The position numbers and the translations under genes are program-made. A stretch of 64,000 nt of DNA from Halanaerobium praevalens DSM 2228. Lineage in GTDB: Bacteria > Bacillota > Halanaerobiia > Halanaerobiales > Halanaerobiaceae. Positions 1-64,000 of the stretch are shown here, piece by piece. The stretch covers positions 1,302,001 through 1,366,000 of the forward strand of contig NC_017455.1 in NCBI RefSeq assembly GCF_000165465.1. Direction: 5' to 3'. Position 1 is the stretch's first letter, and every line of letters starts with the position of its first letter. The notes below the pieces were generated by a model, which ran no database searches, had not been told where the DNA came from, and saw only the letters and a list, made by a program, of their open reading frames with translations.

Positions 1-548
1 AATAGTTCCTTTGAATTTAAATAACCTTTTTTATATAAACTAATATCAGTAGTCATTAAACCTATTATCTCTTGCTTTGTAAGTTTTTTTTCTGATTTAA
101 ACATAAGTGTTTTAAGTAAAAAGTTTATTTGTTTTATCTTTGTTTTATCTTTAGTGACACTAGATGATAAAGATGCATATTTATAATATATTTCTGAAAA
201 AATAAGTTTTCTTTCTTCATCATTTTTTGATTTTATAAATTTTTTTGTTTCATCATGATATCCCTTTAATTTGGGTAATATAAAACCAAGCTTTACAAAT
301 TGATTTATTGATTTTCGTGTAGAAGCTTGATCAGATTTAGGAAAGATTTTATTAATATTTTTCTGTAATTTCTGATATAATTTACTTTCATACTTCTTTT
401 CTAAAGATGGATGATCATCAATAAATTTTACAATAACTTTTAATGTATCAATGAATTGATGACCATTTATATCAGAATACTCTACTGTTAGTTTCCAATA
501 CCTTTCATAGTTTTGAGTTGTAGATGTTTTTTTATTCTTAAATTCCAT
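1..548 (-). CDS. Probable restriction endonuclease of the adjacent methyltransferases (N-terminal part, runs off the window)
   Basis: An open frame of about 182 codons starts at ATG 546-548 and continues past the left edge without a stop. An AGGGGG ribosome-binding site precedes the ATG. The protein begins MEFKNKKTSTTQNYERYW and is lysine-rich with no membrane segment. It starts 17 bases after the stop of the adenine methyltransferase and shares its strand, so it is very probably the third gene of that operon. A third gene after two DNA methyltransferases is usually the cognate endonuclease. That assignment rests on context only, since no nuclease motif falls in the visible part. Confidence 0.55.
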   Translation of the reverse strand, partial: MEFKNKKTSTTQNYERYWKLTVEYSDINGHQFIDTLKVIVKFIDDHPSLEKKYESKLYQKLQKNINKIFPKSDQASTRKSINQFVKLGFILPKLKGYHDETKKFIKSKNDEERKLIFSEIYYKYASLSSSVTKDKTKIKQINFLLKTLMFKSEKKLTKQEIIGLMTTDISLYKKGYLNSKEL

Positions 549-565
549 TTTATCCCCCTTACAAA

Positions 566-1570
566 TTAGAATTCTAATATAATTAATAATTCAACATTAG
601 AATTCTTTTTCTTTTTACCACTTAATTGATAAGTGTGTTTTCTACTTTCTAATTTAACATTACCATATTCAGACATTAAATTCATAATCTTTTTATATGT
701 TGGTTTTGTTCTAGAATTTAAACTCATCAAAATAAAATCACATTTTTTTTGAGATTTTTCTAATATAATCTCTATATTATTTAAAAAGTTTTCTTTTTTT
801 CTAAGCTTTGTTATTTCAATTTTTTTATCAAAAATTTTATCAAAGCTACCATAAAAATTTTCATATTGATTCATTGTACCTGGATATGGAGGATCTAAAT
901 ATAATACATCAACAGACTCTATTGAATCTAATGCATCTATAAAATCCATTTGAAAAGATTTGTTTTCTTTGCCATTATCAAAAACAGCGTTATTATACTC
1001 ATCAAGATTATCTAGAATATGATATTCAAAACTCTCATTATGATAAGCTCTTCGCCTTCCATATTTTCGATAAGAATATTCCTCGTCTCTTAGTTTAGTT
1101 ATATTTTTCCAATTTACATTCATTCTAGAATAAGGTAACTTTCTAATCATAGATCTTCTTATTAATGACCTGAATAAATATTTTTCATAATTCTCTAGCT
1201 CATATGAATATTTTACAAATTTTGATAACTCATCTACTTCATCAGCATAAAACAAATTGCTTTCTAACCAATCTAAACTTTCTCTTAAATTTTTATCTAT
1301 ATTATTATTTTTAATTTCTTTGATTTTATCATATTCAAGTTTAGTTTCTTTATTTTCTATTAGAGCTTTATTGATAACAAAAGAGGCATATAAAGCTTCA
1401 TTTGTTATTACTCTGTAACCTTGACTTTTCAGATAATATGAAACGGAAGATCCACCAGCAAATAAGTCAAATATAGTACCTTCTGATACAGGAATATTTG
1501 ATCCTATCCACTCAACTATTTTTCTCTTGTTACCTATATAATTTACTTTAGGGAATTCATTTTTAGACAT
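566..1570 (-). CDS. D12-class (Dam-like) DNA adenine N6-methyltransferase
   Basis: This 334-residue enzyme should transfer methyl from S-adenosylmethionine to N6 of adenine. Motif X (NYIGNKRK, about residue 10) comes first, then motif I (DLFAGGSSV, about 35-43) and the catalytic DPPYPGT motif near residue 227. This is the alpha-group order of the D12 (Dam/DpnM) family. The start is ATG at 1568-1570 with GGAGAG upstream, inside the end of the preceding cytosine methyltransferase gene, so the two genes overlap by 8 bases and are translationally coupled. The probable endonuclease follows after 17 bases. The setting points to a restriction-modification methylase and not a housekeeping Dam. Confidence 0.92.
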   Translation of the reverse strand: MSKNEFPKVNYIGNKRKIVEWIGSNIPVSEGTIFDLFAGGSSVSYYLKSQGYRVITNEALYASFVINKALIENKETKLEYDKIKEIKNNNIDKNLRESLDWLESNLFYADEVDELSKFVKYSYELENYEKYLFRSLIRRSMIRKLPYSRMNVNWKNITKLRDEEYSYRKYGRRRAYHNESFEYHILDNLDEYNNAVFDNGKENKSFQMDFIDALDSIESVDVLYLDPPYPGTMNQYENFYGSFDKIFDKKIEITKLRKKENFLNNIEIILEKSQKKCDFILMSLNSRTKPTYKKIMNLMSEYGNVKLESRKHTYQLSGKKKKNSNVELLIILEF

Positions 1571-2549
1571 TTATATTCAAACTCTCCTTTACTTTTAAAG
1601 CTAATTTATAAGCTAATTTTGGAGGAACTGCATTACCAATTTCTTGTTGTATTTTTGTACTGTTTCCAACAAATATAAAATCATCAGGAAAAGTTTGGAG
1701 TCTTGCCAACTCTCTTTGAGTTAATGCCCTATTTTGGCTATAATGAAATATCTTTCTCATATCCCCTGTTACTGTAGGTGATGGTTCCTTACTATTATAA
1801 CGGATATATTTCCTTGCATCTCCAGTCTCAGGACGTAATTTTTCAGGTATATCATATCTATCTCCACCATCTTTTATATAAGACATTTTCTCTAACATTT
1901 GATCTGAATGATTCATAGCATTATGATTTGGTATATTTGATTCTTCTGCACTTTTTAATGTTGGTAAATCATCTATTGCATCCTTAACTGTTATAACAGA
2001 ATTATTTTTTTTAGGAAATTCAAATGTATAGTCTTTCGTACCAACTATAATAATTCGTTTTCTTCGTTGAGGAATTCCATAATCAGATGTTTGTAATACC
2101 TCATACTTAACATCATAATCTATTTTTTTGAATTCATTTATGATTTCAATAATTGTGTTGCCGTTATTATGTCTTGCCATCCTAGCAACATTCTCTAATA
2201 TAAACATTTCAGGTTTAACTATAGAAACAATTCGAACAAATTCATTGAATAAATAGTTTCTATCATCTTCTATAAATGTTCTTCCTATTCTACCTGCTAA
2301 ACTGAATCCCTGACAAGGTGGTCCTCCTACTATTACATCTACATCTGTTTCACCTATTATTTTTTTTACTTCTGGTTCAGATATATCTGCTATATCTTTA
2401 ACTATTAAATTATTTTTAGGAAAGTTCTTTTTATATGTCTCAGCAAATTCTGGGTTAAATTCTAATGAAAAGATATTTTCAAAACCTGCTTTTTCAAATC
2501 CACAAGACATTCCTCCTGCTCCTGAAAATAAATCTATATAATTCAACAT
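1563..2549 (-). CDS. DNA cytosine-5 methyltransferase (Dcm/HhaI family)
   Basis: A complete 328-residue C5-cytosine methyltransferase. Visible motifs are I (YIDLFSGAGG, residues 4-13), IV with the catalytic cysteine (GGPPCQGFS, about 75-83), VI (ENV), VIII (QRRKR) and X (EIGNAVPPKLA) near the C-terminus. A short target-recognition region lies between VIII and IX. The start is ATG 2547-2549 with GGAGAAAG upstream. It is the first gene of an operon with an N6-adenine methylase (8-base overlap) and a probable endonuclease. Type II systems with asymmetric targets often carry one methylase per strand, sometimes of different chemistry, so an asymmetric recognition site is a reasonable inference. 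Confidence 0.95.
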   Translation of the reverse strand: MLNYIDLFSGAGGMSCGFEKAGFENIFSLEFNPEFAETYKKNFPKNNLIVKDIADISEPEVKKIIGETDVDVIVGGPPCQGFSLAGRIGRTFIEDDRNYLFNEFVRIVSIVKPEMFILENVARMARHNNGNTIIEIINEFKKIDYDVKYEVLQTSDYGIPQRRKRIIIVGTKDYTFEFPKKNNSVITVKDAIDDLPTLKSAEESNIPNHNAMNHSDQMLEKMSYIKDGGDRYDIPEKLRPETGDARKYIRYNSKEPSPTVTGDMRKIFHYSQNRALTQRELARLQTFPDDFIFVGNSTKIQQEIGNAVPPKLAYKLALKVKESLNINV

Positions 2550-2654
2550 TTATTATCTTTCTCCTTTTTGATATTATTATTTATGTAACAAATTTAGTTG
2601 CAAAAGTTACCCTTTAAGTAGATAAATATTATTTTAAAAATAATTTATATTAAT

Positions 2655-2944
2655 TTATCTCTTTTTTCTTTTTTGGAAGCTTTTACTATTATATATATCA
2701 CGTTCTAATTTAGTTTCTTCAATTCTTTATTTTTTGTTAATCAACTGTTAATTTCTGCTTTCCATTACTAAGGAAAGCACATTTTGCTTTGTTTCTATAT
2801 TCTCTAAAATAGCGAATAATATTATTATAAGTAATATCTAGATCTTTAGCAAATTATTTAACAGTTTTATTTGAGTAAAAATTCTACTCAACAGCATTTC
2901 TTTTGAATTATTCAATAAAAATTATTTGTTTTCCTATTTGAATA
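2655..2944 (-). pseudogene. Remnant of an IS3-family OrfA transposase
   Basis: Read on the minus strand, this stretch encodes fragments such as FAKDLDITYNNIIRYFREYR, then a GNGKQKLT segment and a KLERDI segment. These resemble the helix-turn-helix and leucine-zipper parts of IS3-type OrfA proteins. The frame is broken by several stops, and an AGGAGG site survives before the lost start. No OrfB follows on its downstream side. Its sequence differs from the OrfA at 4198-4509, so it derives from a different, older element. Confidence 0.6.
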
Positions 2945-3154
2945 CCTCCTGAGTTTATTATGTACTTCAACTCAGTGTTCTACAAATCGTAAAAGTGTCA
3001 AAATCCATACATAGTCATATACCTTAGGTAAAAGTAATTGAGTCCAGCTTTTACATCTGCATTCTATTTTATAAACAAAAATCATATAAAACTCTCTTTA
3101 TTTCCCACTTCTTTATCTAATTGAATAATCAATCTTTCATACAATTAAGGAAAT

Positions 3155-3361
3155 TCATCCATAACTTCTTTTTTTATATTGACTAGGTCTAAATAGTCTA
3201 TTTAAATCTACTTGATTTTCTTTATACCTAGCATAAGAATTTACATAGTTTAAATTTACCCTTTTACCAATTTTAAAAACTATTACTGGAAGATCAGGCT
3301 TATTATTTATTGAATCAAGCATTCTAAAACATTGATTTACTGATATTGTACTTAATTCTCT
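3155..3361 (-). pseudogene. Unassigned coding remnant of about 68 codons
   Basis: A stop-to-stop open stretch on the minus strand encodes a plausible soluble sequence including FKIGKRVNLNYVNSYARYKE and LFRPSQYKKRSYG. There is no start codon with a ribosome-binding site, and the frame stops soon after. I do not recognise the family. The surroundings are gene debris, so it is best read as a fragment of a lost gene. The rest of 2560-3770 is very AT-rich and I see no other gene there. Confidence 0.25.
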
Positions 3362-3770
3362 TTAGATGTAACTTTATATTTCCAAAAATTTTATACCTTT
3401 AAATATTTTAAACCTCTAAAGTAACCGAATATATTCTCATACAACCTAATATATTTTGCTTAATTCTAGAGGTCTTTTTAAATATTATTTGATTTTCACA
3501 GATGCCTTCCTGATTATTATCTTTTCCTACTCTATATTAAAAATGGTAATATTTTATGGTATTTTCTATTTTTCTGAGCAAATCTCTTTCAGTGATTTTT
3601 CTACCTCTTTTTTTCTTAGCTTAAAAATCATCCTGCATATTCTAAAATTTTTACTATGATCTCCATATCATCTTCAATAATTGTCGATTTGATTCAAGCA
3701 TTATATAAAACTAATTCGCCAATAAATCTTTAAAATCTTTTTTCATAATATTAGTTTATATTTTAGGAGG

Positions 3771-3905
3771 TTATTCTTCTATATACTCGTTTATCTGCTT
3801 AATTAGCCAATCTTTATATGTTAAATCGTCTTTTAATAAATTAATTTTTAGTTTTTTATGTAATTTCTTATCAATTTTAGCATTTAAAGATACTTTAATA
3901 CTCAT
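3771..3905 (-). CDS. Small ribbon-helix-helix-like protein (44 aa)
   Basis: ATG 3903-3905 follows a strong AAAGGGGGGG ribosome-binding site 5 bases upstream, and the frame runs 44 codons to TAA. The protein starts MSIKVSLNAKIDKKLHKKLK and ends INEYIEE. A short beta strand, then basic residues with a DKKLHKKLK helix and a second helix around YKDWLIKQINEYI, is the layout of Arc/CopG/ParD-type DNA-binding proteins. Such proteins act as dimers, often as antitoxins or plasmid-type regulators. No toxin partner is visible on either side, so it may be an orphan or a relic of a lost mobile element. Confidence 0.6.
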   Translation of the reverse strand: MSIKVSLNAKIDKKLHKKLKINLLKDDLTYKDWLIKQINEYIEE

Positions 3906-4197
3906 TATAACCCCCCCTTTTATTAATATTTGTCTTCATTTTATTATTTTTATTTTATCATTATATTACTATATAATCAAATGAGCCAATAATTTCGTAG
4001 TGCTTACTATTTTCTTTTTTTAGAAATGGCTATAAACCTTAAAGGTTTTGATGCTTTTTTCAGTTAATTTGTTGATTTATATGTAAAAATATTCAGCTAG
4101 CCTCTCTAATCGTGGACAAGCTTTCTATATAGCCCCCTAACAGAATTGGAGAAAAAGTTTAAAAGTGATATACTCTAATTACAAGGGGGAACCACCA

Positions 4198-4509
4198 ATG
4201 GCAAAAAGAAAATATTCCGATGAAACTAAAGAACAAATTGTAAAAGAATGTCGCGAAATTGGCAACACAGCTCTTGTAGCAAGACGACATAATATTTCTA
4301 AACATACTGTCTATAGCTGGGTTAAAAAAGCTAAAGAAACTGGATCAGTTAGATCTCTTCCTAAAGATGAAAAAAAGAAAATGAAAGAGATCGAAAATAG
4401 ACTTGATAAAATGAGCGATGAAAATGATAAGCTCAAAAAAATTGTAGCAGAAAAGGAACTAGAACTGGCAATATTAAGGGAGTTACGAGATAATGTAAAC
4501 CCCCGATAG
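4198..4509 (+). CDS. IS3-family transposase OrfA
   Basis: A 103-residue DNA-binding subunit. The helix-turn-helix spans about residues 10-45 (NTALVARRHNISKHTVYSWV), followed by a coiled coil from about 60 to 95 that would serve multimerisation. I chose ATG 4198 over an upstream ATG at 4165 because AAGGGGGA lies 8 bases before it and the protein then starts MAKRKYSDE, as is usual for this family. In IS3 elements OrfA is joined to OrfB by a -1 ribosomal frameshift. The run of five C at 4500-4504, just before the OrfA stop, is a possible slip site, as the OrfB frame is open from there. Confidence 0.85.
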   Translation: MAKRKYSDETKEQIVKECREIGNTALVARRHNISKHTVYSWVKKAKETGSVRSLPKDEKKKMKEIENRLDKMSDENDKLKKIVAEKELELAILRELRDNVNPR

Positions 4510-5464
4510 CCCTCAAAGTTCAGATTGCATCAAAGTGGATAAATAAAGGATATAATACCTCTATTGTTTTAGACTTTGTTGGGCTTAATTCTTCCACTTA
4601 TTACAGTAATATAAATAGAGAAACCAAAAGTGAAAGCACTAACAGCAGCAATTCCAATAATCCTAAAGGAAGACCTATACCAGGCTATTCCCTAACTGAA
4701 TCAGGTGAAAAAATATCTGATGAGCAGATTAAAGAATGGCTTTTGGAACTAATAGCAGGTGATGGCTTTCCTTATGGTTACAGAAAGCTTACAGTCTGCT
4801 TAAAAGAAGACTATAAATTGAAAATCAACAAGAAAAAGTATATAGATTATGCAAAGAATTAGACATATTAAGGCCGCAAAGAAAAATCAAAAAGATTCGC
4901 CCTAAAAAGATTGCCAAACAGGAAGAAATCACAGATCCAAATCAGCTCTGGCAGATGGACCTAAAATACGGCTACATAGATGGAACAGACCAATTCTTTT
5001 TCCAGATGTCAGTAATTGATGTCTTTGATAAAACAGTTATTGATTATCACCTGGGATTAAGCTGTAAAGCTAAAGATACCTGCAGAGTATTAAAGGCTGC
5101 TTTAAATAAAAGAAAGATGTATAAAGGCATGAATTTGCCTAAGATTAGAACAGATAACGGACCACAATTTGTCTCTAAATTATTTGGAGACACCTGTGAA
5201 AGCTTGGGATTGGAACACCAGAGAATCCCAGTTAGAACTCCTAATATGAATGCTCATATAGAGTCATTTCATTCAGTTTTAGAAAAAGATTGTTACTCAA
5301 TCAATGAATTCAGCAGCTTTATAGATGCTTACAAAAAAGTCAGCGAATATATGAATTATTATAATAACAGATACCGTCATGGCAGTCTTAATGATATGCC
5401 GCCAGCAAAATTTTATAAACTGGCTAAAGCAGAAAAAATAGTTGCTGAACCAGTATTAGCTTGA
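4506..5464 (+). pseudogene. IS3-family transposase OrfB, broken by one frameshift
   Basis: The DDE integrase catalytic subunit. The N-terminal part (about 118 codons, ending in a TAG at 4860-4862) holds the conserved GDGFPYGYRKLT segment. The C-terminal part, open to 5464, has all three catalytic acids in WQMDLKYGY, IRTDNGPQF and NAHIESFHS. The two halves lie in different frames. Adding one A to the A run at 4832-4837 would restore KKVYRLCKELDILRPQRKI across the junction, so one base appears to have been lost. The alternative is a sequencing error in a homopolymer. Without correction no full-length OrfB is made. Confidence 0.8.
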
Positions 5465-5526
5465 ATAGAAAAATGAGAAACTAAGAATGAACGAGCTTAA
5501 CAAACATATTCTCCATATTTAGGGGG

Positions 5527-5909
5527 TTGAACCGATATTAGCAAATCTTTTAGCAAATTTACAGGAATTATTTATTCTCGCTATATGACTTCTATCTTGT
5601 GTTTTCTGATAATAAAAATCTTCAAATTGACTTAAATATTTTTTAATTAAACTTGCTTTAATTCCCTCTCGCTCAAAAGCCCTTCTTATCCCTGCTTTTA
5701 CTCGCTCCTGAAAATTATTAAAATCATTTTTTTTCATTCCATACAGAATCACTGTATAATCAGTAGCATCATTAACTAAGACAACTGTTTTACGGCGGTT
5801 TAATCTAAAAAAATTAGCATGCCAGGAAAATAAAGCCGGTCTTTCTTTTTGATCAAGTTCTTCCAAATTTAATTCATCTCTTAATTTAATTTGTTGCCTG
5901 AATTAGCAT
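5527..5909 (-). pseudogene. DUF6933-type protein, broken by a frameshift and by IS insertion
   Basis: The open part (residues from MEELDQKERPALFSWHANFF onward) matches the DUF6933 pattern of a WHAN segment, NRRKTVVLVND, and GMKKNDF. The natural start appears to be ATG 5907-5909, reading MLIQATN, but an extra T near 5890 shifts the frame before KLRDELNLEELDQK. At the other end the frame runs directly into the IS3 right repeat at 5526 and picks up a foreign tail. The gene is therefore damaged at both ends. I did not find its missing C-terminus on the far side of the element. The family has no established function. Confidence 0.7.
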
Positions 5910-6069
5910 ATTGATTAATCCTTTCTACTATAGTTTTGAGATATACTTTAAGGAAGCTGATAATAAAGTGTTCGGCTATCGTTTTATATTTCTTTTAAAT
6001 AATCTATTTATAAAATCAGCCCTTCATATTTTTTAATATACTATAAATAACTTTTTCTAAACTACCAAA

Positions 6070-6225
6070 TTAAACAAAATAGTACAAAAAATTTAAACCC
6101 ATAATATATTTTAAAAATATTAAACCTAAAACTACATGTTTATATTCAGCTGGATCCATGTTATTTCTTAATTTATCTGATGACTTCCATAAATCTTCTT
6201 CAAAACCTACTGTTGCTGTTGACAT
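6070..6225 (-). pseudogene. N-terminal fragment of a type I restriction methyltransferase (HsdM)
   Basis: ATG 6223-6225, with AAAGGTG upstream, opens a 51-codon frame. It begins [20 protein letters not shown] and continues [21 protein letters not shown]. That is the highly conserved start of HsdM proteins, which normally exceed 450 residues. Homology ends abruptly after FLKYI, and a stop follows 10 codons later. No hsdM catalytic region, hsdS or hsdR is present nearby. The start signals are intact, so a short peptide might still be made, but it cannot methylate DNA. The AT-rich sequence between 5910 and 6897 holds no other gene I can recognise. Confidence 0.8.
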
Positions 6226-6382
6226 TTTCTATCACCTTTCTTTTTCCTTAAATAATTTAAAGCTTAAAATTAATTTTTATTTACTAATTAAAAATATTAT
6301 TAATCTCTAAAAAATATCCTGTTATTAATTTTTTTACTCTGAAGGCTAAAAAATAAGTCTTAATCAAAACGGTCTTTTTTTT

Positions 6383-6447
6383 AGTTCTTGTTCTAGAGCT
6401 TGAGTTGGTTCTAGAGCTAGTTCTAGAGCTAGTTCTAGTTCTAGAGA
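6383..6447. repeat. Tandem GTTCTAGAGCTA repeat
   Basis: About five full or partial copies of a 12-base unit, GTTCTAGAGCTA, lie in a row. They include a copy ending CTT, two perfect adjacent copies, and truncated GTTCTA units. On the minus strand one frame reads repeated Leu-Glu/Ala-Leu-Glu followed by KKRPF and a stop, so it could be the tail of a lost reading frame. Confidence 0.75.
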
Positions 6448-6796
6448 ATTGGGCATCCCATTAATTATCCCATCTAGATGCCATCAGGTATAGTATTGAA
6501 ATGACTGTCAAAACAAGGATTATGATTTTTAAAATCAAATTTTTTTATTTTGCAAAAAGAGCAAAGCAAAAAACTTAGGCTTGTAATTAAATTGGATTAA
6601 AATTCTTTTTTAAATCTTATTTTTAAACTTTTTTTAAATTAGTATTTTTATCTTATTTTGATTAAAATTAGCAAAAAATATCAATTTGTTGCTAGTATAG
6701 CATTTTTAATTTAAGCCTGCAACTCGAAATATCGCAATTTTTAAAATATTAGTGTTTTTAGAACAAAAAATTTAACTAATATTAGCTAGAAAAAGA

Positions 6797-6836
6797 CAAA
6801 AAAAGAAACTTTTCAGAGTAAAGAAAAGCTTCTTTT
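6797..6836 (-). terminator. Rho-independent terminator after the chemoreceptor gene
   Basis: On the minus strand AAGAAGCTTTTC pairs with GAAAAGTTTCTT across an 8-base loop, followed by a T run. It ends the nitrilase-chemoreceptor transcript. Confidence 0.7.
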
Positions 6837-6897
6837 GGTAGTAAATATAATTTTTTAAGAGCTAAATTATTTAAAATTTTTAGCCAAAAATCACAAT

Positions 6898-8616
6898 TTA
6901 TAAACTAAATTGGTTTATAGCTTTTTTCAATTTAGCAGCCATTTCAGCCAAATTATCTGTTCCTTTAACAATTTCTTGAGTAGAATTAATTTGTTCAGTA
7001 CTTGTTTGAGCAACCTCATCTGATTTAGTAACAGATGTCTTACTTACAGCTGCAATTTCTTCAATTGTTAATTTAACTGCTTTACTATTTTGACTAATTT
7101 TGCTTGTTTTAGAACTTATATTTTCGATCAAATTACTTAATTTTAAAGTAGCTTCTTTGATCTTAGCAAAAGATTTACCCGTACCTACAATAACTTCAAC
7201 ACTAGCATCAACTACTTCTTCATTAGCTTTCATTTTACCAACAGCATTATTTACACTTTTTTGGATTCTTTTAATTAAATTATTAATCTGATCAGTAGCA
7301 GTAGCTGATTCTTCTGCCAATTCTCTAATTTCATCTGCAACAACACTAAAACCTCGCCCAGCTTCTCCGGCTCTAGCAGCTTCTATAGCAGCATTTAAAG
7401 CTAATAAATTAGTTTGTTCGGCTATTTTATTGATTAGTTCTACAATATCTCCAATTTTATTTGATAGTTCACCTAAATTATTTACATCTTGAGCAGTTTG
7501 ATGTGAATTATCTTTTACACTTTTAATTTTATCAATTGATTTATTAATATTTTCATTACCTTCAGCAATATTATCGATCGCTTGATTAGCTTGAGCATCC
7601 ATTGCTTGAGAATTATTTTCTACTTCATTTATTTCTTGATCTAATTCTTTAATACTTTTATTTGCTCTTTTAACTTGAGTTGACTGTTTTTCTGAACCAG
7701 CAGCAACTTCTGCAATAGAAGCACCAACTTTTTTAGATCTTTCAGTTACTTCTTGGCTTGAAGTCGATAATTTCCCACTTGAATCAAATAGATTATTAGC
7801 AATTTTATCAATATCTGAAATCATAAACTTAATATTATTTTTCATTTTATTTAAAGCTTTGGCTAATTTTGCAATTTCATCATCTCTTTTTAATTCTAAA
7901 TTATTAACTTGCAAATTACCAGCAGCAATATTATCAGCTAAATTAATAGTTTTAGCTAAGGACTTATTTATTCTTCTGGTAAAAAAGTAGACAAATAAGG
8001 AGATTAAAATTAAAATTAAAGCTAAAGCTGTAATTATATAATTTCTCATTTTTTCCACATTAGTTCCTACTTGATCAACATTTGCTACTGCTTGATTTTC
8101 TAAATAACTCTTATATTCATTAAAAAGACTCTGCAGCTGATTTAAGCTTGTCATTGTCTCATTTTTAAATATTTTGAGTGCTTTAGCTTCTGAAGAAAAA
8201 GTTTTTTGTTCTAAAGTTGCATTAATTTTGGCAGCAGAATCATGCAAATTTTTATGAGGTTTTTCAATATCTTTTAAAACTTTTTGAATTTGAGCAGGCA
8301 TTTTAGTAAATTCATCAGAATTAATTATTTTAAAATAAGTCTCTCTAAAAGAACAATTAGTATAATCTAATTCTCCTTCAAATTGACTATTTGAATTTAT
8401 TGCCTTATTTAATTCGTGGACCCAAACTAGATGCTCATTTTCTTTTTCTGAAATAAAATTAATATTTTTCCATTTAGAAATCGATTTTTGGTTTTCAAAA
8501 TGAACTTGATTAATAGCATAAAGACCGCCTGCTCCCAAGCCAACTAAAATTAGGATAATAAAAGCAAAAACGAAATATAATTCAGTTTTTAAAGTTAATT
8601 TTTTTATTATTTTCAT
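6898..8616 (-). CDS. Methyl-accepting chemotaxis protein with an extracytoplasmic CZB-like sensor
   Basis: A 572-residue transmembrane chemoreceptor. Segment 1 is at about 15-35 and segment 2 at about 193-212. A HAMP domain (about 212-265) and a full signalling domain follow, whose tip includes [19 protein letters not shown]. The extracytoplasmic part contains His62, Cys88 and the pair His121/His125 in IEKPHKNLH, spaced as in CZB chemoreceptor zinc-binding domains, which bind Zn and sense Zn or hypochlorite in other proteins. CZB domains are more often cytoplasmic, so the location is notable. The start has GGAGTGG upstream. It lies 16 bases after the nitrilase gene and is probably co-transcribed with it. 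Confidence 0.93.
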
Positions 8617-8632
8617 TGGCTACCACTCCAAT

Positions 8633-9589
8633 TTATTTTTGCCACTTTACATTTTTTTGTTCTTTTTCATTGACTATTAATTGAAAAACATCTGGCCTTG
8701 AATAATGTCCATTAACATCAAAATCAAAACTGCTTTTAGTAATTAAACTCAAATCCAAATCAGCATATAAAATCTCTTCTTGATCATAAACAGGTCCTGC
8801 TATGTATTCTCCAGTTGGAGCAATAATTGCACTTCCTCCTCGGCACATTAAATCTGGCTCAGTTTCTAGTTCATCATAACAGGCTAAATCACTGGGGTAC
8901 ATAGCCTTGGTTACAAATTGATTACAGGCTAAAACAAAGCATCTGCCCTCTAAAGCAATATGGCGCATTGTTGACTGCCATTCTTCTCTGGAATCAGCAG
9001 TTGGAGCAACATAAATCTTAACCCCTTTAGCATAAATGGCTGCTCTAGCTAAAGGCATATAGTTTTCCCAACAGATTAAACCACCAAGCTTACCATAAGG
9101 AGTTTCGATAGCAGTTAAAGTACTTCCATCTCCTTCTCCCCAGATATATCTTTCAGAACCAGTTGGTTTCAATTTTTGATGTTTGCCAGCTAACTTTCCT
9201 TCTGGAGTAAAATATAAAACTGTACAATATAGAGTTCTTTTAGCTCCTACTTCTTTTTCTATAACCCCAACAACTAAATAAATATTATTTTCTTTAGCCA
9301 AATTTGCTAATCTGGCAGTTGTTTTTCCAGGTACCTGAACAGAGTTTTCCCAGTATCTAAACCAATCTTCTTTTCCCTCTTTGGAGCGGCTACCAACTTT
9401 TGTTTTAAAACTTAAGCCCCGCGGATAAGCTGGGATAAAAGCTTCTGGGAAAACAACAATTTCTGCTCCTGCTTCAGCTGCTTTAATTGCTAAAGATTCT
9501 AATTTAGTAATCGTTTTTGCTTGATCCATAATCACTGGTGCTGCCTGAACAACAGCAACTTTCGCCTTTTTTTGATTATAATTTTCCAT
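8633..9589 (-). CDS. Nitrilase (carbon-nitrogen hydrolase superfamily)
   Basis: A 318-residue cytoplasmic hydrolase with the Glu-Lys-Cys triad of the superfamily: Glu49 in VVFPEAFIPAYPRG, Lys139 in HQKLKPTGSER, and Cys173 in ICWENYMPLAR. The CWEN context and the PAYPRG segment are typical of true nitrilases (branch 1), which convert nitriles to carboxylic acid and ammonia. The substrate cannot be read from sequence. An AGGAGG site precedes the ATG. It is the first gene of a pair with the chemoreceptor, which hints that the receptor and enzyme respond to related compounds. That link is inference only. Confidence 0.88.
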   Translation of the reverse strand: MENYNQKKAKVAVVQAAPVIMDQAKTITKLESLAIKAAEAGAEIVVFPEAFIPAYPRGLSFKTKVGSRSKEGKEDWFRYWENSVQVPGKTTARLANLAKENNIYLVVGVIEKEVGAKRTLYCTVLYFTPEGKLAGKHQKLKPTGSERYIWGEGDGSTLTAIETPYGKLGGLICWENYMPLARAAIYAKGVKIYVAPTADSREEWQSTMRHIALEGRCFVLACNQFVTKAMYPSDLACYDELETEPDLMCRGGSAIIAPTGEYIAGPVYDQEEILYADLDLSLITKSSFDFDVNGHYSRPDVFQLIVNEKEQKNVKWQK

Positions 9590-9622
9590 TTTTTATCCTC
9601 CTTTTATTTATCTCAAACTTCC

Positions 9623-9659
9623 AAAAAATCTCCATCCAGATTATATATTGGCTGGAGAT
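9623..9659 (-). terminator. Rho-independent terminator after the PgpA-like gene
   Basis: Minus-strand ATCTCCA pairs with TGGAGAT around an AT-rich loop and is followed by TTTTTT. It separates the PgpA-like gene from the nitrilase. Confidence 0.65.
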
Positions 9660-9741
9660 AAAATGGCTATTTAAAATTTTAGTTTTATTTAATTTTTAAT
9701 ATTTCTAATTTTTTTACTATCTTAATTAAAGTAATATTAAA

Positions 9742-10233
9742 TTATTCAGTTCCATCTCCATGAGCATAACGACTAGCTGCTGCAGAAGCAATTCCTGCTA
9801 CTAAATCATCTAAAAAAGTATTTACTTTACCATTTTTTTTAGTGTCTAAGTCTTTAATAATCCCAAACTTCTTTTTATCTAAAAAGCCATAACTAGTTAA
9901 ACCAATAGTACCGTACAAATTAACTATTGATAAAGGTATTATTTCATCAATTCCATAAAGTCCTTCATCTCTTGCAATAATACTTTGTAAGGGTTCTGGT
10001 AATTCCTTTTTTTCAGCTAATTGATCTAAGGCAACTCCCGTTAATATTGCATGAGCAACCTCTCTTTTTTGCAAAACAGCTTCAACATTTTCCAAACAAA
10101 TTTCTAAACTAATATTAGGATTATATGGTTTTTGGAGTGCTTTTACTAACTCAGCTATCGCTTCAACTTCTACTCCTCTTTCTTTTAAAATTTCAATTGA
10201 TTTTTGATACAACTCTGACATTGGTTCTCTCAT
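9742..10233 (-). CDS. Phosphatidylglycerophosphatase A-related protein (YutG family)
   Basis: A 163-residue protein related to Bacillus YutG throughout: EIVKALQKPYN-like N-terminus, CLENVEAVLQKREV, ILTGVALDQLAEK, the RDEGLYGIDEIIPLSIVNLYG core, and a DDLVAGIASAAASR C-terminus. The family belongs to the PgpA superfamily. PgpA itself dephosphorylates phosphatidylglycerophosphate, but the soluble YutG branch has no firmly established reaction, so the phosphatase role is tentative. The first ATG has AGAGGTG 6 bases upstream and is preferred over the Met four codons later. It is a single-gene unit with a terminator after it. Confidence 0.85.
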   Translation of the reverse strand: MREPMSELYQKSIEILKERGVEVEAIAELVKALQKPYNPNISLEICLENVEAVLQKREVAHAILTGVALDQLAEKKELPEPLQSIIARDEGLYGIDEIIPLSIVNLYGTIGLTSYGFLDKKKFGIIKDLDTKKNGKVNTFLDDLVAGIASAAASRYAHGDGTE

Positions 10234-10284
10234 TCAAACACCTCTTTTTATTATTTGTTTTACTAAAATTAAAAATCATTGTGC

Positions 10285-10316
10285 TAAGAAAAATAAGCCC
10301 TTCTTTTAAGAAGAGC
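10285..10316 (-). terminator. Rho-independent terminator after the hydrolase gene
   Basis: On the minus strand GCTCTTC pairs with GAAGGGC (one G-T pair) across TTAAAA, followed by a T-rich tract. It lies 30 bases after the stop at 10348. Confidence 0.75.
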
Positions 10317-10347
10317 CTTTTTAATGATAATTTCTATTTAATTTAAA

Positions 10348-11163
10348 CTATATTCTAGCTTCAATCCAGTCAATAATTTTTCTAATGATTTCTCCTTTTT
10401 CAGCTGAATTTAAAATCTCATGATAAAGCCCAGGATAGATCTTTTTTTCTTTATCTTCAGAAGCAATTAAATTATATAATTTTTCTGAACATTCTGGGTC
10501 AACAATTTGATCATCTGCTCCATGTAAAATAAGAACTGGATATTTATAATTAGCTAAATTATCTACTAACCAAGGAATACCTTCTTCTAGAAGTACTTTC
10601 ATTAACTTTAAAGTAGTAAATTCTGAAACATAAGGATCTTTTTCATAAGCATCTACAACATAATCTGATTTAGAAACTAAATTTCCAAGTTCATTTGGTA
10701 ATTTCATATCTGGATTTTCTGCAAGACTTAATTCTTTTAATTCTGCAAAAGCTTCTATCTCATTTGTTGCTGCTCCAGTTAAGATTTGCCCTTCTAATTT
10801 ATCTGGGTATTTAACTCCAAAAGCTGCACTAATAAAACCACCCATACTATGACCTAACATAAAAATTGGCAGTTCAGGATTTTCTTCTGCTGCTAAATCA
10901 TAAACACTTTTAGTATCTTCTAAAAAAGTATTAAAATCATCTATATATGTTTGAGCACCATCTGATCTACCATGACCTCTATTATCAAATCTATAAACAG
11001 AAAAATCTGCTTGATTTAAACAACCTGTTAGATAATCATATCTTCCCTGATGTTCATCAAGACCATGTACAATTATAATAATAGCTTTAGGGGCCTTAAC
11101 TAAATCTTTGTTTAAAAATATTTTTTGAGCATCAAAAGTCTTTAAATATTGACTATAATTCAT
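10348..11163 (-). CDS. Alpha/beta hydrolase, monoacylglycerol lipase/lysophospholipase type
   Basis: A 271-residue serine hydrolase. An oxyanion-type HGLDEHQGRY segment is near residue 33. The nucleophile elbow GHSMGG places Ser106, the acid is Asp217 or Asp218 in LILHGADDQIVDP, and His248 lies in YPGLYHEILNS. This order and the GHSMGG elbow match the serine aminopeptidase S33/Hydrolase_4 group, which contains monoacylglycerol lipases and lysophospholipases (PldB). There is no signal peptide, so it acts in the cytosol. GGGAGG precedes the ATG. It is a single-gene unit, and the exact lipid substrate is unknown. Confidence 0.85.
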   Translation of the reverse strand: MNYSQYLKTFDAQKIFLNKDLVKAPKAIIIIVHGLDEHQGRYDYLTGCLNQADFSVYRFDNRGHGRSDGAQTYIDDFNTFLEDTKSVYDLAAEENPELPIFMLGHSMGGFISAAFGVKYPDKLEGQILTGAATNEIEAFAELKELSLAENPDMKLPNELGNLVSKSDYVVDAYEKDPYVSEFTTLKLMKVLLEEGIPWLVDNLANYKYPVLILHGADDQIVDPECSEKLYNLIASEDKEKKIYPGLYHEILNSAEKGEIIRKIIDWIEARI

Positions 11164-11274
11164 TTTATAACCTCCCTATTTTATAATACCCTATTAATAA
11201 TATTATCTATTTTAATGATAATTCCTTTAAAAAATTAGAAATTAGCTTTAAATTTATTTATTTTAAATTAAAGC

Positions 11275-11302
11275 AAAAAAAGACCAATATATTATATTGG
11301 TC
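11275..11302 (-). terminator. Terminator overlapping the MerR-like gene stop
   Basis: Minus-strand GACCAATATA pairs with TATTGGTC and is followed by seven T. The stem begins within the TGA stop codon at 11301-11303. Confidence 0.8.
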
Positions 11303-11813
11303 AAATACTTATAGGTTGAGCTTCTTTTCTTTTAGCTTTAACTTCTTTTAGCTGCTGTTCAGCTTTCAGAAATTCCTTTAAGTAGGAACCCACTATTTCT
11401 AAATGTTTTTTTTCTGCTAATAAATCATCAATTAACTCTTTTATTTTCTCTAAGGAATCTATTTTAGGAACTGTTAATTTAGTTACTAATTTTTTATCAT
11501 TAAATAATTTACTGCAGTTAACAAAACGGATTAACTCTGCTTCTGTTATTTGATTTGGATGACCACCCTCAAGTTCCAAGCATTTTCTAGCTTCAGCAAT
11601 TTCTGAAAGTTTATAGTCTGCTTTTAAATTAATAGCAGTTAAAATTTCTACTGTTACAATATCTGGATACATAGCCTTTCCAGCTTCAACTTGCATATGA
11701 GAGATAATACCCCTTCTAGCCCAATCTCTAAGAGTAAGATCTGTATACAATAAAGATAAATCTTCACCTTTTACTTCTCTAACTAAACTCCTAGCACTAT
11801 TTAAGGAAATCAT
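11301..11813 (-). CDS. MerR-like transcriptional regulator
   Basis: A roughly 170-residue protein with an N-terminal winged-helix region (about 25-80: LTLRDWARRGIISHMQ, then MYPDIVTVEILTAI, then YKLSEIAEARKCL) of the MerR type. An extended helical segment from about 115 to 160 would form the dimer coiled coil. A C-terminal metal or redox cysteine cluster is not visible. I place the start at ATG 11811-11813. GTG at 11819 and TTG at 11822 are also in frame, with AAAGGA close by, so the N-terminus could be 2-3 residues longer. A perfect hairpin next to the ribosome-binding site may allow autoregulation. Targets are unknown. Confidence 0.75.
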   Translation of the reverse strand: MISLNSARSLVREVKGEDLSLLYTDLTLRDWARRGIISHMQVEAGKAMYPDIVTVEILTAINLKADYKLSEIAEARKCLELEGGHPNQITEAELIRFVNCSKLFNDKKLVTKLTVPKIDSLEKIKELIDDLLAEKKHLEIVGSYLKEFLKAEQQLKEVKAKRKEAQPISI

Positions 11814-11830
11814 AATCACCAAATCCTTTC

Positions 11831-11846
11831 CTGTGCTTTAGCACAG
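11831..11846 (-). promoter_or_regulatory. Perfect palindrome next to the MerR-like gene ribosome-binding site
   Basis: CTGTGC-TTTA-GCACAG forms 6-base arms with a 4-base spacer, ending one or two bases before the AGGAAAGGA ribosome-binding region on the minus strand. It could be an operator for the regulator or an RNA hairpin limiting translation. Confidence 0.45.
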
Positions 11847-12058
11847 ATTTTAATTTAACTTAACTAATTTCACAGTTGCTCATTATTTCCCACTCCTACA
11901 GCTAAACATAAAATTTGCTAAAATTATAAATAATCAACTTAATATTAATTATACCTTCTTTTGACAGAATAATCAACTTTTTAATAAAATTAAAAAATAT
12001 TATTTTAATCAATTAAATTTAGTTTTAAAATTGATTATTTAACTCAAATTTATTTTTA

Positions 12059-12940
12059 TTATAAATTTTTTAATAAATCTTCTTTTATCTTATTTGCAGT
12101 AGGAGTAGCTGCTAGTCCAGCTTGAGAAGTTTCTTTTAAAGAAGAAGGAAGAGCATCACCAATTTTTTTCATTGCTACTATAACCTCATCAACTGGAATT
12201 ACACTTTCTACTCCAGCTAAGGCCATTTCGGCAGCTGTCAGAGCATTACTACTGCCAATAGTATTTCTTTTAATACAGGGAACCTCAACTAAACCTGCAA
12301 CTGGATCACAAACTAAGCCTAATAAATTTTTAAGTGCTATAGCAGCAGCTGATGCAACTTGAGCTTTAGTTCCGCCTAGCAAATATGTAATAGCAGCAGC
12401 AGTCATACTAGAAGCAGAACCACATTCAGCCTGACAACCACCTGCAGCTCCAGAAACTGAGGCTTGTTTGGCAATTACAATTCCAAAACCAGATGCTACA
12501 AATAAAGCATCTATAATTTGTTTTTCACTACAGTCATGCTCAGCTGCAATTGTTGTTAAACTCCCTGGTAAAATCCCACAAGAACCAGCAGTTGGACAAG
12601 CAACAATTTTTCCCATAGCAGCATTTAATTCAGATACAGCCAAAGTATTAGCAATTATTTTGGAAAAAAGATCACCAGCAATCGATTTACCTGCTTTTCT
12701 TGCCTTTTCTACTTTTTGAGCATCTCCTCCAGTTAAACCACTCATAGAACTAATATCTTCAGTTAGGCCTTTTTTAATTGATTGACGCATTACTTTTAAA
12801 CTTTCTGCCATCTTATTTCTTATTTCTTTTTCACTTTTGTCAGTTAATGCTTTTTCTCTATTAATAACAACTTGAGCTAAAGAACTACTATTTTTTTCCG
12901 CTATTGCAATTAATTCTGCTATTGTTTTAAAATCTTCCAT
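12059..12940 (-). CDS. sdaAA: L-serine dehydratase, alpha subunit (Fe-S)
   Basis: A 293-residue catalytic subunit of the iron-sulfur L-serine ammonia-lyase, which converts serine to pyruvate and ammonia. Conserved cysteines of the oxygen-sensitive [4Fe-4S] cluster appear in ACPTAGSCGILPG (about 115-125), QAECGSASSM (about 170) and CDPVAGLVEVPC (about 210-222). The length matches the split, Bacillus-type enzyme, in which the beta subunit is a separate gene. That gene lies 10 bases upstream in the same operon. AGGAGG precedes the ATG. About 235 bases of AT-rich sequence upstream of the operon's neighbour (11823-12058) hold nothing else recognisable. Confidence 0.95.
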   Translation of the reverse strand: MEDFKTIAELIAIAEKNSSSLAQVVINREKALTDKSEKEIRNKMAESLKVMRQSIKKGLTEDISSMSGLTGGDAQKVEKARKAGKSIAGDLFSKIIANTLAVSELNAAMGKIVACPTAGSCGILPGSLTTIAAEHDCSEKQIIDALFVASGFGIVIAKQASVSGAAGGCQAECGSASSMTAAAITYLLGGTKAQVASAAAIALKNLLGLVCDPVAGLVEVPCIKRNTIGSSNALTAAEMALAGVESVIPVDEVIVAMKKIGDALPSSLKETSQAGLAATPTANKIKEDLLKNL

Positions 12941-12950
12941 TTTTAGCCTC

Positions 12951-13622
12951 CTAAACTAGTGGTTTAACTAATTTTATATTATTAATTCCAGGTATATCAC
13001 TTAATAATTTTAAAATATGTTTTTCTACTTTTTGATCTAAATTAATAATTGCTGTAGCTTGGCTTCCTTTTTCTTTTCTTAAAACTTCCATTTCAGCAAT
13101 ATTTAAATTATAGATTTGTAAAATTTCAGAAATTTTAGCAATTAAACCTGGCTTATCACTATGAAAAGTAATTAAAGTATAATATTCTCCTTTTAATTTA
13201 ACTTCTGTTCCATTGAGCTCACTTACAATAATATTTCCTCCTCCAATCGAAGAAGCAACTATTGTAGTTTCGATTTCATCTTGATCAATAATTTCTAATT
13301 TCATCGTATTTGGGTGGACATCATCTAAATCAGCTGGAAAAAATTCAAAACTAAAACCTTCTGCTTTTGCTAGCTTAAATGATTCTTTAATTTTACTATC
13401 ATCAGTTTTTAGGCCAAGTAAACCTCCAATAATAGCTTTATCTGTTCCATGACCTTGATAAGTTTCTTTAAAAGACCCATGAAAATAAATTTTTACTTCT
13501 TTAAGTTGATTATCAACAATTTCTTTAGCCAAATTGCCAATTCTAACAGCACCTGCAGTATGAGAACTAGATGGTCCAATCATTACTGGACCAATAATAT
13601 CAAAAGCACTCAAATTATTCAT
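12951..13622 (-). CDS. sdaAB: L-serine dehydratase, beta subunit
   Basis: A 223-residue partner of the alpha subunit. The N-terminal part has the hallmark GPVMIGPSSSHTAGAVRIG (residues 11-29) and the GHGTDKAIIGGLLG segment. The C-terminal part (about 148-220, from YTLITFHSDKPGLIAKISEI) is an ACT domain, which commonly binds an amino acid and probably serine. ATG 13620-13622 follows AGGTGG. The gene precedes sdaAA by 10 bases and shares a promoter centred near 13705. The pair lets the cell use serine as a pyruvate source under anaerobic conditions. Confidence 0.95.
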   Translation of the reverse strand: MNNLSAFDIIGPVMIGPSSSHTAGAVRIGNLAKEIVDNQLKEVKIYFHGSFKETYQGHGTDKAIIGGLLGLKTDDSKIKESFKLAKAEGFSFEFFPADLDDVHPNTMKLEIIDQDEIETTIVASSIGGGNIIVSELNGTEVKLKGEYYTLITFHSDKPGLIAKISEILQIYNLNIAEMEVLRKEKGSQATAIINLDQKVEKHILKLLSDIPGINNIKLVKPLV

Positions 13623-13680
13623 TTAAACACCACCTGAAGTTAAAATTTTCAAACAATTTCTTCAAAAAAATATTTAATTA

Positions 13681-13719
13681 TTACAATTATATTGTAAATA
13701 ATCAATTATCAATTGTCAA
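13681..13719 (-). promoter_or_regulatory. sdaAB-sdaAA promoter with overlapping palindrome
   Basis: Minus-strand TTGACA (13714-13719) and TACAAT (13691-13696) are 17 bases apart, a near-consensus sigma-A promoter. A perfect inverted repeat, TTACAAT-TAT-ATTGTAA (13681-13697), covers the -10 box and is a candidate operator. Confidence 0.65.
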
Positions 13720-13770
13720 GCTTAGATATCTTTTCCATTAATAGGTTAAGCAATTTTATTAATCTCTGCA

Positions 13771-13806
13771 CTATTTTCAATAAAAGTACAGAGATTGATA
13801 AGAGAT
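13771..13806. other. Inverted repeat between sdaAB and the chemoreceptor remnant
   Basis: AATCTCTGCACT and AGTACAGAGATT form 12-base arms with one mismatch around a 12-base loop. On the minus strand it follows the chemoreceptor remnant but lacks a good T run, so termination is possible and not certain. Confidence 0.45.
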
Positions 13807-13823
13807 ATAATCTCTAAAAATTA

Positions 13824-14561
13824 TTAATCTTGATCAAAATTAAAGTTAGAAATAATTTTATTTAATTTAATAACTATTGTTACTAATTGTTCTGCTGATT
13901 CAACTATTATTTTAGTAGAGGCTGCCTGTTCTTCACTGGAAGCTGCAACTTCTTCTGCTCTTTCGTTTGCTCCTAATTTTTCTATTTCATTTTTATTTAC
14001 TTGTTTATAAACTTCGCATTCAGTACAATCATCATATTCTTCAGTTTTAATTTTAGGACAGTGAACTTCTTTGCCAAACTCTGGAGCATAAGAACCTACA
14101 TCAAACCAACAGGTTACATTATTATGAGCAAAATCAGGACAATCTTCTTTACAATCAATAATTTCTGAACAATTAACTGTTTTAATAGGATAATAAACAT
14201 TTAGATTACCTAAAGCTAGGGCAGCAAACATAGATTCAAACTTTTCTAAAGGATTAAAAATTTTCTTTGCCACTAAAAAGACAATAAAACAAGTTAAAAT
14301 AATTCCAATTACAGCAAAAATCACAACATTTCTTGCTAAAATATTCAACTTATTTACAATCTGACTGCGATTAAAAACAGCTTTAAAATAACCACTTATT
14401 TCTCCTTTATAATCTTTAAATGGCATTAAAAGTAGATTATGATCTCCTCTATTTTCAATTATTATTTCTCCAGTTTTTAATCTTACCAGTAAATTATTAT
14501 CTATCTCATAAGGATCACTCTTTTCTGTACTTGCTATCCAATTTGTTTTATTATCTAAACT
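13824..14561 (-). pseudogene. Chemoreceptor (MCP) remnant with a truncated sensor and deleted signalling domain
   Basis: An open frame of 246 codons encodes pieces of one chemoreceptor. They are the end of a periplasmic sensor (starting DNKTNWIASTEKSDPYE), a membrane segment (FAVIGIILTCFIVFLVA), a HAMP-like start, and a cysteine-rich insert with at least eight Cys. After KNEIEKLGANE the frame jumps directly to AEEVAASSEEQAAS, which is the extreme C-terminus of MCPs. The methylation helices and signalling tip, about 250 residues or more, are missing, as is the N-terminus. The deletion kept the frame, so a protein could be made, but it could not bind CheA or CheW. Confidence 0.75.
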
Positions 14562-14563
14562 TT

Positions 14564-14587
14564 AACTCTATTTTATAAAATAGAGTT
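14564..14587. other. Perfect 24-base palindrome at the truncated end of the chemoreceptor remnant
   Basis: AACTCTATTTTATAAAATAGAGTT is fully self-complementary. It sits exactly where the chemoreceptor homology ends and upstream of the alcohol dehydrogenase promoter. It may be a terminator stem without a strong T run, an operator, or a scar of the deletion. Confidence 0.5.
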
Positions 14588-14643
14588 ATTATTATAATTA
14601 AACTTGATTAATAAAATTTTTAGTGAAAAATTACACAAATAGC

Positions 14644-14671
14644 TTGACATTGAAATCTGTTATGATAAAAT
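14644..14671 (+). promoter_or_regulatory. Putative promoter of the iron alcohol dehydrogenase gene
   Basis: TTGACA at 14644-14649 is followed after 16 bases by TAAAAT at 14666-14671. It lies about 70 bases before the ATG. A TATGAT at 14661 also exists but is too close to the -35 box. Confidence 0.45.
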
Positions 14672-14739
14672 TATTTATGTTGAGTAAAACACTCATAATT
14701 AAAAAGAAACTAAATAACACTATAAGGAGATGTTTACTA

Positions 14740-15882
14740 ATGAAATCATTTTTAATTCCCAGAGAAATTCATTTTGAAGAAGGTGCCTTAGATTATTTAT
14801 CGACTTTAGATGCTAAAAAGGCAGCTATTGTAACTGATGAAGGTGTTATGGAAGATTTAGGCTTTTTAGCAAAAACTAAAGCGAAATTTGCTGAAGCTAA
14901 TATAGAAACAATTGTAATTGATGATGTTGAGGCTAACCCCTCTGTTAAAACAGTATTAAGAGGTAAAAAAGATATGTTAGAATTTGAACCTGACTTAGTA
15001 GTTGCTCTTGGTGGTGGTTCAACTATGGATGCTGCTAAAATAATGTGGGCTTTTTATGAACATCCAGACTTAGAATTTGAAGATATTATTGAAGTTGGTT
15101 CAATGCCTAAATTAAGGAATAAAGCTAAATTTATAGCGATTCCTTCTACTAGTGGAACTGCTTCGGAAATTACAGCTTTTTCTGTAATTACAGATACTAA
15201 AAAGAAAATTAAATACCCAATTGTATCTCCCGAAATAGTACCTGATGCAGCAATTATTGATCCTCAAATTCCAGCTACAATGCCACCTCAAATTACTGCT
15301 AATACAGGAATGGATGTTTTAGCTCATGCAGTTGAATCATTTACTTCTACTAATGCTAGTGATTATACAGATGCTTTAGCTTTAAAAGCAATAGAAATGG
15401 TTTTTGAATATTTACCACGTGCTTATAAAGATGGTGATGATATGGAAGCTAGAGAAAAAATGCATAATGCATCTACAATTGCCGGAATGGCCTTCTCTAA
15501 TTCTTCTTTAGGAATTATCCATAGTTTAGCCCATAAAATTGGTGGGGAATTCTATATTACTCACGGTTTGGCTAATGCAATCTTATTACCTTATGTAATA
15601 GAATTTAACTATCAAGCAGCAGAAGCTAAATTCAAAACTATAGAAAAAAATCTAGGTATTAAAAGCTTAGCTGATTCGATTCGTGAATTAAATCAAAGTT
15701 TAGATATTCCAGCTTCTTTTGCTGAAATTGAAAATGCTGAATATAATGCTGACGAATTTGAAGCTATTTTAGATAGAATGTCTGAAAATGCTCACCAAGA
15801 TCCTTGTACTTTAACTAATCCTAAAGAACCCACAGTAAAAGATATGAAAACAATCTATAAAAATGCATTTTATGGTGAATAA
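14740..15882 (+). CDS. Iron-containing (group III) alcohol dehydrogenase
   Basis: A 380-residue NAD(P)-dependent alcohol dehydrogenase. The dinucleotide site GGGSTMDAAKIMW is near residue 90. The metal-binding region includes TGMDVLAHAVESF and HSLAHKIGGEFYITHGLAN, which supply the Asp and three His ligands of group III enzymes. It resembles the dehydrogenase domain of AdhE and the butanol dehydrogenases. It probably reduces aldehydes such as acetaldehyde to alcohols during fermentation. The start is ATG 14740, because AAGGAGA lies 10 bases upstream. An ATG at 14623 in the same frame would translate promoter sequence. A strong terminator follows. Confidence 0.92.
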   Translation: MKSFLIPREIHFEEGALDYLSTLDAKKAAIVTDEGVMEDLGFLAKTKAKFAEANIETIVIDDVEANPSVKTVLRGKKDMLEFEPDLVVALGGGSTMDAAKIMWAFYEHPDLEFEDIIEVGSMPKLRNKAKFIAIPSTSGTASEITAFSVITDTKKKIKYPIVSPEIVPDAAIIDPQIPATMPPQITANTGMDVLAHAVESFTSTNASDYTDALALKAIEMVFEYLPRAYKDGDDMEAREKMHNASTIAGMAFSNSSLGIIHSLAHKIGGEFYITHGLANAILLPYVIEFNYQAAEAKFKTIEKNLGIKSLADSIRELNQSLDIPASFAEIENAEYNADEFEAILDRMSENAHQDPCTLTNPKEPTVKDMKTIYKNAFYGE

Positions 15883-15903
15883 TAATTAAAAAAATAATTA
15901 CTA

Positions 15904-15945
15904 CCCCCTACTAATTTTAAGCAAAGTTAGTAGGGGTTTTTCTAT
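15904..15945 (+). terminator. Rho-independent terminator after the alcohol dehydrogenase gene
   Basis: CCCCTACTAA pairs perfectly with TTAGTAGGGG across a 12-base loop and is followed by TTTTTCT. Confidence 0.9.
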
Positions 15946-16040
15946 TTTAAAGTTGATTTTAAAAGCTAATATGTTACAATATTTTTAATAAAACTAAGAT
16001 TAAATTTTTAGTTAATATTAGTGAGAGTGAGGCAAATATT

Positions 16041-17057
16041 ATGTACTTAGATTTTTTGATTTCTCTAATTATTTTTACAATTATTTATTTTATCCTACTT
16101 TATTCAACCAGATTTATTTTAAAAGATTTAAGTGAAAGAAGATATAAACAGATTCGTGAAAATCTCAAAATACCTCTATTACTTTTGATGCTCAATTCTG
16201 CTCTTTTAATCCCTTTTTATTATTTAGAACAGACTAATCATCTCTTAAATATTTTAAATCATTTTTTGAGGATTAGCCTTATTTTTCTGAGCAGCTGGTT
16301 TATTATTCGCTTAATGCATTTAATCAGGCTTTATCTTGATGATACTCACAGAATAGATGCTAGTAATAATTTAAAGGCTCGCAAAATTCATACTCAATAT
16401 AGAATTTTAGAAAGAGTATTTAAAGTTTTAATTATTTTTATTGCAATTGCAGCTGCTTTAATGACTTTTGATTCAATCAAAAAAATTGGAATCAGTCTTT
16501 TTGCTTCAGCTGGAGTAGCAAGTATTATAATTGGTTTTTCAGCTCAAAAAATTATTGCTTCTATAATTGCGGGTATTCAATTAGCTATTGCCCAACCAAT
16601 TAGAGTTCAAGATGTTGTAATTGTAAATGGTGAATGGGGCTGGATTGAAGAGATAAATTTAACTTATGTAGTTGTTAAAGTCTGGGATCGCAGAAGATTA
16701 GTAGTACCTACTACTTATTTTATTGATAATATCTTTCAAAATTGGACCAGAAAATCGTCTTTTATTTTAGGAACAGTTTTTTTATATACTGATTATACAA
16801 TCTCTGTAGATGCAATTAGAGAGGAATTAGATCACTTACTGTCTGAAAATACTCTGTGGGATGGTAAAGTTAAAGTTGTACAGGTTACAGATGCTAGTCC
16901 CAAAACAATGGAACTCAGAATTTTAGTTAGTGCAGAAGATTCACCAACTGCTTGGGAATTAAGAGTGTATTTGCGTGAAAAATTAATTAAATTTATTCAA
17001 AAAAATTATCCAGAAAGTTTACCCAAAACTAGAATTGAATTCCCAGAAAATCAATAA
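16041..17057 (+). CDS. MscS-family mechanosensitive channel
   Basis: A 338-residue membrane protein with hydrophobic segments at about 3-25, 45-62, 78-98, 132-148 and 153-182. The last is the pore helix (LFASAGVASIIIGFSAQKII), rich in small residues. A beta domain follows (QPIRVQDVVIVNGEWGWIEE ... RLVVPTTYFIDN), then a cytosolic alpha/beta C-terminus. These are the hallmarks of the MscS family, which releases solutes on hypo-osmotic shock, useful in a halophile. Two extra N-terminal helices make it longer than E. coli MscS (286). The ribosome-binding site (GTGAGG) is weak. The gene converges on recQ. Confidence 0.9.
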   Translation: MYLDFLISLIIFTIIYFILLYSTRFILKDLSERRYKQIRENLKIPLLLLMLNSALLIPFYYLEQTNHLLNILNHFLRISLIFLSSWFIIRLMHLIRLYLDDTHRIDASNNLKARKIHTQYRILERVFKVLIIFIAIAAALMTFDSIKKIGISLFASAGVASIIIGFSAQKIIASIIAGIQLAIAQPIRVQDVVIVNGEWGWIEEINLTYVVVKVWDRRRLVVPTTYFIDNIFQNWTRKSSFILGTVFLYTDYTISVDAIREELDHLLSENTLWDGKVKVVQVTDASPKTMELRILVSAEDSPTAWELRVYLREKLIKFIQKNYPESLPKTRIEFPENQ

Positions 17058-17076
17058 ATATTTAGAATACATAATA

Positions 17077-17121
17077 AGCACCTTAGTAGATGATTTCAAC
17101 TATCTAATAAGGTGCTAATAG
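17077..17121. terminator. Shared bidirectional terminator between mscS-like and recQ genes
   Basis: AGCACCTTA (17077-17085) pairs with TAAGGTGCT (17108-17116) across a 22-base loop between two convergent genes. The T runs are modest on both strands. Confidence 0.6.
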
Positions 17122-17126
17122 TTATT

Positions 17127-18899
17127 TTAAAGCTTATTTTCTTTTATTATTTTATCCAAAAAATCTTGGCCATAACGATCAAATTTCACTTCTCCTACCC
17201 CACTAACTGTTAACATTTCAGTTTTGGTTTGAGGTGAAATTCTACACATATCTTTTAGAGTACTATCGTGAAAAATAATATAAGGTGGTACTTCTTCTTT
17301 TTGAGCAATTTTTTGGCGTAAATCTTTTAGGACTAAAAAGAGTTCACTATCTTCACTTACTTTTTCTTGACCTTTTTCTATTCTTTTTGCAACTTTAAGT
17401 TCACCATTTAAAATTTTATATGATTTTTTATTTAATTTTAAGAGAGGATATTTAGCCCCTGATTGACTAAGATAGTTATCTGCAATTAATAAGTTAATTA
17501 AATTTTTAATTTCTTTAATTGTATAATCAGGCATAATATTATAAGTTGAGAGTGAATCAAAATTTGATTCTAAAATTTTTTGACTTTTTGAGCCAGCAAG
17601 TACTTTTGCTGTAACGGTAATTCCCCATCTTTGTTCTAATCTATATACACAAGATAATATTTTTTGAGCTTCGACTGTAATATCAGCTAAATCCCGCTGA
17701 TCATTACAATTAGTACAATTATCACAGCTTTTTTTAGCTTGATTGTCACCAAAATAATTTAGAATATATGAGCGTAAACATTGACTTGTATGACAATAAT
17801 CTACCATCTGCTGTAATTTATTTAAATGTTCTTCTTTTCTTTTGGCTGTTGATGCTACCTGTTCAATTAGAAATTTTTGAATATGTTTATCTCCAGGTGA
17901 ATAAAGTAAAACACAATCAGCTGGCTCACCATCTCTACCAGCACGTCCAGCTTCTTGGTAATATGATTCCATATTTTTAGGCATATTATAGTGAATAACA
18001 AAGCGAACGTTTGATTTATCAATTCCCATTCCAAAAGCATTTGTAGCAACTACAAGTTTAATTTTATCATAGATAAAATCTTCTTGAGCCAAAGTCCTCT
18101 CCTCTTCACTTAGACCAGCGTGATATGGAGCAATTTGATAATCTAAATTAGCAAGTAATTTATAAATTCTATTTACTTCTTTTCTAGTGGCTGCATAAAT
18201 TATACCAGATTCTTTAGAATTAACTTCTAAATAGTCTTTTAAAAATTGATCTTTATCTACTGCCTTTTTCAGTTTAAAGCTTAAATTAGATCTATCAAAA
18301 CCAGTGGCATAAATATTAGGTGAATCCATTTTAAGTTGTTGACTAATATCATTTTTAACGGCTGGAGTAGCAGTTGCTGTAAAAGCAGTTAAAATCGGTC
18401 GAGGATTTAATTGTTCTACAACCTGAGAAATATTTAAATAACTAGGTCTAAAATCATGGCCCCACTGAGAAACACAGTGAGCTTCATCGACAGCAATCAT
18501 TGCTATTTTAAGCTTTTTTAGGAATTTAATAAATCTAAAAGAATTTAATCTTTCTGGAGCTATATAAAGTAACTTATATTGTCCTGAAGCTGCTTTTTTT
18601 AATCTTTTTTGTAATTCTTTTTCTCTAATTGAACTATTAATATAAGTTGCTTTAATCCCCATTTCTTTTAAGGCATCTACTTGATCTTTCATTAAAGAAA
18701 TTAAAGGTGAAATAACTATTGTTAGGCCTGAAAATACAAGGGATGGTAATTGATAACAGAGAGATTTACCAGAACCAGTTGGCATAACTACAGTTGTATC
18801 TTTTTGATTTAAAATACTTTCTATAACTTCTTTTTGACCTTTTCTAAAAGAACTAAATCCATAATATTTTTCTAAAAGGTGATTAATCTTTGAGCACAT
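17127..18899 (-). CDS. recQ: ATP-dependent DNA helicase RecQ
   Basis: A 590-residue superfamily 2 helicase. Walker A is MPTGSGKSLCYQLP (about 39-52), and the DEAH box (VDEAHCVSQWGHDFRP) is near 137. A TATATPAV motif, the second RecA domain with GMGIDKSNVRFVIHYNMP, and the arginine finger region QEAGRAGRDG follow. The RQC zinc site is CLRSYILNYFGD...CDNCTNC, and an HRDC domain (about 510-590) ends the protein. Domain content and length equal Bacillus-type RecQ. It unwinds 3'-tailed DNA in recombinational repair. AAAGGA precedes the ATG. It stands alone between terminators. Confidence 0.96.
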   Translation of the reverse strand: MCSKINHLLEKYYGFSSFRKGQKEVIESILNQKDTTVVMPTGSGKSLCYQLPSLVFSGLTIVISPLISLMKDQVDALKEMGIKATYINSSIREKELQKRLKKAASGQYKLLYIAPERLNSFRFIKFLKKLKIAMIAVDEAHCVSQWGHDFRPSYLNISQVVEQLNPRPILTAFTATATPAVKNDISQQLKMDSPNIYATGFDRSNLSFKLKKAVDKDQFLKDYLEVNSKESGIIYAATRKEVNRIYKLLANLDYQIAPYHAGLSEEERTLAQEDFIYDKIKLVVATNAFGMGIDKSNVRFVIHYNMPKNMESYYQEAGRAGRDGEPADCVLLYSPGDKHIQKFLIEQVASTAKRKEEHLNKLQQMVDYCHTSQCLRSYILNYFGDNQAKKSCDNCTNCNDQRDLADITVEAQKILSCVYRLEQRWGITVTAKVLAGSKSQKILESNFDSLSTYNIMPDYTIKEIKNLINLLIADNYLSQSGAKYPLLKLNKKSYKILNGELKVAKRIEKGQEKVSEDSELFLVLKDLRQKIAQKEEVPPYIIFHDSTLKDMCRISPQTKTEMLTVSGVGEVKFDRYGQDFLDKIIKENKL

Positions 18900-18988
18900 A
18901 AAAAATCCTTTCTCTTTTTGTTACTTTATTTTGTTTAATCAATTTGAAATCAAATAATATTTTAAATTATTATAACATATTTTTTTAG

Positions 18989-19030
18989 ATAAAAACAGCT
19001 AAACCCAGCTATAAAAATAACTGGGCTTAA
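18989..19030 (-). terminator. Terminator of the pflB-pflA operon
   Basis: Minus-strand AAGCCCAG pairs with CTGGGTTT across a 15-base loop. A further TTTTTA tract follows after AGCTG. Confidence 0.65.
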
Positions 19031-19046
19031 CTTCTTAATCTATTTT

Positions 19047-19775
19047 TCAAGCAATTTTAATCCTATAATTTTCAAAGAGAGCATTTAATTTTGCCATTTT
19101 TTTTGGAGAAGGTGGTTTAACTGCTGCTAACTTATATTCTAAACCTAGCTTTTCCCATTTGTGTTTTCCTAATTCATGGTAAGGCAGCAGCTCAACTTTT
19201 TCTAAATATTTTTTTTGACTCAAAAATTTAGCTAATTTCTTTATTTCTGCTATTTGATCTGTAATTTGAGGTACTATTACCTGTCTTACCCAATAAGGTT
19301 TTTTAGCCTTTTCTAAAAGCTCAATAACTGCTAATGTTTTTTGGTTACTAACTCCAGTTAATTCTTGATGGATAGAGTTATTAAAACTTTTAATATCGAT
19401 TAAAACTAAATCTAAATAGGCTAAAAACTTTTTGAATTGCTCAATTTCTACAAAACCTGAAGTATCAAGAGCAGTATGAAGATTTTCAGCTTTTGCTTTT
19501 TTGAGTAAGTCTAGAGTAAATTCAGGTTGCATAGTTGGCTCTCCACCTGAAATTGTTAGTCCTCCGCCAGCACCTTCTAAATATGGTTTTATTTTAATTA
19601 TTTTTTTAATTAAAGTTGAAGTTGAAACTTTTGTACCTGCTTTTAATTTCCAAGTGTCAGGATTATGACAATATTGACATCGCAGTGGACAACCTTGGGT
19701 AAAAACTACAAAACGAATTCCTGGGCCATCAACTGTCCCTAAACTCTCTAATGAATGAATATAACCTTCAGTCAT
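19047..19775 (-). CDS. pflA: Pyruvate formate-lyase activating enzyme (radical SAM)
   Basis: A roughly 242-residue radical SAM enzyme that abstracts hydrogen from the active glycine of PflB. The CPLRCQYCHNPDTW motif (about residue 30) supplies the CxxxCxxC cluster cysteines, preceded by the family signature LGTVDGPGIRFVVFTQG. A GGGLTISGGEP segment binds SAM. Two ATG codons are adjacent. I prefer the second (19773-19775), because AGGAGG is then 5 bases upstream and not 2. It follows pflB by 17 bases in one operon, under the ZTP riboswitch. A terminator closes the unit. Confidence 0.95.
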   Translation of the reverse strand: MTEGYIHSLESLGTVDGPGIRFVVFTQGCPLRCQYCHNPDTWKLKAGTKVSTSTLIKKIIKIKPYLEGAGGGLTISGGEPTMQPEFTLDLLKKAKAENLHTALDTSGFVEIEQFKKFLAYLDLVLIDIKSFNNSIHQELTGVSNQKTLAVIELLEKAKKPYWVRQVIVPQITDQIAEIKKLAKFLSQKKYLEKVELLPYHELGKHKWEKLGLEYKLAAVKPPSPKKMAKLNALFENYRIKIA

Positions 19776-19792
19776 CATGGCCTCCTTTTTTA

Positions 19793-22021
19793 TTAGATCC
19801 CCTCATGGAAAGTCCGAGCAATAACTTCTTGCTGTTGTTCAGCAGTTAGTTTAATAAAGTTAACTGCATAACCAGATACTCTAATAGTTAATTGGGGATA
19901 TTCTTCTGGATGCTCAACTGCAGCAAGTAGAGTTTCTCTTTTTAAAACATTAACATTTAAATGATGTGCACCTTGTTTAAAATAGCCATCTAAAATTGAA
20001 CTGAGATTATGCTGCTGGGCAGTTTCTGTTTTACCAAGGGCCTCAGGCACTATAGAAAAGGTATTAGAAATTCCATCTTGACAATATTGATAAGGAATTT
20101 TAGCAACTGAATTTAAAGAAGCTAAAGCTCCAGAATTATCACGTCCATGCATTGGATTAGCGCCTGGTGCAAAAGCTTCTCCCTTAGCTCTACCATCAGG
20201 TGTGGCCCCAGTTTTTTTACCATAAACTACATTTGAAGTAATTGTTAAAACAGAAAGTGAATGAATAGCATCCCGATAAAGTTGATGCTGTTTTAATTTA
20301 TTAATAAACAGTTTAACTACTTTAACTGCTAATTGATCAACTCGATCATCATCATTACCATATTTGGGAAAATCACCTTTAATTTCAAAATCAACAATTA
20401 ATCCCTCTTGGTTTCTAATGGCTTTAACTTCTGCATATTTAATTGCACTTAAAGAGTCAGCAATAATAGATAATCCTGCTACTCCAAAGCCCATTATTCG
20501 ACTCACATGTGTATCATGAAGAGCCATCTGTACTGCTTCATAAGCATATTTATCATGCATATAATGAATGATATTTAAGGCATCTACATACTTTTTACTT
20601 AACCAATCAAGAAAGCGATCAAAATTTTCCAGTACCTCATCATATTCTAAGATATCTTTTTGATATGATTTAAACTCAGGTCCAACTTGCTCGCCACTGA
20701 TTTCATCTTTACCACCATTTAGAGAATAAAGTAAAGTCTTAGGTAAATTACATCTAGCTCCAAAATATTGAATATCTTTACCTGGAGTCATTGCTGATAC
20801 ACAACAGGCAATACCATAATCATCAGAGAAGTTTAGGCGCATTAAATCGTCATTTTCATACTGGAGAGAACTTGTATCTTTAGAAACTTGACTGCAATAA
20901 TTTTTAAAAGCTTCAGGTAATTTTTCTGACCATAAAATAGTTGAATTGGGTTCTGGAGCTGGCCCTAAATTATAAAGTGTATTTAAAATTCTATAACTAG
21001 TTTTGCTAACCAAAGGCCTGGTATCTATTCCAATTCCACCTAAAACAATTGTAACCCAGAGTGGATCTCCACTAAAAAGTTCATTATAGGAAGGAGTTCT
21101 TAGCTGTCTAGCTAATCTTAATTTAATTACAAAATCATCAATTATTTCTTGAGCTTCTTTTTCAGTTAAAATTCCAGCTTCAATATCTTTTTCAAAATAA
21201 ATATCAAAGAATTCTGCTATACGCCCAAATGACATTGCTGCTCCATTGTTTTCTTGAATAGCAGCTAAATAACCAAGATAAGTCCATTGAACGGCTTCTT
21301 GAGCATTTTTAGCTGGTTTTGAAAGGTCAAAACCATAACTTTTACCCAATTGCTTTAATTTTTTAAGTGCTTTTAGCTGTTCACTTACTTCTTCTCTTAA
21401 GCGAATTGTTTTTTCAGTCATTGGACTTTTTAAATTAGCTTTATCTTCTTTTTTAGCTTCAATTAATTTATCTACTCCATAAAGAGCTATTCGTCTATAA
21501 TCACCAATAATTCTACCTCGACCATAAGCATCTGGTAAACCACTGATAACTCCCGAACGTCTAATAGCTCTAATTTCTGGTGTATAAGCATCATAAACTC
21601 CATCATTATGAGTTTTTCTATATTTAGTAAATATCTCATCAATTTCAGGATCAACTTTTTGGCCATAAGCTGCAGCTGCCTGCCGAGCCATTCTAATCCC
21701 ACCATAAGTATTTAAAGTTCTTTTTAAAGGTTGATCAGTTTGCAGCCCTACAATTATTTCTTTTTCTTGGTCCAAATAACCAGGATCATAAGCATTAATA
21801 TCTGCTACTGTTTTAGTATCAATTGCTAAAACTCCATTATTTTCTCTTTCTGCCTTTAACAACTCAGAACTTTGCTGCCAAAGTTCTCTAGTCCTTTTAG
21901 TAGCTTTTTTGAGAAAATCAGCTCCACCTGTATAAGGACTATAATTTTCTTGAACAAAATTTCTAACATCAATTTCTTCTTGCCATCTCTTACCCTTAAA
22001 ATTAGATCTAGTGAAATTCAT
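19793..22021 (-). CDS. pflB: Formate acetyltransferase (pyruvate formate-lyase)
   Basis: A 742-residue glycyl-radical enzyme that splits pyruvate with CoA into acetyl-CoA and formate. The adjacent catalytic cysteines are Cys406-Cys407 in [11 protein letters not shown]. The radical glycine is Gly717 in RVSGYAVNF, in the usual place near the C-terminus. Length and motifs match PflB and not the diol dehydratase branch. GGAGG precedes the ATG. The gene sits about 240 bases downstream of a ZTP riboswitch and its terminator, and pflA follows it. Formate from this reaction feeds one-carbon folate metabolism, which explains ZTP sensing. Confidence 0.97.
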
Positions 22022-22142
22022 TAAAATTCCTCCTTTTAGTCTTATAAGCTTATAGGCTGTTCAAAAAGATTATGAAATATAATAATTATTAAATAAAGAT
22101 TATTTAATTTATTTTAAATCTTTTTAATTTAAATCCAAGCTA

Positions 22143-22171
22143 ATCTTAGCAAAATGACAGCCAATCGTCAA
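22143..22171 (-). promoter_or_regulatory. Possible second pflB promoter downstream of the riboswitch
   Basis: Minus-strand TTGACG (22166-22171) and TAAGAT (22143-22148) are 17 bases apart, 120 bases before pflB. If active it would give transcripts that bypass the riboswitch. Confidence 0.4.
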
Positions 22172-22261
22172 ATCTTGAGTTCTTTACTATGCTTAATTTA
22201 AGCTCTTAATTGCATATTAAATAATATTTACTAACTTTAAGTCTAAATTTTAGTAGAAAAC

Positions 22262-22373
22262 AAAAAAATCGCCCCCTGAATAAAATAAAGTTCTAATATC
22301 CAGGCGGGCGATTAATTAAAGATTATATTCCCCTATGGTTAAATCCATATTTATCCGCCAGTCATATAATCTA
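22262..22373 (-). promoter_or_regulatory. ZTP (pfl-motif) riboswitch with terminator
   Basis: On the minus strand the aptamer starts with GATTATATGACTGGCGG and continues ATGGATTTAACCATAGGGGA, closing P1 with ATATAATC. The conserved CGCCCGCCTGG half follows. These are the core elements of the ZTP/ZMP-sensing pfl motif. The same CGCCC strand can pair with GGGGGCGAT at 22268-22276, followed by seven T, to form a terminator. Ligand binding should therefore prevent termination. ZTP/ZMP accumulates when 10-formyl-tetrahydrofolate is short, and pyruvate formate-lyase supplies formate. Confidence 0.92.
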
Positions 22374-22400
22374 TTTATTTAAGTTTTAAATTACATCTAT

Positions 22401-22429
22401 AGTCTAGCAGATAATAATTTGCTTGTCAA
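22401..22429 (-). promoter_or_regulatory. Promoter of the riboswitch-controlled pfl transcript
   Basis: Minus-strand TTGACA (22424-22429) and TAGACT (22401-22406) are spaced by 17 bases, about 28 bases before the aptamer. Confidence 0.7.
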
Positions 22430-22458
22430 ATAGTTAATCTAAAATCTAATTAATAAAT

Positions 22459-23076
22459 TTAAATTTCAGCTGCTACTCGGCAGAGTGCTGCCTCTGCTTT
22501 TATTTTGAGTGGAAAAATTAAAATTCTAAAAGAATCATAGTCAGCTAATTGGTCTAAATTACAGAGGTTTTCTAAAATGAAAATATCACTTTTGAATAAT
22601 TTTTTGTGAATTTTAAAAGGGCTATAATCAGGTGAGGGTATGTCAAATCCTAAAATTTTAATTTCTTTGGCAATTAATAAATCTGCCAATTCTTCACTAA
22701 TTACCGGATAATTTTTATAATAATTTTCTTTATTATAGTTTTGAGCAAAACCTGTATTAAAAATTACTATATCATCTTTTTCAATTTGGCTTTTATATCT
22801 TTCTTTGAGGCTAATTATGTTCTCTGCTTCTGTTTTAAATATTTTTGCTTTACCACTTAATAAAGAAAGATCAATATCAGCTATCTCTTTTTGATCTGCA
22901 ACCATATGAGCTGGTAAATCAAGATGAGTTCCTGTATGCATACTGATTTTTAAACTATGACTGCAATAACCATCTTTAGTCAAGTTTTTAGTCTCTTTAA
23001 GTTCTACTTCTAAATCACCAGGATAAACAGGCATTGAATTAGTTATAGTTTGGCTTAAATCAATTAATTTTTTCAT
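22459..23076 (-). CDS. Cyclase-family metal-dependent hydrolase (kynurenine formamidase-like)
   Basis: A 205-residue protein of the cyclase/KynB superfamily. It begins LIDLSQTITNSMPVYPGD and has the metal-binding motif SMHTGTHLDLPAHMV (about 47-61), in which the His/Asp residues bind Zn or Mn. Family members hydrolyse N-formylkynurenine, isatin and other amides, and the substrate here is unknown. I start at ATG 23074-23076 because GAGGTGG lies just upstream. The longer frame from a TTG at 23088 would include that ribosome-binding site. It is the last gene of the minus-strand run following the corrinoid transporter genes, 48 bases after the HAD gene. Confidence 0.85.
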   Translation of the reverse strand: MKKLIDLSQTITNSMPVYPGDLEVELKETKNLTKDGYCSHSLKISMHTGTHLDLPAHMVADQKEIADIDLSLLSGKAKIFKTEAENIISLKERYKSQIEKDDIVIFNTGFAQNYNKENYYKNYPVISEELADLLIAKEIKILGFDIPSPDYSPFKIHKKLFKSDIFILENLCNLDQLADYDSFRILIFPLKIKAEAALCRVAAEI

Positions 23077-23124
23077 CTGCCACCTCAATTCTTATTTTTA
23101 AAAAAAATGCCTCTAAAAAAATAA

Positions 23125-23595
23125 CTATTTACGCAGAGTTGCCTTTAAGCGTCTAGGATGAGCAAGTATTTCAAAAACATCATTAATCTTATGACAGAGC
23201 ATTGCTGCACCTAAAAATGCTTCTCTAGCTGCACCTTCTGGACCTAAAACTGCTATTCCGAGTTCTGCATTTTTAAGCATCTGAGCATCATTATTCCCAT
23301 TACCAACTGCGATAACTGATTTTCTACCTAGATTTTCAACAAAATCTGCTTTAAATCTACTCCCATTATCAGTATCAATAATAACTAATTCTGCCTTTAA
23401 ATCTTTTAATAATTCTGCTGCTGTGCCAAAAGTATCAGCCGTTAAAATATAAATCTCAAAATTTTTAGCTAAATCATTAATCCCCTTTTTTACTCCTTTA
23501 ATTAGACTCCCATCACAAGCCAGAGTCCCATTTAAGTCAAAAACAATTTTATTTACTCTTAAATTTTTACAACCTGGTATTTTTAAGCTTAGCAT
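23125..23595 (-). CDS. Small HAD-superfamily hydrolase (soluble P-type ATPase-like)
   Basis: A 156-residue protein with the HAD catalytic motifs in P-type ATPase style: nucleophile Asp20 in VFDLNGTLACDG, Thr in YILTADTFG (about 73), and VAVGNGNNDAQML (about 116-127), the acidic motif. This matches COG4087, soluble proteins resembling the P-domain of ion-pumping ATPases, but without membrane helices. The reaction is unknown, with phosphatase activity likely. GAAAGGAG precedes the ATG. It lies 78 bases after the ABC ATPase and may share its transcript, which would place it with metal or corrinoid uptake. Confidence 0.8.
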   Translation of the reverse strand: MLSLKIPGCKNLRVNKIVFDLNGTLACDGSLIKGVKKGINDLAKNFEIYILTADTFGTAAELLKDLKAELVIIDTDNGSRFKADFVENLGRKSVIAVGNGNNDAQMLKNAELGIAVLGPEGAAREAFLGAAMLCHKINDVFEILAHPRRLKATLRK

Positions 23596-23673
23596 ATTTA
23601 CTCCTTTCTTAATTACTTTGTTATTTATATATTTGCAGAAGTATTTAATTTCTCCTTCTTAAAAATTAATTTT

Positions 23674-24432
23674 TTAAATAGTTAAAAGATATTTTTTTTT
23701 ATTTTTTTTAATTATCTCACTTTCAACTTGATATACCTCTTTAATATTTTTAGATGTCAAAACTTCTTCTGCTTTTCCATAAGCATACACTTTTTTTTGG
23801 TTTAATAAAAGACATTTATCAGTATAATTTAAAGCTAAATTTAAATCATGGAGCACCATAATTACAGTTAAATCTTTTTTATTGGCTAAGCTATTTAAAA
23901 TTTTAATTAACTCTAACTGATGGTTAAGATCTAAGTTAGATGTTGGCTCATCCAAAATAATAAGTTCTGGTTTTTGAGCAAGAGCTCTGGCCAGCGAAAC
24001 CTTTTGCTTTTCACCACCACTCAAATTTTGCAAATTTCTTTTACTTAAATTTTCAATACTTAATTTTGCCATAATTTCAGCTGCAATTTGATTGTCTTTT
24101 TGACTAATATTCCACTTAATATATGGTTTTCTTCCTAAAAGCACAAATTCTTTAACTGTTAAAGGAAAATTAATCTCTAAATTTTGAGGTACATAAGCAA
24201 TTTCTTGGGCTAATAATTTAGGTTTATATTCTAAGAGAGATTTTTGCTTATAAAAAACATTAGCCTGCTGCTCTTTATAAATTTGAGCTAAACACTTAAC
24301 TAAAGTTGATTTCCCCACTCCATTTGGACCTAAAACACTAATTATCTCTCCTTTTTTAACAGCAAAACTAATATTTTCTAATATTTTTTGATTACTATAA
24401 CTAAAGTTTAAATCTTTAACCTGAAGTATCAT
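23674..24432 (-). CDS. ABC transporter ATP-binding protein, iron-siderophore/cobalamin type (FecE/BtuD)
   Basis: A 252-residue ATPase. Walker A is LGPNGVGKSTLVK (about 33-45), the Q loop is YVPQNLE, the signature is NLSGGEKQKVSLARAL (about 137-152), Walker B is LIILDEPTSNLD, and the switch His is in VLHDLN. The spacing and the short length are those of the FecE/BtuD family. The ATG overlaps the end of the permease gene by 4 bases, so the two are translationally coupled. Together with the FecB/BtuF protein, TonB receptor and permease upstream, it energises uptake of a corrinoid or ferric chelate. The cobalamin riboswitch ahead of the cluster favours corrinoid. Confidence 0.92.
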   Translation of the reverse strand: MILQVKDLNFSYSNQKILENISFAVKKGEIISVLGPNGVGKSTLVKCLAQIYKEQQANVFYKQKSLLEYKPKLLAQEIAYVPQNLEINFPLTVKEFVLLGRKPYIKWNISQKDNQIAAEIMAKLSIENLSKRNLQNLSGGEKQKVSLARALAQKPELIILDEPTSNLDLNHQLELIKILNSLANKKDLTVIMVLHDLNLALNYTDKCLLLNQKKVYAYGKAEEVLTSKNIKEVYQVESEIIKKNKKKYLLTI

Positions 24433-25451
24433 AAACTATAACCTCTCTTTTTTAACAGCATATATAGAAAAAATGGAGCTCCTAAAAGTGAAGTAATAAT
24501 CCCCACAGGTATTTCAGCTGGACTAATTATTGTTCGGGCTAAGGTATCAGCTGTAAGTAAAATAATAGCACCTAATAAAGCAGAAGCAAAAATCAAATAA
24601 CGATTATCACTCCCAAAAATCATTCTGGATAGATGAGGAGCTATTAGCCCAATAAAAGCTATAATTCCTGTAAAAGAAACAACAATACTTGTTAATAAAG
24701 TAGCAATAATAGTTCCCTGACGCCGCAATTTTTTTACATTAACCCCCAAATTAAGAGCAATTTCTGCACCAGCATTTAAAGTATTAATATCCCAAGCTAA
24801 AAGAGCTAATAGATAGATTCCAATTAAAGCAGTAGGAGTTAAGACTAAAATATCAAGCCATTCTGCTCTAAATAAACCGCCAAGCAGCCAAATAGTTAAA
24901 GTACTTAATTCATCTTGGTCTGCAATATATTTAAAAAAAGATAAACCAGCAGAAAAAAGGTAACTTAAAGCTACTCCAGCTAAAATTATTGTTGTATTAT
25001 TACTTTTTTCAGCTTTAGCAATCTGATTGATAATCAAAATAGTTATTAAAGCTATACTAAAAGATCCTAAAATCGTTAAAACAGAAAAATAATTATTAAC
25101 TAAAACTGGATTTAAAAAACTTCTACCTAAAACAATTATTAAACCAGCTCCAAAGGCTGAACTAGCAGATATCCCTAAAGTATATGGACTTGCTAAAGGG
25201 TTTCTTAAAATTGACTGCATCACTGCTCCAGTAGCTCCCAAAATTAAACCTGCTAAAACTGCTAATAAAACTCGGGGTAATCTTATTTTTAAAATTATAT
25301 TATCTAAATAAAGATCACTGCCAAAATTTTTAAAGTTAACTTTAGCTATTCCAGTATTTAAACTAAAAACAATTATCAGAAACAAAATTATAACTAATGC
25401 GCACAATAAACAATTTTTCTTAGTCAAAATATTTTCTTTAAATATTTTCAT
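24429..25451 (-). CDS. FecCD/BtuC-type ABC transporter permease
   Basis: A 340-residue inner-membrane permease with about ten hydrophobic segments. Conserved FecCD features are RLPRVLLAVLAGLILGATGAV (about 68), QSILRNPLASPYTLGIS, IGLIAPHLSRM and a C-terminal EIPVGIITSLLGAPFF. I set the start at ATG 25449-25451, preceded by AGGGA. A longer frame from TTG 25481 lacks a ribosome-binding site and enters the upstream terminator. It overlaps the ATPase gene by 4 bases. It forms the channel of the BtuCD-like importer. Confidence 0.92.
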   Translation of the reverse strand: MKIFKENILTKKNCLLCALVIILFLIIVFSLNTGIAKVNFKNFGSDLYLDNIILKIRLPRVLLAVLAGLILGATGAVMQSILRNPLASPYTLGISASSAFGAGLIIVLGRSFLNPVLVNNYFSVLTILGSFSIALITILIINQIAKAEKSNNTTIILAGVALSYLFSAGLSFFKYIADQDELSTLTIWLLGGLFRAEWLDILVLTPTALIGIYLLALLAWDINTLNAGAEIALNLGVNVKKLRRQGTIIATLLTSIVVSFTGIIAFIGLIAPHLSRMIFGSDNRYLIFASALLGAIILLTADTLARTIISPAEIPVGIITSLLGAPFFLYMLLKKRGYSL

Positions 25452-25482
25452 TGATTTCCCTACCCTATTAAAAATTATCAAG

Positions 25483-25518
25483 CAAAAACAGCTAAACTTT
25501 GATTAATTTAGCTGCTTT
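25483..25518 (-). terminator. Intra-operon terminator between TonB receptor and permease
   Basis: Minus-strand CAGCTAAA pairs with TTTAGCTG across a 10-base loop and is followed by TTTTTGC. It may lower expression of the permease and ATPase relative to the receptor. Confidence 0.7.
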
Positions 25519-25535
25519 TAACTTTAAATTAGATT

Positions 25536-27383
25536 TTAAAAATTCTTGGATATTGCTATATTATAATTTCTACCAGGTCTTTCATCTTTGCCATTAAATG
25601 TGTAGTCTTGATCAAATAAATTATTGATTGCTAATTTTAGAGCAAGATCTGCTTTAATTTGTTTTTTAAGATTCCAATTAGTTATTAAATAGGAATCAAT
25701 ATTTTCAGCACCATCTTTTTTCTCACCTATATAGTTAAAGTTTAAGCTAGAAATTATATCTTTTTGCTGATAAACAAGTTCTAGCCCAGCTTTAGAATAA
25801 GGACGGTCATCTAAGCGCTGATCATCTTCATTTCGAGCATCTAAATAACTATAATTAAAAGCTGCAGCAAATAAACTATTAATTCTTTTACTTAATTTAA
25901 ATTCTATCCCTGTAAATACTGCTTCATTCAGGTTAACCTTTAATTTTTCATTACTGCTAATTTTTTTATAATCAATCAAATCTTCTACATCTCTTTTAAA
26001 AATACTAATTTCAGATTTTAAACCTCTGTTATTATATTTAAATCCTGTTTCATAAGCAATTGCCTTTTCTGGTTTTAAATCGGGATTACCAATCATATAA
26101 TTGCTTCTCATTTTTGTTCGAGGTAAATAAAGCTCACTAAAACTGGGGGCTCTATAGCTTTTAGCAATTGAAGCATAATAATTTAAATGAGAGTTTAATT
26201 TAGTTAAATAAGAAAGCTTAGGACTAGTTTCAGATCCATATTCCTCGTGGTGATCAAAACGTAAAGCTAAACCTATTTTTGATTTTTGATTTAAATTATA
26301 ACTATCTTGGATAAAAAAAGCACTATTTAAATTTTGATGTTGATTATAGGTAGTGCTTTCAATTTTATTTTCACTAATTTCAAAGCCATATAAAAAAGTA
26401 TGTTTTTGATAATAATTTTTTTTATCAAAGGTTAAGCCTAAACTGTTTGTTTCATGATTTTTATTGTCTTCATTTAGATCTTCATAACCTATATTTTCAT
26501 TATTGTTATGATAAACCATTATTTGATAATCACTTTGATCAAAATTTCTTTTTAATTTTAAATTGAGATTAAAATCTTGACTAGAATGATCTGGCTCAGA
26601 AAGAATATCTTTATTAACTCCAGTTTCTGCTTCATTTAACTTAATTGAAGCGGTAATTGCTGTTTGAGGATTATATTGATAATTAAATTTAGTAAAAATA
26701 TTCTGTTCATCTAATTTATTATCTAATATTGGAGAGTCCTCTGCCTGAAAACCATCAGTTTTTAAATCAGAATAAATTAAACTATAGGCAAGTTTTCCAC
26801 TCTGATTACTATGACTTAGCAAATATTCTTGACTATTATAAGAACCAAATTTATATTTAATAGTTGTCATGGGCTCTAAAGATGCTTTTTTAGTAATAAT
26901 ATTAATAACTCCTCCCACAGCATTAGCACCATATAAAGCCGAAGCTGAACCTTTTAAAATTTCTACTTTTTCAATTATTTCAATTGGAAATCTGGCTAAA
27001 TTAACCTTATTTGATTTACCACTATTAATACTTTGACCATCAAGTAAAACTAAAACTTGATTAGTATTAGCTCCTCTAAGTTTAAATTCTTTAGTCCCAT
27101 TGCGTGAACTATAATCATATGTAAGTCCTAGTTTATTTCTCAGTATTTCAGCTAAATCACTAACATTTTCAGCTTCAATTTCTGCTGCAGTAACTGTCTC
27201 AACTAAAGCAGGTACATCAAGATAATTTTCTTCATATTTAGAGGCGGTTACTACCATTTCATCTAATTCTATTGCTTCAGTTTCAGCCTTAGCTGCTGTT
27301 ATTCCTGTTCCTAAAATAAAACTCAAAAAGATAATTGTTACTATTATTATAATATTTATTTTTAAATACTTAATTTTAACCAA
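25536..27383 (-). CDS. TonB-dependent outer-membrane receptor (BtuB-like)
   Basis: A roughly 615-residue outer-membrane receptor. A signal peptide (hydrophobic about 8-30, ending AAKA) precedes a TonB-box-like LDEMVVTAS. A plug domain follows (about 55-160, with LRGANTNQVLVLLDGQ and ALYGANAVGGVINIIT), then a beta barrel ending in Phe. Its presence shows the organism is diderm. The flanking BtuF-like protein, permease and ATPase, with the cobalamin riboswitch, suggest corrinoid as substrate. The start is uncertain: the frame opens at TTG 27383, but AGGAG abuts that codon. An ATT codon at 27372-27374 would have better spacing. Confidence 0.92.
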   Translation of the reverse strand: MVKIKYLKINIIIIVTIIFLSFILGTGITAAKAETEAIELDEMVVTASKYEENYLDVPALVETVTAAEIEAENVSDLAEILRNKLGLTYDYSSRNGTKEFKLRGANTNQVLVLLDGQSINSGKSNKVNLARFPIEIIEKVEILKGSASALYGANAVGGVINIITKKASLEPMTTIKYKFGSYNSQEYLLSHSNQSGKLAYSLIYSDLKTDGFQAEDSPILDNKLDEQNIFTKFNYQYNPQTAITASIKLNEAETGVNKDILSEPDHSSQDFNLNLKLKRNFDQSDYQIMVYHNNNENIGYEDLNEDNKNHETNSLGLTFDKKNYYQKHTFLYGFEISENKIESTTYNQHQNLNSAFFIQDSYNLNQKSKIGLALRFDHHEEYGSETSPKLSYLTKLNSHLNYYASIAKSYRAPSFSELYLPRTKMRSNYMIGNPDLKPEKAIAYETGFKYNNRGLKSEISIFKRDVEDLIDYKKISSNEKLKVNLNEAVFTGIEFKLSKRINSLFAAAFNYSYLDARNEDDQRLDDRPYSKAGLELVYQQKDIISSLNFNYIGEKKDGAENIDSYLITNWNLKKQIKADLALKLAINNLFDQDYTFNGKDERPGRNYNIAISKNF

Positions 27384-27386
27384 CTC

Positions 27387-28421
27387 CTATTTTTTATAAA
27401 TTACTGGTTCTACTTTATTTACTTCTAAAAACTCAGACAAAAGCTTAGTATAAATTTCATCTGGTTTTAGATCTTCAAACAATTCTGGATAAAAGAATTT
27501 TGCTAGATGTAAATCACCAATGACAGAAAATAAACCACTAAAAATATCCCAGCTAATAATTAAAATCCGATCATTTTGAGCAGCTTTAGTTAAATTAATA
27601 ATATTCCTATTTTTAATTTTAGTATATAAAGCCTTCATTTCTGCCTGAGAAGAATTTCTAGCTGCTTGTTTCAAAATAATCTCTGGATCTTGTTTTAAGA
27701 TAAATTCTCTAGCAACCTGAGGATAACTTCCTTTGAGTTCAGCACAAATATTTAAGCCACCATTTTCTGTTATTTTAAGTTGTGCCGTGGAAGTGGCTGA
27801 ACCGGTTTTATAGGGTTTATTCCATTCCCAGTAAACTTTTACTTTTTCTGGCTGTTTTGCTTTTAAACGTTTTTTAATTAAATTTTTAAATTTTAAATTA
27901 AAATTATTTAAACGTTTAGCTCTTTCAGGACTATCAACTATTAAAGCAAAATTATTAATTATTTTTTTGACTCTTTTAGATTCAGAAGCCCGCTCCACAA
28001 TTACAGGAATAGAAAATGAATTCATTTTTTTTATATCATCTTGCTGCAGCATTGTATCTCCAATCACTAAATCAGGCTGTAATTCTAAAATTGCTTCTAG
28101 CTGCAGGCTGTGAGAATTTTCAGCTACAACTAATATTTTTTTATTTTTTTGCTGAAGTAATTTATTAGCTCCACTTTTACGGTCCCAAGCAATAATTTTA
28201 TCTCTAGCTCCTAAAGCAACTAATATCTCACTTAAAGAAGCACTTAAACAAACTATTTTTTTAACTGGCTTTTGCAGTTTTATTTTTTGACCTCTATAAT
28301 CTGTAATTTCTATAAAATTATTCAGTTCTTGGTTTCCAATTGCTAGAGCTGGATTTACGAAGCTAAAAAATAATATTAAAATTAAACAGATTAATATTCC
28401 TTTTTTAAAAATTATTTTCAC
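27387..28421 (-). CDS. Periplasmic substrate-binding protein, FecB/BtuF type
   Basis: A 344-residue exported binding protein. Its signal peptide includes ILICLILILFFSFVNPALA (about 9-27). The mature part starts with the typical TDYRGQKIKLQKPVKKIVCL, followed by SASLSEILVALGARDKIIAW, and has LELQPDLVIGDTM near 115. It has the two-lobed, long-helix layout of helical-backbone (cluster A) binding proteins for corrinoids, siderophores or metals. The start is GTG 28419-28421, which partly overlaps the GGGAGG sequence. An AGAGG just upstream may serve instead. The TonB receptor gene follows after three bases. Confidence 0.88.
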   Translation of the reverse strand: MKIIFKKGILICLILILFFSFVNPALAIGNQELNNFIEITDYRGQKIKLQKPVKKIVCLSASLSEILVALGARDKIIAWDRKSGANKLLQQKNKKILVVAENSHSLQLEAILELQPDLVIGDTMLQQDDIKKMNSFSIPVIVERASESKRVKKIINNFALIVDSPERAKRLNNFNLKFKNLIKKRLKAKQPEKVKVYWEWNKPYKTGSATSTAQLKITENGGLNICAELKGSYPQVAREFILKQDPEIILKQAARNSSQAEMKALYTKIKNRNIINLTKAAQNDRILIISWDIFSGLFSVIGDLHLAKFFYPELFEDLKPDEIYTKLLSEFLEVNKVEPVIYKK

Positions 28422-28454
28422 CTCCCTCTTTGAATTAGCTTTATCTTTTAAATA

Positions 28455-28856
28455 CTAGCTCTTTTTAAAATTTTGAGCAGTATCAATATCTACAGAATAA
28501 GGTTTAATATCTAAAACTGGAGTTCTATTTATAGCATCAAGTCCTTTAACTTTAATAATATTTTCATTGATAGCTAATAATTTAACTGTTGTCACTCCGA
28601 TTGGATTTGGCCTTCTGGGACTTCGTGACGCAAAAACTCCTCTTTCTCCTCCATATCTTCTTTTACCTATTAAATCAAAGCCTTTAGCTAAATGAAAAGC
28701 AAAAACCACCACTAAATAGTTACTTTCTTCTAATTTTTTTAGTCCCTTTAAATATTCTTCTTTAATCACAATCTCACTTACTTTTTTTCGCATTTCTTTA
28801 GGTACAGCTGCTTTGGAAAAAGAACTTTTTACCTCACCAATTTTATTAAATTCCAT
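28455..28856 (-). CDS. trmO: tRNA (N6-threonylcarbamoyladenosine-37) methyltransferase TrmO family
   Basis: A 133-residue protein of the TrmO/TsaA (UPF0066) family. It starts NKIGEVKSSFSK and has the signature GVFASRSPRRPNPIGVT (about 75-91) and a GLDAINRTPVLDIKPY segment. E. coli TrmO uses S-adenosylmethionine to methylate t6A37 of threonine tRNA. This short version lacks the C-terminal extension of the E. coli enzyme. AGGAGGG precedes the ATG. It is wedged between two ABC importer gene sets, 11 bases after the fused ATPase gene. TrmO-like genes are often found next to metal-transport genes, so a role outside tRNA is possible. Confidence 0.88.
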   Translation of the reverse strand: MEFNKIGEVKSSFSKAAVPKEMRKKVSEIVIKEEYLKGLKKLEESNYLVVVFAFHLAKGFDLIGKRRYGGERGVFASRSPRRPNPIGVTTVKLLAINENIIKVKGLDAINRTPVLDIKPYSVDIDTAQNFKKS

Positions 28857-28867
28857 TTTTTCCCTCC

Positions 28868-30571
28868 TTAAATAATATTAGAATAAATTGCTGCTTGATG
28901 TTTATCAGTTTTTTTAAAAATTTCTGCTGCTGATCCTTTTTTAATGATCTTCCCCTTTTCCATTAAATAGACTTTGTCGGCTATTTTTTTAGCTAAGGCC
29001 AGATTGTGAGTTATATAGATCATTGAAAAACCATTCTGATTTTGTAACTCTTTCAGTTTTCTAATAATATTGGCTTGAATTGAAGGATCAAGCATTGAAG
29101 TTATCTCATCTGCAATTAATAAACTAGGTTCAGTTATTAAAGCTCTGGCAATTGCAATTCTTTGTCTTTGACCACCACTTAAATTTTTACAGGCTCTATT
29201 TAAAAATTCTTCTTGGGTGGGTAATTGGAGCTGTTTTAACAGCTGAACAGCTTTTTTCTTTCTTTGCTTTTTAGTTTTCCAGTTTAAGATAGTCAGCGGT
29301 TCTAAAATAACTTCTAAAACACTCAAGCGATCACTGGTAGCAGCAAAGGGATCTTGAAAGATCATTTGGACTCCCTTTCTTTGAGCAGTAGGCTTAATTT
29401 GAGAAATTTCTTGACCTCTAAAATTTATTTTCCCTTGATCAGCTTTTTCTATTCCTGCCAATAATTGAGCTAAGCTTGATTTACCAGAACCTGAATTACC
29501 AACTAAAACTAAAATTTCTCCACTCCTAATATTTAAATTAACCTTATTTACAGCTTTTATTTGATCACCCTGTTGATTATTATATGTTTTAGCAAGGTTA
29601 AAAGCCTCAAGCAGCTTAACAATTCCACCTCTATTACAAGCTACTCTGTGCTCCACACCAGTATATTTTAATTTTGGCTTAATTTCTTTACATTTTTCGA
29701 GATGCTGAGGACAGCGAGAATAAAAAGAGCAGCCTTTAGTTTTTTGATCAGTTTCTTGACTTTTAATTCCCCATAAATCTTTATAAGGAAATAAAGCAGG
29801 AGAAGAGTTGAGCAGTCCTCTTGTATAACAATGCTCTGGTTTAGCTATGACTTCTGCTGTACTACCAATTTCAACAAAATCACCTTGATACATTGTAATT
29901 AATTTAGAACTAAGTTTTTGGATTGTCTCCATTGAATGAGATACAACTAACATTGTTAAATTATATTTTTGCTTTAAATGATTAAGTAAAGCTATAATTT
30001 CTTTTTTATTAGCTGGATCCAAAGCAGTAGTTGGTTCATCAACTAATAAAATCTCTGGTTTACAAGCTAGGGCCATGGCAATTAAAACTTTTTGTCTCAT
30101 CCCACCTGATAACTGATGTGGATAATAATTTTTCCATTTAGCTGCTAACCTTACCTGCCCTAAGAGCTTATCTATTTTTGGTTCCAATTGATTTTCAGAA
30201 TAAATACAATGTCTTTTGATTACTTCTTCTAATTGTTCTTTGATAGTTAAAACTGGATTAAAAACAGCTAAAGAATTTTGAAAAACAAGAGCAATTTTTT
30301 GCCAGCGATAACTAAGTAATTTTCTGGCTTTTAAATCAAGCAAATTTTTATTTTGATAAAATATTTCCCCACTTATTTCTGCTTTTTTTAAAAGTCCCAT
30401 AATACTAAGTAAAACTGAACTTTTACCTGAACCTGATTCGCCAATTAAACCAACACTACTTCCTTTTTTTATTTTTAAGGAAATATTATTGACTGCTTTT
30501 GTCAGCTGTTGACCAGAATTATAGCTAACAGATAAATTTTTGATTTCTAAAATAGTATTTTTATTTTCCAT
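28868..30571 (-). CDS. Fused two-domain ATPase of a Dpp/Opp/Nik-type ABC importer
   Basis: A 567-residue protein made of two complete ABC ATPases in tandem (DppD-DppF order). Half 1 has GESGSGKSSVLL (about 42), LSGGMRQKVLIAMAL and LLVDEPTTALDP. An oligopeptide/dipeptide C-terminal motif then has CSFYSRCPQHLEKC. Half 2 (about 320-567) has GNSGSGKSSLAQ, LSGGQRQRIAIARAL and LLIADEITSMLDP. Both halves retain all motifs, so two active sites are expected. AAGGAGA precedes the ATG. It powers the permeases encoded just upstream. Substrates of this class include peptides, nickel, and metal chelates. Confidence 0.93.
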   Translation of the reverse strand: MENKNTILEIKNLSVSYNSGQQLTKAVNNISLKIKKGSSVGLIGESGSGKSSVLLSIMGLLKKAEISGEIFYQNKNLLDLKARKLLSYRWQKIALVFQNSLAVFNPVLTIKEQLEEVIKRHCIYSENQLEPKIDKLLGQVRLAAKWKNYYPHQLSGGMRQKVLIAMALACKPEILLVDEPTTALDPANKKEIIALLNHLKQKYNLTMLVVSHSMETIQKLSSKLITMYQGDFVEIGSTAEVIAKPEHCYTRGLLNSSPALFPYKDLWGIKSQETDQKTKGCSFYSRCPQHLEKCKEIKPKLKYTGVEHRVACNRGGIVKLLEAFNLAKTYNNQQGDQIKAVNKVNLNIRSGEILVLVGNSGSGKSSLAQLLAGIEKADQGKINFRGQEISQIKPTAQRKGVQMIFQDPFAATSDRLSVLEVILEPLTILNWKTKKQRKKKAVQLLKQLQLPTQEEFLNRACKNLSGGQRQRIAIARALITEPSLLIADEITSMLDPSIQANIIRKLKELQNQNGFSMIYITHNLALAKKIADKVYLMEKGKIIKKGSAAEIFKKTDKHQAAIYSNII

Positions 30572-30611
30572 TTTAACTTCTCCTTATCAACTTGACTTAA
30601 TCTTTAAAAAA

Positions 30612-31454
30612 TTATTCTTTTAAACTAAATAAAGTTTCTAATTCTCGATTTATAAAGGCTAAAGAAACAATTAAAGCTAATAAGGCTAGCCAAGGAAACA
30701 AAAGCCACCACTTCCAAAAGGGAGTATAATAAATACCTGGAAAACTGCTTGCATGATGAATAATTAAGCCCCAACTTTTAGAACTTGGATCACCTAAACC
30801 TAAAAAAGATAAGCCTGCCTCAGCTACTATAGCTTTGGTTGATAATCTGATTATACTAACAGCTAAAATCGGGAATATTTCTGGCAAAAAATGTTTTTTA
30901 AGTAGATAAAAGATCCCTGCTCCATAACTTTCAGCTGCTTTAATATAGTTCATTTCTTTTAACATTAAAACCTGTGATCTAATTATTCGAGCTGGTTTAA
31001 CCCAAGAAAAAAATGTTAAAACCAAAATAATATTTAAAAGGCTGGGTCCCAAAAAAGCAGCTAAAATTATCATCAGCGGTAAATCTGGTAAGACAATTAT
31101 AATATCTATAATTCTCATAATTATTTTATCGAGATAGCCCCCTTTAAAAGCTGCTATTATTCCTAGAGCCGCACCACCAAAAGCAGCTAAAAAAGAAGTT
31201 CCTAAACCAATTATTAGACTAATTCTAGCTCCATAAGCTATTTGAGACCAAATATCATAACCTAAATCATCTGTACCCATTAAATGCTTTTTTTGAGGTG
31301 GTTGTAAAGCAGCCATTGATTTATCAGGGGGATATTGACTAAAAACAGGTGCTAAAATGGCAATTAGAATAATTAAGAAGATAATAAATAGACTGAGTTT
31401 GCCTAATAAAGAAAATTTTTTCAAATATCGAATTTTAGCAAAAAAAGTATCCAT
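30612..31454 (-). CDS. ABC permease, DppC/OppC/NikC type
   Basis: A roughly 280-residue inner-membrane permease. After a short N-terminus it has TM1 (about 17-38), the conserved HLMGTDDLGYDIWSQIAYGARISL segment, and further membrane spans. The EAA loop (AAESYGAGIFYLLKKHFLPEI) contacts the ATPase. I start at ATG 31452-31454, with GAGG 7 bases upstream. The frame also opens at TTG 31460. The C-terminal AEAGLSFLGLGDPSSKSWGL is diagnostic of DppC-like permeases. It is third in the transporter operon, between DppB-like and ATPase genes. Confidence 0.92.
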   Translation of the reverse strand: MDTFFAKIRYLKKFSLLGKLSLFIIFLIILIAILAPVFSQYPPDKSMAALQPPQKKHLMGTDDLGYDIWSQIAYGARISLIIGLGTSFLAAFGGAALGIIAAFKGGYLDKIIMRIIDIIIVLPDLPLMIILAAFLGPSLLNIILVLTFFSWVKPARIIRSQVLMLKEMNYIKAAESYGAGIFYLLKKHFLPEIFPILAVSIIRLSTKAIVAEAGLSFLGLGDPSSKSWGLIIHHASSFPGIYYTPFWKWWLLFPWLALLALIVSLAFINRELETLFSLKE

Positions 31455-31488
31455 TTTCAAACCTCACTTCTAAAAATAATTAGAATAA

Positions 31489-32463
31489 TTATTTTATTCT
31501 AGGATCAATCCTTTTATAAATTAAATCAGCAAAAAAATTAGCTGTTAAGACAAAAATAGCAATTACTAAAAAGATTCCTTGAATTAAGGGATAATCACGC
31601 ATCATCACTGATTCTCTTAATAATAAGCCTAGACCAGGATAAGCAAATACATTTTCTACTAGAATTGCTCCCCCAACTAAGCTTCCTAAACTTAAAAATA
31701 AACGGCTGCAAATTGGCAGCAAGGAGTTTTTAATCAGATAAGACCAGATTATCCTCAGTCTAGATAAGGCTTTAGCCTGAGCTGTTGCAATATATTTTTT
31801 ATTTAAAACAGAAATTAGAGTATTTCGCCAAAGTAAGTAATAGCCCCCTAATCTGGACAAAGTAAGGGCTGTTACTGGTAAAACAGCATGCATAATAATA
31901 TCTAAGCCTTGATCCCAAATACTATCAAATTCTGTATAATGGCTGATGGCCCCTGATAAAGGAAATAAATTTAAGTCAGCTGCCAAAATAAAGAGTAATA
32001 TTAAGCCGATTAAAAAAGATGGCAGTTCTGAAAAAACTATTAATTTAAAATAGATTATTTTATCAATTATGCTATTTCGATACCAGGCAGAAATAAGACC
32101 AATTAGCATTGCTAAAATTAAAGCACTAAACTCTGCCAAAATAACTATTAAAAAAGTCCATTTTAATCTTTTTAAAATGAGCTTTAAAACAGACTGATTA
32201 TAATAAAGACTTGTACCTAAATCTAAACTAAAAACTTTTTTCAAATAAGAAAAATATTGTTTAGTTAATGATTGATTCAGACCATAATAATCTAAATATT
32301 TAGTTCTTTGAGCCTTAGAATACATTAAATCTTGACCTTGATCACCAGAGATAAACAAAAAAGGATCCCCCGGCATCAACCGGGGAAGAATAAAATTAAG
32401 GCTAATTATTAAAAAGAGAGTAATTAAATACTCTAGTAATTTATTTTTTGCTTTTTTGTTCAT
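31489..32463 (-). CDS. ABC permease, DppB/OppB/NikB type
   Basis: A roughly 324-residue inner-membrane permease with six hydrophobic segments. The first is at about 10-27 and is followed by the LPRLMPGDPF motif typical of DppB proteins. The EAA loop reads ARAKALSRLRIIWSYLIKNS-like, and the C-terminus has ENVFAYPGLGLLL. I choose ATG 32461-32463, because GTGGGGT lies 7 bases upstream. The ATG at 32478 overlaps the binding-protein stop but has no ribosome-binding site. It pairs with the DppC-like protein in the same operon. Confidence 0.92.
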   Translation of the reverse strand: MNKKAKNKLLEYLITLFLIISLNFILPRLMPGDPFLFISGDQGQDLMYSKAQRTKYLDYYGLNQSLTKQYFSYLKKVFSLDLGTSLYYNQSVLKLILKRLKWTFLIVILAEFSALILAMLIGLISAWYRNSIIDKIIYFKLIVFSELPSFLIGLILLFILAADLNLFPLSGAISHYTEFDSIWDQGLDIIMHAVLPVTALTLSRLGGYYLLWRNTLISVLNKKYIATAQAKALSRLRIIWSYLIKNSLLPICSRLFLSLGSLVGGAILVENVFAYPGLGLLLRESVMMRDYPLIQGIFLVIAIFVLTANFFADLIYKRIDPRIK

Positions 32464-32477
32464 TTTTTTACCCCACA

Positions 32478-34055
32478 TTAATAATTTAAATAAGAAAGTT
32501 TGCCATGTTCTAAGCTGTGATGGTCATACATAAACATCCAATTATTATAATTAGCAGGTCTATAAACAGAATAAGGTGCTCTAAAATATAAAGGTATTTC
32601 TGGTAATTCTTCTGCTAAAATGCTCTGGATTTCAGCTAAGATTTTTTGACGCTTTTTAGGCTCAAATTCTGAACTTTGCTTTACTAATAAATTTGCTAAT
32701 TGATCATTTTGATAGCCTACAGCAGCTGAACTAGAAATTTTATCTGCAAAAAATTTTGTTCCGCCAAACCTTGCAATTAAATAATCTGGTTCACCACCCC
32801 AACCACCATGACCTGTAATCGCCAGCTGATAATTATTTTGATTAATTCTACTATCTTGAGTTTTAGTATCAGAACTAATAAGCTTGATCTGAATCCCAAC
32901 TTCTGCTAACTGTTCTTTGATTAACTCTGCCATTCTGACAGTTCTATTTGCTATTTTTAAATTAAAATTAAGCTTTTTAAAACCTGTCTCATTTATTAAT
33001 TCTTTTGTTTTTTCTGGATTATAATTATATTTTTTAACTTGAGGATTATAGTATGTACTATCTGGAGGTATAATACCTGCACTAGGAAGTTTTGCTGCTC
33101 CTCTTTCTATTTTATTGATTAATTCTTGTTTATCAATTGCATAATTAATTGCCTGTCTAAGCTTTTTAGACTCAAGTTCTTTGACATTTTCTAAGTTAAA
33201 GATTAATCTATAACCCCAAAAAGCTGGTTTTTGTACTACTTTAAATTGAGGATCATTTTGATAACGGGCCAATAAATCAGGACTAACATCTATTAAATCT
33301 ATTTCTCCTTTTTCAAAGGCCAAAATTTCTTCGCTAACAGGAATAAATTTAATAGTTTTTACTTTAGCTTTTGGTCCCCAAAAATTTGAAAAAGCTTCAA
33401 ATTTATAACTACCGTGTTCTTTGTTATAATCGCTTAAACAATATGGTCCAGTCCCAACAACTGCATCAGCTTTAGTATATTCTTTAGGAAATTCAACCTT
33501 TTGCCAAATATGCTGAGGAATAATTCTTTGATTTCCAATAGCATAAAGTAAAGAGGCATTAGCTTCATTAACTGTAATTAAAACTTTATTTTCAGCAATA
33601 ATTTCAATTTTTTTTAAATCATCTTTAGTTAAATCTGACCAAACTAAAGGATGTTCTAAGCCATATTCAAAACTAAATTTAACATCTGCAGCAGTAAAAT
33701 CTTTTCCATCATGCCATTTTACACCTTCATTTAATGTGAAAAGATATTCTTTACCATTATTTCTAACTTCATAATCTTTTGCTAACCAGGGAATTAAGCC
33801 CTTTTCTCCTCTTTCTAAAAGACTATCAAAAATTAAATTTCTTTTATATCCGCCTGGACCTCTTGGATAATGAGCATATGGAGATGGATAACCATAATCT
33901 CCACCTGCAAGACTAAGAACTTCTATTTCATAGTTAGTCTCCTGAGCTGCAATAGCTGGTGTATTTTGTAATATTAAAATAAATGCAGCTGAAAAAATTA
34001 AGATAAAAATAAATAAAGATGTACTTAAAACATTTAATATTTTCTTAAAATTCAT
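32478..34055 (-). CDS. Extracellular solute-binding protein family 5 (DppA/NikA type)
   Basis: A 525-residue exported binding protein. A signal peptide (hydrophobic about 12-35, ending PAIAAQE) precedes a family 5 fold, including GLIPWLAKDYEVRNNGKEYL, WHDGKDFTAADVKFSFEY and the C-terminal QLAITGHGGWGGEPDYL. Family members bind peptides, nickel, heme or metal chelates. GGGGAG precedes the ATG. It is the first gene after the cobalamin riboswitch and its terminator, so its synthesis should drop when cobalamin is plentiful. The likely ligand is a cobalt complex or corrinoid, by inference from the riboswitch. Confidence 0.9.
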   Translation of the reverse strand: MNFKKILNVLSTSLFIFILIFSAAFILILQNTPAIAAQETNYEIEVLSLAGGDYGYPSPYAHYPRGPGGYKRNLIFDSLLERGEKGLIPWLAKDYEVRNNGKEYLFTLNEGVKWHDGKDFTAADVKFSFEYGLEHPLVWSDLTKDDLKKIEIIAENKVLITVNEANASLLYAIGNQRIIPQHIWQKVEFPKEYTKADAVVGTGPYCLSDYNKEHGSYKFEAFSNFWGPKAKVKTIKFIPVSEEILAFEKGEIDLIDVSPDLLARYQNDPQFKVVQKPAFWGYRLIFNLENVKELESKKLRQAINYAIDKQELINKIERGAAKLPSAGIIPPDSTYYNPQVKKYNYNPEKTKELINETGFKKLNFNLKIANRTVRMAELIKEQLAEVGIQIKLISSDTKTQDSRINQNNYQLAITGHGGWGGEPDYLIARFGGTKFFADKISSSAAVGYQNDQLANLLVKQSSEFEPKKRQKILAEIQSILAEELPEIPLYFRAPYSVYRPANYNNWMFMYDHHSLEHGKLSYLNY

Positions 34056-34208
34056 TTTAAATCTCCCCTTTTTTTAATTTTTTGCTAATAAGAACAAAAT
34101 GTTCTTCGGACAATCTTTAATACAGTAAGATTAAATTTTGTTGATGTCGGAAATTATGGAGCTATAAATATTATCCACAACAAACCATTAGGTATAATTT
34201 CCTAGACA

Positions 34209-34239
34209 TTAAAAAAACTGCCTTCCTAAGGAAGACAGT
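34209..34239 (-). terminator. Terminator of the cobalamin riboswitch leader
   Basis: Minus-strand ACTGTCTTCC pairs with GGAAGGCAGT around TTA (one mismatch) and is followed by seven T. It lies between the aptamer and the first transporter gene and is the probable expression platform. Confidence 0.8.
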
Positions 34240-34352
34240 AATATTAATCACAGATATAAATAACCCAATTTTAAACATATGTTCTAAATTAGGCATAAAT
34301 ATACTATAAATTAACATCACAGTTTCTAAGTCGGAAGTTGTGAAGCATAAAT

Positions 34353-34495
34353 AAAGGTAAGTCTTCTGGCTCCCAGTTCTCATAAAAATCTCCTTCCCAC
34401 TTAAAGCAGTGGAGATCTTCTAAAAATACTGGTTACAGCTGCGACTACAGCAACGGATTTACACCGTTTTCCTTATTAATCTTAAAAAGAACCTT
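34353..34495 (-). promoter_or_regulatory. Cobalamin riboswitch
   Basis: On the minus strand the leader has the conserved order AAACGGTGTAAATCCGTTGC, then CAGCTGTAACC, then CACTGCTTTAAGTGGGAAGG. The B12-box region GAGCCAGAAGACTTACCT (34354-34371) closes the core. These are the signature elements of the B12-sensing aptamer. A downstream terminator and a good upstream promoter complete the unit, which should turn off the transporter cluster when cobalamin is bound. Short frames that cross the leader are not genes. Confidence 0.92.
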
Positions 34496-34558
34496 TATTC
34501 TTTAAATATTAAATTTTAAATAAAAATTAAAATATTTATTTTCTATTTAATTTTCTAA

Positions 34559-34587
34559 ATTATAACATAAATTTTTTAAGAGGTCAA
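34559..34587 (-). promoter_or_regulatory. Promoter of the cobalamin-riboswitch transcript
   Basis: Minus-strand TTGACC (34582-34587) and TATAAT (34559-34564) are 17 bases apart, about 60 bases before the aptamer. Confidence 0.75.
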
Positions 34588-34623
34588 AAAATGATTTAAA
34601 TAGCTAGTTAAAATTTATCAACA

Positions 34624-34675
34624 AAAAAATCCTTTAGTCACTAAATTAAATAATTTAGCAAATAAAGGATTTAGT
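34624..34675 (-). terminator. Terminator after the MsrA-MsrB gene
   Basis: Minus-strand AAATCCTTTA pairs with TAAAGGATTT around an AT-rich insert that can itself pair (CTAAATTA/TAATTTAG). It is followed by seven T. Confidence 0.75.
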
Positions 34676-34684
34676 CTTTTTTTA

Positions 34685-35881
34685 TTAAAATAATTTTTTA
34701 AACTCTGCATAGCCTTTCTTTTCTAGCTCTGAGGCTGAAATAAATTTTAAAGCAGCAGAATTAAGACAATATCTTAAACCTGTTGGTTCAGGGCCATCTT
34801 TAAATACATGCCCTAAATGAGAATCAGCTTTTTTACTTCTTACTTCTATTCTTGTCATCCAAAGTGAATTATCTTCAACTTCAACTATATTTTCATCAAC
34901 CAAAGGCTTAGTAAAACTGGGCCAGCCTGAGCCAGATTGAAATTTATCAGTTGAAGCAAAAAGAGCTTCTCCTGAAACAACATCAACATAAATACCTGCT
35001 TTTTTATTATCCCAATATTTATTTTTAAAAGCAGGCTCTGTAGCATTTAACTGAGTTACTTTATATTCTAAGTCACTTAACTTTTCTCTTAAATTTGAGT
35101 CACTTGTAGTAGCATCAATTTCTACATCTGCTGCTGCTTGTGTTTGACAAAAATTAGCTAATTCATCTGGATTAATCCCATTTATTTTTAATAATTTTTG
35201 CTGAAGTTCTTGGCTTAAACCAAATTGAGCAATATTTTTGATAAGATTATCTTTTTTTCCTTTAGCAGCTAAATAACCATTGACCTTAGCCACAGCAGGA
35301 GAATTTATAAATTCTTCTATTTTCAACTTATTGAAATAATTTTTTTTGAATTCTGCTCGCTGCTGTAATTTATATTTTTGATGATAATTTTCTGCTAAAT
35401 AAAATTTATCTAATTTTTTTATTTTAGTTAAAACTTCTTTTTCAGTTTCAGTTTCTAATTTTTCTTTTAAAGCTAAAGCCTTTTCTTTTTGACTTTGATT
35501 GTGGTATAAAATTAAAGAAGCATATTGTCTAGAAAGAGCTGGAGAATATGGATTGTGCTGTTTAAAAAAGATTTCTAAAAGTTCTTGATAAGAAATCACT
35601 GCTGGATTATAATCTATTTCTATTGTTTCAGTATGATCTTTTATATTTTTATATATTGGATCATTTTTTTGACCCCCAGCATAACCAACTCTAGTTCTAA
35701 CAACTCCTTCTAAAGCTCCAAAATAAGCATCTGGTCCCCAAAAACAACCAAGAGCAAAACTAGCTGTTTTGGTCTCTAAATCTTCAAATTTTTGATCAAA
35801 TTCAATTTCAGCTGCCTCAGTTTTACTAACAAATCCAAAAACTATAGAACTGATAATTAAAGTTATTAATAGATAATCCAT
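34685..35881 (-). CDS. msrAB: Exported methionine sulfoxide reductase MsrA-MsrB fusion
   Basis: A 398-residue two-domain repair enzyme. A signal or anchor segment (about 3-23) precedes MsrA, with catalytic Cys46 in [14 protein letters not shown] and the [12 protein letters not shown] segment. MsrB (about 268-390) has [14 protein letters not shown] and catalytic Cys372 in RYCLNSAAL. MsrB lacks the CxxC zinc pairs. The roughly 70 residues between the domains (about 200-265) are longer than a usual linker and include a further Cys, possibly for resolving. Reduction of both sulfoxide epimers outside the cytoplasm fits an outer-membrane organism. GGAGGT precedes the ATG. Confidence 0.93.
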
Positions 35882-35996
35882 TTTCTAAACTACCTCCTAT
35901 TGAAAGCAATTAAAAATTGCCTACTTGATTACTCAAATAATAATATTAATTACTCTCAAATAATAGTAAATAGATTACTTAATAGCTCATTAAAAG

Positions 35997-36848
35997 TTAA
36001 TGTCTAATAAAAATGAAGTCATTTTTTTTAACTCCTAAAGAATCTGCAATCAAAGCACATTTAGCCTTAAGTAAAAAATAAATTCCTTTTTCCTTTTCAA
36101 ATAGAGTTTCTAAATTACCTTGACCTTTACTAATAATTAAATCAGCATTTTGATATTCTGCTTCAAATTCTGCTGTAGCAGCTTCCATCGGCATACCAGG
36201 AGTTCTACTACCACTATTAATAATTTCTGCATATTCATCAATAGTAAGTTTTTGAGCTTCTTCCATTGTTATATCGTTTAGAATTGGACATTCTCTCACT
36301 GCATATTTTATTTCTACATCATATTTTTTTAATTGGGCTAATAATAATTTATCAAATAAAGCTTCACCTGTATTATCAGCAATAAATAATATTTTAGCTG
36401 CATTTTTTAAATCAGCTTTAAAATTTTGATAATCATTATAATTAAACTTCTCATTCAATATCTGAGCTAAATCAATAGAATCAGTTTGTTTAAAATCAAA
36501 GTTTTTATCTTTAGAGTTGCCTAGGGCAGAGATTAAAAGTGTTATTAAAAGTGGATCATCTGCTTTTTTAATTTCTGCTTTAAAAAGTGGTAATAATTTT
36601 TTAGCTATCTCCAACTTTTCTTGTTTAAATTTTCGATAAGGGTCTCTTATTCCACTTAGTTCTGTTATGTATGCCTGAACTTCTGCTGAAATAACTGCTG
36701 AGCCAAAATCTGATTCCATTAAATCTGGTAACATTTGAGAATATTTTCTCAAAATTTCCTTAACAAATTCCTCATCATCATTTGCCATTCGAGCCGACTC
36801 CAAAAATTGTTTAAATAAACAGGGAAAACAATCATATTTTATTCCCAC
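35997..36848 (-). CDS. DUF89 / ARMT1-like damage-control phosphatase family protein
   Basis: A roughly 283-residue protein of the DUF89 family. A CFPC pair (KYDCFPCLFKQFLE) is at the N-terminus. The central IADNTGEALFDKLLLAQL (about 165) holds the conserved Asp-Asn that bind metal. The C-terminal ISKGQGNLETLFE (about 240) and a final KNDFIFIRH are typical of the bacterial group. Family members remove phosphate from damaged sugar phosphates. I start at GTG 36846-36848, with AGGGGTG 6 bases upstream. The frame also opens at GTG 36857, which touches that site. It is a single gene. Confidence 0.85.
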   Translation of the reverse strand: MGIKYDCFPCLFKQFLESARMANDDEEFVKEILRKYSQMLPDLMESDFGSAVISAEVQAYITELSGIRDPYRKFKQEKLEIAKKLLPLFKAEIKKADDPLLITLLISALGNSKDKNFDFKQTDSIDLAQILNEKFNYNDYQNFKADLKNAAKILFIADNTGEALFDKLLLAQLKKYDVEIKYAVRECPILNDITMEEAQKLTIDEYAEIINSGSRTPGMPMEAATAEFEAEYQNADLIISKGQGNLETLFEKEKGIYFLLKAKCALIADSLGVKKNDFIFIRH

Positions 36849-37054
36849 CCTAATCACCCCTTTTGCTTATTATAAATAGCCTGTGACCAGAAGTCAATAA
36901 TTTATTTAATTTTTCTTATATTTTTTATATTAAAATATTTAGCTTAATCTAAAAATTTCTATTAGATTTGATTTTAAGCCTAAAAATAGATATGATTATA
37001 TTAATTGCAATTATTATTTTGCTTTAATCACTAAAAAAAAGGATTTGATAAAAA

Positions 37055-38428
37055 ATGACTGAAGAAATAAAAAAACCTGATAGTAAAATTGCTGTTATAA
37101 CATTGATTTCTGTGGTTGCAGTAATTTTAATTTCTATTCGGACTGCCTTAGTTTTGGAAGCAGCTCTAATTTTAGGAGCAATGACAGCTGCTTTATTTGC
37201 TCTTTATTTAGGGTTGAACTGGAAAGATATTGAAAGTGGTATGATTAATGGAATTAAAAATGCACTTGGAGCTTCTTTAATTTTAATTATTATTGGTATG
37301 GTTATTGGTAGCTGGATCTTAGCAGGGACAATTCAAACTATGGTTTATTATGGTTTAGAACTTTTAAGTCCTAATATTTTTCTACCAGCTGCATTTTTAT
37401 TAGCAGCCTTAACCTCTATTTTGGTTGGTAGTTCTTTTGGTACTATTGCTACAATGGGGATTGTACTTTTAGGAGTTGCTGAAGGACTGGGAGTTCCCAA
37501 GGAAATTACTGTTGGAGCAATAGTTTCGGGAGCAATGTTAGGTGATAAAGTTTCTCCAATGTCTGATTCTACCAATTTGACAGCTGCTATGAGTAGCACT
37601 GAGCTTTTTGATCATATAAAATCGATGCTCTATATTTCTGTCCCAGCTGCTTTAATTAGTTTAATTTTATATTCAATTATTGGAGCTTTTTATTTAGATA
37701 GTGGAGCAAACTTAACTAATATAGCTTTAATGTTAGAAAACTTGGGGCAGAATTTTAATATTAGTTTTTGGACTTTAATTCCACCTGCTTTAATGCTTTT
37801 ACTTTCTATTTTTAAAGTTCCAGCAATTGCTTCTTTATCAATTAGTTTCTTAACGGCTTCTCTTTTTGCTATTATAACTCAAGGGGCAAGTTTTAGCCAA
37901 ATTTTAAATGTAGCTGCAAATGGTTATCAAGCAAATACTGGTTTAGAAATTTTAGATAACCTTTTAACTCAGGGTGGAATTAATAATATGATGAATACAG
38001 TTGCTATTATTATGGCCGGAACTGCAATGGGAGGGATTTTAGAAAAAGCTAGAGTTTTAGAAGTTATTTTAGAATCTATGCTGGGCTTTATTAAAAAGCC
38101 TAGAGATTTAATTTTAATTTCCTTAAGTTCTGCTTATATTATGCTACTGGCAACTGGAGAAATGTTTGTTTCAATTGTTATTCCTGGAAGAACCCTTGCT
38201 CCTGCTTATAAGGAGATGGGGGTTGAAACGAATGTTCTTTCACGTTCTTTAGAAACAGCTTCTACTTTAGGCTGTTCAATTTTACCTTGGGGAGTAGTTT
38301 CTGTCTATATTCAAAATGTAATGGATATTGGTTTTGGCTATATACCTTATACATTCTTATCTATTTTAGCCCCAATTATTGCTGTGATCTATGCTTTAAC
38401 TAATAAATTTACTTTTAGAAGTAATTAA
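37055..38428 (+). CDS. NhaC-family Na+/H+ antiporter
   Basis: A 457-residue inner-membrane protein with about eleven hydrophobic segments. Family marks include the MLGDKVSPMSDSTNLTAA stretch (about 167-184), which holds the conserved Asp residues of NhaC proteins, and the C-terminal LATGEMFVSIVIPGRTLAP. It exchanges sodium for protons, in keeping with a salt-adapted organism. Some members take malate/lactate, so the exact substrate is open. AAAGGA precedes the ATG by 10 bases. A strong terminator follows, so it is monocistronic. Confidence 0.92.
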   Translation: MTEEIKKPDSKIAVITLISVVAVILISIRTALVLEAALILGAMTAALFALYLGLNWKDIESGMINGIKNALGASLILIIIGMVIGSWILAGTIQTMVYYGLELLSPNIFLPAAFLLAALTSILVGSSFGTIATMGIVLLGVAEGLGVPKEITVGAIVSGAMLGDKVSPMSDSTNLTAAMSSTELFDHIKSMLYISVPAALISLILYSIIGAFYLDSGANLTNIALMLENLGQNFNISFWTLIPPALMLLLSIFKVPAIASLSISFLTASLFAIITQGASFSQILNVAANGYQANTGLEILDNLLTQGGINNMMNTVAIIMAGTAMGGILEKARVLEVILESMLGFIKKPRDLILISLSSAYIMLLATGEMFVSIVIPGRTLAPAYKEMGVETNVLSRSLETASTLGCSILPWGVVSVYIQNVMDIGFGYIPYTFLSILAPIIAVIYALTNKFTFRSN

Positions 38429-38452
38429 AGTTAAAAATTAAATTTTAAAATT

Positions 38453-38496
38453 AAGCTAAAAGCTGTTCTATTAATTTAGAACAGCTTTTTTATTTA
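38453..38496 (+). terminator. Rho-independent terminator after the antiporter gene
   Basis: AAAAGCTGTTCTA pairs with TAGAACAGCTTTT around a short AT loop, followed by TTATTT. Confidence 0.9.
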
Positions 38497-38571
38497 AAAC
38501 TAAAAAAGGAGATAATTTTTTTCGCTTGAATATAACTTATATAGTCTAATAATTAAAAAGGAGGTTTTTAA

Positions 38572-39243
38572 ATGAAAATAAATAAATCTGAAATAAAAGC
38601 AGAATTAAGTTCTATATTTTTAAATAAAACTTTTGATGCTCTGCTACCACCTTTAATTTATACAATTATTAATTCCATTTTTGGTTTAAAAACTGCTCTT
38701 ATCTTAGCAGTGATTACTGCTTTTTTTAACTTCACTAAAAGAGTTTTACAAAAAGATAATTGGAAATATTCTTTAGCGGGCCTAGCTGGGGTGATTATTG
38801 CAGCTTTATTTGCTTATTTAAGTAATAATGCTGGTAATTATTTTATTCCCGCTTTAATTTCTTCTGCTTTTTTGGTCTTAGCTGCTTTAATTAGTATTTT
38901 GTTAAATAAACCACTTGCTGCCTGGGCCAGTCATTTGAGCCGTGGATGGCCTTTAGACTGGTTCTGGCGTGATGATATTAAACCTGCTTATAGAGAAGTC
39001 ACAATTTTTTGGACTCTTTATTTTGGGCTGCGATTGATAATTCAACTTAGATTATTTTTCAGTAATGCTGTGCTTAACTTGGCCTGGGTTAATCTGCTTT
39101 TAGGGTGGCCAGCTATTATAGCTATTCTAATAATCAGCTATATTTATGGAATCTGGAGACTAAATAAACTTGGTGGGCCTGGAGTTGATGAATTTAAAAA
39201 TAATAAAAAGCCTCCTTGGGATGGTCAAAAAAGAGGCTTTTAA
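38572..39243 (+). CDS. DUF3159 family integral membrane protein
   Basis: A 223-residue protein with about five or six hydrophobic segments (about 24-60, 67-85, 91-110, 145-165, 175-200). A conserved central region, KPLAAWASHLSRGWPLDWFW, is followed by RDDIKPAYREVTIFWTLYFG, which is characteristic of DUF3159. The family has no known function. AAAAGGAGG precedes the ATG. The gene converges with the fructose-bisphosphatase genes, and its last 13 codons overlap their terminator. Confidence 0.8.
   Translation: MKINKSEIKAELSSIFLNKTFDALLPPLIYTIINSIFGLKTALILAVITAFFNFTKRVLQKDNWKYSLAGLAGVIIAALFAYLSNNAGNYFIPALISSAFLVLAALISILLNKPLAAWASHLSRGWPLDWFWRDDIKPAYREVTIFWTLYFGLRLIIQLRLFFSNAVLNLAWVNLLLGWPAIIAILIISYIYGIWRLNKLGGPGVDEFKNNKKPPWDGQKRGF
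39203..39243 (-). terminator. Terminator of the fbp genes, inside the DUF3159 coding end
   Basis: Minus-strand AAAAGCCTC pairs with GAGGCTTTT across a 20-base loop, then TATTATTTTT. It lies entirely within the last codons of the convergent gene. Confidence 0.6.
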
Positions 39244-39248
39244 ACAGC

Positions 39249-41198
39249 TTAATTATATTTTTCTTTAATAGTTCCATTTTGATAAGCTTTTAGTAATTTT
39301 TCTAGATACTTAATATCATCTTTTAATTTAATTCCTATATCTGTATCTGAAATTTTCTTGGCTGGCTCAAACTTTTTTACAACTTTAGAAGCAAGTGTAT
39401 CTTTTGTTCCTTTTTTGAGCACTTCTGCTTTAGATACAAACGGTTTATGAGAAATCAGTCTCATTTCTGAGTCACTATAAATTAAAGTATAGCCAGCTAT
39501 ACCAGTTTTTTTATGATAAGCAGCAGAAATTCCACCATCAATTACTAATAATTTTCCCTGGCCTTTAATTGGACTTTCTCCTCTTTTTTCTTCAACTGGA
39601 GTATGACCATTAATAATAACTCCCTGCTCAGGATCCATCTCAAATTCCTTTAATATTTTATTACAAATTTCTTCCTTTTCTCTCAAAGAATAATATGGAT
39701 TTTTATTTTCTTGATAAAGTTCTTTATCATCCTCATCAGTAAAATATCTTAAAAAAGTAGTCATTCTATCTTTACCAAAAAGAGGAGAGTATTCTCCTCG
39801 CCAGAGATACCATAACCAGTCACGTTTATCTTTTCTCTTTGTTTTAGTTGAATAACTATGTCTAACTACATCCTGAAAGAAATCAAGTAATTTTTTACCC
39901 TTAACTTTTTTAGCTTCCACCTCAATTTCAGCAAAATCCCCATTTTGCTTTAAAGGTACACAACCATGAAATAACAGATTTCCATTATATTTTTTATACA
40001 TACTTCCATTATTAAAAATAAATCTAATATCTTCCTGTAATCTATCATTATTTTGAAAAGAATTACTTAAATGATCTATTACTTCTTGTTCTTGCTCATT
40101 TAATTGATAGGGATTTTTAGGATCGATTGTCGGAAAATGATTATCAATTAAAGGATATTCTTGCTCATTTAAAGTTAAAATACCTCTTTTATAATCTATT
40201 TTTTCTAAATAGAGGGCTTCATTCATTTTAAATTCAGGTCTGCTTTTAATTAATTGGCCTTCTAATTTAAATTGAATAATAGCAATTGCTTTTTGCATTT
40301 GAGCACTGATATCTTTATCTTGATCATTAATATCTCTTTCTATTAATTTAGGACAAAAAATTTCTCCCTTAAAATCTTGATAATAATTTCTGGCTAATCT
40401 GGCTAAAGGTCTCATATTAATTCTATAACCTTCTTCTAAGAGCTCTAAATTACCATATCTCAAACTAATTCTAACTGCTGTTGCAATTAATGCTTTTTGA
40501 CCAAGACCTGCTCCCATCCACAATATATCATGGTTTCCCCATTGTAAGTCGACATCATGGTGATTTTTTAAAACGTCCATAATTTTATGTGGATTTGGAC
40601 CTCGATCAAATATATCTCCTACTATATGCAATTTATCAACTGCAAAAGTTTGGATTAGCTGGGCTAAAGAAATAATAAAGTTTTCAGCTTGACCAATTTC
40701 AATAATTGTTTTTACAATTTGATCATGATAATCTTTTTTGTTTTTACTATCTTTTTTTAGGTGCAGAAGTTCTTCGATAATATAAGCAAATTCTTCTGGT
40801 AGAGCTTTCCTGACTTTTGATCTAGTATAAATAGAAGATACATCTTTAGAGAGTTTTATTATTTGATTTAAAAATTTTTGGTATTCAGCTGCCCCAAGCT
40901 TAGCCTGATTCGCTTTTAATTTTTCTAATTTTTCTTCTGGATAAAAAATTAAAGTTGCTAATTCATTTTTTTCTGCTTGACTTAAATCAAAAGCTTGATC
41001 TATTTTATATTCAATAACTCCTGAAGCAGTTTTGAGCATATATTGAAATGCTTCATCTTCAGCATGCAAATCTGTTAAAAAATGTTCAGTACTTTTAGGT
41101 AAATTTAAAATAGCCTTTAAATTAATAATTTCAGTACTAACTGCTGGAATATTAGGGAAGTTCTCTGATAAAAGTTCTAAATATTTTTCTGCTTCCAT
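39249..41198 (-). CDS. fbp: Fructose-1,6-bisphosphatase, class III (copy 1, downstream)
   Basis: A 649-residue class III FBPase, a metallophosphatase that makes fructose 6-phosphate in gluconeogenesis. Motifs are TDLHAEDEAF (about 40-50), HIVGDIFDRGPNPH (about 190), QWGNHDILWMG (about 218), and GCVPL and INGHTPVEEK in the C-terminal half. It is about 70% like the upstream paralogue by eye. It differs at the first metal motif: the usual DxHGE reads DLHAED here, with Asp and His kept but the Gly replaced. GGAGG precedes the ATG. It follows copy 2 by 45 bases. Confidence 0.93.
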   Translation of the reverse strand: MEAEKYLELLSENFPNIPAVSTEIINLKAILNLPKSTEHFLTDLHAEDEAFQYMLKTASGVIEYKIDQAFDLSQAEKNELATLIFYPEEKLEKLKANQAKLGAAEYQKFLNQIIKLSKDVSSIYTRSKVRKALPEEFAYIIEELLHLKKDSKNKKDYHDQIVKTIIEIGQAENFIISLAQLIQTFAVDKLHIVGDIFDRGPNPHKIMDVLKNHHDVDLQWGNHDILWMGAGLGQKALIATAVRISLRYGNLELLEEGYRINMRPLARLARNYYQDFKGEIFCPKLIERDINDQDKDISAQMQKAIAIIQFKLEGQLIKSRPEFKMNEALYLEKIDYKRGILTLNEQEYPLIDNHFPTIDPKNPYQLNEQEQEVIDHLSNSFQNNDRLQEDIRFIFNNGSMYKKYNGNLLFHGCVPLKQNGDFAEIEVEAKKVKGKKLLDFFQDVVRHSYSTKTKRKDKRDWLWYLWRGEYSPLFGKDRMTTFLRYFTDEDDKELYQENKNPYYSLREKEEICNKILKEFEMDPEQGVIINGHTPVEEKRGESPIKGQGKLLVIDGGISAAYHKKTGIAGYTLIYSDSEMRLISHKPFVSKAEVLKKGTKDTLASKVVKKFEPAKKISDTDIGIKLKDDIKYLEKLLKAYQNGTIKEKYN

Positions 41199-41243
41199 AA
41201 ATAATTAGCCTCCTTGACTTAAAAACTCAAAATCAGCTTTGAT

Positions 41244-43196
41244 TTAACTATATTTTTCTCTAATTACACCATCTTGATAAGCTTTTAAAAGTTGCATTAA
41301 ATACTTAATATCTTTGGTCAACTTTTCACCTATATCAGTGTCAGCAATTTTTTGGGCTTTTTTAAACTTTAAAACTTCAGTTGCAGAAATTGTATCTCTA
41401 CTATCTTTATGTAGAGCATTTTTTTTGCTAATAAATGGTTCATGTGCTGTTAACCTTAACCTAGTATCACTATATGTTAAAGTATAGCCACCGATACCAG
41501 TTTTTTCATGATAAGCTGCAGCAATTCCACCATCAATTACTAATAATCTACCATTGCCTTTAATGGGACTTTCTCCTTTTTTTTCTGCCACAGGTGTATG
41601 ACCATTGATAATATGACCCGTTTTGGGATCTAGTCCAAATTCAGCTAAAATTTTCTGACAAATCTCTTCTTTTTCTCTTGCTTGATAATAAGGGTTTTTA
41701 TTTTCACGATAAAGTGCTTTATCATCTTCATCAGTAAAATATCTTAAAAAAGTAGTCATTCTGTCTTTACCAAATAAAGGTGATAATTCTCCCCGCCAAA
41801 TATACCAGAGCCAATCCTGAAAATCAGATTCCACTTCTTTAATTGAATAACTTCTTCTTACAATATCATCAAAAAAGTTCATTAGTTTTTGGCCACTATA
41901 TTCTTCTCCTTCAATTTTTACAACTGAAAAGTCTCCATTGGGCTTTAAAGGTACACAGCCGTGAAATAATAAGTTGCCATTATATTTTTTATATAAACTT
42001 CCATTATTATATAAAAATCTAATATCTTCTTGTAGCTGATCATTATTTTTGAAAGAATAGCTTAATTGTTCAATTATTTCTGCTTCCCATTCACTTAACT
42101 GATAAGGGTTTTGAGGATCAATGGTGGGAAAATGCTTATCTGTTAGTTCATATTCTTTTCCCTTTAAATTTAATTTACCTTTTTTATAATCAATTTTTTC
42201 AAGGTAAAGGGCTTCATTCATTTTGAATTCAGGTCTTCTTTTAATTAATTGCCCTTCTAATTTAAACTGAATAATAGCAATTGCTTTTTGCATCTGAGCT
42301 ATTATTTTACTTTCACTTTCATCTAATTCTTTATTAATTAAATGTGGTTTAAAGATTTGTTCTTTAACTTCTGGATAATTATTCATAGCAAATCTTGCTA
42401 ATGGCCTCATATTAATCCCATAGCCTTCTTCTAAAAATTCTAAATTACCATAACGAAGTGTGATTCTAAGCGCAGTAGCAATCATTGCTTTTTGACCGCG
42501 AGCTGCTCCCATCCATAAGATATCGTGATTTCCCCACTGAATATCAACATCATGGTGTGCTTTTAAAACTCCCATAATAACATCAGGAGCTGGCCCTCGA
42601 TCAAAAATATCGCCTATAATATGTAATTTATCAACAGCAAAAGTTTGGATTAATTCAGATAAAGAAATAATAAATTCCCTAGCTTGTCCAACTTCAATAA
42701 TTGTAGTTAAAATTTGATCTTTATAGTCTTTTTTATTTTTTTCTCCTGTTTTAATATGTAATAACTCTTCAATAATATAAGCAAACTTTGCTGGTAAAGC
42801 CTTTCTTACTTTTGATCTGGTATAAATAGAGGAAACTTCCTTAGAAATTTGGACTAAATAATCTAAAGCCTCTTTGTACCAGGCCTGAGGTATAGGTCCT
42901 TTTTCTTCTAATTCTTTCATTTTTGATTTTGGATAAAAAATTAAAGTTGCTAATTCTCTTTTTTCAGTATCAGTTAATTCTCCTCGAAAAATTTGATCAA
43001 TTTTGTACTCAATCATTCCGGAAGCGGTTTTGAGCATATATTTAAAGGCATCTGCTTCCCCATGTAAGTCTGTCAAAAAATGCTCAGTACTTTTAGGTAA
43101 ATTTAAAATTGCTTTTAAGTTAATAATTTCTGTGCTGACAGCTGGTATATTAGGAAACTGCTCAGATAAAAGTTTTAAATATTTAATATCTTTCAT
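41244..43196 (-). CDS. fbp: Fructose-1,6-bisphosphatase, class III (copy 2, upstream)
   Basis: A 650-residue class III FBPase with the canonical first motif TDLHGEADAF (about 41-51), HIIGDIFDRGPAPD, QWGNHDILWMGAARG, and INGHTPVAEKKGESP. Length and motifs match the Bacillus-type enzyme. It is the first of two adjacent copies on the same strand, evidently a tandem duplication followed by divergence. AAAGGGG precedes the ATG. The leader upstream contains a long-range 12-base inverted repeat. This copy is the more likely housekeeping enzyme. Confidence 0.94.
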   Translation of the reverse strand: MKDIKYLKLLSEQFPNIPAVSTEIINLKAILNLPKSTEHFLTDLHGEADAFKYMLKTASGMIEYKIDQIFRGELTDTEKRELATLIFYPKSKMKELEEKGPIPQAWYKEALDYLVQISKEVSSIYTRSKVRKALPAKFAYIIEELLHIKTGEKNKKDYKDQILTTIIEVGQAREFIISLSELIQTFAVDKLHIIGDIFDRGPAPDVIMGVLKAHHDVDIQWGNHDILWMGAARGQKAMIATALRITLRYGNLEFLEEGYGINMRPLARFAMNNYPEVKEQIFKPHLINKELDESESKIIAQMQKAIAIIQFKLEGQLIKRRPEFKMNEALYLEKIDYKKGKLNLKGKEYELTDKHFPTIDPQNPYQLSEWEAEIIEQLSYSFKNNDQLQEDIRFLYNNGSLYKKYNGNLLFHGCVPLKPNGDFSVVKIEGEEYSGQKLMNFFDDIVRRSYSIKEVESDFQDWLWYIWRGELSPLFGKDRMTTFLRYFTDEDDKALYRENKNPYYQAREKEEICQKILAEFGLDPKTGHIINGHTPVAEKKGESPIKGNGRLLVIDGGIAAAYHEKTGIGGYTLTYSDTRLRLTAHEPFISKKNALHKDSRDTISATEVLKFKKAQKIADTDIGEKLTKDIKYLMQLLKAYQDGVIREKYS

Positions 43197-43214
43197 TATT
43201 TCCCCTTTCTTAAG

Positions 43215-43323
43215 AGCCTAATTATTTTCTCTTTTTGTCAATTAATTACTTCTAGATTTGAACTTTTTAACCTGCATAATTTTTTAAATTCTTTTAATAT
43301 TTTAGAGTTTAATAATTAGGCTT
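43215..43323 (-). other. Long-range inverted repeat in the fbp leader
   Basis: AGCCTAATTATT (43215-43226) and AATAATTAGGCT (43312-43323) are perfect complements 85 bases apart, between fbp copy 2 and the diguanylate cyclase gene. The proximal arm ends about 18 bases before the fbp start. Confidence 0.5.
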
Positions 43324-43362
43324 TAGTTTCAAATATATTTTACCTTACTCCATAATCTATAG

Positions 43363-44904
43363 TTAATCAATTTCTACTCTATTTCTACCTTTAGCTTTAG
43401 CTCTATAAAGTGCATTATCTGCTCTTTTTATTAATTCCTCAATGTTTTCTTCATTTTCTATAACAGCTATTCCAAAACTAGCAGTAATATTTTCTGCTTG
43501 AATAAAATTATAAGCTGCAATTGCTTTTCTCAGTTTTTCAGCTAATTTATAAGCTGCTTTAAGCTCTGTTTCAGGTGCTAATAGAACAAATTCTTCTCCA
43601 CCCCAGCGCCCAAAGTGATCACTTTGACGAATATTATTTTTAATTAACTCACTTAACTCTTTTAAAATTCTATCACCTTCATCATGGCCATAATTATCAT
43701 TAACATTTTTAAAATAATCGATATCAAATATTATAAAAGCAAAACTACTATTATATCTTTGGTGACGGTTAAATTCTTTTGTTAAGACATTTGTTAAATG
43801 ACGCCGATTATTAATTTCAGTTAATTCATCATTATGAGCTAGTAACCTTAATTTATGATTATTTAAAAAGATTATTCTTAGTAAAATAAGACTTAAAATT
43901 AAAAAGGCTATAGCAATAATGAGGATATTTAAAAATTTTTGGCTAATAAAATTAAGAGCCTGATCTGCTTGATAACTAATTAAATAGCCCTTGGTTAAAC
44001 CATCAACTCCAGTAATCCTAATAAAAGTTCCTGTATAATAACTACCACTTATTCTTTGGGAAATTGTAAATGAGTTACCAGCTTTTAGCTGAGATTCTAG
44101 TTTAGCTTTATTTTTTAAATTAATTTCTTCAATAACTGCTAAATTAAACTTATTTTTTTGCTCAAATATTTGATTATAATTATTATAATTATAACTATAA
44201 TTTTTTAAAAAAGAAAAATTTTTATATTTTGCTTTTTGATCTGCAAAAGCTATTTTTTCCAGTAAATCAGTTTTTATTATAAAAAGCTTTAAACCTTTAA
44301 AATTTTTTCCTAATAAATCAGTTATTTTTGTAAATGAAAGTCCTAAACCAATAGAACCTATATGCTGACCTTGGTAATTTAAAGGATAAATATAGCGGTA
44401 ACCATTACAAGCACAACCCTCTTCAAAACCTAAAAATCTCTTTGCTTCTGTATTTACATACTTAATACTTTTTCTTTTAGCAAAAAGTTGATCTCCAAAT
44501 TTTTCAGGTTGGTGCATTCTTAAAAAACTAATTCCATCTTTAAAATGAAAATGAATTTCTTTTAAATTATATTGTTCTAAATTTTGGTGAAAACTATTTA
44601 ATTTTGATTTTAATTTTTGTCGGTAATAATCTCTCTGTTCTTCATTATTTAAGGCTTGATAAATGATACTTTTAATAGCAGGAGTATCTAAGATGTTTTC
44701 AAATAAAGAATCTGCTGTTATTTTATAAGCATCTAAGACTAAATTCAATTCTGCTTCTGATCTTTTTAAACTTTGGTTTTTGAAAAACCTTTCTTCTTCT
44801 AATTTTTCATAATAACTAAAAAAGACAAAAATGAAAAAAATAATGATAATCAAAATTAAGGTCAACAAATAATACTTATTCGAAAATATAAAATTTTTTT
44901 TCAT
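43363..44904 (-). CDS. Membrane-bound diguanylate cyclase with a Cache-type sensor
   Basis: A 513-residue signalling enzyme. TM1 is at about 11-29 and TM2 at about 330-350. The roughly 300-residue extracytoplasmic part resembles a double-Cache sensor and has FEEGCACNGYRYIYPLNYQG near residue 160. The C-terminal GGDEF domain (about 360-510) has the active motif GRWGGEEF and the inhibitory I-site RQSD five residues before it, so it should make c-di-GMP and be product-inhibited. AGAGGT precedes the ATG. It stands alone upstream of the fbp pair. The Cys-Ala-Cys in the sensor is unusual and could respond to redox or metal. Confidence 0.9.
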   Translation of the reverse strand: MKKNFIFSNKYYLLTLILIIIIFFIFVFFSYYEKLEEERFFKNQSLKRSEAELNLVLDAYKITADSLFENILDTPAIKSIIYQALNNEEQRDYYRQKLKSKLNSFHQNLEQYNLKEIHFHFKDGISFLRMHQPEKFGDQLFAKRKSIKYVNTEAKRFLGFEEGCACNGYRYIYPLNYQGQHIGSIGLGLSFTKITDLLGKNFKGLKLFIIKTDLLEKIAFADQKAKYKNFSFLKNYSYNYNNYNQIFEQKNKFNLAVIEEINLKNKAKLESQLKAGNSFTISQRISGSYYTGTFIRITGVDGLTKGYLISYQADQALNFISQKFLNILIIAIAFLILSLILLRIIFLNNHKLRLLAHNDELTEINNRRHLTNVLTKEFNRHQRYNSSFAFIIFDIDYFKNVNDNYGHDEGDRILKELSELIKNNIRQSDHFGRWGGEEFVLLAPETELKAAYKLAEKLRKAIAAYNFIQAENITASFGIAVIENEENIEELIKRADNALYRAKAKGRNRVEID

Positions 44905-44963
44905 TTATGAGACCTCTTTTCATTAGCTATTTAATTTTATTATATACTTTAAGCCTAATTAAA

Positions 44964-45004
44964 GCAAAAAAACAGCCTAGTTTTAAAATACTAGACTGTT
45001 TTAA
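44964..45004 (-). terminator. Terminator after the phosphohexomutase gene
   Basis: Minus-strand AAAACAGTCTAG pairs with CTAGGCTGTTTT (one G-T pair) around TATTTTAAAA, followed by T. Confidence 0.85.
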
Positions 45005-45040
45005 AAAATCACCTATTTAACTATCTGTTTGATTCTTTAT

Positions 45041-46567
45041 TTAAGCTAATTTTTGAAAATCTAATTTATCATATTTTCCTAAAAATTCATTAACTTTTTC
45101 AATAATTAAATCTAAGTTTTCTTTTTTATCAGCTTCAATATTTAAGACTAAAACAGGATCATGTAAAGACATTCTAATTAAAAACCAATCTTTAGCACCA
45201 CAATTAACCCTTAGTCCCTGATAATTTTTTGGTGCTAACTGCCAGCTTTCTATTTTTTTGACAAATTCTTTTAGATCGGTTAGAATTTGCTGACCATAAT
45301 TTTTAAAAGCTTCTGTTTTAATTTTTATTCTATATTCCTTTTTGATTTCTGCTTCTTTTAAATCTGAAATGAGATCTCCAATTTTCTGATTTGATTCTGC
45401 TTTTAAGTTAGCTAATTTAATTAAAACTTTGGCAACTAAATAGGCACCATCATCCAGAAAATAATTTTCTTTAAAAGCGGCATGACCTGAAGTCTCTATT
45501 GCTAAAGGAGCAGAAATACCTTCATTTTCTAATCTTTGAGCTTCATTAATTACATTTTTATAACCTCTTTTAAAACGATGGTGAACTCCTCCCAGTTTTT
45601 CTTCAATAAATTCTTTTAAGCCAACTGAAGTCACTGAATCAGTAACAATTGTTGCTCCCGGATTATTTTCAAGAACAATTGTGGCAGCTAAAGCAATTAG
45701 CTTATTTCGGTTAATTTCTTGTCCTGTGCTGTCAACTACTGCTGCTCGATCAACATCAGTATCAAAAATAATTCCTAAATCAGCTTGATTTTGATTAACA
45801 GCTTTTTGAATAGCTTTCATAGCTGGTTTTGATTCTGGGTTAGGAGCATGGTTAGGAAAATTACCATCTGGTTCTAAAAATTGGCTTCCTTTAGTATCTG
45901 CACCTAAATCTTTTAATATTTGATCAACAAAAAAACCACCTGAACCATTACCAGCATCAACAACAATTTTAAAGTCAGCTAATGGTTTTTTAGAATTAAC
46001 ACTTGGGTTTAGACCTTTTCTAATTACATTTTTAATATGATCTGCGTAAGCAGAAATTAAATCTATTTTTTCTAAATTAATATTTTCTTTTGGCATTGAT
46101 TGGAAAAATTCGGTTCCTTGCTCTCCTGCTAATTTTAAGATCGCTTTGATATCTTCTTTTTCTAAGCCTCCACTATTTTTGAAAAATTTAAACCCATTTC
46201 TATCTGATGGAAGATGACTAGCAGTGATCATAATTGCAGCATCATATTGATATCCTTCTAGAACAGTTGACATAAACATGGCTGGTGTTGAAGCTAAGCC
46301 TGCACTATAAACACTGGCACCTGCTTTTTTGATTCCTTTTGCTAAAGCTAGTTTTAGTTTACCAGCACTTAAACGAGAATCATTACCAATAGCTAGCTCC
46401 ATTTTTTCTCCTTTTTTAGCTAAGTCTTTTTCTAGCCATTTAACAAAAGAAAATCCAATTGCAAAAGCAGCTTCTTGACTTAAGTTAATTTCTTGATCTT
46501 GACTGGCGATTGCTGTACCACGGATATCTGTACCACTTAATAATTTTGACCATTCAATTTCTTCCAC
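45041..46567 (-). CDS. Phosphomannomutase/phosphoglucomutase family enzyme
   Basis: A roughly 508-residue alpha-D-phosphohexomutase. The N-terminus has SGTDIRG. The catalytic phosphoserine loop is TASHLPSDRNGFKFF (about residue 115), the metal loop is DTDVDRAAVVD (about 270), and the sugar-specificity loop is IETSGHAAF (about 360). A C-terminal phosphate-binding domain follows. It interconverts hexose 1- and 6-phosphates for glycan synthesis. The GTG at 46565-46567 is 8 bases after GGAG and is preferred over GTG 46576, which overlaps that site. It is monocistronic, with its own promoter and terminator. Confidence 0.9.
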   Translation of the reverse strand: MEEIEWSKLLSGTDIRGTAIASQDQEINLSQEAAFAIGFSFVKWLEKDLAKKGEKMELAIGNDSRLSAGKLKLALAKGIKKAGASVYSAGLASTPAMFMSTVLEGYQYDAAIMITASHLPSDRNGFKFFKNSGGLEKEDIKAILKLAGEQGTEFFQSMPKENINLEKIDLISAYADHIKNVIRKGLNPSVNSKKPLADFKIVVDAGNGSGGFFVDQILKDLGADTKGSQFLEPDGNFPNHAPNPESKPAMKAIQKAVNQNQADLGIIFDTDVDRAAVVDSTGQEINRNKLIALAATIVLENNPGATIVTDSVTSVGLKEFIEEKLGGVHHRFKRGYKNVINEAQRLENEGISAPLAIETSGHAAFKENYFLDDGAYLVAKVLIKLANLKAESNQKIGDLISDLKEAEIKKEYRIKIKTEAFKNYGQQILTDLKEFVKKIESWQLAPKNYQGLRVNCGAKDWFLIRMSLHDPVLVLNIEADKKENLDLIIEKVNEFLGKYDKLDFQKLA

Positions 46568-46657
46568 AAAAATCACTCCAATTTTAGTTTTCTAAAATAA
46601 TAATTATTAAATATTATTTCTTTATTTTAAATTAATTTAAAATAATTATTCATTTAT

Positions 46658-46687
46658 ATTATATAATAATTTTAGTAACTAAATCAA
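46658..46687 (-). promoter_or_regulatory. Putative phosphohexomutase promoter
   Basis: Minus-strand TTGATT (46682-46687) and TATAAT (46658-46663) are 18 bases apart, about 90 bases before the start. Confidence 0.45.
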
Positions 46688-46723
46688 TCTAAAATCCTAA
46701 AAACTATTTTAAGCAGTTAATAA

Positions 46724-47188
46724 TTAATCAATTTCTTTAAATAGATTGACCATTTCAATCATCGAAACTGCTGCATCATAGCCTTTATTTCCTGATTTAG
46801 TCCCTGCTCTGGCAATTGCTTGTTCAATTGTATCAGTTGTTAATACTCCAAAAATAACTGGTTTATCAGTCTCAAGTCCTGCTGTAGCAACTCCTTTAGC
46901 AACTTCGGCAGCTACATAATCAAAATGAGAAGTTTCACCTCTAATAACTGCTCCTAAGGCAATTACTCCATCATATTCTTTTTTAGAAGCTAATTTTTTA
47001 GCTGTTAAAGGTATCTCAAATGAACCCGGTACCCAAATTAAATCAATATCTGCTTCTACTGCTCCATGTCTTTTTAAAGCATCAATTGCTCCTTCCAATA
47101 ATTTGGAAGAAATGAACTCATTGAATCTACCAACAACTATAGCTGTTTTAATTCCATCTGCCATTAAATGTCCTTCAATTTTTTTCAT
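46724..47188 (-). CDS. ribH: 6,7-dimethyl-8-ribityllumazine synthase
   Basis: A 154-residue enzyme that condenses the RibB product with the pyrimidine intermediate to form lumazine, the penultimate step of riboflavin synthesis. Family motifs are [33 protein letters not shown] (about 52), [17 protein letters not shown] and the catalytic-loop [25 protein letters not shown] precedes the ATG. It is the last gene of the ribD-ribE-ribBA-ribH operon, 71 bases after ribBA. Confidence 0.97.
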
Positions 47189-47259
47189 AATTTATCAATC
47201 TCCTTTTATTTGTGATTCATTTCTTTTGAACCGGGTACGGATATAAGATATACTTATAT

Positions 47260-48450
47260 CTAAAGATCAAGTAAGTGGCCCATTTTCTCTTTTTTGATCT
47301 TTAAATAAAATTCATTTTTTTGATTTGGATCTATTTCTAGAGGAACTCTTTGAGTTACTTTTAAGCCATAGCCTTCTAAACCAACAACTTTAGTTGGATT
47401 ATTTGTTAAAAGTTTAATAGTAGTTAAACCAAGTTCTGTTAAAATTTGAGCTCCGATTCCATAGTCTCTAAGGTCAGGATCAAAACCCAATTCAAGATTT
47501 GCCTCTACAGTATCTAGGCCTTGATCTTGTAAGTTATAAGCTTTGATTTTATTGACAAGGCCAATTCCCCTACCTTCCTGGCGCATATATAAAACTACTC
47601 CTTTTCCTTCAGCTTCTATTAGTTGCAAAGCAGCTGCCAACTGTTCTCCACAATCACAACGTTTAGAACCAAAAATATCACCTGTAATACACTGAGAATG
47701 AACACGAACTAAGACATCCTCTTGCTCTTTTATTTCACCCTTAATTATTGCAATATGTTCTTTATTATCAACTTTTGTTGTAAATACTTTAATTTTAAAT
47801 TCACCATAAGCAGTAGGTAGTTTAGCTTCGGCCTCGAACTTAATTAATTTATCTTTTTGCTTGCGATAATTAATTAAATCTTCAATTGAAATTAACTTTA
47901 AATCATGTTTTTTAGCAAATTCTTTTAAATGGACTAATCTTGCCATTTCTCCATCTTTTTTAATTATTTCACAAATTACTCCAGCTGATTTTAAGCCTGC
48001 CAGTCTAGCTAAATCAACAGCGGCTTCTGTATGACCAGCTCTTCTTAAAACTCCTCCTTTTTTGGCTACTAAAGGAAATATATGCCCAGGGCGCATAAAC
48101 TCTTCTGCCTTAACAGCTGGATCAACAAGTTTTTGAATAGTTAATGCTCTTTCCTGAGCTGAGATTCCAGTTGTTACAGTCTGATGATCAATTGAAATAG
48201 TAAAAGCTGTCCCATGTGACTCTGTATTATTTTCAACCATCATTTCTAAGTCTAACTTTTGACTTAACTCTTCTTCTATTGGTGTACAGACAAGTCCCCT
48301 GGCCTCCTTGATCATAAAGTTAATGGATTCTTGATCAACTTTTTCTGCTGCCATTAATAAATCACCTTCATTTTCACGGTCTTCATCATCAACAACAATT
48401 ACCATCTCTCCTGCTTTAATTGCATCTAATGCAGCTTCAATTTTGTCCAT
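47260..48450 (-). CDS. ribBA: Bifunctional DHBP synthase / GTP cyclohydrolase II
   Basis: A 396-residue fusion. The RibB half (about 1-200) makes dihydroxybutanone phosphate and has [17 protein letters not shown] and [14 protein letters not shown]. The RibA half (about 205-396) opens GTP and has the zinc site [18 protein letters not shown] and [15 protein letters not shown]. All catalytic residues I can recognise are present. AAGGAGA precedes the ATG. It is third in the operon under the FMN riboswitch. Length and fusion order are standard for Firmicutes. Confidence 0.97.
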
Positions 48451-48519
48451 TTTAAATCTCCTTTTACTTAATATATTTTAAAAACAATTTTAATTTATTT
48501 AGGTACTAAATTTAATAAA

Positions 48520-49173
48520 TTAAATAAAACCATTTTCTGCTAAAAAATTTTTAGAAATTTTACTTTTTTCAGCAGTATTATTATTTACACCACCTAAAAT
48601 TTGATAGACATATTTCCCCAAAATATCTGTTTCAAGATTAACTTTGTCACCAGGACTTAAATTAGCTAAATTTGTTTCAGACCAAGTTTCTGGAATTAAA
48701 GATATTGTCAAAATACCATTTCTAATTTCCATTACTGTTAAACTAACTCCATTTAGAGCAGCTGAACCCTTGTTAACAATTAGTTTTTCTGTTTCTGAAT
48801 CAATTTCCATTTTAATTATTTGAGCATTATTTTCTCTTTTAATAGATTTTACCACTGCTGTCGAATCAACATGTCCAGTTACAAAATGACCACCAATAAA
48901 ATCACTTACCTTTAATGATTGTTCTAAATTCAAGCTTGAACCTTTTTCTAAGCCTGATAAATTAGTAGCTTTAAGCGTTTCAGGCATGATATCAGCTTTA
49001 AAATAATTATCACCAAAATTAACTACTGTGAGACAAACTCCATTGACAGCTATACTATCTCCTTTTGTCAGATTAGCTAAAACCTTTTTTGCTTTAATTT
49101 TAAGTTGATATTTATGCTCACTTTTAGATTTCCCCAAAAATTCTCCTTTTTCCTGAATTATACCCGTAAACAA
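48520..49173 (-). CDS. ribE: Riboflavin synthase, alpha chain
   Basis: A 217-residue enzyme that dismutates two lumazine molecules into riboflavin and a pyrimidine. It has the two internally repeated lipocalin-like halves: SIAVNGVCLTVVNFGDNYF with FKADIMPETL, and SAALNGVSLTVMEIRN with ISLIPETWSETNL. I start at TTG 49171-49173. This gives MFTGIIQEKG, the usual N-terminus of the family, with GGAGG 8 bases upstream. The longer frame from GTG 49188 would encode the ribosome-binding site itself. It is second in the operon. Confidence 0.93.
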   Translation of the reverse strand: MFTGIIQEKGEFLGKSKSEHKYQLKIKAKKVLANLTKGDSIAVNGVCLTVVNFGDNYFKADIMPETLKATNLSGLEKGSSLNLEQSLKVSDFIGGHFVTGHVDSTAVVKSIKRENNAQIIKMEIDSETEKLIVNKGSAALNGVSLTVMEIRNGILTISLIPETWSETNLANLSPGDKVNLETDILGKYVYQILGGVNNNTAEKSKISKNFLAENGFI

Positions 49174-49239
49174 TTGTTGCACCTCCACTAAAAATAATTA
49201 GGATAAATAAACTTAATTATTGTTAATATTTGCTTAAAT

Positions 49240-50379
49240 TTAATTTTTGCTGACTGCAATTAACAAAATATTATCTGCCAAATTACGCTGCTCAATAATC
49301 TCTAAATTAACTGTATCTGCCATTAGTTTGGGACCAGAGCCTGAAAATGAAGCACAGCCATCATTACCTCCATAAATTTTGGGAGCAATAAAGTAATAAA
49401 ATTTATCTATAAGTTTTTGAGCCAAAAAACTATGACTTAATTTTGCTCCACCTTCTACTAAAATACTTGCTATTTTTTGCTGATGAAGATATTTTAAGAT
49501 CTTTTTTAAATCAAAATAATTATTAGCATCTACTGCAAAACTGATGATCTGAACTCCGCCTTTTTTTAATATTTTTTCTTTTTTCTTAAACTTAGCTACT
49601 GCTTGAGCTGGAGGAAATTCAGTAGCTGTAATAATTAAAGTTTCAGCCTCAGATTTCTGCTCAATTATTTGAGCATCAATTGGGATTTCCAATAAAGGAT
49701 CAAGAATAATTCGGAGCGGATCTTTAGTCTCTGTTTTCTCTAATCTAGTTGTTAGAGCAGGATCATCTGCCAAGATTGTGCCAATACCAACCAAAATTGC
49801 ATCTACTTTTTGACGCAATTTATGACCTTCTTTACGAGCTTGCTCATTTGTAATCCATTTTGAATCACTACTACTTGTTGCAATATAACCATCTAAAGTT
49901 TGAGCTTTTTTAAGATAAACAAAAGGTAATTCACTTGTTATGTATTTTAAAAAAATTTCATTTAATTTTTTAGCCTTAGCTGCTAATAAGCCAATTTCAA
50001 CCTTGATTCCTGCTTTTCTTAACTGTTTAATTCCTCTTCCTGCTACTTGAGGATTAGGATCAACTAAAGCAACTACAACTCTTTTTAGACCTGAAGCTAT
50101 AATTGCTTGAGTACAGGGAGGTGTTTTACCAAAATGACTGCAGGGTTCTAAATTAACAAAGAGTTCTGCTCCTTCTGCTTTGAACCCAGCTTTAGCTAAA
50201 GCATTTACCTCAGCGTGCTGAGCTCCATATTTTTGATGATAGCCTTCACCAATAATTTCTCCGTTTTTAACTATAACCGCCCCAACTAAAGGATTGGGAG
50301 ATGTTTTTCCTACAGCCAAAGCTGCTAATTTTAAAGCTCTATCCATATATTTTTGGTCACTTATTGAAAATTGCTGCAT
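49240..50379 (-). CDS. ribD: Bifunctional pyrimidine deaminase/reductase RibD
   Basis: A 379-residue two-domain enzyme for the second and third steps of riboflavin synthesis. The deaminase half (about 1-145) has the zinc site HAEVNAL and EPCSHFGKTPPC. The reductase half (about 150-379) has YLKKAQTLDGYIAT, KWITNEQARKEGHKLR and ILVEGGAKLSHSFL. GGAGG precedes the ATG. It is the first gene of the rib operon, directly after the FMN riboswitch terminator. Confidence 0.97.
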   Translation of the reverse strand: MQQFSISDQKYMDRALKLAALAVGKTSPNPLVGAVIVKNGEIIGEGYHQKYGAQHAEVNALAKAGFKAEGAELFVNLEPCSHFGKTPPCTQAIIASGLKRVVVALVDPNPQVAGRGIKQLRKAGIKVEIGLLAAKAKKLNEIFLKYITSELPFVYLKKAQTLDGYIATSSSDSKWITNEQARKEGHKLRQKVDAILVGIGTILADDPALTTRLEKTETKDPLRIILDPLLEIPIDAQIIEQKSEAETLIITATEFPPAQAVAKFKKKEKILKKGGVQIISFAVDANNYFDLKKILKYLHQQKIASILVEGGAKLSHSFLAQKLIDKFYYFIAPKIYGGNDGCASFSGSGPKLMADTVNLEIIEQRNLADNILLIAVSKN

Positions 50380-50423
50380 TAACTATTCCTCCTACTTTAT
50401 TGATCATAAAAAATTGGACAACT

Positions 50424-50456
50424 AAAAAAAGACCTTCCAATTCTGGAAGGTCTTTA
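50424..50456 (-). terminator. Terminator of the FMN riboswitch leader
   Basis: Minus-strand AAAGACCTTCCA pairs with TGGAAGGTCTTT around GAAT and is followed by seven T. It lies between the aptamer and ribD and is the off-state structure. Confidence 0.92.
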
Positions 50457-50566
50457 GTAGTAAAAATTTTATAATATAAACAATTCAGCTAATTTGATTG
50501 ATATTTTAAATAAATTTGCAAAAAATAAACAAAGCAAATAAAATAAAAATCACTTAGCCTTATCAA

Positions 50567-50690
50567 GTTATACCTAACTCCCTTCCAGACTTTACTGTCG
50601 GTTCTGCATTACATCAGATCAACCCAAATAATTGGATTTGTGGACTTTACCACCGGTAGGGAATTTCACCCATCCTCGTTAGTTATATTC
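50567..50690 (-). promoter_or_regulatory. FMN riboswitch (RFN element)
   Basis: The minus strand carries AACGAGGATGGGTGAAATTC, CCTACCGGTGGT, AGTCCAC, GATCTGATG, CAGAACCGACAGT, and AGTCTGGAAGGGAGTTAGG, all in the order of the FMN aptamer. The ends pair (AACTAAC with GTTAGGT). It precedes the rib operon terminator, so FMN binding should stop riboflavin gene transcription. Confidence 0.96.
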
Positions 50691-50704
50691 AATTTTCTAA
50701 TTAT

Positions 50705-50734
50705 AGTTTAGCATTTAAATTATATTTTGTAAAG
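50705..50734 (-). promoter_or_regulatory. Promoter of the rib operon leader
   Basis: Minus-strand TTTACA (50729-50734) and TAAACT (50705-50710) are 18 bases apart, just before the FMN aptamer. Confidence 0.6.
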
Positions 50735-50753
50735 ATATTTTTCAAATAAATAT

Positions 50754-52040
50754 CTATTTGAAATTTAAATCATCAACATCTCCCCAATATTCAAGTCTAT
50801 AATAACCTTCTTCATCTTGACTTAAATTCTTAGCTAGCATAATTTGAATTAAATAATTTAACTGCTCCATTTCTTTAGTTTTAACTTTATATTTTAAAAG
50901 AGCATTATTAATATAAAAATCTTTTTGATCATAATTATATTCACCTTTTGACTGCGCTTCAAATAAAGATGAATCTATCTTTGACTTAAAATTACCATTT
51001 GGAGCTGTAAATTCTTGTTGGTATGAATATTCATCAATTTTAAAGTTTAAATCATCTAATACTGATAAAAGACCAAAAGTGTTTTGAGTTAAAAATTTAT
51101 TCATATCTTCAGCTAATAAAATTTCAAATTCTTTTAAGCTTGAACTAAAATCAAATTGATTTAATTTAAAAGAACTATTAGTCAAATCTAAATCTAAATT
51201 TCCATTAAAAGCAAATTGATTAAATTTAAGTTCTTTAAAAATAGAAGTTGGCTCAAATCCTAAATCTTGACCAGCAATTAACAAATCATATTTTCCTGCT
51301 AGATTTTCAATTTCAATTTTAGGCTCTTTTTTATTATAAGCTAATTCTGAATTTAAATTAAAAATAATTTTTAAAATATCTCCACTTAAATTAAATTCTT
51401 CTAATTGAATTAACTGTTTTTGTTCATCATAATTAGCTTTTAGTACAAAATGATCAAAGCTTGAAATTTTATCCCAATTTTTCTTATTAAAACCTAAGTA
51501 TCTATAAAAAGGATAATCATATTTAACTTCATCAGCTTTTAAGCTTAAATTATGGGCATCTTCTAATAAAAAGTAAAGATCTTCAGTTTGATCTAATTTT
51601 TCTACTTTAGCTTGACTTAAATCACCTTGATATGCTAATTGTGCACCTTTAAAATTAAGTTGATAATTATTTACCAAACTTGAATAAGCCAGATTTTTAA
51701 TTTCACTTTCGAAATTCTTTGCTAATTTAAAATCCTGTTCAAATAGGTAATTGAAAACTTGCTGCCAGCTTAAGTAAATTTTGGCCTCTGAAATATTTAA
51801 ATTATAATTATATTTTTTCTTTAAGTCTAAATTTCTAATCTCTATTCGCTGGAGTAAAGGATTTGCGCTAAGCTTTGCTAATTCGAGTTGATAATTATTA
51901 TTTTCAGCTAATTGATTCAGTTCAGTCTTGATATCAGCTGAAATTTTAGCACCATAATAATTATTTAAACTAAAAATAATTCCAGCAGCTATTATCAGCA
52001 ATAAAATATAAATGGAGCTTTTTTTAAAAAATTTTTTCAT
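50754..52040 (-). CDS. Membrane-anchored periplasmic protein of unknown function
   Basis: A 428-residue protein with a single N-terminal hydrophobic segment (about 9-27) and a large hydrophilic remainder rich in Leu, Asn, Lys and Glu. The rest shows alternating beta-like strands, such as LELAKLSANPLLQRIEIRNL, which recall AsmA/TamB-like or DUF945-like repeats. I see no catalytic motif. A domain facing the space between the membranes is plausible in a diderm cell. TGGAGG precedes the ATG. The gene lies between the rib promoter and the GGDEF-HD-GYP gene. The assignment is open. Confidence 0.7.
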   Translation of the reverse strand: MKKFFKKSSIYILLLIIAAGIIFSLNNYYGAKISADIKTELNQLAENNNYQLELAKLSANPLLQRIEIRNLDLKKKYNYNLNISEAKIYLSWQQVFNYLFEQDFKLAKNFESEIKNLAYSSLVNNYQLNFKGAQLAYQGDLSQAKVEKLDQTEDLYFLLEDAHNLSLKADEVKYDYPFYRYLGFNKKNWDKISSFDHFVLKANYDEQKQLIQLEEFNLSGDILKIIFNLNSELAYNKKEPKIEIENLAGKYDLLIAGQDLGFEPTSIFKELKFNQFAFNGNLDLDLTNSSFKLNQFDFSSSLKEFEILLAEDMNKFLTQNTFGLLSVLDDLNFKIDEYSYQQEFTAPNGNFKSKIDSSLFEAQSKGEYNYDQKDFYINNALLKYKVKTKEMEQLNYLIQIMLAKNLSQDEEGYYRLEYWGDVDDLNFK

Positions 52041-52142
52041 TTTTTAAACCTCCAGTTTTATTAATAATTTTATTTTTTACATAGTTCAATTTTTGCTAAA
52101 TAATTATTGACTTAATTTTTGAAATAATTAAATGAAATCATT

Positions 52143-54041
52143 CTATTCCTGCAATAATTCTATAAACAATTTTGCTAGTTTAGGATCAAATTGAGTGCCA
52201 GAATTTTCTTCAATTTCAGCTAAGGCTTCTGCTTTAGTCAAAGCCCTTTGATAACTTGTTTGGTGAGTCATAACTTCATAAGCATCAACTAAATTAATAA
52301 TTCTAGCTAAAAATGGTATTTCCTCTCTTTTTAAACCACGAGGATAACCCCGACCATCCCATCTTTCATGATGTGATAAAATTTCTTCTGAAATATGAGA
52401 AAATTCTTCAGTTGTATTTAAAATTCGATGACCAACTGCTGGGTGTGTTTTAATCTGTTCCCATTCTGATTTAGTTAGTTCTTCTTTTTTATTTAAAATA
52501 TTTTTAGGAATTACAGTTTTACCGATATCATGTAGTTTAGAAATTAAAAGCAGTTTATTAATTTCAGCTTCACTTAAATTAAGCTTTTTGGCAAATTTTT
52601 CAGATAAAACAGCCATTCTTTGGGAATGACCTGGAGTTTCTTGACTATTTGCACTCAAAGTTTTTAAAATATTTTTTACTATATTATTTTTAAGTGCTTT
52701 ACTTTCTATTAATTTTTTCTTATACATTTGAGCTTCTGCTTCTGCTAAAATATTGAAAAAATCTTGATAATAATAATTTTGAATTCCACATCCTAAAGCT
52801 GCTGAAAGAGGTAATTTGTTATCATTTTTTAAATTCAAATAAGTATTTTTAAGCTTGTTTTTGATCCTTTTAATTACTTTTTTTACTTCTTTTTGATCAG
52901 TTTTAGGTAATAATATAATAAATTCATCTCCACCCCAACGGGCAATGATATCACTTTTTCTACAGGTTATTTTTAAAATATTAGCCATTTTCTTTAAAAG
53001 CTCATCACCTGCATTATGACCATAAGTATCATTTACTAGTTTAAGTCCATTTAAATCTGCCATAATTACAGCTAAAGGAAATTTTTGTTGTTTATTTAAA
53101 ATTGGAATTTTATTTTCTAAATAAGAACGATTATAAAGATCCGTTAAACTATCATGATAACTTGCATATTTAATTTGTTTTTCATATTTAACTTTATCAG
53201 TAATATCACTTTGAATTGAAATTATCCCAGCTTGATTATTAGGTAAATTTATTTTTTGTTCTAGAAGTCTAACAAATCTTTCTTCACCATTATTAGTAGC
53301 TGATGGCAGCTCATGTTTTAAAACTTCTCCTGCTAAAATTCTTTTAATATTAGCTTTAGCCATTTTTTTCTGATCTATGGGTACTAAAGTGTCAAAAACT
53401 GTATTTAATAAGAGTTCTTCTTTTTTATAACCAGTAATTTTTTCCATTGCTTTATTAACTTTTAAAATTTTACCAGCTTTATTTTCAATCATTATTCCAA
53501 CTGGCAGTGTATTTAATAAATCTGAATAATAATCTAATAACCTTTTATTAACCTGATTTTGATATAATATTTCCAAACTATTTTCGATTAATTGACTGCT
53601 GAATTTTAATTCAGTTTTAGTTTCAGAACTAAAGTTTCTACTTTGAGTATCATGCAGACAAATAGTACCAAAAACTTCACCAGTAGGCCAAAAAATTGGA
53701 TATCCTAAATAAGAGTTAATCCCGAATTCTAATTCTGGTGCTCTTTGCCAAACAGAATTTTTAGTAGCATCATTAACTTCTAAAAATTGCTTATTTTCAA
53801 TAACATTTTGACAATAATGACCACAAAGTTTAATTTTTTCTCCTTCTTTAAAAAATGCTTTTTTTGATTTACTTATTTTAATAATTTCTAAATAAGGTTT
53901 ATTATATTCAGTTAATATAGCCTCTTTAGCATCTGAATTTTTCACAATTAACTCCAGAAGATTTTGCCACTGATTTTTAGTTTTTTGGGAGATTTTTATT
54001 TTTTCAGGTTTTATCTCAAAACTGTTAATGATCTTATCCAT
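52143..54041 (-). CDS. GAF-PAS-GGDEF-HD-GYP c-di-GMP signalling protein
   Basis: A 632-residue cytoplasmic protein with no membrane segment. A GAF domain (about 20-165, with CQNVIENKQFLEVNDA) and a PAS domain (about 170-290) precede GGDEF (about 295-455). That domain has the active ARWGGDEF motif and the I-site RKSD. A C-terminal HD-GYP domain (about 460-632) has LLISKLHDIGKT and HHERWDGRGYPRG. Both the cyclase and the phosphodiesterase halves look intact, so the protein may switch between making and degrading c-di-GMP. GAGGT precedes the ATG. It is followed by no obvious partner gene. Confidence 0.92.
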   Translation of the reverse strand: MDKIINSFEIKPEKIKISQKTKNQWQNLLELIVKNSDAKEAILTEYNKPYLEIIKISKSKKAFFKEGEKIKLCGHYCQNVIENKQFLEVNDATKNSVWQRAPELEFGINSYLGYPIFWPTGEVFGTICLHDTQSRNFSSETKTELKFSSQLIENSLEILYQNQVNKRLLDYYSDLLNTLPVGIMIENKAGKILKVNKAMEKITGYKKEELLLNTVFDTLVPIDQKKMAKANIKRILAGEVLKHELPSATNNGEERFVRLLEQKINLPNNQAGIISIQSDITDKVKYEKQIKYASYHDSLTDLYNRSYLENKIPILNKQQKFPLAVIMADLNGLKLVNDTYGHNAGDELLKKMANILKITCRKSDIIARWGGDEFIILLPKTDQKEVKKVIKRIKNKLKNTYLNLKNDNKLPLSAALGCGIQNYYYQDFFNILAEAEAQMYKKKLIESKALKNNIVKNILKTLSANSQETPGHSQRMAVLSEKFAKKLNLSEAEINKLLLISKLHDIGKTVIPKNILNKKEELTKSEWEQIKTHPAVGHRILNTTEEFSHISEEILSHHERWDGRGYPRGLKREEIPFLARIINLVDAYEVMTHQTSYQRALTKAEALAEIEENSGTQFDPKLAKLFIELLQE

Positions 54042-54094
54042 TTTTTTACCTCACATTTTTAAATTCGGAATTCAATTATTATAAGCTTCAGTTT

Positions 54095-56029
54095 TTAAAT
54101 AAGTTCTTCCCATTCTTGGTATAAACTATCCAACTTGTTATTTTTTAGCTCATATTCTGCTTTTAACTCTTGTAAAAGCTCAAATTGATCAATATTTTCT
54201 TCTGCAGTCATTTTTGCTTCTAATTCAATTAATTCTTTTTCTAGTTTTTCTATTTCAGTTTCTAACTCTTTCAGTCTTTTTTCTCTTCTCATTGCTTTAC
54301 TACGAGCCTCTTTTTGAGCTTCATAATCAAGTTTACCTTCACTTTTTTGCTGCTTGTTTTTTTCAACTACAGCACTTTCTTCATTTTTCTTTTTTTCTTT
54401 ATAATAACTATAATCTCCATAATATTTAGTTAATCGCTTTTGCTTTAACTCATAGATACAGCCAACAACTTTATCTAAAAAATAACGATCATGAGAAACA
54501 ATTAAAACTGTACCTTGATAATCATTTAAAGCTTCTTCTAAAACTTCACGAGAGGCTAAATCAAGGTGGTTTGTTGGTTCATCTAAAATTAAAAAATTGT
54601 AGTTACCACTCATCAGCTGTAATAGCCGCAATCTGCTCTTTTCGCCTCCACTTAATTGTTTTACTTTTTTAAATACATCTTCTCCAGTAAATAAAAAAGA
54701 AGCTAGCATATCACGAGCAGTAGAATTAGTAACAGCAGTTTCTCTTTGTAAAGCAGTAATTAAATCATCTTCGGGATTAAAACCTTCAAATTCCTGACGA
54801 TAATAGGCAGGATAGATATTAGTTCCTATTTTAACTTGACCTTGATCTGCAGTTAACTCACCCATTATAATTCTCAAAATTGTTGATTTACCTGTTCCAT
54901 TATCTCCAATAATTGCTGCTTTATCACTGCGGTGGAGTTCAAAACTAAGATCTTGAAATAAATTTAAATCAGCAAAAGTTTTGGTTAAATTTTCTACAAA
55001 TAAAACGTCATCTCCACCTCTAATAGAAGGATCAAGCTCTAGATTCATTTTCTTTGCTTTCAGCTGTGGTTTTTCTATCCTATCAATTCTTTCCAATCTT
55101 TTTTCCATTGCTTTAGCGCGTTTAAACATTTTCTCACTATCTCTAGATCTTCCCCAAATATAAAGTTGTTCTATAGCATCTTCTAATTCTTTTATCTTTT
55201 TTTGCTGATTTTTATATTCCCTTAAACGCTGTTCATATCTTCTTTTTCTTTCTTTTTGATAATAGCTATAATTACCACTATAATCTTCATTTTTTCCATG
55301 TTTAATTTCTACTATCCGCTCAATGGTATTATCTAAAAAGTAACGATCATGAGAAATAATCAATAAACTACCCTGGTATGAGTTCAAATAATTTTCTAAC
55401 CATTCAACTGATTTAAGATCTAAATGATTTGTAGGCTCATCCAAAAGCAGCAAATCAGGCTCTAATAAAAGTAATTTAGCCAGCCCCACTCTTGTTTTTT
55501 CGCCTCCACTTAACTGGTCTAAGGTTTTTGCTTGTATTTCTAGTTCATCAAACCCCATTCCAGCAGCAACCTGCCTAATTTTACTCTGATATTCATAACC
55601 AATACCTTTTTCAAATTTTTCTTGCAAAAAACTATATTCTCTCATAGTTTTAGCTAAGTTTTCAGAATCAAGTTCTGCTTCTTCTACTTTTTTTCCTTTT
55701 TTAGCAATTTCATTTTCTAATTCTTTCATTTTTTTAATTTGTTTTTTAACATCTGCAAATACTTTTTCTAACTCTTGATAAATTGTTAAATCACTAGAAA
55801 AATCAGGAAGCTGGTCCAAATAACCAACTTCAATATCATTTCTAACTGAAACAGTACCTCTAGAATAGTGTTCTTGACCACTAATAATTTTAAAAATAGT
55901 GGTTTTACCTGATCCATTAGCTCCAATTAAAGCAACTGCTTCTCCTTGATTTACATTAAGCGAAAAATCTTTGAGAACTGTATCAATTCCATATTCTTTT
56001 TTGAGATTATTAATATTTAAAATAGCCAT
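54095..56029 (-). CDS. ABC-F family ATPase (YdiF/Uup-type)
   Basis: A 644-residue ribosome-associated ATPase with two ABC domains: GANGSGKTTIFKI (about 36), LSGGEKTRVGLAKLL and LLLDEPTNHLDLKS, then GDNGTGKSTILRI (about 355), LSGGEKSRLRLLQLM and LILDEPTNHLD. A linker helix pair (about 240-315) lies between them, and a coiled-coil C-terminus (about 545-640) follows. There are no membrane segments, as expected for translation factors and not transporters. The start has only weak upstream purines. The specific member, or any antibiotic-resistance role, cannot be fixed from sequence. Confidence 0.93.
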   Translation of the reverse strand: MAILNINNLKKEYGIDTVLKDFSLNVNQGEAVALIGANGSGKTTIFKIISGQEHYSRGTVSVRNDIEVGYLDQLPDFSSDLTIYQELEKVFADVKKQIKKMKELENEIAKKGKKVEEAELDSENLAKTMREYSFLQEKFEKGIGYEYQSKIRQVAAGMGFDELEIQAKTLDQLSGGEKTRVGLAKLLLLEPDLLLLDEPTNHLDLKSVEWLENYLNSYQGSLLIISHDRYFLDNTIERIVEIKHGKNEDYSGNYSYYQKERKRRYEQRLREYKNQQKKIKELEDAIEQLYIWGRSRDSEKMFKRAKAMEKRLERIDRIEKPQLKAKKMNLELDPSIRGGDDVLFVENLTKTFADLNLFQDLSFELHRSDKAAIIGDNGTGKSTILRIIMGELTADQGQVKIGTNIYPAYYRQEFEGFNPEDDLITALQRETAVTNSTARDMLASFLFTGEDVFKKVKQLSGGEKSRLRLLQLMSGNYNFLILDEPTNHLDLASREVLEEALNDYQGTVLIVSHDRYFLDKVVGCIYELKQKRLTKYYGDYSYYKEKKKNEESAVVEKNKQQKSEGKLDYEAQKEARSKAMRREKRLKELETEIEKLEKELIELEAKMTAEENIDQFELLQELKAEYELKNNKLDSLYQEWEELI

Positions 56030-56068
56030 TTATAATCACACTTTTCTATTAGCTTAGTAATGTAGGAT

Positions 56069-56941
56069 TTAATATAATTTTGGTTTAGCAATCTCTTTAC
56101 TATTTTTAAAAACAATTGCTAAAGTTCCAGGCCCAGCATGAGAACCAACTGCAGCCCCAATTTCTGTTAAAAAAACCTCTTTTGGTTCAAATTCTTTTTC
56201 AATTTCTTTTTTTAATTTTAAAGCAGCTTCTTGATCTTCTGAATAAGCAAGTCCGATTACCTGATTTTCTGGTTGATCTGCTTTTGTTTTTATTTCTTTT
56301 AATAAATAAGAAATCATTCTTTTTTTACCTCTAACTTTATCATGTGGTAAAATTTCTCCATCTAAAATATGAAGTATGGGTTTAATATTTAAGACATTGG
56401 CCATTAAAGCTTTTGCCTTAGAAATTCTGCCACCTCTTTTTAGCATTTCTAAGTCACCTACTGCAAAAATATGCTCCATTTTAGCAGCATCAGCCATAGT
56501 TTTATTAACTACTTCTTTTAGTTTTTGACCATTTTTTAGCATTTTAGCAGCTTGATATACCAATATGCCTTGACCAATAGAAGCAGCTTTTGAATCAATA
56601 ATTGTAATTTTTTCTGCAGCCATTTCTTTTTTAGCAATTACAGCTGATTCTAAAATACCACTTAATTTAGATGAAAAAGCAATTACTAATATATGATCAT
56701 AATCATTTAAATACTTTTGATAAATATTTTTAAATTTATCTGGAGTAAGCCTTGATGTTTTAGGAACTTGCTTTTGATCTTTGATCAAATTATAAAAATC
56801 TTTTGGCTCTAAATCAGCTCGGTCATAATAAATTTTATTATCAATATTTACCTCAATATTTAAAAATTCAATCCCATATTTTTCTATGATTGCAGCTGGT
56901 AAATCAGAACAGCTATCTGTAATTATTTTAACTTTTGACAT
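56069..56941 (-). CDS. DegV-family fatty-acid-binding protein
   Basis: A 290-residue protein that begins KIITDSCSDLP, the DegV signature, with Ser and Thr residues that bind the lipid headgroup. It continues with VPKTSRLTPDKFKNIYQKYL (about 75), FSSKLSGILESA (about 105) and a C-terminal IGAAVGSHAGPGTLAIVF (about 262). Family members carry fatty acids, in some species for FakA kinase. No fakA is adjacent. GGAGG precedes the ATG. It lies 44 bases after the yhbY-like gene and may be co-transcribed. Confidence 0.93.
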   Translation of the reverse strand: MSKVKIITDSCSDLPAAIIEKYGIEFLNIEVNIDNKIYYDRADLEPKDFYNLIKDQKQVPKTSRLTPDKFKNIYQKYLNDYDHILVIAFSSKLSGILESAVIAKKEMAAEKITIIDSKAASIGQGILVYQAAKMLKNGQKLKEVVNKTMADAAKMEHIFAVGDLEMLKRGGRISKAKALMANVLNIKPILHILDGEILPHDKVRGKKRMISYLLKEIKTKADQPENQVIGLAYSEDQEAALKLKKEIEKEFEPKEVFLTEIGAAVGSHAGPGTLAIVFKNSKEIAKPKLY

Positions 56942-56985
56942 AAAATTTCCTCCCTATGGAAATCTCCCCCGGGTATAATTATTGT

Positions 56986-57273
56986 TTAAAGTTTAAAATT
57001 TGAGTCTTCTTCACGCTGTCTAAACAAAACTGCTATTCCACCAATAACCTGAACAAGCTCAGCTCCAGTTGCAGTAGCAAGTTCTTCAGCAGCAGAACGA
57101 GTTGTTCTACCTGTACTTTCTAAAATTCTTACTTTCAGTAATTCATGATCTGCTAAAGCTGAATCTAATTGTTCAATTACTGATTCTGTTATTCCATCTT
57201 TACCAACATGAACAATTGGATTTAAAGAATTAGCTTCACTACGTAAATAACTTCTATTTTTACCTGTTAACAT
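56986..57273 (-). CDS. yhbY: YhbY-type CRM-domain RNA-binding protein
   Basis: A roughly 95-residue protein made of one CRM domain. It has a RSEANSLNPIVHVGKDGITE core, LLKVRILESTG, and a final GGIAVLFRQ. Such proteins bind pre-50S ribosomal particles. The start is ATG 57271-57273, with AAGG 8 bases upstream. A GTG three codons earlier would overlap it. It follows obgE by 52 bases, the usual order in Firmicutes. Confidence 0.92.
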   Translation of the reverse strand: MLTGKNRSYLRSEANSLNPIVHVGKDGITESVIEQLDSALADHELLKVRILESTGRTTRSAAEELATATGAELVQVIGGIAVLFRQREEDSNFKL

Positions 57274-57325
57274 TAATTTCACCTTCTTTCATACTTTATT
57301 TAAAAACAAATTTTTACTCTGCTTT

Positions 57326-58615
<1,290 letters not shown>

Positions 58616-58624
58616 TTATAAAAA

Positions 58625-58659
58625 TTAAAAAAACCCTCAGCACCTAGAGCACTGAGGGA
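58625..58659 (-). terminator. Terminator between rpmA and obgE
   Basis: Minus-strand CCCTCAG pairs with CTGAGGG around an 11-base loop, followed by seven T. Confidence 0.88.
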
Positions 58660-58674
58660 TATTATACAATAATA

Positions 58675-58953
58675 TTAGTTAGCAATAGCTGCTACTTGAT
58701 CTTCTGTATAGACACTAATTTGACGATTTTTTCTACCTTTTCTCTCAAATTTAACATAACCGTTAACCTTGGAGAATAAAGTATCATCACTGCCACGTCC
58801 AACATTTAAACCTGGCTTGAATTTAGTACCTCTTTGACGTACTAAAATACTTCCAGCAGATACGAATTCACCATCAAATTCTTTAACACCTAGTCGTTTC
58901 GATTCACTATCACGACCATTCCGGGAACTACCAACACCCTTCTTCTGGGACAT
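58675..58953 (-). CDS. rpmA: Ribosomal protein bL27
   Basis: A 92-residue 50S protein that reaches toward the peptidyl transferase centre. It begins [20 protein letters not shown], already at the mature form, without the roughly nine-residue extension that most Firmicutes cleave with the Prp protease. [20 protein letters not shown] follows in the body. AAGGGGGTGGAG precedes the ATG. It lies 91 bases after rplU, and no prp (ysxB) gene fills the gap. Confidence 0.97.
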
Positions 58954-59044
58954 TTAACTCCACCCCCTTAGAAAATAAATTTTAAAATATTTAAAAGTTC
59001 GATATTAACTTTCAAGTTAATATTTGCTAATTCTTTATATAAAA

Positions 59045-59356
59045 TTAAGCATTAATGTCTTCAATTAAGACTCTAGTATAAGGCTGTCTATGACCAGTCT
59101 TTTTACGATATCTGATTTTTGGCTTATACTTAAAAACAACAATTTTTTTGTTTTTACCTTGGTCAATTACTTTTCCTTTAACAGAAGCTCCTTCTATCAT
59201 AGGAGAACCTGCTTTTAAACCATTATCATCAGAAACAGCTAAAATTTGATCAAATTCAACGTTTTCGCCTTCCTCAGCAGAAAGCTTTTCAATTTTAATT
59301 ATTTGACCTTCTTCAACGCGGTATTGTTTACCACCAGTTTTAATAATAGCGTACAT
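59045..59356 (-). CDS. rplU: Ribosomal protein bL21
   Basis: A 103-residue 50S protein with the family start [18 protein letters not shown] and a C-terminal [23 protein letters not shown] precedes the ATG. It is the first gene of the rplU-rpmA transcript, led by an L21 leader RNA and a strong promoter. Confidence 0.97.
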
Positions 59357-59477
59357 TTATGTTACACCTCCCTTACCTCAGACTCGCCGGATAAGGTACT
59401 CTTTTAAATAGAGATTTTTGAACCTGTACCGTGCGGTTTTGGCACCTTCAAATTGAAGGCTGGATAAATAACTCCAG
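59357..59477 (-). ncRNA. Ribosomal protein L21 leader RNA
   Basis: The minus-strand leader contains CAGCCTTCAATTTGAAGG, GGTGCC, CCGCACGGTACAGGTTC, and GTACCTTATCCGGCGAGTC before rplU. These are the conserved parts of the L21 leader element of Firmicutes, thought to bind L21 for feedback control. It begins just after a good promoter. Confidence 0.85.
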
Positions 59478-59483
59478 ATATAA

Positions 59484-59512
59484 ATTCTAGCACAGTTGAA
59501 CCTTATAGTCAA
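59484..59512 (-). promoter_or_regulatory. rplU-rpmA promoter
   Basis: Minus-strand TTGACT (59507-59512) and TAGAAT (59484-59489) are exactly 17 bases apart. Confidence 0.75.
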
Positions 59513-59588
59513 GTAAATAAGAAAATCAATTGTTTTTTTAGTAATTTATTTAATTTTAAATCAAATTTTATTTAAAAAAGAAATAAAT

Positions 59589-61271
59589 TTATGCTAAATG
59601 GGCCCGTGCATAAGTCCGATGAAGATCATCAATTATAATTTCAACTTCATTATCAACCATATTACCAGCTCCATTTACAATAATTATATAACCATCAATT
59701 CTTCCTATGCCAGCACTTTCATTACTCGCATGTTGATCTTCTATTTTAACAGTAATTCGATCACCAGCATCTAAATCTAAAATTTCAGGCTGCAAATCTT
59801 CTTTACTTCCTTTTTCAATAATTATATCTTCATATTTTAATTCAGCATTTCCACTAATAAAGATATCAACTTCAAACTTTTCTTCCAACTCTTGCAATTT
59901 TTCTCCTCCAGCTCCAATTAAAACTGCTGCTACTTCTGGATGAACTTCTAATGAAACTGCTGGATATTTTTTGCGACTTATAATTTCATCAATTTTTCGA
60001 ATAACCTTCATAGCTACAGTAGATTCTGATAACACTTTACCAGTTCCTCCACAAACAGGACAATCTTTTTGCATTAAAGTGCCAAAGCCTTCTCTTACTT
60101 TTTTTCTTGTCATTTCTAATAATCCTAATTGAGTAAAACCTAAAATAGAAGTTTTAGTCCTGTCTTTTTCCAGCTCATTTGCTAATAAATCTGTTACAGA
60201 CTGCTGGTCAGAGTGATTGTTCATATCAATAAAATCTATAATTATAATTCCGCCAATATCTCTCAATTTAATTTGTCTTGCTATTTCTGCTACAGCTTCT
60301 TTATTTGTTTTGACAATGGTATCTTGTAAATTCTTTTTACCTGTAAACTTACCTGTATTAATATCTATTGAAACTAAAGCTTCTGTTTGATCAATGACTA
60401 AATAACCACCTGACTTTAACCAGACTTTACGCTGAAGTAAGCTTTCTATTTCTTTTTCAATATTATATGCTGCTAAAATAGGTATATTACGCTGATAAAG
60501 AGCAATTCTATTTTTAAGATCAGGTGCAAAAACTGAAGTCAAATCTATTAAACGCTGATAATCTTTTTTATCATCAACTACTACTCGGTCTATCTTCTCA
60601 TCTAAATAATCTCTAATTAAGTTTTTTAATAAATCTTCTTCTTGATATAAAATATCAATATTATTTTTCTTAAAAAAATCATTTCTAATTCTTTTCCACG
60701 TTCCAGATAAAAAATTATAATCATTTTGCAATTTTGTATAACTTTCATCTCTGGCATTTGTTCTAATAATTAGTCCTTCTTTGCCATTTTTTAAATCTTG
60801 AGCTATTGATTTAAGTCTCCCTCTTTCTCCATCATCATCAATTCTGCGAGAGATACCGATTTTATTATCAGAAGGAATATAAACAAAAAAGCGACCTGGG
60901 ATTGAAATTTTACAAGTAACTTTAGCTCCTTTACTGCCCATTGGCTCTTTTACAACTTGAACCATTAACCACTGACCAGGTTGTAAAACATGCTTAATAT
61001 TTAAATCTTTTTGACTTAATTTCTTTTTTTGATCATTACTTAAAATAGGGTATAAGTCATTTAAATGAATAAAGGCATTACGAGAAATACCAATATCTAC
61101 AAATGCTGCTTGCATTCCTGGTAATACATCTTGAACTCTACCTCGATAAACATTCCCTGCTATTTTATGATAAGTATCTCTTTCAAAAAATAAATCTTCT
61201 AAAGAATTATTATTTAGTAAAGCTGCCCTTCTTTCCCGATATTCCGAATTAATTACTATTTGTCTACTCAT
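59589..61271 (-). CDS. rng: Ribonuclease G/E family endoribonuclease
   Basis: A 560-residue RNase E/G-type enzyme. The S1 domain (about 38-130) has YRGRVQDVLPGMQAAFVDIG. The catalytic region (about 280-420) has the acidic residues in LVSIDINTGKFTG and IIIIDFIDMN. The zinc-link CPVCGGTGKV is near 406. There is no long C-terminal scaffold, so it resembles RNase G. It cuts single-stranded RNA in rRNA maturation and mRNA turnover. GGGAG precedes the ATG. It lies 5 bases after the DUF2344 gene. Confidence 0.95.
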   Translation of the reverse strand: MSRQIVINSEYRERRAALLNNNSLEDLFFERDTYHKIAGNVYRGRVQDVLPGMQAAFVDIGISRNAFIHLNDLYPILSNDQKKKLSQKDLNIKHVLQPGQWLMVQVVKEPMGSKGAKVTCKISIPGRFFVYIPSDNKIGISRRIDDDGERGRLKSIAQDLKNGKEGLIIRTNARDESYTKLQNDYNFLSGTWKRIRNDFFKKNNIDILYQEEDLLKNLIRDYLDEKIDRVVVDDKKDYQRLIDLTSVFAPDLKNRIALYQRNIPILAAYNIEKEIESLLQRKVWLKSGGYLVIDQTEALVSIDINTGKFTGKKNLQDTIVKTNKEAVAEIARQIKLRDIGGIIIIDFIDMNNHSDQQSVTDLLANELEKDRTKTSILGFTQLGLLEMTRKKVREGFGTLMQKDCPVCGGTGKVLSESTVAMKVIRKIDEIISRKKYPAVSLEVHPEVAAVLIGAGGEKLQELEEKFEVDIFISGNAELKYEDIIIEKGSKEDLQPEILDLDAGDRITVKIEDQHASNESAGIGRIDGYIIIVNGAGNMVDNEVEIIIDDLHRTYARAHLA

Positions 61272-61276
61272 CTATT

Positions 61277-61978
61277 TCAACTCCCGATGAACTTTTCTGC
61301 ATAGGGAGCTAGATATGCTTCTCCATCTTTAACAAATACTCCCTCTCTGATAACTTGTAGAGGAGAAAACTCCTTGATTTCTGGATATTTTGTTCTTAAA
61401 GCACGATTAAGTTCTTCTGGTCTAACATTCCCCCTACTTCCTGTTACAACTGCAAATTGCCAGTGATTCTTTTCTTTTATTTCTGCAGAAAATATTCTTG
61501 TTTTTAAATCTAGTTCTCTGTCTGATTTTTTCCTACGGTGTCTAATAATCATAATTTCTTCTTGCTGCATAAATTCTTCTAACATTTTCTTCTCAGCAGC
61601 TAAAGTTTTTGCTTTTGAATAATCAAATTTAATTGTATAGATAGCAGTATCTAATAAAGAAGATAAGGATCTAATATCAGTTGGAACTTTAACTGCCTCT
61701 AAAAATTTAAGTGCTTGTGGTGAAACTGCATTTAAGTCTCTAATTATTTGCTGACTATCTAATTCAGTTTCTAATTCAAGATCAAAATATTCTCCTTTAC
61801 TAATTAAACCAACAGCTAAAGGTGGTCCAATTGCAAGCTTGATTCTTGGATTATAACCCTGCGAAAAAGCGGCTGGCAATTCTGCCCTCCTAATTATTCT
61901 TCTTAAAGTTTTAATCACTTCTAAATGTGAAATATACATTAAATCTTCTAATTTAGCAAATTTGATTCTATAATTCAT
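61277..61978 (-). CDS. TIGR03936/DUF2344 radical SAM-associated protein
   Basis: A roughly 233-residue protein of the DUF2344 family, with YRIKFAKLEDLMYISHLEVI at the start and a AFSQGYNPRIKLAIGPPLAVG segment near residue 45. These proteins are encoded next to, or fused with, the B12-binding radical SAM protein that precedes it here. Their role is unknown, with an RNA or ribosome link suggested by neighbourhood. I prefer ATG 61976-61978, which has AGGTGA 7 bases upstream, over GTG 61990. It overlaps the preceding gene by 11 bases. Confidence 0.9.
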   Translation of the reverse strand: MNYRIKFAKLEDLMYISHLEVIKTLRRIIRRAELPAAFSQGYNPRIKLAIGPPLAVGLISKGEYFDLELETELDSQQIIRDLNAVSPQALKFLEAVKVPTDIRSLSSLLDTAIYTIKFDYSKAKTLAAEKKMLEEFMQQEEIMIIRHRRKKSDRELDLKTRIFSAEIKEKNHWQFAVVTGSRGNVRPEELNRALRTKYPEIKEFSPLQVIREGVFVKDGEAYLAPYAEKFIGS

Positions 61979-63839
61979 TTGCTTGATCACCTACTAATTC
62001 TAAATTAACTCCAAAATTACCACAAACTGAGCAGTTATGACAATCATCAAATCTACAATCATCAATTAAAACTTCTGCCTCAGCATTTTTATATTCTTTT
62101 AATAAAAAGGATTTAGGGATTCCAATATCAATTTTTTCCCAAGAAAATATTTCTTCACTAGCTCTTGCTCTCAAATATTGCTCTGGATTTATTTTATTTT
62201 CTTTAAAAGCTTCTTCCCAAATTTCAGCTTCAAAGCACTCATGCCAACCTTCAAATCGACTTCCTTTTTTCCAAGCTGAAACAATTACTGGAGCTAATCT
62301 TCTATCTCCCCTAGCTAAAACCCCTTCTAAGCGAGAAAGTTGAGGATCATTCCAGCTAAAGGAAAAGCTTCTCCCTTTTATATTAGCTCTTAAATAATCA
62401 TGTTTTTTAATAATTGTTTCTCGATCATCCATTTTATGCCATTGAAAAGGAGTAAATACTTTAGGTACAAAAGTTGAAACACTTACTGAAACTTGGATTT
62501 TTCTCATCCGTTTTTTAGTGTTTTTTCTAACTTTTTGACCAATTTCTTTAATTTTTTTGGCCATTTCAGCAATTGCTTTTACATCTTCCATAGTTTCAGT
62601 TGGTAAACCAATCATAAAATACAATTTAATTTTAGACCAGCCATTTTCAAAGGCAGCTTTAGCAGCTGAATAAATATCTTCTTCACTCACATTTTTATTG
62701 ATAACATCTCTTAAACGCTGACTTCCTGCTTCTGGAGCAAAAGTTAAACCAGTTTTACGAACTTTATTTACTTCTTCTGCTAATTCTACTGAAAATTTAT
62801 CTACTCTCAAAGAAGATAAAGAAACACTAATCATTTTATCACTAAATTTTTCTGTCATTTTTTTTATTAAGTTTTTAGCATCTGTGTAATCAACAGTACT
62901 CAAGGAGGTTAAAGAAATTTCATCATAGCCTGTTGATTTTAAGGCTTTTTCTGCTAATTCAATTAAACGCTCTACACTTCTTTCGCGAACTGGTCGATAA
63001 GCCATTCCTGCTGCACAAAATCTACAGCTTCTAGTACAACCTCGCGAAATTTCTAAAACAACTCTTTCATGAACAGTATCGCGATAAGGAACTAGAAAAT
63101 CAGTTGGATAAAAAGCTTGATCTAAATTTTGGACTACCTGCTTTTTTACCTTTTCTTTTACCTCTGCTTGAGAATTTAAAGCTAAAATTTCTCCCTGCTC
63201 TCCATACTCTTCACTATATAAAGAAGGAACATAAATACCTGGCATTTTACTCAATTTTTTCAAAATTTCAAATTTATTTAGGCCAGCTTTTTTTAAGTTT
63301 TGATACTCATTTAAAAGCTTAATAATCATTGATTCTGCTTCTCCTACAAAAAATAAATCTATAAAAGCTGCTATCGGTTCTGAATTAAAAACAGTTGAAC
63401 CACCAGCAATTATTAGAGGGTCACTTTCCTCTCGCTCAGAAGCAAATAGTTCCATCCCACTTAAATTAAGCATATTTAAAATATTTGTATAACTCATTTC
63501 ATACTGTAAGGTAAAACCTAAAATATCAAAATCTTTAATTTCGTGATAAGATTCCAGAGTGTAAAGGGGAATCTCTTCTTTTTGCATTAAATCTTCCATA
63601 TCCTGCCAGGGAGCATAAACTCTTTCTGCCAGCATATTTTCTTCTTTATTAATTAAATGGTATAAAATTTTAAGCCCTAAATGGGACATCCCGATTTCAT
63701 AAACATCAGGAAAAGCTAAAGCCACTTTTAATCTTTCTTTTTTCCATTCTTTATTAATTGAATTCCATTCATTACCTGTATATCTTTCTGGGTTAGATAT
63801 TTTATATAAATTATCAATTATTTTTTCTTTATACTGCAA
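61968..63839 (-). CDS. B12-binding-like radical SAM protein (TIGR03960 family)
   Basis: A 623-residue protein with an N-terminal B12-binding-type fold (about 30-190, with VALAFPDVYEIGMSHLGLKI), then a radical SAM domain. Its cluster motif is EISRGCTRSCRFCAAG, about 265-280. A cysteine pair region near the C-terminus has CRFDDCHNCSVCG. The family is conserved beside DUF2344, RNase G and rplU in many Firmicutes, but its reaction is unknown. The start is TTG 63837-63839 with GAGGTGG 7 bases upstream. Confidence 0.93.
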   Translation of the reverse strand: MQYKEKIIDNLYKISNPERYTGNEWNSINKEWKKERLKVALAFPDVYEIGMSHLGLKILYHLINKEENMLAERVYAPWQDMEDLMQKEEIPLYTLESYHEIKDFDILGFTLQYEMSYTNILNMLNLSGMELFASEREESDPLIIAGGSTVFNSEPIAAFIDLFFVGEAESMIIKLLNEYQNLKKAGLNKFEILKKLSKMPGIYVPSLYSEEYGEQGEILALNSQAEVKEKVKKQVVQNLDQAFYPTDFLVPYRDTVHERVVLEISRGCTRSCRFCAAGMAYRPVRERSVERLIELAEKALKSTGYDEISLTSLSTVDYTDAKNLIKKMTEKFSDKMISVSLSSLRVDKFSVELAEEVNKVRKTGLTFAPEAGSQRLRDVINKNVSEEDIYSAAKAAFENGWSKIKLYFMIGLPTETMEDVKAIAEMAKKIKEIGQKVRKNTKKRMRKIQVSVSVSTFVPKVFTPFQWHKMDDRETIIKKHDYLRANIKGRSFSFSWNDPQLSRLEGVLARGDRRLAPVIVSAWKKGSRFEGWHECFEAEIWEEAFKENKINPEQYLRARASEEIFSWEKIDIGIPKSFLLKEYKNAEAEVLIDDCRFDDCHNCSVCGNFGVNLELVGDQANEL

Positions 63840-63885
63840 AAAACCACCTCATGATTTCTAAATCTAATTTGTTAATAATTTTCTT

Positions 63886-64000
63886 TTAAAACATTAATTT
63901 ATTTTTTCTTAAATTGACATTAATTACTATAGCAATTGCAATTAATGAAGTCAACATAAAAGTTCCACCATAACTAATAAAAGGCAAGGGAACACCTGTA
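63886..64000 (-). CDS. rodA: RodA/FtsW/SpoVE-family protein, C-terminus only
   Basis: The last 37 codons of a SEDS glycosyltransferase. They read TGVPLPFISYGGTFMLTSLI and end NVNLRKNKLMF before TAA 63886-63888. TGxPLPFxSYGG is the hallmark of RodA/FtsW, which polymerises peptidoglycan. The 5' part lies beyond the right edge. RodA is the likely member, since it commonly precedes this radical SAM gene in Firmicutes. Confidence 0.88.
   Translation of the reverse strand, partial: TGVPLPFISYGGTFMLTSLIAIAIVINVNLRKNKLMF

Follow-up and report, generated by a model that had tools for sequence, protein, structure and literature searches.

A ZTP riboswitch ahead of the pflB-pflA operon of Halanaerobium praevalens, with a conserved putative second promoter behind its terminator

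The pfl motif (RF01750), with its examples at pfl of Clostridium beijerinckii and in Thermosinus carboxydivorans, was linked in its original description to the route that leads from pfl via formate and formyl-THF to PurH (PMC2864571). Ligand and ON direction of the ZTP riboswitch family have been reported (PMC7337938), and several studies deal with the mechanism (PMC2864571, PMC7337938, PMC10085676). Here we analyzed a window of 64,000 nucleotides, positions 1,302,001-1,366,000 of the single-contig genome (2,309,262 bases) of Halanaerobium praevalens. On its minus strand a promoter (P1) is followed by a ZTP aptamer, an intrinsic terminator, a gap of 240 nt, pflB and pflA (Table 1). The locus shares with the described RF01750 systems the aptamer fold, the pseudoknot, the overlapping intrinsic terminator and the pfl target, and presumably also the transcriptional ON logic. 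It differs from them in a leader of greater length (240-287 nt between aptamer and ATG in Halanaerobium), in a conserved predicted second promoter (P2) located 3' of the terminator, and in a single bulged base kept on the pseudoknot strand. The riboswitch itself is ordinary and adds one more representative to a known class, in an already known arrangement. This agrees with the initial annotation, which had pointed to the situation for which the pfl motif was named, since the element lies at the very gene behind that name. Only the proposed bypass via P2 adds something new.

Table 1. Features of the pflB-pflA locus, numbered from the first base of the window.
Feature	Position	Strand	Support
P1, extended -10 promoter of the riboswitch transcript (TTGACA-17-TGC-TAGACT)	22401..22429	-	strict pattern; -35 invariant in 9 genus genomes
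ZMP/ZTP riboswitch aptamer (P1, P2, P3 and pseudoknot GGCGG:CCGCC)	22291..22375	-	RF01750, 59.5 bits; covariation including the pseudoknot
Intrinsic terminator (expression platform), overlapping the aptamer P3/pseudoknot strand	22262..22313	-	fold energy; comparable hairpin in 25/25 homologous loci
CATAGT-N5-ACT element, possible operator, just upstream of P2	22178..22191	-	region identity 0.86
P2, predicted second promoter, 3' of the terminator (TTGACG-17-TGC-TAAGAT)	22143..22171	-	conservation; strict pattern; mean promoter score
Conserved CTTATAAG and pflB ribosome-binding site AGGAGG	22029..22048	-	pre-ATG identity 0.87
pflB, formate C-acetyltransferase, 742 aa	19793..22021	-	TIGR01255, 1160 bits (cut-off 994)
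pflA, PFL-activating radical SAM enzyme, 243 aa	19047..19778	-	TIGR02493, 316.5 bits (cut-off 231.75)

A cmscan search of the whole window matched RF01750 over its full length (1-86/86; E = 3.9e-7). The score of 59.5 bits clearly exceeds the gathering score of 39, so that the ZTP riboswitch call passed the covariance-model search which the initial annotation had named as its refutation test. The interval given there, 22262-22373, deviates by no more than 2 nt from the stretch covered by aptamer and terminator. Since the folding energy of the aptamer calculated without the pseudoknot is unexceptional (z -0.2), the case was made on the covariance model and on covariation. In an alignment of 25 homologous aptamers of the class, 98.4% of 576 pair cells are retained, compared with at most 48% paired in slid versions of the alignment. 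Two-sided changes occur at 15 of the 24 aptamer pairs, and none of 500 shuffles was as good. The pseudoknot, in which GGCGG of J1/2 pairs with CCGCC of the P3 loop, is paired in all 24 distinct sequences (100%), and three of its pairs covary.

The terminator, folded over 22314-22262, reaches -23.9 kcal/mol (z = -6.5), a stability matched by none of 200 shuffles, and closes with a run of seven U residues at 22268-22262. Its 5' arm includes the aptamer P3/pseudoknot strand CGCCCGCCUGGAU; hence aptamer and terminator exclude each other, and the expression platform is as first described. This overlap was seen in 25 of 25 loci. One unpaired G in the invaded strand is retained in nine Halanaerobium genomes. 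Non-complementary elements are likewise present in the terminator of C. beijerinckii, where the ON state drops when both natural bulges are removed (PMC10085676). By analogy, the single bulge in Halanaerobium may be a tuning feature.

The downstream genes form a true pflB-pflA operon, and the association between switch and gene extends through the genus. The aptamer is located directly ahead of pfl, 240-287 nt in front of it, in all nine genomes that carry pfl, and all three genomes without pfl also lack the switch (12 genomes, Fisher p = 0.0045 with kinship ignored). Among 61 genomes, both features were present in 18 and neither in 39, with two discordant cases in either direction (p = 2.5e-11), whereby these counts are not independent because the compared species are related. 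One discordant genome (G028) does contain pfl, cut by a contig end. Other targets of ZTP aptamers in the class are the formate-THF ligase gene fhs at six loci, two of them checked with Pfam, and folE at one locus. Genes of 10-formyl-THF or purine metabolism thus follow the aptamer here (pflBA) as well as in relatives (pfl, fhs, folE). Searching the entire 2,309,262-bp genome with the Rfam model yielded no second ZTP aptamer; a ZTP-pfl switch is confirmed in a halophilic fermenter with one ZTP element in its genome. We put the probability that the pflB-pflA operon is under a ZTP switch of the transcriptional ON type at about 0.93, a figure that covers the riboswitch on pfl apart from the activity of P2.

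Ligand identity and ON direction are carried over from the family (PMC7337938), and by this analogy the predicted aptamer would bind ZMP/ZTP and raise read-through. RNA made from P1 would adopt the aptamer fold. A shortage of 10-formyl-THF would lead to accumulation of ZMP/ZTP, and the bound ligand would lock pseudoknot and P3, so that the terminator could not invade and transcription would read through into pflBA. PFL would then supply formate, which Fhs would convert to 10-formyl-THF for PurH. When ligand is absent, terminator formation would prevail, and P1 transcripts would end at about 22262.

The link between a fermentation enzyme and folate one-carbon status that the initial annotation drew is the pfl-formate-formyl-THF tie already stated with the motif (PMC2864571). 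The genome of H. praevalens encodes fhs, purH, folD and glyA. It also encodes PFOR, so PFL is not its sole pyruvate-cleaving enzyme, and together with the four one-carbon genes this makes the provision of formate for one-carbon units a sensible role of PFL beside PFOR. A THF riboswitch (69.4 bits; L126 1351-1444, minus strand) lies just 3' of fhs and precedes the S component of an ECF transporter, which is likely a folate transporter. H. praevalens hence possesses two distinct switches, one for ZTP and one for THF. The THF riboswitch (RF01831), of which one is present in this genome, likewise responds to folate status, but differs in aptamer, ligand and target and is not the pfl element. A c-di-GMP-I riboswitch (L127 2799-2885, plus strand) was found approximately 0.3 kb past the matched purH domain.

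The initial annotation missed a predicted second promoter between terminator and pflB, located 121 nt from the pflB ATG. In the nine aligned leaders, the -35 core and the TG/-10 positions of P2 have a column identity of 1.00, whereas the spacer reaches 0.60 and the leader sequence 3' of P2 reaches 0.54. P1 shows a similar pattern in the nine genus genomes (-35 identity 1.00 versus 0.50 in the spacer). P2 thus consists of promoter-like hexamers at 17-nt spacing that are more conserved than their surroundings. Averaged over the nine gaps, the promoter score was 10.4, compared with 9.3 for the best of 200 shuffle sets. As 12% of shuffles equal the P2 score when the gap of the window is taken alone, the case for P2 is based on conservation and on enrichment of the strict pattern TTGAC-N15-TGnTAnnnT. 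This pattern occurs five times in the window versus 0.05 expected, about 100-fold above shuffles. Two of the matches are P1 and P2, two others precede the cobalamin riboswitch and the L21 leader, and the fifth lies near the window end. A general promoter scan did not outperform shuffles and was disregarded as evidence.

If P2 were not working, the riboswitch would be the sole gate of pfl and all pflBA mRNA would originate from P1, the usual situation of ZTP-pfl genes in clostridia. Of 17 clostridial pfl loci preceded by a ZTP aptamer, 14 indeed have a gap of just 63-116 nt in which no good promoter match occurs, and a short gap, of 80 nt, is also present in a genome of the same taxonomic order as H. 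praevalens (G017, L003). Against this stand the nine Halanaerobium genomes, all of which retain a gap of 240-287 nt with an invariant and correctly spaced promoter core while the spacer has diverged. The two clostridial loci with long gaps (L037 and L104, 268-274 nt) likewise contain strong promoter matches; the last of the 17 loci, with a gap of 909 nt, was left out of promoter scoring. Furthermore, besides P1 and P2, the matches to the enriched strict pattern are mostly located ahead of known leaders. We therefore regard a sole gate as unlikely, and P2 has a good chance of being an active promoter. The opposite extreme, in which the aptamer would be a decayed or non-binding relic and pfl driven by P2 alone, is highly improbable: the aptamer has kept its conserved positions and its pseudoknot, it is followed by a strong terminator, the -35 of P1 is invariant and the switch tracks the gene through the genus, although two genomes (G022 and G054) do carry pfl behind leaders with a promoter-like sequence and no ZTP aptamer.

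Conservation of P2 behind the terminator, together with a P2-like promoter in a relative lacking the switch, suggests that transcription from the distal promoter P1 is probably all that the riboswitch gates, and that pfl has a second, ZTP-independent input. The claim that the switch controls pyruvate formate-lyase is hence borne out by the operon and by the co-occurrence of switch and gene (9/9 versus 0/3), but is most likely valid only for RNA that starts at P1. Just upstream of P2, the region of the CATAGT-N5-ACT element has an identity of 0.86 compared with 0.67 in the remaining gap, and similar elements were found in pfl leaders of another family (G033, L013; G022, L114). In G022, where pfl has no ZTP aptamer, a promoter is retained in front of the gene together with a CATAGTAAACTACT element. 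The element is possibly an operator for some regulator. A genome-wide search for ATAGT-N5-ACTCARGATTTGAC gave a mismatch-free hit only at the pfl copy, and therefore no regulon could be named.

On balance, we lean towards a model in which pfl is transcribed from two tandem promoters split by the riboswitch. P1 would give a ZTP-gated anabolic transcript, whereas P2 would be blind to ZTP and may respond to a putative regulator at the adjoining CATAGT-N5-ACT element. As relatives keep a P2-like promoter without the switch, P2 might represent the core promoter, with the switch as an accessory to it. With adequate 10-formyl-THF, P1 transcripts would be terminated and PFL would come from ZTP-independent transcription of pflBA at P2, so that the switch would act as an anabolic boost atop a basal or otherwise regulated fermentative supply. 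Such a bypass, if true, would account for the dual use of one enzyme in fermentation and in one-carbon supply. The locus also suggests that the expression of a gene may depend only in part on the riboswitch ahead of it, as transcription from a conserved second promoter 3' of the terminator can avoid the switch. No ZTP riboswitch with an internal promoter was found in the literature searched, which does not prove that none has been described.

Several further features of pfl leaders were noted by eye. Four leaders of one family (f11; L021, L023, L119 and L024) carry, upstream of a promoter-like site, an inverted repeat resembling GTGAAAA-N7-TTTTCAC, and L024 contains a Fur-like AATGATAATCATT. 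A link to iron and Fur was considered and rejected: Fur-like and long inverted-repeat sites such as those seen by eye near the promoters of L024, L121, L037, L021 and L023 were not recognized in the window, and in C. difficile pflD/pflE fall rather than rise at low iron (PMC6311696). Hence, no iron link is claimed.

Other RNA elements of the window, all on the minus strand and above their gathering scores, are an FMN riboswitch (50687-50569), a cobalamin riboswitch (34511-34339) and a ribosomal L21 leader (59448-59370). In the pfl locus L115 (G033), one in-frame TAG interrupts an otherwise full-length pfl, due either to an assembly error or to a broken gene. Ahead of another pfl gene (L140 328-2505; G053:C5:56900-60300) lies a group II intron with a domain V (RF00029) and a reverse transcriptase/maturase ORF. 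It seems to begin exactly at the U-run of the ZTP riboswitch terminator, thereby separating the riboswitch from pfl.
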